A DNA stretch of 32,071 nt from a virus, in IMG/VR virus record IMGVR_UViG_3300011013_002632, positions 1 to 32,071 of that record; one strand, 5' to 3'. The position numbers and the translations under genes are program-made. Positions 1 through 32,071 of this stretch are shown here, piece by piece. Position 1 is the stretch's first letter. Each line of letters begins with the position of its first letter. The notes beneath the pieces were generated by a model, which saw only the letters and a program-made list of their open reading frames with translations, ran no database searches and was not told the origin of the DNA.

Positions 1-195
1 TTCTTTTAATCTAGCTTTAGCCTGTTTTCCAAGTTCCTTTTCGACTAAATTTCTAGTTCTTGTCTCAGGACAATTTATGCCAGCCAATCGTATAGTAGCC
101 TTATGCATAATACTAAATCCCAAGTCTAAAACACATTTAATAGTATCACCGTCAACTACAGTAATACTGCCACGTTTAATCTTATAGTCATACAT
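1..195 (-). CDS. Staphylococcal-nuclease-like (SNase/TNase fold) protein, C-terminus cut by window edge
   Basis: An open frame of 65 codons starts with ATG at 195 and continues off the left edge. Its N-terminus reads like the SNase OB-fold nuclease family: VVDGDTIKCVLDLGFSI around residues 13-29, RLAGINCPETRTR around 39-51, then EKELGKQAKARL. The DGDT aspartate, the Arg of RLAGI and the Glu of CPET correspond to metal and catalytic positions of Staphylococcus thermonuclease. The family makes Ca-dependent cuts in DNA or RNA; in phages it is a common accessory nuclease. No signal peptide is visible, so a cytoplasmic role is likely. The start overlaps the stop of the preceding 108-residue gene by 8 bases (ATGTATGA), which indicates translational coupling. 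Family assignment is fairly sure; completeness and activity cannot be judged. Confidence 0.85.
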   Translation of the reverse strand, partial: MYDYKIKRGSITVVDGDTIKCVLDLGFSIMHKATIRLAGINCPETRTRNLVEKELGKQAKARLKE

Positions 196-514
196 CAGAT
201 AACCACGCCTTATTTTCAAAAATTTCAGACGGCTCTATAGGCGTAAAAAATATTGGTGTACTTTCTCCAAGATATGCACCCAAATAATTAAACTCAAAAT
301 ATTCTATAGCTTCATCTTCAGACATATCGTGACTCATAAGAATCTCAATACATTTCTGACGATTATATATAACTGCCTGATGATTAAATTGCCAAGCTAA
401 CCCTACAAAAGCATCTTCAAACTCATGGTAAAAAATAAGTTCATCAAACCTACCATCTTCAGAAAAAAACTCTTGTAGGGTTTTTGGATTATTTAACACT
501 TGCTCTAATTTCAC
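188..514 (-). CDS. Hypothetical acidic protein, 108 aa
   Basis: I do not recognise this protein. It is acidic and rich in Phe, Tyr and Glu (for example EYFEFNYLGAYLGE around residues 66-79). It has no signal peptide, membrane span or cysteine motif, so a small soluble cytoplasmic protein is expected. The first codon is GTG at 514, inside the 3' end of the upstream 57-residue gene (26-base overlap), with only a weak SD. A second in-frame GTG at 499 is an alternative start. It is followed by the SNase-like gene with an 8-base overlap. The tight overlap on both sides makes it part of a left-end operon with the glycosyltransferases, but gives no function. Confidence 0.6.
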   Translation of the reverse strand: MKLEQVLNNPKTLQEFFSEDGRFDELIFYHEFEDAFVGLAWQFNHQAVIYNRQKCIEILMSHDMSEDEAIEYFEFNYLGAYLGESTPIFFTPIEPSEIFENKAWLSDV

Positions 515-662
515 CAGCTAGTTTCCAAAATGCAGAATTTAACATGTTACGTTCATCTGCACTTAGTTCACCATCAGATGTTGTGCTTTTAATTAATGTT
601 ACTAATTCCCACGCCGATTTCATTGCCTTACGGTTACTTAAAACTTGAAATATAAAACCCAT
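489..662 (-). CDS. Hypothetical small protein, 57 aa
   Basis: A short open frame starts at ATG 662 with a very good SD (AAAGGAGAAGG, about 6 bases upstream) and ends with TAA at 489-491. The product begins MGFIFQVLSNRKAMKSAW and looks helical. Its middle part (SDGELSADERNMLNSAFWKL) resembles helix-loop-helix packing but matches no motif I know. No membrane span or cysteine pair is present. It sits 53 bases after the glycosyltransferase gene and overlaps the start of the 108-residue gene. The SD and overlap pattern are the main reasons to believe it is expressed; function is unknown. Confidence 0.65.
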   Translation of the reverse strand: MGFIFQVLSNRKAMKSAWELVTLIKSTTSDGELSADERNMLNSAFWKLAGEIRASVK

Positions 663-714
663 TTTATTCCTTCTCCTTTAATTTGAGGTACTTTCCAATG
701 TAAGAATATATATC

Positions 715-1752
715 CTAATTAACATAGTTTTTAAATCTATCTACTGTCTTATCTATGCAGTTTTCAAAGTTTGTTTTCCAACTGTCTAAGTTATGTTTTT
801 CCCAAGTCATTTCTTGTATCTCTTTTCTGTCTACATCTTTGAATGATTTGATTGCAGATATGAGTGCATCCTTATCATCTTTAGGTATCAGTCTATAGTG
901 TTTCTTACTTGCTGGTATAATTTCAGATGCGTGTGTTCCATCTTTGAAAGAGTTTAATATCACAGGAACACCACAGGATAAAGCCTCAAGTGCAGTTATA
1001 CCATACGTTTCTTTATCCCAAGTAGAAAAGTATGAACCACATTTTGACAAGTTGGTCATAACTTCGTTATGTGGTAAATCCCACAATACATTATCGTACT
1101 CTTTATGTTTGTTGTAGTAACTATTATCCCACTTTGTTGTAGGTGTGTTGGTAAGCACTAGATTTTTTATATCAGTATCTTTCAATAGTTGTTTTAGTAT
1201 GAAAGGTCTTTTTTGTTTATTACATCTACCTATCGTTCCACAATCATACTCAATGTCTAGTAAATCTACTTTATGTTTACAATAGTCAGGGTTTATGTAG
1301 CCAGAAATATTAAGATTATCAAAGTTTTGAAGTTTTTTTATCTTATCGGTATATCTCTCTAGTTGCCACTCAGACACAAAAAATATAGAGTGTCCTTTCA
1401 AATGTAAATTATTTAATCGTGATATGATTGATGGAAACATGGGTAAGTCATGAACAATAGACATAACTGGAATGTGTGACTTTGCGATATCACTTCCATT
1501 GTCTATTGCGTGTGAACCATTACTAATAATCACATCTGCATTTATCTCATCAGCTTTTTCTATAATACTCTTTGCAATTTTCTTTTTCTCATGAAAATCA
1601 AAGTTTACAATATCAAAAGGTATTTGATATGTTTCAACATCAAAGTTTTCATAGATAGACCTATAGAACATTTCTCCACCACCTTGAACTGGAACTGAAT
1701 AATCGTCTAACTGTCTATCATGTGGTATTCTATAGGGTAGTAAAATTTTCAT
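715..1752 (-). CDS. GT-B fold glycosyltransferase (GT4-like), 345 aa
   Basis: The C-terminal half has the signature of retaining GT-B glycosyltransferases: a Rossmann-like start (DCGTIGRCNKQKRPFILKQL), a middle segment (NVLWDLPHNEVMTNLSKCG), then ETYGITALEALSCGVPVI. The last is the E-x7-E sugar-nucleotide-binding element followed by the usual SCGxPVI turn. The enzyme should transfer a hexose from a nucleotide sugar, in the cytoplasm. ATG at 1752 (MKILLPYRIP) is preferred over an upstream TTG/ATG extension, because it leaves only a 23-base overlap with the upstream gene and has AGAAGGA about 13 bases upstream. It lies directly after a second glycosyltransferase-like gene and a Mom-like gene. 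Possible acceptors are modified phage DNA, a virion protein or host envelope glycan; the sequence does not say which. Confidence 0.8.
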   Translation of the reverse strand: MKILLPYRIPHDRQLDDYSVPVQGGGEMFYRSIYENFDVETYQIPFDIVNFDFHEKKKIAKSIIEKADEINADVIISNGSHAIDNGSDIAKSHIPVMSIVHDLPMFPSIISRLNNLHLKGHSIFFVSEWQLERYTDKIKKLQNFDNLNISGYINPDYCKHKVDLLDIEYDCGTIGRCNKQKRPFILKQLLKDTDIKNLVLTNTPTTKWDNSYYNKHKEYDNVLWDLPHNEVMTNLSKCGSYFSTWDKETYGITALEALSCGVPVILNSFKDGTHASEIIPASKKHYRLIPKDDKDALISAIKSFKDVDRKEIQEMTWEKHNLDSWKTNFENCIDKTVDRFKNYVN

Positions 1753-3163
1753 TATAAATATAATATTCCTTCTTATTGATAACAGTTGTGTGGATACCAT
1801 CCACAGTTCTAAGATAATTCCTATATCTACGAAAGCCTATTTGTCTTCCCCAACCCAAATAGTCCGATAAAGTTTTAGTATCAACCATCTTGTTTCTTTT
1901 TATAAAATCAACTATGTCATCTTTCTTCTCACCAGATTTTACTACCATACTTAATTGATTTTCTATCGCACCATTTATCATATCATTGAATGGTTTTATT
2001 CTATTGCTCCAAGTATGCACATTTGAACAATGGTCAAGTGCTAATTGTGATTGTACATTTCTCCATTCATCATCATCTAACATACGATTAAATAAATCAA
2101 TCGCCTCTGAGTTTTTTGAAAAACCAGTTTGCATCCTATCACCAAACAGTTCACCAGTTTCAGAACCTTTCTCAAACACATAAGGTATTCCTCTACACAG
2201 CCCATCTTGACTTGACATTGCCCATCTTGTACCACCATGAAACCCCACTCTACAATTAGTTAATTTTGCAATGTACTCATCTCTATCTGATGGCCCATCA
2301 TAATCAAAGAATGAAGTATCATCAAATGACTTTTTAACCAGTGCTTGTCCAGCAGTGTCAATCATTGAACAGAACACTTTGAAATCTTGTCTCGTTTTTC
2401 TTAACTCTTGTATTATCTTGATAAAATTTTTCCAACCTCTATACTCTTTAGTTCTGTGGTTGAACACTATTATCTTATCAGTATCGGTTTTCACTGACTT
2501 AGATACTTTATTAGGTTCAATACCAAGATACAAAGGTATCATAATATCAGATAACTTGTCAATAGTTTTTTGAGAGTAGTATTCCTTTGCTTCATCTAAT
2601 ATTGCATCTATCTGTGTCTGTGTATTGAGTCCACATTTATCCATTTGTAACATACCTGTAATATTATTATGATAAAAAGTTGTTTTCCATTGTGGAGCAA
2701 ACTCTTTATTCTCTATCCAGTGAGAATATCCTATTACTGGTATATCTTGAGAGAATATATTATGACAGTGGTTTTTTAAATTAGTAGTCTGTTCTGGTAG
2801 ATGACTCCACAATACATCCATTTCTATTTTCTTTGCATTGAGTATTTCGTTCCATTGAAAGAAATCATAGTGCGCCCTCATTGCATTTGGAAAACTAGGG
2901 AGTTTTATTATGTACTGTTTTGTATTATAAAAATCTAATCGCTTACAATATTTGGTAAGTGGTAAGTGAAAGAATAAATCATCTCTTATTTTATTCAACT
3001 CTCTTATCACGTTCTCCATCACTAACACATAACTGTCTTTCTCTAAGTTAGATGCAGACGTAATATTTGGTGCGACTAATACTTGATATGTTGATTTATC
3101 TACTTTTGATAAATCAATATCATTATCTAGAAACTGTACTTCACCTTTAACTTTTACTGTCAT
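1730..3163 (-). CDS. GT-B-like glycosyltransferase with C-terminal winged-helix-like domain, 477 aa
   Basis: The central part (about residues 225-400) looks like the nucleotide-sugar half of a GT-B enzyme: IIVFNHRTKEYRGWKNFI, then SDRDEYIAKLTNCRVGFHGG, then a QDGLCRGIPYVFEKGSETGELF segment in the position of the acceptor/donor loop. The N-terminal half (GYSHWIENKEF, LYLGIEPNKV) fits the other Rossmann lobe. The last ~80 residues are different: DDIVDFIKRNKMVDTKTLSDYLG followed by RRYRNYL and a beta hairpin resembles a winged helix, unusual on a glycosyltransferase. The gene overlaps the Mom-like gene by 17 bases and the next glycosyltransferase by 23, so the three are probably co-translated. 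Glycosyltransferase fold likely; substrate unknown. Confidence 0.65.
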   Translation of the reverse strand: MTVKVKGEVQFLDNDIDLSKVDKSTYQVLVAPNITSASNLEKDSYVLVMENVIRELNKIRDDLFFHLPLTKYCKRLDFYNTKQYIIKLPSFPNAMRAHYDFFQWNEILNAKKIEMDVLWSHLPEQTTNLKNHCHNIFSQDIPVIGYSHWIENKEFAPQWKTTFYHNNITGMLQMDKCGLNTQTQIDAILDEAKEYYSQKTIDKLSDIMIPLYLGIEPNKVSKSVKTDTDKIIVFNHRTKEYRGWKNFIKIIQELRKTRQDFKVFCSMIDTAGQALVKKSFDDTSFFDYDGPSDRDEYIAKLTNCRVGFHGGTRWAMSSQDGLCRGIPYVFEKGSETGELFGDRMQTGFSKNSEAIDLFNRMLDDDEWRNVQSQLALDHCSNVHTWSNRIKPFNDMINGAIENQLSMVVKSGEKKDDIVDFIKRNKMVDTKTLSDYLGWGRQIGFRRYRNYLRTVDGIHTTVINKKEYYIYNENFTTL

Positions 3164-3821
3164 ATTTTTCTCTCAATATAGCTCTTATTTTTCTATTCAA
3201 TGGATAATAGTATGTGTGTTTCTGAACTCGTTTAATAGCTGTAATTTCAATTCCCAATTCTTGTTCAAGACGTTTTCTATTTGCGTGTCCATACCTATGA
3301 TTAACTGTTCTAGTATGTACCGTTTCACCATTTATAATTAATGCTTGTGGACCACCTTGAGATGCTTTACCAGCATAAAACCAATTAGAAGCCTTATAAA
3401 TTCCACCATGATGATTCACTTCTGGAGCCGCATATGCAACTAATAACTGAACCTCTGGAAAATTTTGTCTTACCTGATTTATTGTTTGGCTAAGAAATTG
3501 AGATAGTATCCCATTATACTCATCAGGACTCCAAAGACGCATTAACTCTTGTGTCTTACATCCAAATCTAACATTACCTGTTGTTGGTCTACCGTAAATT
3601 GCTACAGCTTCACCATCTGTATAAGAACATAAAACCCTTGAACTTGGAACACTACCCAAATAATGTTCTGTTAATAAACTATTTGCTGTTGTGGAATCTA
3701 TGGAGCGGAAGACTAGATTTGCACTAGTACTTTTTCTTTGGTGAAGAAACGTGCTACTCACTTGCACCACTTCCGCATCATCTTCAATATCAAATCCTAA
3801 CTCATCGACTATTTTTATCAT
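3147..3821 (-). CDS. Mom-like DNA modification acyltransferase (GNAT-related), 224 aa
   Basis: Residues ~125-155 (LLVAYAAPEVNHHGGIYKAS then NWFYAGKAS) match the hallmark of phage Mom-like proteins, a GNAT-derived family in which an aspartate or proline loop, an H(H/T)GGIY turn and a W/F-Y-x-G strand build the active site. Phage Mu Mom converts adenine in DNA to N6-carbamoylmethyladenine to evade restriction. The N-terminal strand and helix (VFRSIDSTTANSLLTEHYLG, GEAVAIYGRPT) and the RLWSPDEYN segment also fit. The C-terminus is basic (KRVQKHTYYYPLNRKIR), suited to binding nucleic acid. It is followed with overlap by two glycosyltransferase genes and preceded by a small zinc protein. The family is likely; that this protein makes the Mu modification is not shown. 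Confidence 0.75.
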   Translation of the reverse strand: MIKIVDELGFDIEDDAEVVQVSSTFLHQRKSTSANLVFRSIDSTTANSLLTEHYLGSVPSSRVLCSYTDGEAVAIYGRPTTGNVRFGCKTQELMRLWSPDEYNGILSQFLSQTINQVRQNFPEVQLLVAYAAPEVNHHGGIYKASNWFYAGKASQGGPQALIINGETVHTRTVNHRYGHANRKRLEQELGIEITAIKRVQKHTYYYPLNRKIRAILREKYDSKS

Positions 3822-3822
3822 G

Positions 3823-4101
3823 TTAATTTATTTCTGTTTTTTTCTTCCTATCATAGTAGCGTTTATTTCTAATTCTATTAGCAGTTTTTTTCACATTAGG
3901 GACTTTATACTCTTTATTTTTGTTAGAGCCTCTATCCCAACATTTCATACAAAACCCATCACCTAGCTCTTTCAATTGCCCACAACGTCTACATTCACCA
4001 TGTGTAGCATCAGGAACCTCTACCTCATTTCTAGGAAATAAATCATTAACTTTTCGTTGTAGTCCTCGACCCTGACCCTTAGTAGTTTTTTGAATTTCCA
4101 T
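3823..4101 (-). CDS. Small zinc-ribbon protein, 92 aa
   Basis: A basic protein with one treble-clef/zinc-ribbon-like motif: CRRCGQ followed by FCMKCWD (C-x2-C-x11-C-x2-C around residues 37-55). The C-terminus is strongly basic (RIRNKRYYDRKKK), so nucleic-acid binding is likely. ATG at 4101 has GGGAGA about 10 bases upstream. The gene begins just after the 26-bp inverted repeat at 4119-4201 and ends 1 base before the Mom-like gene. It may be a DNA-binding accessory or regulator, but I do not recognise a specific family. Confidence 0.65.
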   Translation of the reverse strand: MEIQKTTKGQGRGLQRKVNDLFPRNEVEVPDATHGECRRCGQLKELGDGFCMKCWDRGSNKNKEYKVPNVKKTANRIRNKRYYDRKKKTEIN

Positions 4102-4118
4102 ACATTAAAATCTCCCTA

Positions 4119-4201
4119 TTGAGTTATTTATAAGTGAAGCTTTTACACAAAATGCAAACTACCCTTCTTCACTTAAAAAGCTCCACTTATAAATGACTCA
4201 A
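4119..4201. repeat. 26-bp imperfect inverted repeat spanning a gene boundary
   Basis: The arms at 4119-4144 and 4176-4201 are reverse complements over 26 bp with two mismatches, both able to form G-U pairs in one strand's RNA; the loop is 31 bases. The right arm contains the last codons and stop of the 95-residue gene, and the left arm ends ~18 bases before the start of the 92-residue gene. A second, shorter partner for the left arm lies in the loop: CTTCACTTA (4167-4175) is the exact complement of TAAGTGAAG (4131-4139). Two alternative hairpins are therefore possible in the minus-strand transcript. A processing site, terminator or attenuator would fit; there is no clean U-run directly after the stem. 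Confidence 0.75.
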
Positions 4202-4474
4202 TTCAGAATGAGAATATTGATTAGTATCCCTAAATCTCATCTGTTTACCAGTTAACTCAAAAACTTTATCCATAATAGCAAAAATAGATTCGGAAGCAAA
4301 AAGTCTAGGTTTAGTTGGGATTGCGTTATAGCTATAAAGTAAAGACCACCCAAAATAACTATTATAAGCTAATAAATTTAAGTCATCATAGCTGGAATAC
4401 CAGCCATAGCTATCATTAAAATTAAACGATATTACATGTGATGACACATTAAACCTATACGCAATCCCTACCAA
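4187..4474 (-). CDS. Hypothetical protein, 95 aa (start uncertain)
   Basis: I do not recognise this protein. It is rich in Tyr, Ser and Asn (FNFNDSYGWYSSYDDLNLL), with a more ordinary helical C-terminus (SIFAIMDKVFELTGKQMRF). No membrane helix or cysteine motif is visible. The first possible start is TTG at 4474, since a TGA stop lies immediately upstream in frame; GTG at 4447 is an alternative and neither has a strong SD. The TTG lies 4 bases after the stop of the 84-residue gene. Its last codons form the right arm of the 26-bp inverted repeat. Confidence 0.5.
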   Translation of the reverse strand: MVGIAYRFNVSSHVISFNFNDSYGWYSSYDDLNLLAYNSYFGWSLLYSYNAIPTKPRLFASESIFAIMDKVFELTGKQMRFRDTNQYSHSELSHL

Positions 4475-4478
4475 TCAA

Positions 4479-4733
4479 CTACTGGTTGGCTCTATTAAAT
4501 TTATTAATCTTACGTAACTCATATCCGATACCGATTAAAGCATTGAGCATCCCCACCTGATACGCCTGTTCATCACTATATTCTTTTACTTCATCTAATT
4601 GATGTCTGGCTTCAGCTAAATAATCAACATAACTATTTTGACCAGAACTATTCTGAGAATTATCAGAATGATATCCATTTGAGTTTGAGTTTCCATTATT
4701 TCGGTCTTTTCTTCCTAACAAACCTTGAACCAT
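4479..4733 (-). CDS. Hypothetical protein with Asn/Ser-rich N-terminus, 84 aa
   Basis: ATG at 4733 is directly adjacent to the TAG stop of the upstream 60-residue gene. The first ~35 residues are low-complexity Asn, Ser and Gly (DRNNGNSNSNGYHSDNSQNS), and the rest is a probable helix (YLAEARHQLDEVKEYSDEQA). There is no signal peptide. I cannot assign a function. Confidence 0.55.
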   Translation of the reverse strand: MVQGLLGRKDRNNGNSNSNGYHSDNSQNSSGQNSYVDYLAEARHQLDEVKEYSDEQAYQVGMLNALIGIGYELRKINKFNRANQ

Positions 4734-4916
4734 CTATTCAACTTCCTCTGCATTAAGATTTTTTCTAAACCAATCAACATAGCAATAACTACATATCGGC
4801 CCTGAGTTATATTCGGGGTCTTCCTCAACAGCAATAACTATAGGGGAATCTGTTATAAAATTATGACCCCTTGGACAAGAATATTCCGCATATTGTGTTT
4901 TTATATCTTCTTCCAT
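4734..4916 (-). CDS. Small zinc-knuckle-like protein, 60 aa
   Basis: A short acidic protein with possible metal ligands in order: C-x3-H (CPRGH, residues ~14-18) and C-x2-C (CSYC, residues ~42-45), an arrangement typical of small phage zinc-binding proteins. ATG at 4916 lies 8 bases after the stop of the 161-residue gene. No specific family is recognised. Confidence 0.6.
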   Translation of the reverse strand: MEEDIKTQYAEYSCPRGHNFITDSPIVIAVEEDPEYNSGPICSYCYVDWFRKNLNAEEVE

Positions 4917-4924
4917 ACTTATAC

Positions 4925-5410
4925 CTATATCAAAATAAACCCATTTTCAAATTTATATTGTCCAGTTCCCAATCTAGGAAATCTATCTGTTTGTGGCTCG
5001 AATAGTTTCCAAGTACCATCAGAGAAAACAATCACGTTATAAGCATGTCCCCCTGAGTAATCAACAACTAATCCTACTGAATTTACACCAAATTTTCTTG
5101 CAACTCTTGCTTTAAAATTAAAGGCGAAATTATCACAATCATATTGTTCAGATACATATTTCTTTTCATCAGTCCAATCATAATCAATAATTTTCTTCCA
5201 ATCATCTTCATTACAAGTCCAAAACTTACTATCAAGTGCTTTAACTTCCATGCGACCCTTAGAACGGTCTAGCTCTCCAGAATTAACCATTCTAACAATA
5301 TCAGTAGTTATAGCACTACGTACAAAATAACCATCATGTTCCTCATATTGTATATCAGGAAGCGTAAAAAAGTCAAGACACCCTCGTAAATTACTTATTA
5401 AGTTCGCCAT
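4925..5410 (-). CDS. Cys-His hydrolase-like protein (papain/transglutaminase-like fold suspected), 161 aa
   Basis: The second half reads YDCDNFAFNFKARVARKFG, then GLVVDYSGGHAYNVIVFSDG, then WKLFEPQTDRF. A Cys at the start of a helix (C-D-N-F-A), a strand with GHAYN and a following EPQ is the pattern of papain-like, transglutaminase-like or NlpC/P60-like Cys-His hydrolases. The candidate catalytic pair is the Cys of DCDN and the His of GGHAYN. No secretion signal is present. The gene overlaps the end of the membrane-anchored coiled-coil gene by 13 bases, so the two may act together; a cell-wall or lysis role is possible but unproved. An adhesin or lectin-like reading of the same motif cannot be excluded. 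Confidence 0.55.
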   Translation of the reverse strand: MANLISNLRGCLDFFTLPDIQYEEHDGYFVRSAITTDIVRMVNSGELDRSKGRMEVKALDSKFWTCNEDDWKKIIDYDWTDEKKYVSEQYDCDNFAFNFKARVARKFGVNSVGLVVDYSGGHAYNVIVFSDGTWKLFEPQTDRFPRLGTGQYKFENGFILI

Positions 5411-5844
5411 TTTTTCATCTCCATTTTAAGCTCTTCACTTAAAGTTTCAGCTTCTAATAAAACATCTTTTAATTCCTTAACTTCTTGTTGTAATGGAGCA
5501 TGTTGTCTAGTTACAACACTCAATTTATCTTCAGCTTGTTTTTTCTTAGTTTCCATAAAAGTTAATTTCTGCTGTAACTCTACAACTTCCTTAGATAATC
5601 CAATAATATCTGCCTCTAAACTCTCTATTTCTAAATTAGCTGTATTTAAAGATTGTTTTAACTCATCATTCCTATTTCCAAAAGATAAAATAGTATTCTC
5701 TAATGTTTTTAACCCACTCTGATGATTTGGATTTATAACTGGCTTAGTATCAATGGCGGTAGATACCAACTTATACTTTCCTAATAGACCTAACTTAACT
5801 ACGATTTGAATAACAAAAATTACCCATTCTTGAATACGTTTCAT
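5398..5844 (-). CDS. N-terminally anchored coiled-coil protein, 148 aa
   Basis: One hydrophobic segment at residues ~5-21 (WVIFVIQIVVKLGLLGKY), preceded by Lys and Arg, is followed by a long heptad-like helix (LEIESLEADIIGLSKEVVEL through EETLSEELKMEMKKW-like charged repeats). This is the shape of an inner-membrane-anchored coiled coil such as an i-spanin or other phage envelope protein, but length and shape are the only support. ATG at 5844 is chosen because AGGAGA lies about 10 bases upstream; a longer frame from TTG at 5865 would put that SD inside the gene. It overlaps the following Cys-His hydrolase-like gene by 13 bases. Confidence 0.6.
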   Translation of the reverse strand: MKRIQEWVIFVIQIVVKLGLLGKYKLVSTAIDTKPVINPNHQSGLKTLENTILSFGNRNDELKQSLNTANLEIESLEADIIGLSKEVVELQQKLTFMETKKKQAEDKLSVVTRQHAPLQQEVKELKDVLLEAETLSEELKMEMKKWRT

Positions 5845-5846
5845 AA

Positions 5847-6125
5847 TTAATTTTCTCCTGTCCAATCAATAATATTAGAAATTATATTATCCGAGTTTTC
5901 CCCACAAGCCATACGCCCCATTATGTACCCAATATGAAGATTTCCAAGAACAAACTCCACAATTTCTTTTGGCATAGCATCTCTAGCAAAATGATAATAA
6001 GATGTTGAAAGACGTATTAATTCTTCAGTATCCATAAAAGATTGAAGAGATACGTCTTTCTCTAAATCCCCTAATGATGTTATGTGCTTACAAGACTTCT
6101 CAAATAAAGTTTTACCATCGTTCAT
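5847..6125 (-). CDS. Hypothetical protein downstream of thyX, 92 aa
   Basis: The start is set at ATG 6125 (MNDGKTLFEKSCK), which has AAAGGTG 7 bases upstream and begins 4 bases after the thyX stop. A longer frame from 6200 would overlap thyX by 71 bases and add a spurious hydrophobic N-terminus. The product is helical and mildly acidic (TEELIRLSTSYYHFARDAM, EIVEFVLGNLHIGYIMGRMA). No function is recognised. Confidence 0.65.
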   Translation of the reverse strand: MNDGKTLFEKSCKHITSLGDLEKDVSLQSFMDTEELIRLSTSYYHFARDAMPKEIVEFVLGNLHIGYIMGRMACGENSDNIISNIIDWTGEN

Positions 6126-6129
6126 ATAA

Positions 6130-6921
6130 TTACACCTTTGTACGTTTAGCTGTATAAACAGGTATAGGACTATTATCAGGTAATGAAATTGTGTAATCAC
6201 TAAATAGATTCGGCCATCTCTTGATAGCTATATCAGCAACTTGTGAAAAAACTAACCTTATTTCTTCTTCCGCTGATGGGTCAGTTCGCATTTCAATAAC
6301 ATGTCTCAAAGTACGCATATTACACGACCATCCGATATTAGTGGCTAATCCAATCGGAGCCAATCTTCGCATAGCAGAAGTTAATTCTTTCTTTTCTCCA
6401 AATGAATCTAACCCATCTAAATCAAAAATATCAGCCATCTCTTGTTGAAGTTTAGATAGTTCCTCAAATGTTTTAGTAAATAACGTCATAACTTGCTCAT
6501 TTTCTTGTATACATAAGGGGGCATAATAATCCAAGTCAGTTAAACGCACATATCGTAAACTTTCCTGAGACATAGCTGTTCCGACTCTGTGCCGAACCAA
6601 CTCATGTGTAAAAACTCTGCTAACGTCAGCAAAGAAAAAATTCGCAACACCATGTTCCAGAACGCTACCATCGCCTTTCTCAATAATATTGTTTAGATAA
6701 GTTTTACTAGATTGTCTTACTCTAGTAACATTAGGATTTAAGGTTGTTCCAAAAGATTTATAGCAAGACCTACCATAAATTTCTGATAATAACTCAATAT
6801 CGGTACTAGCATCTGAAGACCAATCAGGAACACCTAAATGCTCTAAAAGGGCTTGAACTTCATCTTCATTAACTTTTGATTCCCCAATTAAAAAAACTTT
6901 AGGCTCAATTATTTTACTCAT
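6130..6921 (-). CDS. thyX: Flavin-dependent thymidylate synthase ThyX, 263 aa
   Basis: ThyX methylates dUMP to dTMP using methylene-tetrahydrofolate with FAD and NADPH. The signature is at residues 110-124: RHR, then VGTAMSQE, then SLRY, the RHRx7S-type ThyX motif but with one extra residue between RHR and the Ser. Other landmarks are SVLEHGVANFFF (residues 86-97), where a conserved His precedes the FAD pocket, and the C-terminal MRTLRHVIEMR plus EEEIRLVFSQV helices, matching the usual arrangement of substrate-binding arginines. Length is normal. It supplies dTMP for phage replication and could also feed modified pyrimidines. Start ATG 6921 lies 7 bases after the stop of the upstream XRE gene, so the two are probably in one operon. 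Confidence 0.95.
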   Translation of the reverse strand: MSKIIEPKVFLIGESKVNEDEVQALLEHLGVPDWSSDASTDIELLSEIYGRSCYKSFGTTLNPNVTRVRQSSKTYLNNIIEKGDGSVLEHGVANFFFADVSRVFTHELVRHRVGTAMSQESLRYVRLTDLDYYAPLCIQENEQVMTLFTKTFEELSKLQQEMADIFDLDGLDSFGEKKELTSAMRRLAPIGLATNIGWSCNMRTLRHVIEMRTDPSAEEEIRLVFSQVADIAIKRWPNLFSDYTISLPDNSPIPVYTAKRTKV

Positions 6922-6927
6922 CTTTTC

Positions 6928-7209
6928 CTACCTTGGGTATAAAGTTTTCATAGGTAATTTTAATGATTGAGAAACAGGTAACTCCCTATACCTATCTAAT
7001 AACTCAGGAGATGGATTTCTAAGTCCTCTCTCAACATGTTGAATTTGGGTACGAGAATATCCTGTATAACTACCCATCTCACATTGAGTAAGATTCGCTT
7101 GTTGCCTCAATATTTTTAAGTAATGACCTAAGTTATTAATTTCTCCATCGCCCTTACAGTAAGGACAAATTAAATGAGTTTCTACCTCTTTCTCATTATA
7201 TAGAGACAT
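6928..7209 (-). CDS. XRE-family HTH regulator with N-terminal CxxC, 93 aa
   Basis: Residues ~28-70 form a lambda Cro/CI-type helix-turn-helix: LGHYLKILRQQANLTQCEMG, SYTGYSRTQIQHVERGLRNP, SPELLDRY. A CPYC pair at residues ~15-18 precedes it and may bind zinc with later ligands or act as a redox switch. The gene starts with a TAATG overlap with the stop of the 67-residue gene and ends 7 bases before thyX. It probably regulates phage genes; the target is unknown. Confidence 0.8.
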   Translation of the reverse strand: MSLYNEKEVETHLICPYCKGDGEINNLGHYLKILRQQANLTQCEMGSYTGYSRTQIQHVERGLRNPSPELLDRYRELPVSQSLKLPMKTLYPR

Positions 7210-7412
7210 TAATCTACTTCTACTATTGAGGATTTAGATGATTGCTTTTTTTGCTCAATAACTTTAGCCCACTGGTCAATTTTCTGCAATGTTGGTGGGT
7301 TTGGAGCCGAAACAGCATTTGGATGTGTACGTGCATAATCAATAAAATCTAACATCTCATCACAGGTATCTAATAAATCTTTTAAATAAATTTCTAATGT
7401 TATGTATTCCAT
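7209..7412 (-). CDS. Hypothetical protein, 67 aa
   Basis: A short acidic helical protein (YLKDLLDTCDEMLDFIDYAR) with a Pro-rich middle (SAPNPPTLQKID) and a charged Ser/Lys-rich end. It lies between the HTH zinc-finger gene (12-base gap) and the XRE gene (TAATG overlap), so translation is coupled. No family is recognised. Confidence 0.55.
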   Translation of the reverse strand: MEYITLEIYLKDLLDTCDEMLDFIDYARTHPNAVSAPNPPTLQKIDQWAKVIEQKKQSSKSSIVEVD

Positions 7413-7424
7413 TTTTTCCTCAAC

Positions 7425-7838
7425 CTATTCACTACTCCCATTTATCAACTCCATTTCCGCATGTCTAATTTTCCAAATATGTCTAATACTACATTCTCGT
7501 GAACAATGAATATTTTTATATCCTCTACGTTTTTGAGCATTATAAACTGACCTAGCCCAAGTTACGTCTATCCCACAAAAACTACATTGAAAAGTAATAC
7601 TTGAGTTTTTCTTTCTGCACTCTGAAGAACAAAACTTACGAGATGTCTCAACACGAACCTTACATACAGAACATAATCTTGGAGTGCGTTTTGCTTTAGT
7701 AGGCATACCTCTTTTCTTTAAGATTTGCCTCACACGTTCCCTAGTTACTCCAACCTCTTGACCAATAGCATCTAATGTCCAATCAGGATGCTCCTCTCGT
7801 AACGCAAAAACTCTCTGTTTGTTTACAACTCTGTCCAT
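7425..7838 (-). CDS. Sigma-70 region-4-like HTH plus double zinc-finger protein, 137 aa
   Basis: The N-terminus (residues ~10-45) is an HTH of the sigma-70 region 4 kind: TLDAIGQEVGVTRERVRQIL. It is followed by two treble-clef-type zinc sites, CSVC...FCSSEC (residues ~56-74) and CSFC...HCSREC (residues ~84-116), each C-x2-C then C-x3-C. The basic linker suggests DNA binding; it may be a transcription factor or part of an HNH-like module without the HNH. ATG at 7838 has GAGGG 4 bases upstream. Its 5' region holds the structured RNA and inverted repeat at 7862-8060 and a strong promoter at 8065-8093. A paralogue of the same layout lies at 9267-9662. Confidence 0.75.
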   Translation of the reverse strand: MDRVVNKQRVFALREEHPDWTLDAIGQEVGVTRERVRQILKKRGMPTKAKRTPRLCSVCKVRVETSRKFCSSECRKKNSSITFQCSFCGIDVTWARSVYNAQKRRGYKNIHCSRECSIRHIWKIRHAEMELINGSSE

Positions 7839-7861
7839 ATATCCCTCGCATAATAACCCCC

Positions 7862-7968
7862 CTATATTAATTACTCCTATATATTAAATACGATTAAGAG
7901 ACAGCCATCAAATCTCTAATCGCAGAATGTAAGTAATTAACCTACACTAATATATAGGAGTAATATAG
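7862..7968. repeat. 17-bp perfect inverted repeat enclosing a second hairpin
   Basis: ATTACTCCTATATATTA at 7870-7886 is the exact reverse complement of 7948-7964. The arms can be extended by CTAT/ATAG (7862-7865 and 7965-7968) across a 4-base bulge. Inside lies another stem, CGATTAAGAGA (7891-7901) with TCTCTAATCG (7913-7922), 10 bp with one bulged A. On the minus-strand RNA the downstream arm contains AGGAG about 35 bases before the 137-residue gene, so a Shine-Dalgarno-like sequence would be buried in the stem. A regulatory leader, RNA processing site or protein-binding site is possible. Confidence 0.8.
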
Positions 7969-8060
7969 TAATCGAGAACGATGCTGGATAACTGGTGAAA
8001 AATCCACCGCACAACTTCCTAGCAACCTTTTCCGTAGAGTTGTCCTACGACCCGATTACT
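7967..8060 (-). ncRNA. Candidate structured RNA with pseudoknot, about 94 nt
   Basis: Read on the minus strand from 8060, the RNA would start 5 bases after the -10 box of a strong promoter. Paired elements seen by eye: P1 AGTAATCG (8060-8053) with CGATTACT (7974-7967), extendable to 11 bp in DNA; P2 CGTAG (8049-8045) with CTACG (8037-8033) and a 7-nt loop; P3 TGCTaGGA (8024-8017) with TCCAGCA (7988-7982), one bulge; P4 GGTG (8008-8005) with CACC (7997-7994), loop GATTTTT; and a pseudoknot in which ACAACT of the P2 loop (8043-8038) pairs with AGTTGT (8016-8011). Only about 34 of the 94 bases are left unpaired. It has no T-loop or anticodon arm like a tRNA. Role unknown: ribozyme, riboswitch-like leader or regulatory RNA. 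Confidence 0.6.
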
Positions 8061-8064
8061 ATAA

Positions 8065-8093
8065 ATAATACCAATAATAAGCCCATATGTCAA
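8065..8093 (-). promoter_or_regulatory. Sigma-70 promoter TTGACA-17-TATTAT
   Basis: On the minus strand, TTGACA (8093-8088) is separated by exactly 17 bases from TATTAT (8070-8065). The -35 box begins 3 bases after the stop codon of the metallophosphoesterase gene. The expected transcription start is near 8060-8057, at the 5' arm of the structured RNA, which then leads into the 137-residue HTH zinc-finger gene. Confidence 0.8.
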
Positions 8094-8095
8094 CA

Positions 8096-9226
8096 CTAAT
8101 CAAAGGTTATTTGATAAAGCCATGTAACGAGCTTATCTTCCGATGTACCAAAAATTGTTTGAGTTGGTGGTGAATCATAACCTAACTGTAACGCATACTC
8201 ATCATGACTAACCAAAGTTCCATTCATTATTATGGGCATACCATTGAAATTTAAGACATTAGCTGTATGGAAATGACCTAAAACGGCGGCATCAAAATCC
8301 TCAATAAATCTCCAATGCTCCATTTTTTTAATAACACTTCCAAACGGGAATCCACCATAACTTTTAATTGTATCTCCATGAGTAACTAAAAACTTATGGT
8401 TCATAACATCAGCTATAGAAAAAGCCACCCTATTTATATGTGGCGGTCTATGGAAAAAAACTCTCTCTTGATTTTTCTTTAGATTTTCCATCAAATTAAC
8501 ACGAACTAAATCCCAATTAGAGCCAGCAGAATACTGCTTATCTAAATTTCCATGATTACCGGGTGCGTCATGCCAATGAACCTCATCAAACAAACCTAGT
8601 AATTTATCTATCAACTCGCCCATAACACTAGTTGATATAGCTAATTGTTCTGGAATCCCAAACTCAAAATCATTCATTCTTCCTTGCTGACCCACACGTT
8701 CTCCATGAACATTATCTCCAGCATCAAATACATGAATAATCCTTAATGAAGAATTATTCCTATGCAACGTAACAATATCCTCAAGAGAATCATATAACTG
8801 AGCCATTCTATCGGTATAAACTTCCGAATCGAATGAAGGTGTTCTTCTACCAATATGTAAATCGGAAAGAACTAAGCAAACACGTTCCTCAACACCGTCA
8901 TTACTATCTAATTTCGGTGCAGAAACTCTCTCCGATGGAATCATAAGACGTTGAAGTTTTTGCTCTATAGTTTCTTCAGTACCAAATTCAGTCTGTTCAG
9001 TATCTACAGAATCATCACTTCTGTAATTCTCCATAGCGTTTTTTATTAAACGACCCTCTGGACTATTTCTTTTAATCCATGAGTAAATAGTAGCTTTATT
9101 GGCTCCAACATGGTCGGAAGCTTGAGCTACAGATTTTCCATTCAGAATTTCTTTTACAATAAGGTAAGCTAACTGAGATTTTTCTTCTGCCGTATATAAT
9201 CTTGGTGTTTCCAAAATAATCTCCAT
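8096..9226 (-). CDS. Metallophosphoesterase with N-terminal HTH, 376 aa
   Basis: Residues ~15-55 are a helix-turn-helix of the transposase/small-terminase kind (GKSVAQASDHVGANKATIYSW). Residues ~115-325 carry the calcineurin-like metallophosphoesterase motifs in order: DLHIG (122-126), FDAGDNVHGE (168-176), GNH (223-225), VTHGD (281-285) and GHFH (317-320), giving the full set of Asp, Asn and His metal ligands. Such enzymes hydrolyse phosphodiesters using two metal ions; relatives include SbcD/Mre11 nucleases and phage phosphoesterases. The HTH suggests it acts on DNA, possibly at a specific site. ATG at 9226 has AAAGGA but unusually far upstream (about 18 bases). Downstream, the strong promoter at 8065-8093 starts right after its stop. 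Confidence 0.85.
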   Translation of the reverse strand: MEIILETPRLYTAEEKSQLAYLIVKEILNGKSVAQASDHVGANKATIYSWIKRNSPEGRLIKNAMENYRSDDSVDTEQTEFGTEETIEQKLQRLMIPSERVSAPKLDSNDGVEERVCLVLSDLHIGRRTPSFDSEVYTDRMAQLYDSLEDIVTLHRNNSSLRIIHVFDAGDNVHGERVGQQGRMNDFEFGIPEQLAISTSVMGELIDKLLGLFDEVHWHDAPGNHGNLDKQYSAGSNWDLVRVNLMENLKKNQERVFFHRPPHINRVAFSIADVMNHKFLVTHGDTIKSYGGFPFGSVIKKMEHWRFIEDFDAAVLGHFHTANVLNFNGMPIIMNGTLVSHDEYALQLGYDSPPTQTIFGTSEDKLVTWLYQITFD

Positions 9227-9266
9227 GTAAATAACATTTTTAAATCCTTTCGCTTCAATATTTTAC

Positions 9267-9662
9267 TTATATATTTTGTGACATTCCCTTGGCTGAACAT
9301 ACTCTAGAACAATAATTTTTACCTTTATATCGTGGGTCATCCTCTCGTTTTAATACAACGGCTCTTCTCCTATAGAATAATAGGTTACATGTATTACACA
9401 CTAACGCTATATATAAATAATGAAACCAACAATCCTCTGAACAAAATTTCTTTGTTATTTGACCAACAATGGGTTTTTCACATCCCTTACATGGATGCGA
9501 TTCAATAATTCTTCTTGTAGATACTTGATAAATTGAACATATCTGTCTTACTCGTTCCCCACTAATACCAAAAACTTCTCCAATTTTTCGGAGAGATATT
9601 TTTGGATTATTCAATTTAAATTCAATTATCTGAAAATGTACATTTTTTCTATCGTCAACCAT
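9267..9662 (-). CDS. HTH plus double zinc-finger protein, paralogue of 7425-7838, 131 aa
   Basis: Same layout as the 137-residue protein: N-terminal sigma-70 region-4-like HTH (SLRKIGEVFGISGERVRQIC, residues ~23-42), then CKGC...FCSEDC (residues ~58-77) and CNTC...YCSRVC (residues ~89-122). Its HTH shares the G-x-S/T-x-ERVRQI core with the paralogue, but the two are otherwise diverged. It is probably DNA-binding. It lies 12 bases after the lipoprotein stop and about 40 bases before the metallophosphoesterase, so it is likely transcribed from the lipoprotein promoter at 10404-10432. The SD is weak. Confidence 0.7.
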   Translation of the reverse strand: MVDDRKNVHFQIIEFKLNNPKISLRKIGEVFGISGERVRQICSIYQVSTRRIIESHPCKGCEKPIVGQITKKFCSEDCWFHYLYIALVCNTCNLLFYRRRAVVLKREDDPRYKGKNYCSRVCSAKGMSQNI

Positions 9663-9674
9663 TATTAAACTACT

Positions 9675-10382
9675 CTAATTTAAAAGAACCTTTCCCTCTG
9701 TAGCATCAGAACTACCGTTTTCTTCCTCTGGAAAACCATATATAAAATCAACAGAATTCGGGTCTATATTAAAATGCTTCAACAACTCAATTTGCAAATC
9801 TATAGATTTCCTATTATCTGAATGTTCGCTCCACTCTCTAAGAAGCGAACTATAATATTCAATACTTTCCTCATCTTCAGCTAATAAAGAGTCTAACAAA
9901 CCATAGCCAATTTCTCTAAATGTATAAATACGATATAATTCTGCTAATTTAATTTCCTCTAACTGATTATAATAAATATTTGAAGTAGGTTTCCATAAAT
10001 TTAACCCACTCTCATAAACATTTATTGCTCCTATAACCAAAAAATTTGATATGTATAATTGATGGTATCTACGCCCTTCCAGTTGATAAATAATTTGAAC
10101 ATCACCCAAGAACAAAACAAAATTATTACTTATGTCATTAAATGCCGTTAATTCTTCAATAACTATTTTTCTAGAGTCTACTACAGGTTCTGGAGTATTA
10201 GTGGGTTCTGGAGTATTAGTGGGTTTTGGAGTTTTAGTAGGTAATATAATATCAGTAGGTAGAAGTAATTCTTGAACTTCTGATGAAGTCAGTTCAAGTT
10301 TTTGTTCTACCTCGGAATCTGCTACGCTAGAACATCCAACCAGAATAAAAGACATTACAAAGAAACAAATAATTAGCTTCAT
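9675..10382 (-). CDS. Phage-encoded lipoprotein, 235 aa
   Basis: The N-terminus is a textbook lipoprotein signal: MKLIICFFVMSFILVGCSS, with lipobox LVGC and Cys at position 17. After ~30 residues comes a threonine/proline linker with repeats (TPKPTNTPEPTNTPEP, residues ~49-64), a spacer type common in Chloroflexota and some other surface proteins. The C-terminal ~165 residues are helical (IYQLEGRRYHQLYISNFLVI, LKHFNIDPNS) and match nothing I recognise. It should be exported and lipid-anchored, with the globular domain held away from the membrane. It has its own promoter at 10404-10432 and a G5 run just before ATG, as expected of a moron gene; superinfection exclusion or host-surface change is a reasonable guess. 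Confidence 0.75.
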   Translation of the reverse strand: MKLIICFFVMSFILVGCSSVADSEVEQKLELTSSEVQELLLPTDIILPTKTPKPTNTPEPTNTPEPVVDSRKIVIEELTAFNDISNNFVLFLGDVQIIYQLEGRRYHQLYISNFLVIGAINVYESGLNLWKPTSNIYYNQLEEIKLAELYRIYTFREIGYGLLDSLLAEDEESIEYYSSLLREWSEHSDNRKSIDLQIELLKHFNIDPNSVDFIYGFPEEENGSSDATEGKVLLN

Positions 10383-10403
10383 TATGCCCCCATAGTAAAC
10401 GAA

Positions 10404-10432
10404 ATTATACGCTAATATGTCGGATTTGACAA
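10404..10432 (-). promoter_or_regulatory. Sigma-70 promoter TTGTCA-17-TATAAT
   Basis: On the minus strand, TTGTCA (10432-10427) and TATAAT (10409-10404) are 17 bases apart. The predicted start near 10397 leaves a ~15-base leader with GGGGG four bases before the lipoprotein ATG at 10382. The promoter fills the 69-base gap after the stop of the 193-residue gene. Confidence 0.8.
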
Positions 10433-10451
10433 TGCTAGTTCCGATGTATGT

Positions 10452-11033
10452 TTATAATGCTTGTACTAGGGAATCTCCAATTAAACTATTAAGGGTACTA
10501 CCTGATGAATATCTTTTAAGTAACTCCTGTTTTTGTTCCAAAGAAATATTCGGATGATATGACTGTCTATAACATGCTTCCAAAAACATATTATGAATTC
10601 TTATTATCTCTGATTTATAATCAGGAGAAGTCCCCCTAAAATTTACTAGTAAATTCTTAACCTGTTCTTCCCCTACTAACATAGCCTCGGTAGGATTTGT
10701 ATAATAGCTATACTCCGCTCCGATATTACTACAATTTCTAAGCTTAAATATAGAGTAGCAATACGGTGAGCCATTTATATGATATTCACCATTAGGTAGT
10801 GTTTTGGGCGATGGATAATACACCTCTAAATGTTCATCAAACTCAAAGTTTTTGGATAACTCGTATGTTCGATTACCAAGAAGTTTAGCTAGTTCCTCAA
10901 AATATTCTTCTCCACTAGAAGTCTCTCTTATAGTATTCCCTACTAGCAAACTTTCTTCTGAAAACTCTTGATGTTTCTGTAGATGCTCAGATGAATATAC
11001 TCCTAAAGATACCTTTTCAAATTTTATTTCCAT
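10452..11033 (-). CDS. Hypothetical protein, 193 aa
   Basis: A soluble acidic protein without signal peptide, membrane span or recognisable motif; two Cys (YCYSIF, RNCSN) are not spaced like a metal site. The C-terminal third is helical (SEIIRIHNMFLEACYRQ, SLEQKQELLKRYSS). ATG at 11033 has a good SD (AGAAGGAG, 8 bases upstream). It follows the 48-residue gene closely and lies in the SNF2 transcription unit; no function is assigned. Confidence 0.6.
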   Translation of the reverse strand: MEIKFEKVSLGVYSSEHLQKHQEFSEESLLVGNTIRETSSGEEYFEELAKLLGNRTYELSKNFEFDEHLEVYYPSPKTLPNGEYHINGSPYCYSIFKLRNCSNIGAEYSYYTNPTEAMLVGEEQVKNLLVNFRGTSPDYKSEIIRIHNMFLEACYRQSYHPNISLEQKQELLKRYSSGSTLNSLIGDSLVQAL

Positions 11034-11050
11034 AATAATTACTCCTTCTA

Positions 11051-11197
11051 CTACTTTTCTGTTATTAGTTCAAAATCATACGCTAAATCAATTATGTCCT
11101 GTTTCTCTAAAGAATTAATAAACTCATATGCCTTAGTATATGAACACTCATAAGTTTCCTGATATATTTCTATTAACTGATTTTTTATTTTCTCCAT
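11051..11197 (-). CDS. Hypothetical small protein, 48 aa
   Basis: The frame starts at ATG 11197, 5 bases after the SNF2 stop, with AAGGAGAG about 11 bases upstream, and ends in two consecutive TAG codons (11053-11048). The product (MEKIKNQLIEIYQETYECSY at its start) is one or two amphipathic helices with a mostly acidic C-terminal half. It fills what would otherwise be a 169-base gap. Function is unknown. Confidence 0.6.
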   Translation of the reverse strand: MEKIKNQLIEIYQETYECSYTKAYEFINSLEKQDIIDLAYDFELITEK

Positions 11198-11202
11198 CTC
11201 TA

Positions 11203-13152
11203 CTATCTCTCCTTACTAGTTAAGTAATCTATGACATCATCCAGCATATTGACTTCCAAATCTCCCTCTTCTCCATCAAGGATATTTCCAACTACTTTTC
11301 TCTTTTTCTCGATAAGACTCCAGATAAAATTGTCGATGGTGTTCTTTCCAAGAATGTAGTAGCAATTTACTGCGTTTTTCTGAGTATTCCTATGAAGTCT
11401 GGATTCTGCTTGGTCATGTGTAGCTGGATTCCAACCCAAGTCTACAAACAAAGCATTTGAACCAGAAGTTAGGGTTAATCCCTCAGATGCACCCTTGAGA
11501 GAACAAATAATCAATTTCTGATTAGGTTCATTCTGGAATTTGTTTTTAGCTTCATTCTTTTTCTTGGCATTATCGGAACCTAGAATTGTTAGTGCATCTG
11601 GATATTCCTCTATTAGCGTATTCTGAACAGCCCTACTATCAGAGAACACTACTAATTTTTCACCAGACTCTAGGAAATCTGAAATCCAGAGTTTGATATT
11701 CTTCATCTTTCCCCGAACACATGCATCTTTCAAAACATTGATTCGTACAAGATGTTCTGCACGAGAAGCTCTTTCTGCTGAAGCCATACCTTTATTATCT
11801 ATTAACCACGCAATCAAATCTTCCTCAATCCGATTGTACTCTGAACGATTCTCTATACTACTTGGAATTATAGAAATCGTGCGGTCTGGTAAATCTGGTA
11901 GAGCAAGTTCTTTAGTTATTCGATTGTAAACCGTTGATGTTAGCTTGGCATGTAACTCGTCTAGGTTACTAGCACCACTGTAATCAGTCCCCCACCGTGA
12001 AATAGTTGGGTCACAATACCTATTGATGAATTTCTTAACTCCACCAAAACTAGATAATCCATTCATAGCCTGTAACTGAGTTACTAATTCCACTGGCTTG
12101 TTCATTACTGGAGTACCTGATAGTAGGAATACGTAAGGAATGTTCTTTACAATTTTTAGTGCTGAACGAGTTCTTTTTGCATCACGACTTTTGATTTTAT
12201 GTGATTCATCAAGAATCGCTCCTTTAAATTCAGCGTGTTCAATCTGACCAACGTGTTTAGTCAGAATGTCGTAGTTGATAATGGTGAAATCCGTATCACC
12301 GTATTTACCCAAAGCCTTGCCACCGTTCAAAACTTTGAAAGTTTTCCCCGGCAACCACTTTTCGATTTCTTCAGCCCATGTGTATTTCATACTGGCAGTT
12401 GTTACTATCAATGCTGGATACGCATCAGCAGAATGAATCGCTACCAAACTGGTGGGAGTTTTTCCTGTCCCCATATCCCAACCTAGCATAGCTTTTTCTT
12501 TCTCAACCAACCATTTTGCCCCCTCTTTCTGGAAAGGGTATAACTCCAATCCAACCCCATCATCATTCAAAGATGGGGCATTAGCTTTTTTTACCGAAAG
12601 AACAGACTTGGAAACTTCTCTGACCTCATCAGTTGCATCAAAAGTGTACTCTTTAGCAACCTCAATAAATCGGGCTACTGAATCTTTATTGGTTTTGGGG
12701 AAATACCAGACTTTATTGGAAGGATTCCAACGTGCAATAGGAATAGTTTTTACACTGGCAACCACCGAAGGGTCATACGGGAATCGTAGAACAAAATTTT
12801 CACCTACGATTGCTACAGTACGTTTAGCATCCCCTCTAGTAGCAACCTTGTGAGACTCAATCTCACTATCAGTAAATTCGGGAGTAGGAATAGAATCAAA
12901 GTCGATTCCAAACCCTGATAACTGACCACGATATTTCCGAACCATTTTATAGGTAGCTCGAACCATTTTAGGTGTCCAACTCTCAAATGGTTTTTCAGCT
13001 AATGAGTGACCAAAACTAGCATCAACACCGTTAAAGCCCTTGCCGTCATCAGTGTTAGCGTAATCACAAACTCCAGCAAGTGCAGATACCGCATAGTGGA
13101 GAACTGACCAACTGGAAAGGTCTATACTTTTTGTCTCTATTGCTACGCTCAT
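11203..13152 (-). CDS. HARP-like/SNF2 superfamily II helicase-translocase, 649 aa
   Basis: Residues ~112-170 resemble the HARP domain of SMARCAL1-type annealing helicases (FVLRFPYDPSVVASVKTIPI, then RWNPSNKVWYFP). The SNF2 core follows: LYPFQKEGAKWL, Walker A GTGKT (228-232), Walker B as DESH (315-318), SGTP (345-348), and in the second lobe SLKGASEGLTLTSGS, WNPATHDQAESRLHR and NCYYILG. All motifs needed for ATP-driven dsDNA translocation are present. In phages such proteins are usually in replication or recombination regions, where they may anneal or remodel forks. An N-terminal ~100-residue module has no name I know. It is transcribed from a consensus promoter at 13197-13225, and a G6 run lies 7 bases before ATG 13152. 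Confidence 0.92.
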   Translation of the reverse strand: MSVAIETKSIDLSSWSVLHYAVSALAGVCDYANTDDGKGFNGVDASFGHSLAEKPFESWTPKMVRATYKMVRKYRGQLSGFGIDFDSIPTPEFTDSEIESHKVATRGDAKRTVAIVGENFVLRFPYDPSVVASVKTIPIARWNPSNKVWYFPKTNKDSVARFIEVAKEYTFDATDEVREVSKSVLSVKKANAPSLNDDGVGLELYPFQKEGAKWLVEKEKAMLGWDMGTGKTPTSLVAIHSADAYPALIVTTASMKYTWAEEIEKWLPGKTFKVLNGGKALGKYGDTDFTIINYDILTKHVGQIEHAEFKGAILDESHKIKSRDAKRTRSALKIVKNIPYVFLLSGTPVMNKPVELVTQLQAMNGLSSFGGVKKFINRYCDPTISRWGTDYSGASNLDELHAKLTSTVYNRITKELALPDLPDRTISIIPSSIENRSEYNRIEEDLIAWLIDNKGMASAERASRAEHLVRINVLKDACVRGKMKNIKLWISDFLESGEKLVVFSDSRAVQNTLIEEYPDALTILGSDNAKKKNEAKNKFQNEPNQKLIICSLKGASEGLTLTSGSNALFVDLGWNPATHDQAESRLHRNTQKNAVNCYYILGKNTIDNFIWSLIEKKRKVVGNILDGEEGDLEVNMLDDVIDYLTSKER

Positions 13153-13196
13153 TTAAAAACCCCCCATAAATACCGTAACTAATCCTGTACAAATCA

Positions 13197-13225
13197 ATAG
13201 TATCACGACTTGCTACACTTGTCAA
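13197..13225 (-). promoter_or_regulatory. Sigma-70 promoter TTGACA-17-TACTAT
   Basis: On the minus strand, TTGACA (13225-13220) and TACTAT (13202-13197) are 17 bases apart. The predicted start near 13190 gives a ~38-base leader ending in a G6 run before the SNF2 start. The promoter lies in the 101-base gap between the small zinc-protein gene and the helicase gene and probably also serves the genes at 11051-11197 and 10452-11033. Confidence 0.8.
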
Positions 13226-13253
13226 TAGTAACAAACAAAAAAATTTTTGGGTT

Positions 13254-13397
13254 TTATATATTTATTTGTTTCGCCCTTTCTTGCTTACGTTTCTCCTTTA
13301 ACTCTTTCATAGCACATGGTCCACACAAACTTTCAACCCTTCTCCTAGATTGTTTCCTAAAACATTTAGTACATTTTTTCCAAGAGTCTTTAGCCAT
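13254..13397 (-). CDS. Small zinc-ribbon protein, 47 aa
   Basis: Start ATG 13397 (MAKDSWKKCTKCFRKQ) is preferred to a longer frame from 13442, because it gives the common 8-base overlap ATGGCTAA with the upstream stop. Two Cys pairs, CTKC and CGPC, separated by 14 residues, form a likely zinc ribbon. The tail is very basic and helical (ELKEKRKQERAKQ), so it probably binds nucleic acid. Confidence 0.65.
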   Translation of the reverse strand: MAKDSWKKCTKCFRKQSRRRVESLCGPCAMKELKEKRKQERAKQINI

Positions 13398-13749
13398 CCA
13401 TACCATCATCCCCAATATCTTCATCTTCAAAACCGTCTTCATCTGAATTAAAAACGGAATTGGCTATGGCTCTACACAATGCTAAATCTACAGATTCCCC
13501 TTCACCAGAATATTCTCCACCCCAATACGTATATACAGTAACATTCCTCATACCCTTGAGATTACGAGAAATTGAAACATCAAGATTATCAATAACGTCT
13601 AATAAGGAAAATGTTTCCTTGGGAACGTATCCTTCATCACAACAAGTATCACATTTTACTGATATATGATTTGGACAATCTTCCCTAAAACTTCTGAATT
13701 CTCTTGCTAATTTCCATAGCAGTTCATTCACACCAACATATGTTTGCAT
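13390..13749 (-). CDS. Hypothetical protein with Cys pair, 119 aa
   Basis: The start is set at ATG 13749 (MQTYVGVNELLWKLAREF), with AGGGA about 11 bases upstream; a longer frame from 13818 would overlap the upstream 50-residue gene by 52 bases. One CDTCCDEGY motif (residues ~35-43) could bind metal. The rest is an alpha/beta sequence ending in a very acidic tail (SDEDGFEDEDIGDDGMDG). No family is recognised. Confidence 0.6.
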   Translation of the reverse strand: MQTYVGVNELLWKLAREFRSFREDCPNHISVKCDTCCDEGYVPKETFSLLDVIDNLDVSISRNLKGMRNVTVYTYWGGEYSGEGESVDLALCRAIANSVFNSDEDGFEDEDIGDDGMDG

Positions 13750-13766
13750 TATATTTTTCCCTATGG

Positions 13767-13919
13767 CTACTCCGACTCTAAAATTTTCATACTTAATGCA
13801 CCTAACAGAGTAATGCAACCTGTGGCAATATCAGTCATTTGATTATAAATCGAATAAAACGCAATACCGCCCAAAATTACCATCCCTATTAATATTTGTG
13901 GTCGTAGTCTATGTTTCAT
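13767..13919 (-). CDS. Small membrane protein, 50 aa
   Basis: The frame starts at ATG 13919, overlapping the stop of the 728-residue gene by 11 bases (ATGAAACATAG), and ends at TAG 13767-13769. It has a basic start (MKHRLRPQ), then a hydrophobic stretch ILIGMVILGGIAFYSIY (residues ~9-25) and a second weaker one (IATGCITLLGALSMKIL, ~31-47). A one- or two-pass inner-membrane protein is expected. Size and topology are compatible with a holin-like or other phage membrane protein, but nothing specific supports that. Confidence 0.6.
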   Translation of the reverse strand: MKHRLRPQILIGMVILGGIAFYSIYNQMTDIATGCITLLGALSMKILESE

Positions 13920-16095
13920 CCACTGGATTACCATCTTCATCGACTATCATAAGTATGTCCGAATAAAACTGCTTCATAATATCGTGACGTTCCTTCTCAC
14001 CATCAGAAACATCCCATATATCATCTTCAGATTTCTCTAACCACTCGTTTAAATATTCCAATGAGCTATCCATAAAATCTCCTTTTTTCGCAAACAATTC
14101 TTCCAATTCGTAGTCCTGTCTAGAAACTTCTGCCCATTCCTCTGCTTCAGCCGCACCCGGCATTGCATTGAAATAATCACAGACATACTCAGGGTCTACT
14201 ATCTGATGTAGTTTTGTACACCACCCACCGTCAGCAAAATACTCACATGTATGGCATTCAACTGCCTCTTTCTCTGAAGGTCTATAATTTGATTCTTCTA
14301 ATAACGCTAAGTTCTCATTAGCAATATCAGGAGATTCTTCCGAAGAAGAAGAATATTTATCAAGAACATTCATAAAATGATTGATTGAATAATCAAAATC
14401 ATCTTCAAGATTTTCTTCACCAGTTAAAATACTTATCTCACCAATTAGATGATGTGAATCATTAATCAATTTAGACATATTTTCTACATCATCTTCAGAG
14501 GCAAAATCTTCTTCTAAAATTACTTTCTCTAAACCTAAAAATTCATCGGTAATTTTTACAGCTTCAATAACCTTAGATTGTATTTCTTCATCATCAAACT
14601 GACATAACTTAGAAAATGCCTCTACAGATTTAGGACAAATATCAAAATTCTCAGTCTGATACCCATAACAGTTTATTTGTTCATTTGGCTCTAGTTCATC
14701 ATCAGAGATTGATTCAATACGTCTTTCAATATCTTCCATAATAGACGTATCAATATCTTGAGCCTCTATTTCCTCTTCTTCCGTTTTTGGCTTTTCAACG
14801 GTAGTAAAATCTGCTTTCAATAAAGGCACACAATTAAAATATGGTCCGGGTTCTACAACAATAGGAATTTCATCACTAACAAATTTTCTTAATTCTAATG
14901 ATAGTGCATCAGTTATAGAATTAGACCTATCTGCACAAATAATAACTCGACTTCTATCTTCGGTTATTACTGCGCCCCACTCATGGGTATCAATTGAACT
15001 AAAAGACGGTAGTTTTTCTTTAAATACAGGAATACAACTTCCATCAGCACACGATTTAGTCGCTGCATCTTCGGATTTAAGGATATTGAAAAATGCACCC
15101 TGATTTACGCCTTTTTCACATAAAGTAACTTCCACCAAATCCATCTTATCGACTTGCATGAAAGTTTGGACTCCCTTAGTAACGTGCTTAGTTTCTGTAG
15201 CATTACCAGCTATAGAATATGATTGAATATTTCCTTTATGAATCTCATCGGCAGTTCTCTTGGCAATAGAGATATCATCACGTAATTCAGAAATTAACCA
15301 CAATCCCTTATCATCAACACCAGATTTAAACACTTCACCAGTAGGTGAAATATAGGCTTTTAACGGCCAACCAATCTGAACATCTGAATGAAATAGTTGA
15401 ATATTTTGTAATCTAATATTTTCCATAAATCTGGAAAATGCCTCAGATAGAGCTTCACTAGTAATTAGATGACCCTCTGAATCAACCATCTCCACACTAG
15501 CTGGACCACCAACTACTAGAGGGTCAAATTCTCCCTCAAAGAAACCTTTTATCTCGCATTTACGATGATATTTACTGTCAGGTCCATGATATCTGGCTAA
15601 TGTGAGTAATTCTGCTGGAGAAGCCAAATCAGCTTTATCCAAATTCTCATACGCTTTAATAGCTTCAGAAATATCTTCTTGTGTGGTACGACCAACCTGT
15701 GGAATATCCTCTAAATCAATGGACTTACGTAAAAACGTCATCTTGGATTCATTCACTACAGGTGAATAATAACCACGATTTGCTCTGCGTACTTCATTAT
15801 CTTTTTCAAGACCAGAAAGGCTATCTAAATTCTCTTTAAAAATATCCCATTTTGCACCGGGATAAATCTCTTGCAATGTTGAATCACCGTTCTCGTGAAT
15901 CTGATGAGCAACAGCATCAATAGCAATAGATTGTTTAACTAAACTTGGTCTAGTATCGTCAAACCAATTATGGAGGGAATCTCCCTCTGGTAAACGAAAC
16001 ATTAAATCATAATAAAGTTTTTCAATATCGTCTTGAGTAGCAGTTTGTTTTGCTATGTTACGATAAGTTTTAAGAAAAAAATACGGATTTGACAT
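13909..16095 (-). CDS. XkdF-type prohead serine protease with long acidic C-terminal extension, 728 aa
   Basis: Residues ~195-340 fit the XkdF/prohead protease fold: VEMVDSEGHLITSEALSEAF (opening strand and helix), LFHSDVQIGWPL with candidate catalytic His236, NIQSYSIAGNA with candidate Ser294, and MDLVEVTLCEKGVNQGAFF in the position of the usual EVSLVxxPAN strand. Such enzymes mature phage procapsids by cutting scaffold and packaged proteins. An N-terminal ~190 residues and a ~390-residue acidic C-terminal part are extra; the tail includes a four-Cys motif CHTC...WC...VC (residues ~614-639), probably a metal or Fe-S site. LVKQS, FLRKS, ILKS and WLEKS may be self-cleavage sites. A TGA lies directly upstream of ATG 16095, fixing the start; the SD is weak. 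It is downstream of the head genes and their large partners. Confidence 0.8.
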   Translation of the reverse strand: MSNPYFFLKTYRNIAKQTATQDDIEKLYYDLMFRLPEGDSLHNWFDDTRPSLVKQSIAIDAVAHQIHENGDSTLQEIYPGAKWDIFKENLDSLSGLEKDNEVRRANRGYYSPVVNESKMTFLRKSIDLEDIPQVGRTTQEDISEAIKAYENLDKADLASPAELLTLARYHGPDSKYHRKCEIKGFFEGEFDPLVVGGPASVEMVDSEGHLITSEALSEAFSRFMENIRLQNIQLFHSDVQIGWPLKAYISPTGEVFKSGVDDKGLWLISELRDDISIAKRTADEIHKGNIQSYSIAGNATETKHVTKGVQTFMQVDKMDLVEVTLCEKGVNQGAFFNILKSEDAATKSCADGSCIPVFKEKLPSFSSIDTHEWGAVITEDRSRVIICADRSNSITDALSLELRKFVSDEIPIVVEPGPYFNCVPLLKADFTTVEKPKTEEEEIEAQDIDTSIMEDIERRIESISDDELEPNEQINCYGYQTENFDICPKSVEAFSKLCQFDDEEIQSKVIEAVKITDEFLGLEKVILEEDFASEDDVENMSKLINDSHHLIGEISILTGEENLEDDFDYSINHFMNVLDKYSSSSEESPDIANENLALLEESNYRPSEKEAVECHTCEYFADGGWCTKLHQIVDPEYVCDYFNAMPGAAEAEEWAEVSRQDYELEELFAKKGDFMDSSLEYLNEWLEKSEDDIWDVSDGEKERHDIMKQFYSDILMIVDEDGNPVDET

Positions 16096-16229
16096 TATTC
16101 AGCACCAACATAAAACACCTAAATTTAAGAAACCTAAACATTACTACTCTGGTACTGAACTAAAAAACTTAATATAGAAACTTCCCTACCCTATCCCCAA
16201 ACTCATATTAGCACACGCTAAAAACATAT
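16096..16229. other. Intergenic region without a gene
   Basis: These 134 bases separate the 73-residue gene from the protease gene. On the minus strand there is only a weak promoter-like pair (TTGGGG, 18 bases, TATATT) and two imperfect copies of a TTTAGGT(T/G)T element near the protease start. No stable hairpin, terminator or coding frame with an SD stands out. Confidence 0.4.
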
Positions 16230-16451
16230 TTATTCTGGATTAAAATCCTTAAAATAAAATAGTAATTCATTTCGTGTACCATAAATTACATCATTTAATC
16301 TCTTTTTAACCGCCATATACTGAGCCTCATTCGGAAATGCTATCTCTAAAAGATTATATAAATCTCCAGCCATATTACCGAATTTCTCCATTACATGTAA
16401 CTGTCCAGCATTTGCATTCTGGATGTCTTTTTCAATATTTCTCTGTTGCAT
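16230..16451 (-). CDS. Hypothetical protein in head region, 73 aa
   Basis: A small helical protein (QLHVMEKFGNMAGDLYNLLE, EAQYMAVKKRLNDVIYG) between the gp10-like gene (11-base gap) and the protease gene. It has no Cys motif or membrane span. By position it may be a head or head-tail accessory protein; nothing in the sequence confirms this. Confidence 0.6.
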   Translation of the reverse strand: MQQRNIEKDIQNANAGQLHVMEKFGNMAGDLYNLLEIAFPNEAQYMAVKKRLNDVIYGTRNELLFYFKDFNPE

Positions 16452-16462
16452 TTTAATACTCC

Positions 16463-16993
16463 CTAGAGTTGCTCTAATCTTTTTAGATATAGTTCTATAT
16501 CTGAGGGAAGGAATTGGATTCCTTCCTTAACGGCACGAGTCAAGAAAAATTGTCCGTCAAAACCACCTTTATTAGACATAACTCGATAAATCCTTTCGGA
16601 ACTTCGACCTTTGCCATTCTTAGGTCTAAATCCAACCAATCGTTGATTTTCATAACGCTTAGTATGACCTTGGACTCGATGGGCGTTTACATATGTACCA
16701 TCTTTACGAGTATACGCACTTCGTTTATGTGTCTTTGTACGAACCTCTTGAGGTCCAGACCAAGGTTGTGCAGGAGTTCCAAACTCAATTTCTGCTGCAT
16801 AATCGGCTCTATATCTTATAGTAGCACCATCATTCAAATCGGCCTTCTCACCAGATTGTTTTAACGTACCAATATCAACAGGGACAAAGCAACCTTCAGT
16901 ATCTTGGGAAATATTAAAAATACGTTCAGCATTGCGTCTAATTCCCTTTACTATCGCATCAGTTATAAGTCTATTTATATCATTAGTATTCAT
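16463..16993 (-). CDS. HK97 gp10-like head-tail joining protein, 176 aa
   Basis: The region VPVDIGTLKQSGE, then ATIRYRADYAAEIEFGTPAQPW (residues ~38-78), is characteristic of HK97 gp10-like proteins, where a (D/T)TGxLxxS turn is followed by a Y-A-x-x-x-E-F-G strand. These proteins sit at the head-tail interface. A basic insertion (KTHKRSAYTRKDGTYVNAHR) follows, then a C-terminal GFDGQFFLTRAVKEG helix like the family's end. The gene starts with a TAATG overlap with the XRE gene upstream. Family call is good; exact place in the virion is inferred. Confidence 0.75.
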   Translation of the reverse strand: MNTNDINRLITDAIVKGIRRNAERIFNISQDTEGCFVPVDIGTLKQSGEKADLNDGATIRYRADYAAEIEFGTPAQPWSGPQEVRTKTHKRSAYTRKDGTYVNAHRVQGHTKRYENQRLVGFRPKNGKGRSSERIYRVMSNKGGFDGQFFLTRAVKEGIQFLPSDIELYLKRLEQL

Positions 16994-17277
16994 TAAACAG
17001 TCCCTAACAACAATTCATTCACTCTATCAAGTTTTTGAGACTCTTCATCGGTTAACCCTAATGGTTTCAATTGTATATCTATTCTATAATCTAATAATTC
17101 TAAAATATCCTCAACTTGGTCAATTGTTATATTTGCCCTTCCATTTTCTATGCTAGATATATACGGTTGTGTAACACCTAACAATTTTGCTAATTGCCAT
17201 TGATTTAAATTTCTAGTTTTTCTAGCGTTGGAAATTACCTGTCCAACTATTAATCTTGAGTTTTTCATTGTTTTCAT
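16993..17277 (-). CDS. XRE-family HTH regulator (HipB/HigA-antitoxin-like), 94 aa
   Basis: A complete lambda-repressor-type HTH at residues ~10-60: GQVISNARKTRNLNQWQLAK, LLGVTQPYISSIENGRANIT, followed by IDQVEDILELLDYRIDIQLK, the strand-forming end seen in HipB/HigA-like antitoxins. No toxin gene is adjacent; the next gene, overlapping by TAATG, is the gp10-like structural gene. It has its own extended -10 promoter flanked by an inverted repeat (17290-17322), which suggests self-regulation. Start ATG 17277 or the second ATG at 17268; neither has a strong SD. Confidence 0.8.
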   Translation of the reverse strand: MKTMKNSRLIVGQVISNARKTRNLNQWQLAKLLGVTQPYISSIENGRANITIDQVEDILELLDYRIDIQLKPLGLTDEESQKLDRVNELLLGTV

Positions 17278-17289
17278 TATTATTTACGA

Positions 17290-17322
17290 ATTGCATTATA
17301 TCATATAGATACTATTTGCAAT
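17290..17322 (-). promoter_or_regulatory. Extended -10 promoter inside an inverted-repeat operator
   Basis: On the minus strand, TGATATAAT (17303-17295) is an extended -10 box; the -35 region is poor (TTGCAA with a 15-base spacer). ATTGCA (17290-17295) and TGCAAT (17317-17322) form an inverted repeat with a 21-base spacer that covers the -10 and the upstream region. An XRE dimer bound here would block polymerase, so autoregulation of the 94-residue regulator is likely. Confidence 0.6.
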
Positions 17323-17339
17323 ACTATATTTACATAAGT

Positions 17340-18416
17340 TTATTCCCAAGGCATGTCAACATCTAAAGTTCTCTCAAACATATTTTCCCTACCAGCAAAC
17401 CTATTACCAGTATATTCATCATCTACAGGAGTACGAGAAACAGTACATCGACAATTTATGTTCCCATTTTGCCATTTTCCATCTACCATTTGTTTATTAT
17501 GACTCCAAAGGAACCATGCTTCATCCCATGTTAGGGGATTCCAGCTTTGCCTAATCTCTTTCATTTTTCTTCGTCTAGTATCGGGGGTTGAATTCCAGTT
17601 ATATTGATAAAAATATAAATCTTCTGGTTCTTTTGCCCATGCCCAAAATCTACCTATACCACTAGTTTGTCCAACCTCAGTTCTAGCTATTCTCTCTAAC
17701 TCAAATCTTCTAGCTGGAGCAACATCATTTAGTTGTCTAACCATAGCGGGTAAATTATATTCTTCTGTCGGTCCAAAATTTCTCTCAACAACTTTTTGAT
17801 ACCTATTAGCTATATCTTCAGAAAATAAAACTATTCTACTACCTATTTTTAGTTCCGATTCCCTAAGTAATTCCAGAACTTTTTCATCACCTATATCAAG
17901 TCGTTGTCCAACTGCTACAACACCAGCTAAAAGACCACGTTTAAAAAGTTCTTCAAATGTTCTATTCATTAGTGGGATATTAACTTCAGACCATCTAGCT
18001 ATGACTTCCCGAACCGCATCGACTACTTCTTGTTGGCTTTCTGTCCCATCAAGGGTTTCTAAGAACGATTGAACTGCGTCTTGTAATGTACTATATAGAC
18101 GTAACTCAGCAGAACGACCAATAGTTTTCGTTCCCGGTGGTTGATTACCCTCAAAAACTAAACCAGCTTTAGATATGACTTCATCAACCCAATCGTAATA
18201 CTCTAGTGTAGCTATATCAGGTATTGGTGGAAATCCAAGTTGAAGCGGAACCGTAGATTTTTCTACAAGCTCTTGTTCATCACTATGATTTGCCATTATC
18301 TCTGCAATAGCAGAACTCATAGTTTCTTCAAAGACATCATCCTCTATCTCTGGAAAGAGATAGTCACCATTTTCGTCTTCGTTATCCTGTAATTGGAGTA
18401 TTTCGTTTTGCGGCAA
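17340..18416 (-). CDS. Mu F/SPP1 gp7-like head morphogenesis protein, 358 aa
   Basis: The C-terminal ~140 residues carry the phage Mu F-like domain: RRFELERIARTEVGQTSGIG, YQYNWNSTPDTRRR, WFLWSHNKQM and finally NGNINCRCTVSRTPV, the family's NCRC hallmark. These minor head proteins are associated with the portal and are often ejected with DNA. The first ~55 residues (ENGDYLFPEIED, SSAIAEIMANHSDEQELVEK) are nearly the same as the start of the 343-residue GNAT protein just upstream, with which the gene overlaps by 35 bases. This shared prefix, ending in VEKS, may be a capsid-targeting peptide removed by the prohead protease. Confidence 0.85.
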   Translation of the reverse strand: MPQNEILQLQDNEDENGDYLFPEIEDDVFEETMSSAIAEIMANHSDEQELVEKSTVPLQLGFPPIPDIATLEYYDWVDEVISKAGLVFEGNQPPGTKTIGRSAELRLYSTLQDAVQSFLETLDGTESQQEVVDAVREVIARWSEVNIPLMNRTFEELFKRGLLAGVVAVGQRLDIGDEKVLELLRESELKIGSRIVLFSEDIANRYQKVVERNFGPTEEYNLPAMVRQLNDVAPARRFELERIARTEVGQTSGIGRFWAWAKEPEDLYFYQYNWNSTPDTRRRKMKEIRQSWNPLTWDEAWFLWSHNKQMVDGKWQNGNINCRCTVSRTPVDDEYTGNRFAGRENMFERTLDVDMPWE

Positions 18417-19413
18417 AATAAGCCTTCCCTATTTTGTAACCAATAGAGTTTTTATCAAGTGTTTTTCTGGCTCCCCAAGTAGTATTTACCATAAGCCCTT
18501 TACCCACATGAGTAAAATTCTCATAGTACTTACGTTCAAATCCAGATGGCTTCCAACTAGCAAATTCCCAAGAATGCTCAAATGAGTCTATTTCTTCTAA
18601 CAAAGAATCTAAACTCTCCTTAAATCTTCCAACTTCATGTAAGTTCCTTACATTCCTCTTGAACCTATCTCTAATTTTATCCCTATAGGTATCATCAACA
18701 AAATCATAACCCTGTCTTGCCCATGTGTAACCACCAACCGTTGCATTAGCACTTAATGTAATACTGTGAACACCTAATTTTTCATAATGTTTTTCAACAT
18801 TCTCAGATATATCAGAGGCTATTCCTTGATTCCTATAAGTCTCGTAAACCATAAAACGACTATGCTCAACAGTCAATTTTCCATCTCTATTCATAAAATT
18901 TCTCTCCATAAATCCAGCTACTGGTCTATCATCGAATATTTTCTCATCATGTATGGATACATGTAGAGATAAAAATCCATATTCATCGTTAATATCACCA
19001 TCTAGTTTAGTAATTTCGGTAGAATAATCCTCTAATCCAATAGAATACATGTCTTGTAAAGTACTTCTATCAAAATCCTCACCAAAAAGACTTTTCATGG
19101 CTTCCTTAGTAGAATTATCTAAAATCAAATCATCATGAGCCTTCTTTCTAGTTTTACTAATTACAGCACCTTTGGGTCTAACCCATCTCTTGGGTTTTTT
19201 CCAGTTACCGCTCTGAGGAACCAACCCCCTTGCTTCAGCCCTAGCCATATCTTCAGTAGAAACGGATTTTTGCACACGTTCTTGTTCATCACTATGATTT
19301 AACATTATCTCTGCAATAGCAGACATCATAGTAGATTCAAAATCTGGGTTCTCTAATTCAAGAAATAGATAAGCCCCATCTTCACCTATGTTTTCATTAG
19401 GATGTTTGTTCAT
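18382..19413 (-). CDS. GNAT-fold acetyltransferase-like head-region protein, 343 aa
   Basis: Three parts are visible. Residues 1-50 are the prefix shared with the Mu F-like protein, ending RVQKS. Residues 57-80 are the tryptophan module (ARGLVPQSGNWKKPKRWVRP). Residues ~97-340 are a GNAT-like domain with YRNQGIASDI (R/Q-x-x-G-x-A acetyl-CoA loop, ~193-202) and VGGYTWARQGYDF (~226-238). This domain is closely similar to the C-terminus of the 1757-residue protein, down to the DNA level, so it is a recent tandem duplicate. GNATs acetylate small molecules or proteins; if packaged with the virion it could act on host targets. The start overlaps the 1757-residue gene by 17 bases. Confidence 0.7.
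   Translation of the reverse strand: MNKHPNENIGEDGAYLFLELENPDFESTMMSAIAEIMLNHSDEQERVQKSVSTEDMARAEARGLVPQSGNWKKPKRWVRPKGAVISKTRKKAHDDLILDNSTKEAMKSLFGEDFDRSTLQDMYSIGLEDYSTEITKLDGDINDEYGFLSLHVSIHDEKIFDDRPVAGFMERNFMNRDGKLTVEHSRFMVYETYRNQGIASDISENVEKHYEKLGVHSITLSANATVGGYTWARQGYDFVDDTYRDKIRDRFKRNVRNLHEVGRFKESLDSLLEEIDSFEHSWEFASWKPSGFERKYYENFTHVGKGLMVNTTWGARKTLDKNSIGYKIGKAYFAAKRNTPITG
18394..19125 (-). repeat. Duplicated GNAT segment, copy 1
   Basis: This stretch, encoding the GNAT domain of the 343-residue protein, is a diverged copy of 19415-20167. Long DNA runs are shared, for example AATCCAATAGAATACATGTC at ~19036 and ~20058, and the ends of both genes (GYKIGKAYFA and GYQIGKAYFA). Confidence 0.8.
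19174..19245 (-). repeat. Tryptophan module copy (RGLVPQSG...KRWV), 343-aa protein
   Basis: Encodes residues 57-80, MARAEARGLVPQSGNWKKPK then RWVRP. It lies between the N-terminal prefix and the GNAT domain. It is one of six copies seen in the window. Confidence 0.85.
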
Positions 19414-22400
19414 TCTTTTGTCTCTTTAAAGCAAAATATGCCTTCCCTATTTGATAACCAATAGATTTTTTATCAAGTATTTTTTTGGCTCCCCATGAAG
19501 TTCCAAGTAAAATCATCTTACCAAGAGAATAACCTTTCTTACTCGTATAACCAGAGGGATTCCATGAAGCAAATTCCCAAGAATGATTAAAGGATTCTAA
19601 AGTTTCCAATAATGGTTCTAAGTCCCCACTAATCTTTCCATTCTCATGCAACTTAGTGACAGACTTTTTAAACAGATTTTGAATTCTATCTTTCTCTTTA
19701 TAATTTCTAAAATCATAACCTTGTACAGCCCATGTGTAACCACCAATTCTATCATTAGCAGTTAAATTAATTGCGTTAACACCTAATTTCTCATACTCAT
19801 TTTCAGAGTGTTCAATAATATCAGTAGCTATCCCTTTCCCTTGAAACTTTTTCTCAAGCGAAAAGCTTTGGTGTGTAACTGAAAGTATACCTTCTTTTCT
19901 ACTAAAAGTTCTAAACATACTTCCAATCTTTTGTCCAGAGGAATCATTAATATCAATAAAAACTTTGATACCCATTTTTGAATTCCAGCTAGGTATATTA
20001 GGACTAGTACTAGCAGGATAATGCATTACCTGTGTAATTTCGGTAGAATAATCATCTAATCCAATAGAATACATGTCTTGTAAATCGCTAATCTCAAAAT
20101 CCTCACTAAAAATAAAAGGAAGGGCTTGAGAAGCCGATTCAAAAACTACATCAGTATGAGGATTAAGTTTATTTTTTGAAGCTATAGATGCTTTCTTTCT
20201 AGGTTTCTCTACAACCACACCGGGAAGTTCCTTCCACTCGCTATGTAAGGCATTAGCATAGGTAGAATTACCGTCTAATATACTATATGTTCCATCACCA
20301 TTATCTTTTAAATCGAGGGGCTTACGGCGTGATAAAAGCTGTTGCATTCGTTTATTAGCTTCAATTATACCTTCGGGTCTAGACCGTGTAGGAACTAATT
20401 TATCTATGTCTACAAGAATAGTATCTGGAACTTTCTCAAAATATTTCCAAGTATCCTCTGGAAGTTTAGTTAGTTTACTACTATCTTCCCCACCATTTTT
20501 AGGTAGTACCCACCGTTTTGGTTTTGACCAATTCCCACTTTGAGGCACTAATCCCCTACGTTTAGCTTCCGATATTGATGCAGTTGATTTAGTTAATTCA
20601 ATCGGATATTGCCAACCTTCCTCGGAAGCCTCTTCTGCTTCTCGTTCTTCAATATCCTCTAAAAATATATCAGCATTATCATCAAGCGTACTTTCTTCAT
20701 CATATATGTTACGCTCAAAGAAATCATCCATATCTTCCCAAGTCTGATAATCATCAGAATCTTGTTTCTTTACTCTAGTAATTTTACGAACTTTCTTAGG
20801 TTCTGGCTCTGGAGTACTTATATGATTCCGTACAAGTTTATCTTGCTCCTGTTCCCACTCAGCCCAAACCGTTGGCAAAATATAATCTTTTACAGATACT
20901 TCTGGGGTATGAACCAAAAATTCTGCACTAACTTTAGCCACGACTAACTGATGTTCTCTAAATTGTTTAGCTACATAATCAGCAACAACGGCTTTTCTGT
21001 CAGATTGAGATAATTTCTTCCTACCGCCCTCTTTATATTGTTTAATCTCTGCCCGGCGAACAGCATTAGAAATTTTCGCACTATCAACAGTGGGCATAGG
21101 ATACTCTTTTAGCTTATCAATAACTAATCTAGTAGCATGATAATGTCTAAAATTATGTGGCTTAAAATCGTTTCCACCACCTAATTTTTGCAAGTAACTC
21201 CGAACTTTAGAAGAAGTAGGTTTAAATAGTTTATCATCATCACCTACCTTCTTTTTCTTTTCAGAAAAGAATTTAACTAGAAAAGCATCATCAATTAGCT
21301 TATCAGCAGGTTTAGCATCTTTACCAAGGTACTGAAGTCGAATCTTATTTCCCTCAACAGAAACATGTTTCCCTAATAGTTGTCTAGCTCCATATGTCGG
21401 AACTCTTGGAAATAAACCTTTTTCATCTTTAGGTTTACTTTTATCATCTGTGAAACCATTATTAGGCTCATCTCCAATTCTCAATCCAGCAACATCAAGC
21501 AGATGAAGAATAAGAGCTTCTTCATCACCTTTTTTCATCCCTCTCTCAATATCTTTCCGTATTTGAGGAAGAGCCTTCGTAAACTTAGCCACTTTAGCGT
21601 GTTTAGCCGCATCTTTCTCACCACTTTTTTTATCAGACCATATGTATGCCCATTTTCCCCTTGCATTACGCGCTCTGGCAACAGCAGTGTTTTCGGGATT
21701 CATATCCAACTCAAGAGTTTCACGTTGCCATGTAGAAGCAACCCTTTTAAGTACACTTTCCAAATACTCTTTTACATCTGGATTATCCTTAACCGCTTCA
21801 AAAACATCATCAAAGTTGGCAAATCCTTTCGGGTCAGATTTACTCTTCTTCCAACGAATACCCTCAGTTTTCTTCCCACTAGGTAATGTTATAGGAACTT
21901 TCACAGGAATTAGTTGACCACGAGCTTTCTCAATTTCAATATCTTCCTCATCCATTTCTGTATGCTCATGTTCAATATATTTTTCATTAATACCTACATA
22001 ATCCAAACCTTTATTTTGAACATATATTTCCACGCCACGGCGTAACATATCTTCAATTCTATTTTCTGTTCCTTGAATAATGTCAAATGGGGAAGCTGAT
22101 AAAATAGATAATCTAGCCTCACCAGCCTGATTTATATGTATGCTAACCACTCCGACTATACGATTATTAAATATAGCCAAAAGTCCATCATACCCTTTAT
22201 ATAGTATTTCTTGTAATGCAATTATTGGAAGAAATAAATCATGTCTACCTTCTTCCCTATCTCCAACATATCCCTTCCATGAAGAATATATATTTTTAAT
22301 ATCTCCTGTATATTCATCAATAGGAACAACACTATAAGCAGTACCTGTACGTTGCGGAACCGTAACTTTTTTCCATCTAGTAGCAAAATAAGGGGTTTTC

Positions 22401-24670
22401 CCCGGTCGATTTACCATAGTTCGATACGGAACCAACATCGTGCGAGATGATTGCTTAGAAATCCACTGTGATTTTTGTATATTTTGTTCGTCACCAGCTT
22501 CAAGTTCAAAATTTCTTGTGAGTTCCGTTATTAAGTATGGTAAATCCATAAAATCAGGGTCATTTCTAAGCTCTGAATACTTTTTCCATCCAGCGTTCTG
22601 AATTCCGTTTTTCCAAAGCTCTAACGCTTTATATGCTGGCATACCATTATTCTGAACCTGTTCCAATAAATAATTATTTAAGGAAGTGTAATGATTCATA
22701 TGGTCATTAACAGAATAAAACTCCTGAAGTGCTATATTATAGGCACTTTGAACATCTAAAGATAAATCTAATATATCAGAGGTTTGTTCATCGGATAAAG
22801 AATACACTGATTCTTGCTTAAAACCATAACTATTATAATCAGATGCTAATGGGCTTCCCTCTGTTTCTTTCAAAGTGTTGGAGAGTATACCAACAGATTC
22901 ACGTTCTTTATTAATAACAAGAAATTCTCTTTCATTTCCCTGATATGAATGCGACCAAAAATTAGACCAAATATCATCTTTATGAACCAAAGATGAGATT
23001 ACCCAACCAGAATCTCCTCTAACAGCAAATTTATGAGCAACTTTAGAATCTAAAGTATAGCTACTTACAGGATTTCCCTTAACATCAACTGGATTCCAAT
23101 CATCTTCTTTATATTCTTCTAATGAAGTTAATTCCTCAATTTCCCCTCTATTAGTACCACGATAAACTGGAATATAATCTTGGTCTTTATACACATAATC
23201 TAAAACTTTTCTAATAGCATTTTTATGTGAAAGAACATACGTATCTAAAAGTTCTTGGTTAGTTTTATACCTTAAATTAATCCCATCAAATGACTTTTTT
23301 GATGCAGTAAAATCAATTAATCTTTGTGGCTTAGATAAATATATTTCTTGAAGTCTGCCTATTGTGGGTCCAGAATGATGTAACACATCACCATCTAATT
23401 GCCGTCCGATAGACTCTTTTAATAAACCACCCCAATCAGAGGAACTGGAAGTTTCCCACTCATTCATTGAAACTCTATGAATATGACCAAAACTAGTATT
23501 ATTATATAAAGATATGAAAGCTTCTTTAGCTTCTTCACCGGGGTCTGTTTTCATCACGTTAAACGTATATGTAGTATCAAACACTACATCTTCAGGAAAT
23601 TCATTATGCTCTATAAAATGATTAACGGCATCTCTACCAAATGTATCATGTAATTTCTCAAGTTTAGCTACTTTATTTTCATAATTAGTCATAGGTAGAT
23701 TTAAATAATATAAACTATCAAAAAATTCTGAAGAAATTAAACCTGACTTAACTCCTTCCCTTAAATCATAATGCTCACTACCAGTAAGTTCTGTAATAAG
23801 TTCATGAAATCGTTTTCCATCTAAGGATAAAATTGCTTTAGAGCGTTTGTCAAAATCTAAATCTTCATTAGTAGCCATATCCATAATGAAGTCTGCGGTT
23901 GGGTCAACTTCCATAAGGTCATAAATCACATCATGAATATACCATTTATCAGAATTGACAAAAGTATCAATATTATCCAGTATTGATGTTATAGGTCGAG
24001 TTCCAATAAGAACTTCTACAATAAACCTATACTCATCATCAAGTTCCAAGAGTTCTTTAAAAATAGAATCATAAGCATTCATTGTTTCCCATTTTGCTAC
24101 AAGAAGTGCATTTGTTTCATCTTCCGATAATCCAGCAATAGAACCTGAAGGGTCAATTTTAGGTGGTGGAGCATCTAGAATTTTTCTTAATCTATCTCTT
24201 TCTTTCTCAAGAACAGCACGTTTTGGAGAAGGTAAAGCATTTTCTAGTCCTTGTAATAAAGTATTAAAATCCTCATCCGAAAGAACTTTATCTAATACAT
24301 CCCCAAATATTCTAACCGTATCTATTTTATTTAGTTCAGAAATATCAGCGTCTTGGTTCATCGCCGTATTCCAACCCCATAATAATTCTTCTGGAGAATC
24401 ACCTACACTGAACAAGCCCATTGGAATTTCCCCTTGTTCAATAGCATCCTGTAATGCAGGAATCATTAACGAATGTATGTCACCAACAATATTTGTTATG
24501 GTTTTTTCTGATGATATATCAGACGAGGCTTGGTCAGGCTTATCAGTTTGTCCAGTAAAATATTCTGCATGGTGTTTTACCCGAACAGGATGTTCAGGAA
24601 ATCCATCATGTTTATGATAGCCCCTACGTTGTTTTTCTAACCAATCAGTTAAATCTAAAACGCCAACCAT
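19397..24670 (-). CDS. Giant multidomain protein: ART, GNAT-like, topoisomerase IB, ParB-like and GNAT modules, 1757 aa
   Basis: Module order by residue: LTDWLEKQ peptide (7-14); helical region to ~470; an R-S-E ART at ~480-600 (YRGT Arg504, SSYTL ~536-540, QGNEREF with Glu580-x-Glu582); WISKQSS (736-742); a GNAT-like fold (~765-900); a complete type IB topoisomerase (~947-1285); KKQDSDD (1301-1307) and an acidic spacer; a tryptophan module (1366-1389); a ParB-like domain (~1410-1488, YSILDGNSTYANAL); and a GNAT (~1502-1750, GKGIATD, GGYTWAVQGYDF). The topoisomerase has LRIGDE, FRHYHATR and HTPEVSVKDYILPTV with candidate nucleophile Tyr1263. It lies in the head operon between the zincin protein and the Mu F gene. 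I infer a packaged, protease-processed cargo protein. Enzymes of each type are recognisable; the whole protein is not a family I know. Confidence 0.8.
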   Translation of the reverse strand: MVGVLDLTDWLEKQRRGYHKHDGFPEHPVRVKHHAEYFTGQTDKPDQASSDISSEKTITNIVGDIHSLMIPALQDAIEQGEIPMGLFSVGDSPEELLWGWNTAMNQDADISELNKIDTVRIFGDVLDKVLSDEDFNTLLQGLENALPSPKRAVLEKERDRLRKILDAPPPKIDPSGSIAGLSEDETNALLVAKWETMNAYDSIFKELLELDDEYRFIVEVLIGTRPITSILDNIDTFVNSDKWYIHDVIYDLMEVDPTADFIMDMATNEDLDFDKRSKAILSLDGKRFHELITELTGSEHYDLREGVKSGLISSEFFDSLYYLNLPMTNYENKVAKLEKLHDTFGRDAVNHFIEHNEFPEDVVFDTTYTFNVMKTDPGEEAKEAFISLYNNTSFGHIHRVSMNEWETSSSSDWGGLLKESIGRQLDGDVLHHSGPTIGRLQEIYLSKPQRLIDFTASKKSFDGINLRYKTNQELLDTYVLSHKNAIRKVLDYVYKDQDYIPVYRGTNRGEIEELTSLEEYKEDDWNPVDVKGNPVSSYTLDSKVAHKFAVRGDSGWVISSLVHKDDIWSNFWSHSYQGNEREFLVINKERESVGILSNTLKETEGSPLASDYNSYGFKQESVYSLSDEQTSDILDLSLDVQSAYNIALQEFYSVNDHMNHYTSLNNYLLEQVQNNGMPAYKALELWKNGIQNAGWKKYSELRNDPDFMDLPYLITELTRNFELEAGDEQNIQKSQWISKQSSRTMLVPYRTMVNRPGKTPYFATRWKKVTVPQRTGTAYSVVPIDEYTGDIKNIYSSWKGYVGDREEGRHDLFLPIIALQEILYKGYDGLLAIFNNRIVGVVSIHINQAGEARLSILSASPFDIIQGTENRIEDMLRRGVEIYVQNKGLDYVGINEKYIEHEHTEMDEEDIEIEKARGQLIPVKVPITLPSGKKTEGIRWKKSKSDPKGFANFDDVFEAVKDNPDVKEYLESVLKRVASTWQRETLELDMNPENTAVARARNARGKWAYIWSDKKSGEKDAAKHAKVAKFTKALPQIRKDIERGMKKGDEEALILHLLDVAGLRIGDEPNNGFTDDKSKPKDEKGLFPRVPTYGARQLLGKHVSVEGNKIRLQYLGKDAKPADKLIDDAFLVKFFSEKKKKVGDDDKLFKPTSSKVRSYLQKLGGGNDFKPHNFRHYHATRLVIDKLKEYPMPTVDSAKISNAVRRAEIKQYKEGGRKKLSQSDRKAVVADYVAKQFREHQLVVAKVSAEFLVHTPEVSVKDYILPTVWAEWEQEQDKLVRNHISTPEPEPKKVRKITRVKKQDSDDYQTWEDMDDFFERNIYDEESTLDDNADIFLEDIEEREAEEASEEGWQYPIELTKSTASISEAKRRGLVPQSGNWSKPKRWVLPKNGGEDSSKLTKLPEDTWKYFEKVPDTILVDIDKLVPTRSRPEGIIEANKRMQQLLSRRKPLDLKDNGDGTYSILDGNSTYANALHSEWKELPGVVVEKPRKKASIASKNKLNPHTDVVFESASQALPFIFSEDFEISDLQDMYSIGLDDYSTEITQVMHYPASTSPNIPSWNSKMGIKVFIDINDSSGQKIGSMFRTFSRKEGILSVTHQSFSLEKKFQGKGIATDIIEHSENEYEKLGVNAINLTANDRIGGYTWAVQGYDFRNYKEKDRIQNLFKKSVTKLHENGKISGDLEPLLETLESFNHSWEFASWNPSGYTSKKGYSLGKMILLGTSWGAKKILDKKSIGYQIGKAYFALKRQKNEQTS
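19415..20167 (-). repeat. Duplicated GNAT segment, copy 2
   Basis: Encodes the C-terminal GNAT domain of the 1757-residue protein and is the diverged partner of 18394-19125. The order of blocks is unchanged: DMYSIGLDDYSTEIT, GYTWAVQGYDF, SWEFASWNPSGY, LGTSWGAKKILDKKSIGY. Confidence 0.8.
20504..20575 (-). repeat. Tryptophan module copy, 1757-aa protein
   Basis: Encodes residues 1366-1389, SEAKRRGLVPQSGNWSKPKR then WVLP. It separates the topoisomerase part from the ParB-like and GNAT domains and follows an ELTKS tetrapeptide. Confidence 0.85.
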
Positions 24671-24676
24671 ACCATA

Positions 24677-27496
24677 TTATTCCTTAGTACGTTTATCTGC
24701 TACGGTAGTCAACCGATAATCTTTTGTTTTTTCACTCAAATCTTCATTTATTGATAGTGTGCTTTCAGCTACTCTATCAAGAAATTTCTTAGCCATTTTT
24801 ATTTTATTAGAATTTCTAGATATTGAGTTATTAAACTTATCTATTTTATTCTTGATGTTTCGTACTCTACCAGCTAATTTACCAGCTAAATCTGTATCAT
24901 CATTACTAACTTTTGATAATTTGTCCTCTAGCCACTTTAGAGCTTTCTCAGATTTATCTCGAACATCCTTTAATGTTTCTATACTATCTGACGCTGTATC
25001 AATTAAATTTTTAGCATCATTTTCTAAAGAAGATTCATCTTCCTCATTTTCTTCACCTTCTTCACCTTCTTCATCCTCATCCTCATCTTCTTCATCTTCC
25101 TCTAGTGATGGTTCATCCTCATCTTTAGTTTCTTCTTCTTGTTCTTCGGTATCTTCCTCTAGTGGTGGTTCTTCTTCTTTGAGCGATTCTTTTTCTTGTG
25201 CCTCTAATTTTTCCCTTAATTTTTCATAATTCTCATCCTCAAATGCCTGACGCACTTCTTGGTCTTGGTCTTCATAAAATTGTTTCATATCAGCTAATTC
25301 TTTACGAGCCGCAATCTTATCTTCATCAGTTATCTTCCCAAGACCATGTAACTCATTAATCTTTTCTTGTAAAGACTGAACCTTTTGTTTAGCCTTATCA
25401 CTATCTTGGTCTACTTCCTCTTTAAGCTCTGTTAACTCATCAAACGTCTGTTGTGGATTATCAACACGACCTTGAAACAAGTCATCTAGTGTTTTAAGAA
25501 TTTTCTCTACTTTATCATTAAATTTTTTAAGTTCCTGAGCAATTGGACTCTTAGGTTGAGTTAACGATTTTACTCGTTCCTCTTTATCATCATCAGGTTT
25601 TTTAATCCACCTACCGGGTTTCTTCCAATCTCCAGTTTTAGGTTTAAGACCCCGACTTTTTGCATCTGCTATGGATAAAGAACCACCCTCTTGTTTATCA
25701 AGGTCTTCTTCTTTACCCTTAGTCCATCTATGAGTATCAGGATTCCAAACGGCTCCCTCATAAGGCGGTCTACTTGGAGGATTCATAGCTCGCAAATTAT
25801 TATGAGACTGTTTAGACAAATTTTGTTCTTCTTTTTGTTCTCTAATAAACTCACTTGCTTCACGAATAGATTCTTCATCTATAGAATACCCGGCATCTAT
25901 AGGGTCAATAATTAAACCTATAGGGTCATCTCCCTGTTCCAGTGGTGTAGGTATATCAGAAGAATCTTGTTTCTTTACATTAATATCTTTTCTCCCAAAC
26001 ATAGAAATCCAAGGCTCTACATTTCCATAATCAGGATATTTAGAAATAGCATTATCAACTAATTCCTCAAATATTGGTCGAACATTAGGATAGAGTTCCT
26101 CATATGAACGACTAGTATCATATTCTGAAAATGTCTCTCGTATACTTTCTTCCGTATTTGGGTCATCTAACCATACTCTCATTTTTTCATTAGAAATTTT
26201 CATATCGTTTGATTTTTTATCTAATAGACCCATTAAATCTTCTTTAACATAACCCGTAGCAATTAAATTTTTAATAGCTGAATACATATGATTTAAGGCT
26301 TCTTTACGTTGTTGTTTTACTGACGATTCATATTCTTCCTTATCAGTAGCAATCATAATTGGTCTATCACTACTAAAATTTTCAAATCTAGAAAAAGCAT
26401 TACTAAAATCACCTTCTTCTAAAGAAAACATATTTTTTAAATCATATTTATCAAAATCTTCTTCAGTAAATGGTCTTTCTAAAGACTCCATTGAATCAGC
26501 TTGATTTAAGGTTTCAAATAATTCAAACATCTCAGGATTTGTACGTTCTAATAAATCAGTTTTTGATATATATGTTTTAAAACATTCAGCGAAGAACTCA
26601 ATTGGATTCACTGTAGAATATTTAGATACAAAACCCTTTTCAGACTCAACAGCCGTATTATATGCATTAGTTACATGCGCCCTAATCCAAGAAGGAACAT
26701 TACTAGTACTATTACTATAAAAAGTATGAGCCAATTCATGAACCATAGTTTCAGCAAGGACTTGATGCCTTACTGGAGGATGCTCTTGCCCATATGTAAC
26801 ATGATTTTTTGTTCTCCAAAGAACTATATTATTATCTGCATCACAATGAGCTTTAACATGACCACCACCAAACTCACCACCAAATTTCTCTGATAGGTGT
26901 TCATCTTCTGGAGATTCATCCCACTCTAACTGAAAAGTACCAGTAAACGAATCTATTTGCCATTTAGGTATATTTCTCTTGCCTTCTCTCCCCCCTACTA
27001 CCATATGAAGTCTATCTCTCTTAGGTTCCCCAAATCCCTCATAGACATGTTCAGGGCTTGGTCCTAACTCTCCCCCATCAATAGAACCTACTACTACCTC
27101 TAGTATGTCCTCAATTTGGTCATATCCCAAATAATAATCATCTTCAGGGTCATCATCACCAAATATATTACGTCTACCGTATTTCTCTCGCATTTCATCA
27201 AAATCAAATTTAAAAGTGATTTTATCTTCCACAAATTTTTTAACTTCATCATAAGAATAAACTCGTGGAGCATCAAGTTCCTCAACAACATCAGCATCTT
27301 CGCCCAAAACCCATCGTCTAGGTTTTTCCCAATCACCAGACTGCGGAACAAGCCCTCTACGTTTTGCTTCAGCAACAGATTCAGCAGAAACAGCCTTAAA
27401 TAGCCAATCAGTTAAATCAGTTAAACTATCAAAATGTTCTACAGCTTCTTGTTTATTTAACCAAGTATTTAATGTTGTTAAGTTTAAATCAACCAT
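24677..27496 (-). CDS. Zincin metallopeptidase fused to acidic coiled-coil tail, 939 aa
   Basis: Residues 1-40 contain two short LxxWLxK peptides (TLNTWLNKQ, LTDWLFKAV). A tryptophan module follows (41-64), then a zincin domain at ~75-320 with MVHELAHTFY (HELAH at 253-257) and NPIEFFAECFKTY, whose Glu is the likely third zinc ligand, as in anthrax-lethal-factor-like and related peptidases. A helical part (~390-500), INVKKQDSSD, LSKQS, a WNPDTHRW element (584-591), LDKQEG and a second tryptophan module (609-632) come next. The last ~300 residues are coiled coil interrupted by an extremely acidic stretch (runs such as EEDEEDEDEDEEGEEGEE). Such a tail resembles scaffolding proteins or DNA mimics. 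It is likely a packaged effector, a scaffold or both. ATG 27496 lies 1 base after the upstream stop. Confidence 0.75.
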   Translation of the reverse strand: MVDLNLTTLNTWLNKQEAVEHFDSLTDLTDWLFKAVSAESVAEAKRRGLVPQSGDWEKPRRWVLGEDADVVEELDAPRVYSYDEVKKFVEDKITFKFDFDEMREKYGRRNIFGDDDPEDDYYLGYDQIEDILEVVVGSIDGGELGPSPEHVYEGFGEPKRDRLHMVVGGREGKRNIPKWQIDSFTGTFQLEWDESPEDEHLSEKFGGEFGGGHVKAHCDADNNIVLWRTKNHVTYGQEHPPVRHQVLAETMVHELAHTFYSNSTSNVPSWIRAHVTNAYNTAVESEKGFVSKYSTVNPIEFFAECFKTYISKTDLLERTNPEMFELFETLNQADSMESLERPFTEEDFDKYDLKNMFSLEEGDFSNAFSRFENFSSDRPIMIATDKEEYESSVKQQRKEALNHMYSAIKNLIATGYVKEDLMGLLDKKSNDMKISNEKMRVWLDDPNTEESIRETFSEYDTSRSYEELYPNVRPIFEELVDNAISKYPDYGNVEPWISMFGRKDINVKKQDSSDIPTPLEQGDDPIGLIIDPIDAGYSIDEESIREASEFIREQKEEQNLSKQSHNNLRAMNPPSRPPYEGAVWNPDTHRWTKGKEEDLDKQEGGSLSIADAKSRGLKPKTGDWKKPGRWIKKPDDDKEERVKSLTQPKSPIAQELKKFNDKVEKILKTLDDLFQGRVDNPQQTFDELTELKEEVDQDSDKAKQKVQSLQEKINELHGLGKITDEDKIAARKELADMKQFYEDQDQEVRQAFEDENYEKLREKLEAQEKESLKEEEPPLEEDTEEQEEETKDEDEPSLEEDEEDEDEDEEGEEGEENEEDESSLENDAKNLIDTASDSIETLKDVRDKSEKALKWLEDKLSKVSNDDTDLAGKLAGRVRNIKNKIDKFNNSISRNSNKIKMAKKFLDRVAESTLSINEDLSEKTKDYRLTTVADKRTKE
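25601..25672 (-). repeat. Tryptophan module copy, C-terminal in 939-aa protein
   Basis: Encodes residues 609-632, IADAKSRGLKPKTGDWKKPG then RWIK, the most diverged of the long copies. It begins the coiled-coil tail and follows LDKQEGG. Confidence 0.75.
27305..27376 (-). repeat. Tryptophan module copy, N-terminal in 939-aa protein
   Basis: Encodes residues 41-64, VAEAKRRGLVPQSGDWEKPR then RWVL, directly before the zincin domain and after the WLFKAVSAES peptide. Confidence 0.85.
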
Positions 27497-27497
27497 A

Positions 27498-27719
27498 TTA
27501 ATCCTTCTGATTATTTATCCACTTAGTTAGCTTTTCGATTGAGTCTAAATCTTCATCTATCTCTTGTTCTTCTTCCTCAACTTCTAATTCAGTTTCTTCA
27601 CTTTTATCAACTGATTCTTCCTCTTTTTTCTGTTTTGCCCTATCATCCCTGACACGTTTAATCCAATCAGCGTTCTCGTCAGAGTTATCTACGTTAATAG
27701 TGATTTTTTTATCTACCAT
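27498..27719 (-). CDS. Small acidic protein, 73 aa
   Basis: A very acidic protein with a charged, unstructured middle (ETELEVEEEEQEIDEDLD). Its C-terminus (LDSIEKLTKWINNQKD) resembles the LTDWLxKQ peptide at the N-termini of the next two giant proteins. It has no cysteine motif or membrane span. It could be a small scaffold or a free copy of the docking peptide. ATG 27719; it ends 1 base before the 939-residue gene. Confidence 0.65.
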   Translation of the reverse strand: MVDKKITINVDNSDENADWIKRVRDDRAKQKKEEESVDKSEETELEVEEEEQEIDEDLDSIEKLTKWINNQKD

Positions 27720-27759
27720 ATTATACCTCGTTATGACTAGTTATTACTAGTTAATAAAT

Positions 27760-30700
27760 TTAAGCATTGCCAACCTTAGCATTGCCAACCTTAGCATTGC
27801 CTTCTTCAGCCCATTCCCACAGATTCTTTGCAATAGTTTCAGATTCTCTTCTTAATTCTTCCTCATCTTCATCATTTGACAACGGAACCATATATATTGG
27901 TGGTGAGTGAGGAGTTCCACTCCAACCTAACTTCTCAGTATCAAAGATATCATCCGCTAGGTCGGAGACTTCAGAATACTTACCAAGTAAATCATCAGGT
28001 GTCCATATATCCCGAAACATCCTATCATACACATCAAGTGCTTCTGATTGCTCTGAAGGAATATCTACCTTAAAATCATAATTTTCTACGGCTTCATCCA
28101 TTATTTTTTCAGCGGCATAGCTAACCCAACCGTTAAATTCCTGCTCATCATATGAATTTGAATTAAGGTATTTAGTCATTAGGTCAGTTTCATCATATAG
28201 AGAAGGAGCGTTACCCTTGTCTGTTAATGTATCCGTTATATATTGAGCCAATTCGGTTGAATCTCCTTTAAACTCATTAACATAGTCTTGAGAACCCCAA
28301 CCCAACCCATATATCTGCTCTATATCATAGTCATCTATATATTCAGCATTTAGTTCATCAGTAGCTATAAACTCTTCGGCATACCTTCTTGCGGAGATGT
28401 CAGTATTAGGGTCATTGATGACAAGAACCTCTCGTTCATTTCCCTGATATGAATGTGACCAAAATGTAGACCAAATGTTATCTTTATGTAACTCAGGTAT
28501 AGATAATACAACACTATTTTTACCCTCATTAGCAGTTTTTTCGGCAAAGTCCATTGCAATTTCTTCACTTAATGAGTAGCTACTTAATGAATTTTGATTA
28601 ATTGTTGCAGATTGGTAATCTTCAGTTAATAACCTAAAATCATCTTCAGTTACCTCACCCTCACTACCACGCCAAACCTCAAACGTATCACTAAATGGAA
28701 AACTTCTATCTAACAATGCTCTAGTCATATTTTTATGAATTCGTACATATTCATCTAAATTTTCTTGATTCATATTAGCCGTTGTTAAACTAGAAGAATT
28801 AAAAACACTATTTCGCTCTCTTTCTAGCGCATCATCAATACTCTCCCTAGATAATTTCTGAGAGTGATAAATAACCTTATCATCAAATTGTCTTCCAACA
28901 GATTCTTTTAAGATTCCACCCCAAACAGAAGAGCTACTGCCTTCCCAACCACTTTTAGAGTCTGTATGCATAGAACCAAATTTAGTTCCCCAATAAAGTT
29001 CATCAAAAACCGCAGGTAAGCCGGGGTCATCTTCGTATGGGTCAAAACCTCTCTTTAATTCATCTATAAATTCAATATCTAGAGAATCTGCCCATGTACT
29101 AAAATCTGAATCAGTATCACGTAATGCTGATTGAAACTCCTCTATATTTTGAATACTTAACCCCTTATCCTCTATAATATCTACTCTTGCATTTGCTTTG
29201 AATAAAGTTGAATCATTCACACTTTTAATTTTATTATAATACTTATTATTTATTCTTACGGCTTCCATCGCTTCTTTAGTTACTTGTCCTAATCCAGTTG
29301 GTTCTAACTCATTACCATCTTCATCAACAGTTAAAGCAACCTCTTCAGAACTGATTGGTGTAAGCACCCCTGTTAGAAAACCCTCTCGTAAAAATTCTTC
29401 AGTACTTTCAAATGGAGTTTCACTAATATATTCACTGTTAGCTCGTTCACGTAATGAATCAATATCATCTGTTGATTTTAAATCTCGTAAATTAGTTAAT
29501 AAACCATCTACAAAAGTAAGAGGTAGTATATTAGCTAAACTCGATAAAATAGTAGGGTCTGTTTCAGTTTTCGCTAAATTTAACAACGCTGGATGACTAG
29601 GGTCAACATAATGTAATGCTTCTACTCCAGCTTGACGTAAAACCCTCCCGGCTCCTAAAAATGTATCCACATGATTAGTAAATTCTTCAGCAGTCATATT
29701 CTGAGATAAAGCGTGAAAAATAGTATCCTCAGTAGGTTCCCCACTTTTTGCTCCGAACCTATTAAGAATGCCCATAGGAATATTCTCATCAGAAAAGAAT
29801 TCAACTAAACCATCAATATCGCCATCCGATAACATATCAGAAAATATAGAAAAGGATAATTGGTTGATTGTAGATAAAACATCAGAAACATCTGATGGTA
29901 GAACATCTCCACTAAAACGTCTATTAATTAAGGATAATAATTCTTTATCCTTAAATGAGTTTACTAACGAATCTCGCATAAATTTTTTATCTTTTGAAGA
30001 TGACTTAGTGTAAGTCATTAATATTAAGTTTTGATTGTCCATACGAGCATTAGTATCAAATTTAAATAGGTTATCTCTAGAAAAGTTAAGTAAAGTATTA
30101 AGGTTTTCTGTATCACTAAAATTTAGAATAGAATGTCTAAGGCTATCTGTTAAACCTCGTATCAAACCTTCTGAATTATCTATATCCAAAACACCATCTA
30201 AATATAAATCAACAACATCTTCATGTGTAAAATCATCTCCCCTAACTAACATAGAATTTACAAGCAGGTCACGTATATTATGGATAGCAAAGAATGGCGA
30301 ATATTCATTTTGTTTTGGAAATAAATGCTTATCCTCATCATTAAAAATTTCTTGTACATTCTGCTCTAACTCTTTCAATTGACTTATAATATATGGTTGA
30401 GTAAGCATAGAACTAATTTCAAAAGTGTCACCTTCAAACTCTAAAACTGCATCAGACTCTACATCAGACTCTACATCAGTTGCTTCTATTGTATCAATAA
30501 CAGAATTCTTAGCGTTTACATATAATTCAGGGATATAAGTTCTAGCAGTCATTTTTTTACGGAGTTCATCTGCCAATTCCCACCAATGTTTATCTCTTTC
30601 AGACGGTGACATATCTCGTGTTTCATTAATTATCTGAGTATATCTATCTTTCACATGCTCAAGTAGTTCATCAGTATCTTTATCTAAAGAATCCTTAATA

Positions 30701-32071
30701 TGAGAAAAATACATTTTTTGCTCATTTGTTAGTTCCGCAGTAGAATCTCGTTTCTCAAGAAATCGTTCCATAAGAGCATCAAAAAATTCATCTCTATCGC
30801 CACTTAATTCATGTATTTTTGTTTCTGTATCGGATTCATCATCTTCTTCGGGTCGAACCCATCTATGGGTTTCTTTCTTCCACTCCAATCCACGAGCTTT
30901 CATTCTCGCTGCAACTTCTTCATCTGGTGGTAAATCCCTAAAATCTCTAAATGTTGGAGAACTTAAACCACCTGTCACTTTATCTAAAGAGTCAAAAGTA
31001 TCAGCAAGAACTTTATCAGCTTCGTCTACTTCCTGTTTCTGTTTAAAAAACTCTGGGTTTAAAATATTTTGGTTACTCAATCTAATTTTAATAGGGTTTT
31101 TTAAATTCCTACCTAAAACTGTAAGTTCTTCTTCATGTTGAGCGTCAGGTTTCATAGCATTTAAATCTAATAAAATATCATCACGATTAACTTCATACAT
31201 CGCTACATAGGGTTCCCCAACACCCTTTTGACTAAAATAATTTAATGCTGCTGTACCCGGACTAAGAGATGTTGGTGTCGGTATATCATCACCGTGAACT
31301 TTACCACCACGAAATACATAAAACTTTTCTGGTAATCCTCTATGTTCTATAGATTTCTGAGTCATATCCTGAAATTTTTCAATAGCTAGTTTAGCCTGTT
31401 TCTCGGTAACACCCTTACCTGAACCACCATAGTTTGGAAAAAATTCACTAAAAACCTCGGCAGCATAGGAATAGTCTAGTTTTCCATCAACACATTTAAG
31501 GGCTTCATAAAATCTCTCAGAATCCATCCCACCTAATTCAACTAGTTTTCTAGCTACTCCTTTCAAAGATTTATCACCAAATTCAAACTGTTGTAAGGCA
31601 TCTCCATAATTATTTTTAGCATAAAATTCTGGAATATCATCATAATGAATTTCTTTAATATCAGACGGTATTTCAGGAAATGGGTCATTTGAATCAGTAG
31701 CCCACTCTGGTTTAGGAGTCAATCTAGGTGGATGATAATTTATAAATGTTGTCGCTCTACTAGGAATCGTATACTGAGCAAGAATTTCATCTTTTATATC
31801 ATGTTCAGATGAACCAAACATAATGCTCCTTGGAATTGTCCCCCAAATCGCCATAACTTTATCAGTGGGTGTCATACCAATATTTTGATAAAAATCATTA
31901 GCATAATCCTTTTCTGTAAGAGTTACATATTCAATGGGTGTATCCTTGAATTCAGACTCGTATAATGATTCCCAACTCAAATCATACTTAGGCATTTCAT
32001 ATGAAGAAGTTTTAGTGGGTTTTGCTTCTTCTACTTCTTCAGGTTTTACCCAACGATATGGTTTTTCCCAA
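27760..32071 (-). CDS. Giant multidomain protein with two ART domains, N-terminus beyond window
   Basis: The frame is open to the right edge. Upstream of an internal ATG at 31995 it encodes WEKPYRWVKPEE then VEEAKPTKTSSYE, so the true start lies outside. Counting from that Met, residues ~195-310 form one ART (YVFRGG Arg229, TSLSPGTAALNYF, HEEELTVLG with Glu288-Glu290). Then come LDKVTGG (337-343), a tryptophan module (364-383), a long helical region, and a second ART at ~1090-1200 (VWRG Arg1109, LSSYSLSEE, QGNEREV with Glu1187-x-Glu1189). The second ART and ~100 residues before it match the 1757-residue protein. ARTs transfer ADP-ribose from NAD to proteins, nucleic acids or small molecules; T4 Alt is the known packaged example. 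The C-terminus ends in GNAKVGNAKVGNA, from a 15-base tandem repeat. Confidence 0.75.
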   Translation of the reverse strand, partial: WEKPYRWVKPEEVEEAKPTKTSSYEMPKYDLSWESLYESEFKDTPIEYVTLTEKDYANDFYQNIGMTPTDKVMAIWGTIPRSIMFGSSEHDIKDEILAQYTIPSRATTFINYHPPRLTPKPEWATDSNDPFPEIPSDIKEIHYDDIPEFYAKNNYGDALQQFEFGDKSLKGVARKLVELGGMDSERFYEALKCVDGKLDYSYAAEVFSEFFPNYGGSGKGVTEKQAKLAIEKFQDMTQKSIEHRGLPEKFYVFRGGKVHGDDIPTPTSLSPGTAALNYFSQKGVGEPYVAMYEVNRDDILLDLNAMKPDAQHEEELTVLGRNLKNPIKIRLSNQNILNPEFFKQKQEVDEADKVLADTFDSLDKVTGGLSSPTFRDFRDLPPDEEVAARMKARGLEWKKETHRWVRPEEDDESDTETKIHELSGDRDEFFDALMERFLEKRDSTAELTNEQKMYFSHIKDSLDKDTDELLEHVKDRYTQIINETRDMSPSERDKHWWELADELRKKMTARTYIPELYVNAKNSVIDTIEATDVESDVESDAVLEFEGDTFEISSMLTQPYIISQLKELEQNVQEIFNDEDKHLFPKQNEYSPFFAIHNIRDLLVNSMLVRGDDFTHEDVVDLYLDGVLDIDNSEGLIRGLTDSLRHSILNFSDTENLNTLLNFSRDNLFKFDTNARMDNQNLILMTYTKSSSKDKKFMRDSLVNSFKDKELLSLINRRFSGDVLPSDVSDVLSTINQLSFSIFSDMLSDGDIDGLVEFFSDENIPMGILNRFGAKSGEPTEDTIFHALSQNMTAEEFTNHVDTFLGAGRVLRQAGVEALHYVDPSHPALLNLAKTETDPTILSSLANILPLTFVDGLLTNLRDLKSTDDIDSLRERANSEYISETPFESTEEFLREGFLTGVLTPISSEEVALTVDEDGNELEPTGLGQVTKEAMEAVRINNKYYNKIKSVNDSTLFKANARVDIIEDKGLSIQNIEEFQSALRDTDSDFSTWADSLDIEFIDELKRGFDPYEDDPGLPAVFDELYWGTKFGSMHTDSKSGWEGSSSSVWGGILKESVGRQFDDKVIYHSQKLSRESIDDALERERNSVFNSSSLTTANMNQENLDEYVRIHKNMTRALLDRSFPFSDTFEVWRGSEGEVTEDDFRLLTEDYQSATINQNSLSSYSLSEEIAMDFAEKTANEGKNSVVLSIPELHKDNIWSTFWSHSYQGNEREVLVINDPNTDISARRYAEEFIATDELNAEYIDDYDIEQIYGLGWGSQDYVNEFKGDSTELAQYITDTLTDKGNAPSLYDETDLMTKYLNSNSYDEQEFNGWVSYAAEKIMDEAVENYDFKVDIPSEQSEALDVYDRMFRDIWTPDDLLGKYSEVSDLADDIFDTEKLGWSGTPHSPPIYMVPLSNDEDEEELRRESETIAKNLWEWAEEGNAKVGNAKVGNA
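27763..27800. repeat. 15-bp tandem repeat at gene 3' end
   Basis: About 2.5 copies of AGCATTGCCAACCTT encode the C-terminal (GNAKV)2-GNA of the giant ART protein. Near-perfect copies suggest slippage expansion. Confidence 0.9.
30847..30906 (-). repeat. Tryptophan module copy (short form), giant ART protein
   Basis: Encodes RMKARGLEWKKETHRWVRPE, a shorter version that lacks the VPQSG turn but keeps ARGL, the W-K-x-x-x-x-RWV core and the trailing acidic linker. It lies after the first ART. Confidence 0.75.
32041..32071 (-). repeat. Tryptophan module copy cut by right window edge
   Basis: Encodes WEKPYRWVKP in frame with the giant ART protein; the RGLVPQSG half should lie just outside the window. 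Confidence 0.75.

Follow-up and report, generated by a model that had tools for sequence, protein, structure and literature searches.

An inverted-repeat insertion carrying two predicted folded domains between a conserved promoter and a small HTH/zinc-finger-like gene of a phage lineage

The window analysed here is the whole of one IMG/VR virus record (32,071 nt, 32 kb), in which nearly all genes lie on the minus strand. Two predicted folded domains sit in the 257-nt gap between the genes at 8096-9226 and 7425-7838. The product of the upstream gene matches the exonuclease PHROG 284 (E 8.6e-36), while the 137-aa product of the downstream gene matches PF04545 (E 1.8e-7) and is 75-83% identical in relatives. 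A second small gene, at 9267-9662, also encodes a Sigma70_r4-like HTH and Cys pairs in a layout like that of the 7425-7838 protein, and weakly matches a PHROG of HNH endonucleases; the region 9635-11211 varies in length among relatives (1577 nt in the window, ~440 nt in G001 and ~1930 nt in G003). ARAGORN gave a tRNA-Gly (anticodon acc) at 3701-3776, which overlaps the start of the 3147-3821 gene and is possibly spurious. The features of the locus are as follows.

8096-9226, minus strand: upstream gene, HTH plus phosphoesterase/exonuclease-like protein, which fixes the synteny
8065-8093, minus strand: promoter, TTGACA (8093-8088), 17-nt spacer ending in TGG, TATTAT (8070-8065)
7863-8056, minus strand: lineage-specific insertion of 194 nt, carrying both folded domains
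7964-8063, minus strand: domain A, first half of the insertion, minimum free energy -33 kcal/mol, z -4.3
8053-8063/7964-7974, minus strand: closing stem P0, an 11-bp perfect inverted repeat
8045-8049/8033-8037, minus strand: hairpin P1, predicted fold
8021-8024/7982-7985 plus 8017-8019/7986-7988, minus strand: P2, predicted fold
8005-8008/7994-7997, minus strand: P3, predicted fold
8011-8043, minus strand: possible pseudoknot, ACAACT (8043-8038) with AGTTGT (8016-8011)
7864-7968, minus strand: domain B, a three-way junction with hairpins at 7927-7947 and about 7889-7924
7425-7838, minus strand: downstream gene, 137-aa protein with a Sigma70_r4-like HTH and Cys pairs (HTH/zinc-finger-like)

The consensus promoter proposed in the initial annotation was recovered on the minus strand, with 11 of 12 consensus matches, a 17-nt spacer and an extended -10 (TG before the -10). 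Its arrangement of -35, 17-nt spacer and TGG extended -10 (TAGTAT or TATTAT) is common to four IMG/VR records (L002, L003, L004 and L005), which represent three distinct relatives. The transcript start was predicted at 8057-8060, from which the RNA would run downward in the numbering of the window. Apart from this promoter, the window has a single exact TTGACA/TANNAT promoter-like site, at 13197-13225 on the minus strand, upstream of an SNF2-type helicase gene. No terminator-like site was found after domain A or domain B and before the downstream gene; therefore, both domains form the 5' leader of that gene, and the 7425-7838 gene is read from the leader carrying the insert, by transcription that we infer.

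Comparison with relatives defined the insertion. The BLAST alignment with G003, the relative with the longest alignment, breaks at 7862/8057 of the window and 11231/11217 of G003, leaving 194 nt in the former versus 13 nt in the latter; the leader was also aligned with three relatives. The four IMG/VR records, two of which are 99.9% identical in the upstream gene, keep both the gene pair (75-86% protein identity) and the promoter spacing, and their leaders are only about 41-51 nt long. The insertion falls precisely between the promoter and the ribosome-binding region. A wider search for remote relatives of the downstream gene returned only the same four records. The pairwise identities of the upstream gene are nearly star-like, the window being 79-82% identical to all and G004 equally distant. 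With the window thus no clear outgroup, one gain of the 194 nt in its lineage is a simpler explanation than loss on several occasions. None of the relatives that have this gene pair carries the element, which argues against a phage RNA that is essential or conserved widely.

Domain A has a predicted folding energy of -33.0 kcal/mol and a z-score of -4.3, and none of 200 dinucleotide shuffles was as stable. Its ends, already described as pairing, form an 11-bp perfect inverted repeat on the minus strand (TATAGTAATCG/CGATTACTATA), of which a transcript starting near 8059-8060 would include 7-8 bp. Of the other helices in the initial annotation, the CGTAG/CTACG hairpin, the GGTG/CACC hairpin and the bulged stem were likewise reproduced in the predicted fold of the minus strand. 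P0 begins with TATAGTA, which is similar to the leader as it was before the insertion, and the rest of domains A and B lies within the insert. As for the proposed pseudoknot, the complementarity of ACAACT and AGTTGT is present but weak by itself, since 5.5% of shuffled sequences (10% allowing G-U) can pair with the 7-nt P1 loop over 6 Watson-Crick bp, and the match may stem from composition alone (~5% chance). An independent RNA of ~94 nt, as had been suggested, is not supported: it is followed by no terminator-like site, it is contiguous with the stronger-folding domain B, and both domains belong to one insertion.

Domain B, which the earlier description lacked, adjoins domain A directly downstream. 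It is closed by a 17-bp perfect inverted repeat (7948-7964/7870-7886), the longest of the window, which encloses domain B only and not the whole insert. The folding z-score was -7.0 for 7864-7968 and -7.7 in a scan, where it ranked first among 1066 minus-strand scan windows, versus -5.3 for the next best. The second-best local minus-strand fold (5941-6120, z about -5) lies inside the 5847-6200 gene and holds an 11-bp inverted repeat at 6007/6050. The insert as a whole folds far better than shuffled sequences.

We searched for homologues of the insert at several levels. The Rfam scan that had been recommended gave no class at the gathering level or at E<=10, apart from one chance snoRNA score, and blastn against phages and plasmids gave short chance matches only. 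Pattern scans of viral contigs (inverted-repeat arm, linker/P2 core, B hairpin loop and P1 hairpin) and of genome contigs (linker/P2 core) produced only chance hits, every one of which, in the five viral scans and the one genome scan, stood without the remainder of the element. A DNA search of 398 Bacillota genomes, an arbitrary choice of phylum, gave six matches, each 20-34 nt long, which is roughly as many as expected, and a single-sequence covariance model (R1) detected no relative among the loci searched or in 299 Bacillota genomes. A CRISPR spacer (L045/L048) resembling positions 7887-7920 of the window was judged a chance match, with a 2-nt gap and mismatches; it belongs to a 99-repeat array in a Bacillota genome (L048, 6193-12706), and among the matches listed no second spacer of that array matched the window convincingly. 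A tRNA and an intrinsic terminator were considered as identities of the insert and rejected, and a coding role was not convincing (best ORF 27 aa, with a TTG start). Because no homologue, and hence no covariation, was found, our functional statements on the insert RNA are inferred; the case also cautions that a pseudoknotted fold, however appealing, cannot prove a functional class of RNA when it is known from a single sequence and lacks homologues.

The best reading of the insert is either a cis-acting leader insertion on an mRNA or a palindromic insert without RNA function. We tentatively lean towards the former, at somewhat less than even confidence: a lineage-specific insert of inverted repeats would place two junction domains at the mRNA 5' end and act there in cis, without catalysis. 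In this reading, a ~190-bp inverted-repeat sequence would have entered a conserved two-gene neighbourhood at the transcription start, within what had been a short 5' leader; transcription from the conserved promoter would then yield an mRNA whose 5' terminus consists of successive three-way-junction domains, A followed by B. With its 5' end paired from about the first nucleotide, the mRNA would be less open to 5'-end-dependent decay (by RppH and then RNase E or RNase J), and expression of the downstream HTH/zinc-finger-like gene may be altered through decay and possibly translation. In B. subtilis, RppH acts only if two or more nucleotides at the 5' end are unpaired (PMC3997798), and P0 starts about 0-3 nt from the predicted transcript start, giving at that start the 5' helix expected of a stabiliser. 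In addition, the likely ribosome-binding site (GAGGGAUAU) is partly paired in the predicted fold, and that of the relatives mostly open, according to one energy model. Against such a cis effect stand the ability of the gene to do without the insert in all relatives, the similar z-scores of the insert on both strands, a pattern expected of a DNA palindrome, and the lack of a homologue and so of proof of RNA-level selection.

The insert could instead be a palindrome at the DNA level, MITE-like or made by template switching, in which the folds are a by-product of the inverted repeats and have no function as RNA; we consider this less likely, though it is the main rival. It would agree with a recent insertion absent in relatives, with the perfect 17-bp inverted repeat, with the unit TATA(GG)AGTAAT/ATTACT(CC)TATA that the four arms of the insert share, as read from the sequence, and with a fold about as significant on the opposite strand. 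However, the multiple copies of a MITE-like element were not found, the insert being a single copy in the window and its relatives, with none in phages or plasmids. There is no clear target-site duplication, since TATAG at both insert ends, a possible duplication, spans only 5 nt, and a plain palindrome would not require internal hairpins and G-U pairs as elaborate as those of the insert. The predicted fold holds nine G-U pairs on the transcribed strand versus two on the other, an excess that favours the RNA view, but only weakly because G and T are also more frequent on the transcribed strand.

That the leader gives rise to a trans-acting or processed phage RNA, its 5' domain being excised by host nucleases, seems improbable: a compact folded 5' domain does lie at the start of a strong promoter, but it has neither a terminator nor a defined 3' end, and it is not conserved, even in syntenic relatives. 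A ligand-sensing or regulatory leader in a broad sense is possible. We regard as very unlikely its specific form of a riboswitch with two aptamer-like domains, possibly switching by exchange of similar arms. The 5' leader indeed holds two junction domains, and the similar arms would permit alternative pairing, judging from their sequence, yet no Rfam class was matched, no terminator or clear anti-Shine-Dalgarno helix was found as an expression platform, and relatives that have this gene lack the insert.

A self-cleaving ribozyme with pistol-like topology appears highly improbable. The resemblance to the pistol ribozyme (RF02679) pointed out earlier stands as far as helix order is concerned, namely, P1 hairpin, P2, pseudoknot strand and P3, with a 6-bp pseudoknot between the P1 loop and the strand at the P2-P3 junction. 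To this may be added an A-rich linker after P1 and a GCG (8010-8008) right after the pseudoknot strand, in place of G40-C41-G42; these positions are those of env25, as mapped onto domain A. In contrast to the pistol, domain A is enclosed in the extra 11-bp stem P0 and has an A in place of G33, in agreement with the earlier failure to match the catalytic bases. The set of core bases (purine 32, G33, G40, C41 and G42), with roles as given in PMC6154101, is thus not found in domain A. Pistol ribozymes combine their topology with a 2-nt right junction and a free left linker (PMC4604425, PMC6154101). The minimum-energy fold has a 2-nt right P3-P2 junction (UA), but leaves 0 nt for the left linker and places purine 32 in a pair (GGA/UCC paired), whereas with the left linker free (GGA/UCC unpaired) the right junction becomes 8 nt; no single register fits both the 2-nt junction and the free linker with purine 32. 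The pistol model gave nothing on the record at E<=10 and no match in the 398 Bacillota genomes, so these supplied no known pistol as a positive control. Pistol membership was rejected on the lack of an Rfam match, the lack of G33 and the unfit junction geometry. The 5% chance of the pseudoknot also speaks against a pistol, and cleavage by the insert RNA is unsupported, though conceivable. Least of all do we expect domain A to be the first member of a new self-cleaving class in which a pistol-like topology goes with another core, and to travel with domain B in a small mobile RNA element that integrates downstream of phage promoters.

The window and its relatives provide a natural with/without pair, in which the same promoter and gene occur with a large structured leader present or absent; therefore, the effect of the insert on phage gene expression is directly testable. 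Among known systems, the pseudoknot-containing hammerhead ribozyme (PMC11300833) has a similar overall connectivity, but its CUGANGA core is absent here and Rfam gave no match; the combined CUGANGA and GAAA core of a hammerhead is lacking, there being no CUGA in the minus-strand sequence of the insert. We found no close precedent in the literature on MITE-like structured inserts in phages or on put-type antitermination leaders. The insert resembles bacterial MITEs and palindromic extragenic repeats in being a small non-coding inverted-repeat insert that is absent at the site in relatives, but differs in its single copy, its lack of a known family and its lack of a clear target-site duplication. 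If the insert acts in cis on its mRNA, the comparison would be with the 5' stem-loops of the ompA and aprE leaders, which are 5'-terminal stabilisers as cited in PMC3997798. The insert is much larger than these and comprises two junction domains, but in its predicted fold it shares with them a 5' end paired from about +1 of the mRNA leader.
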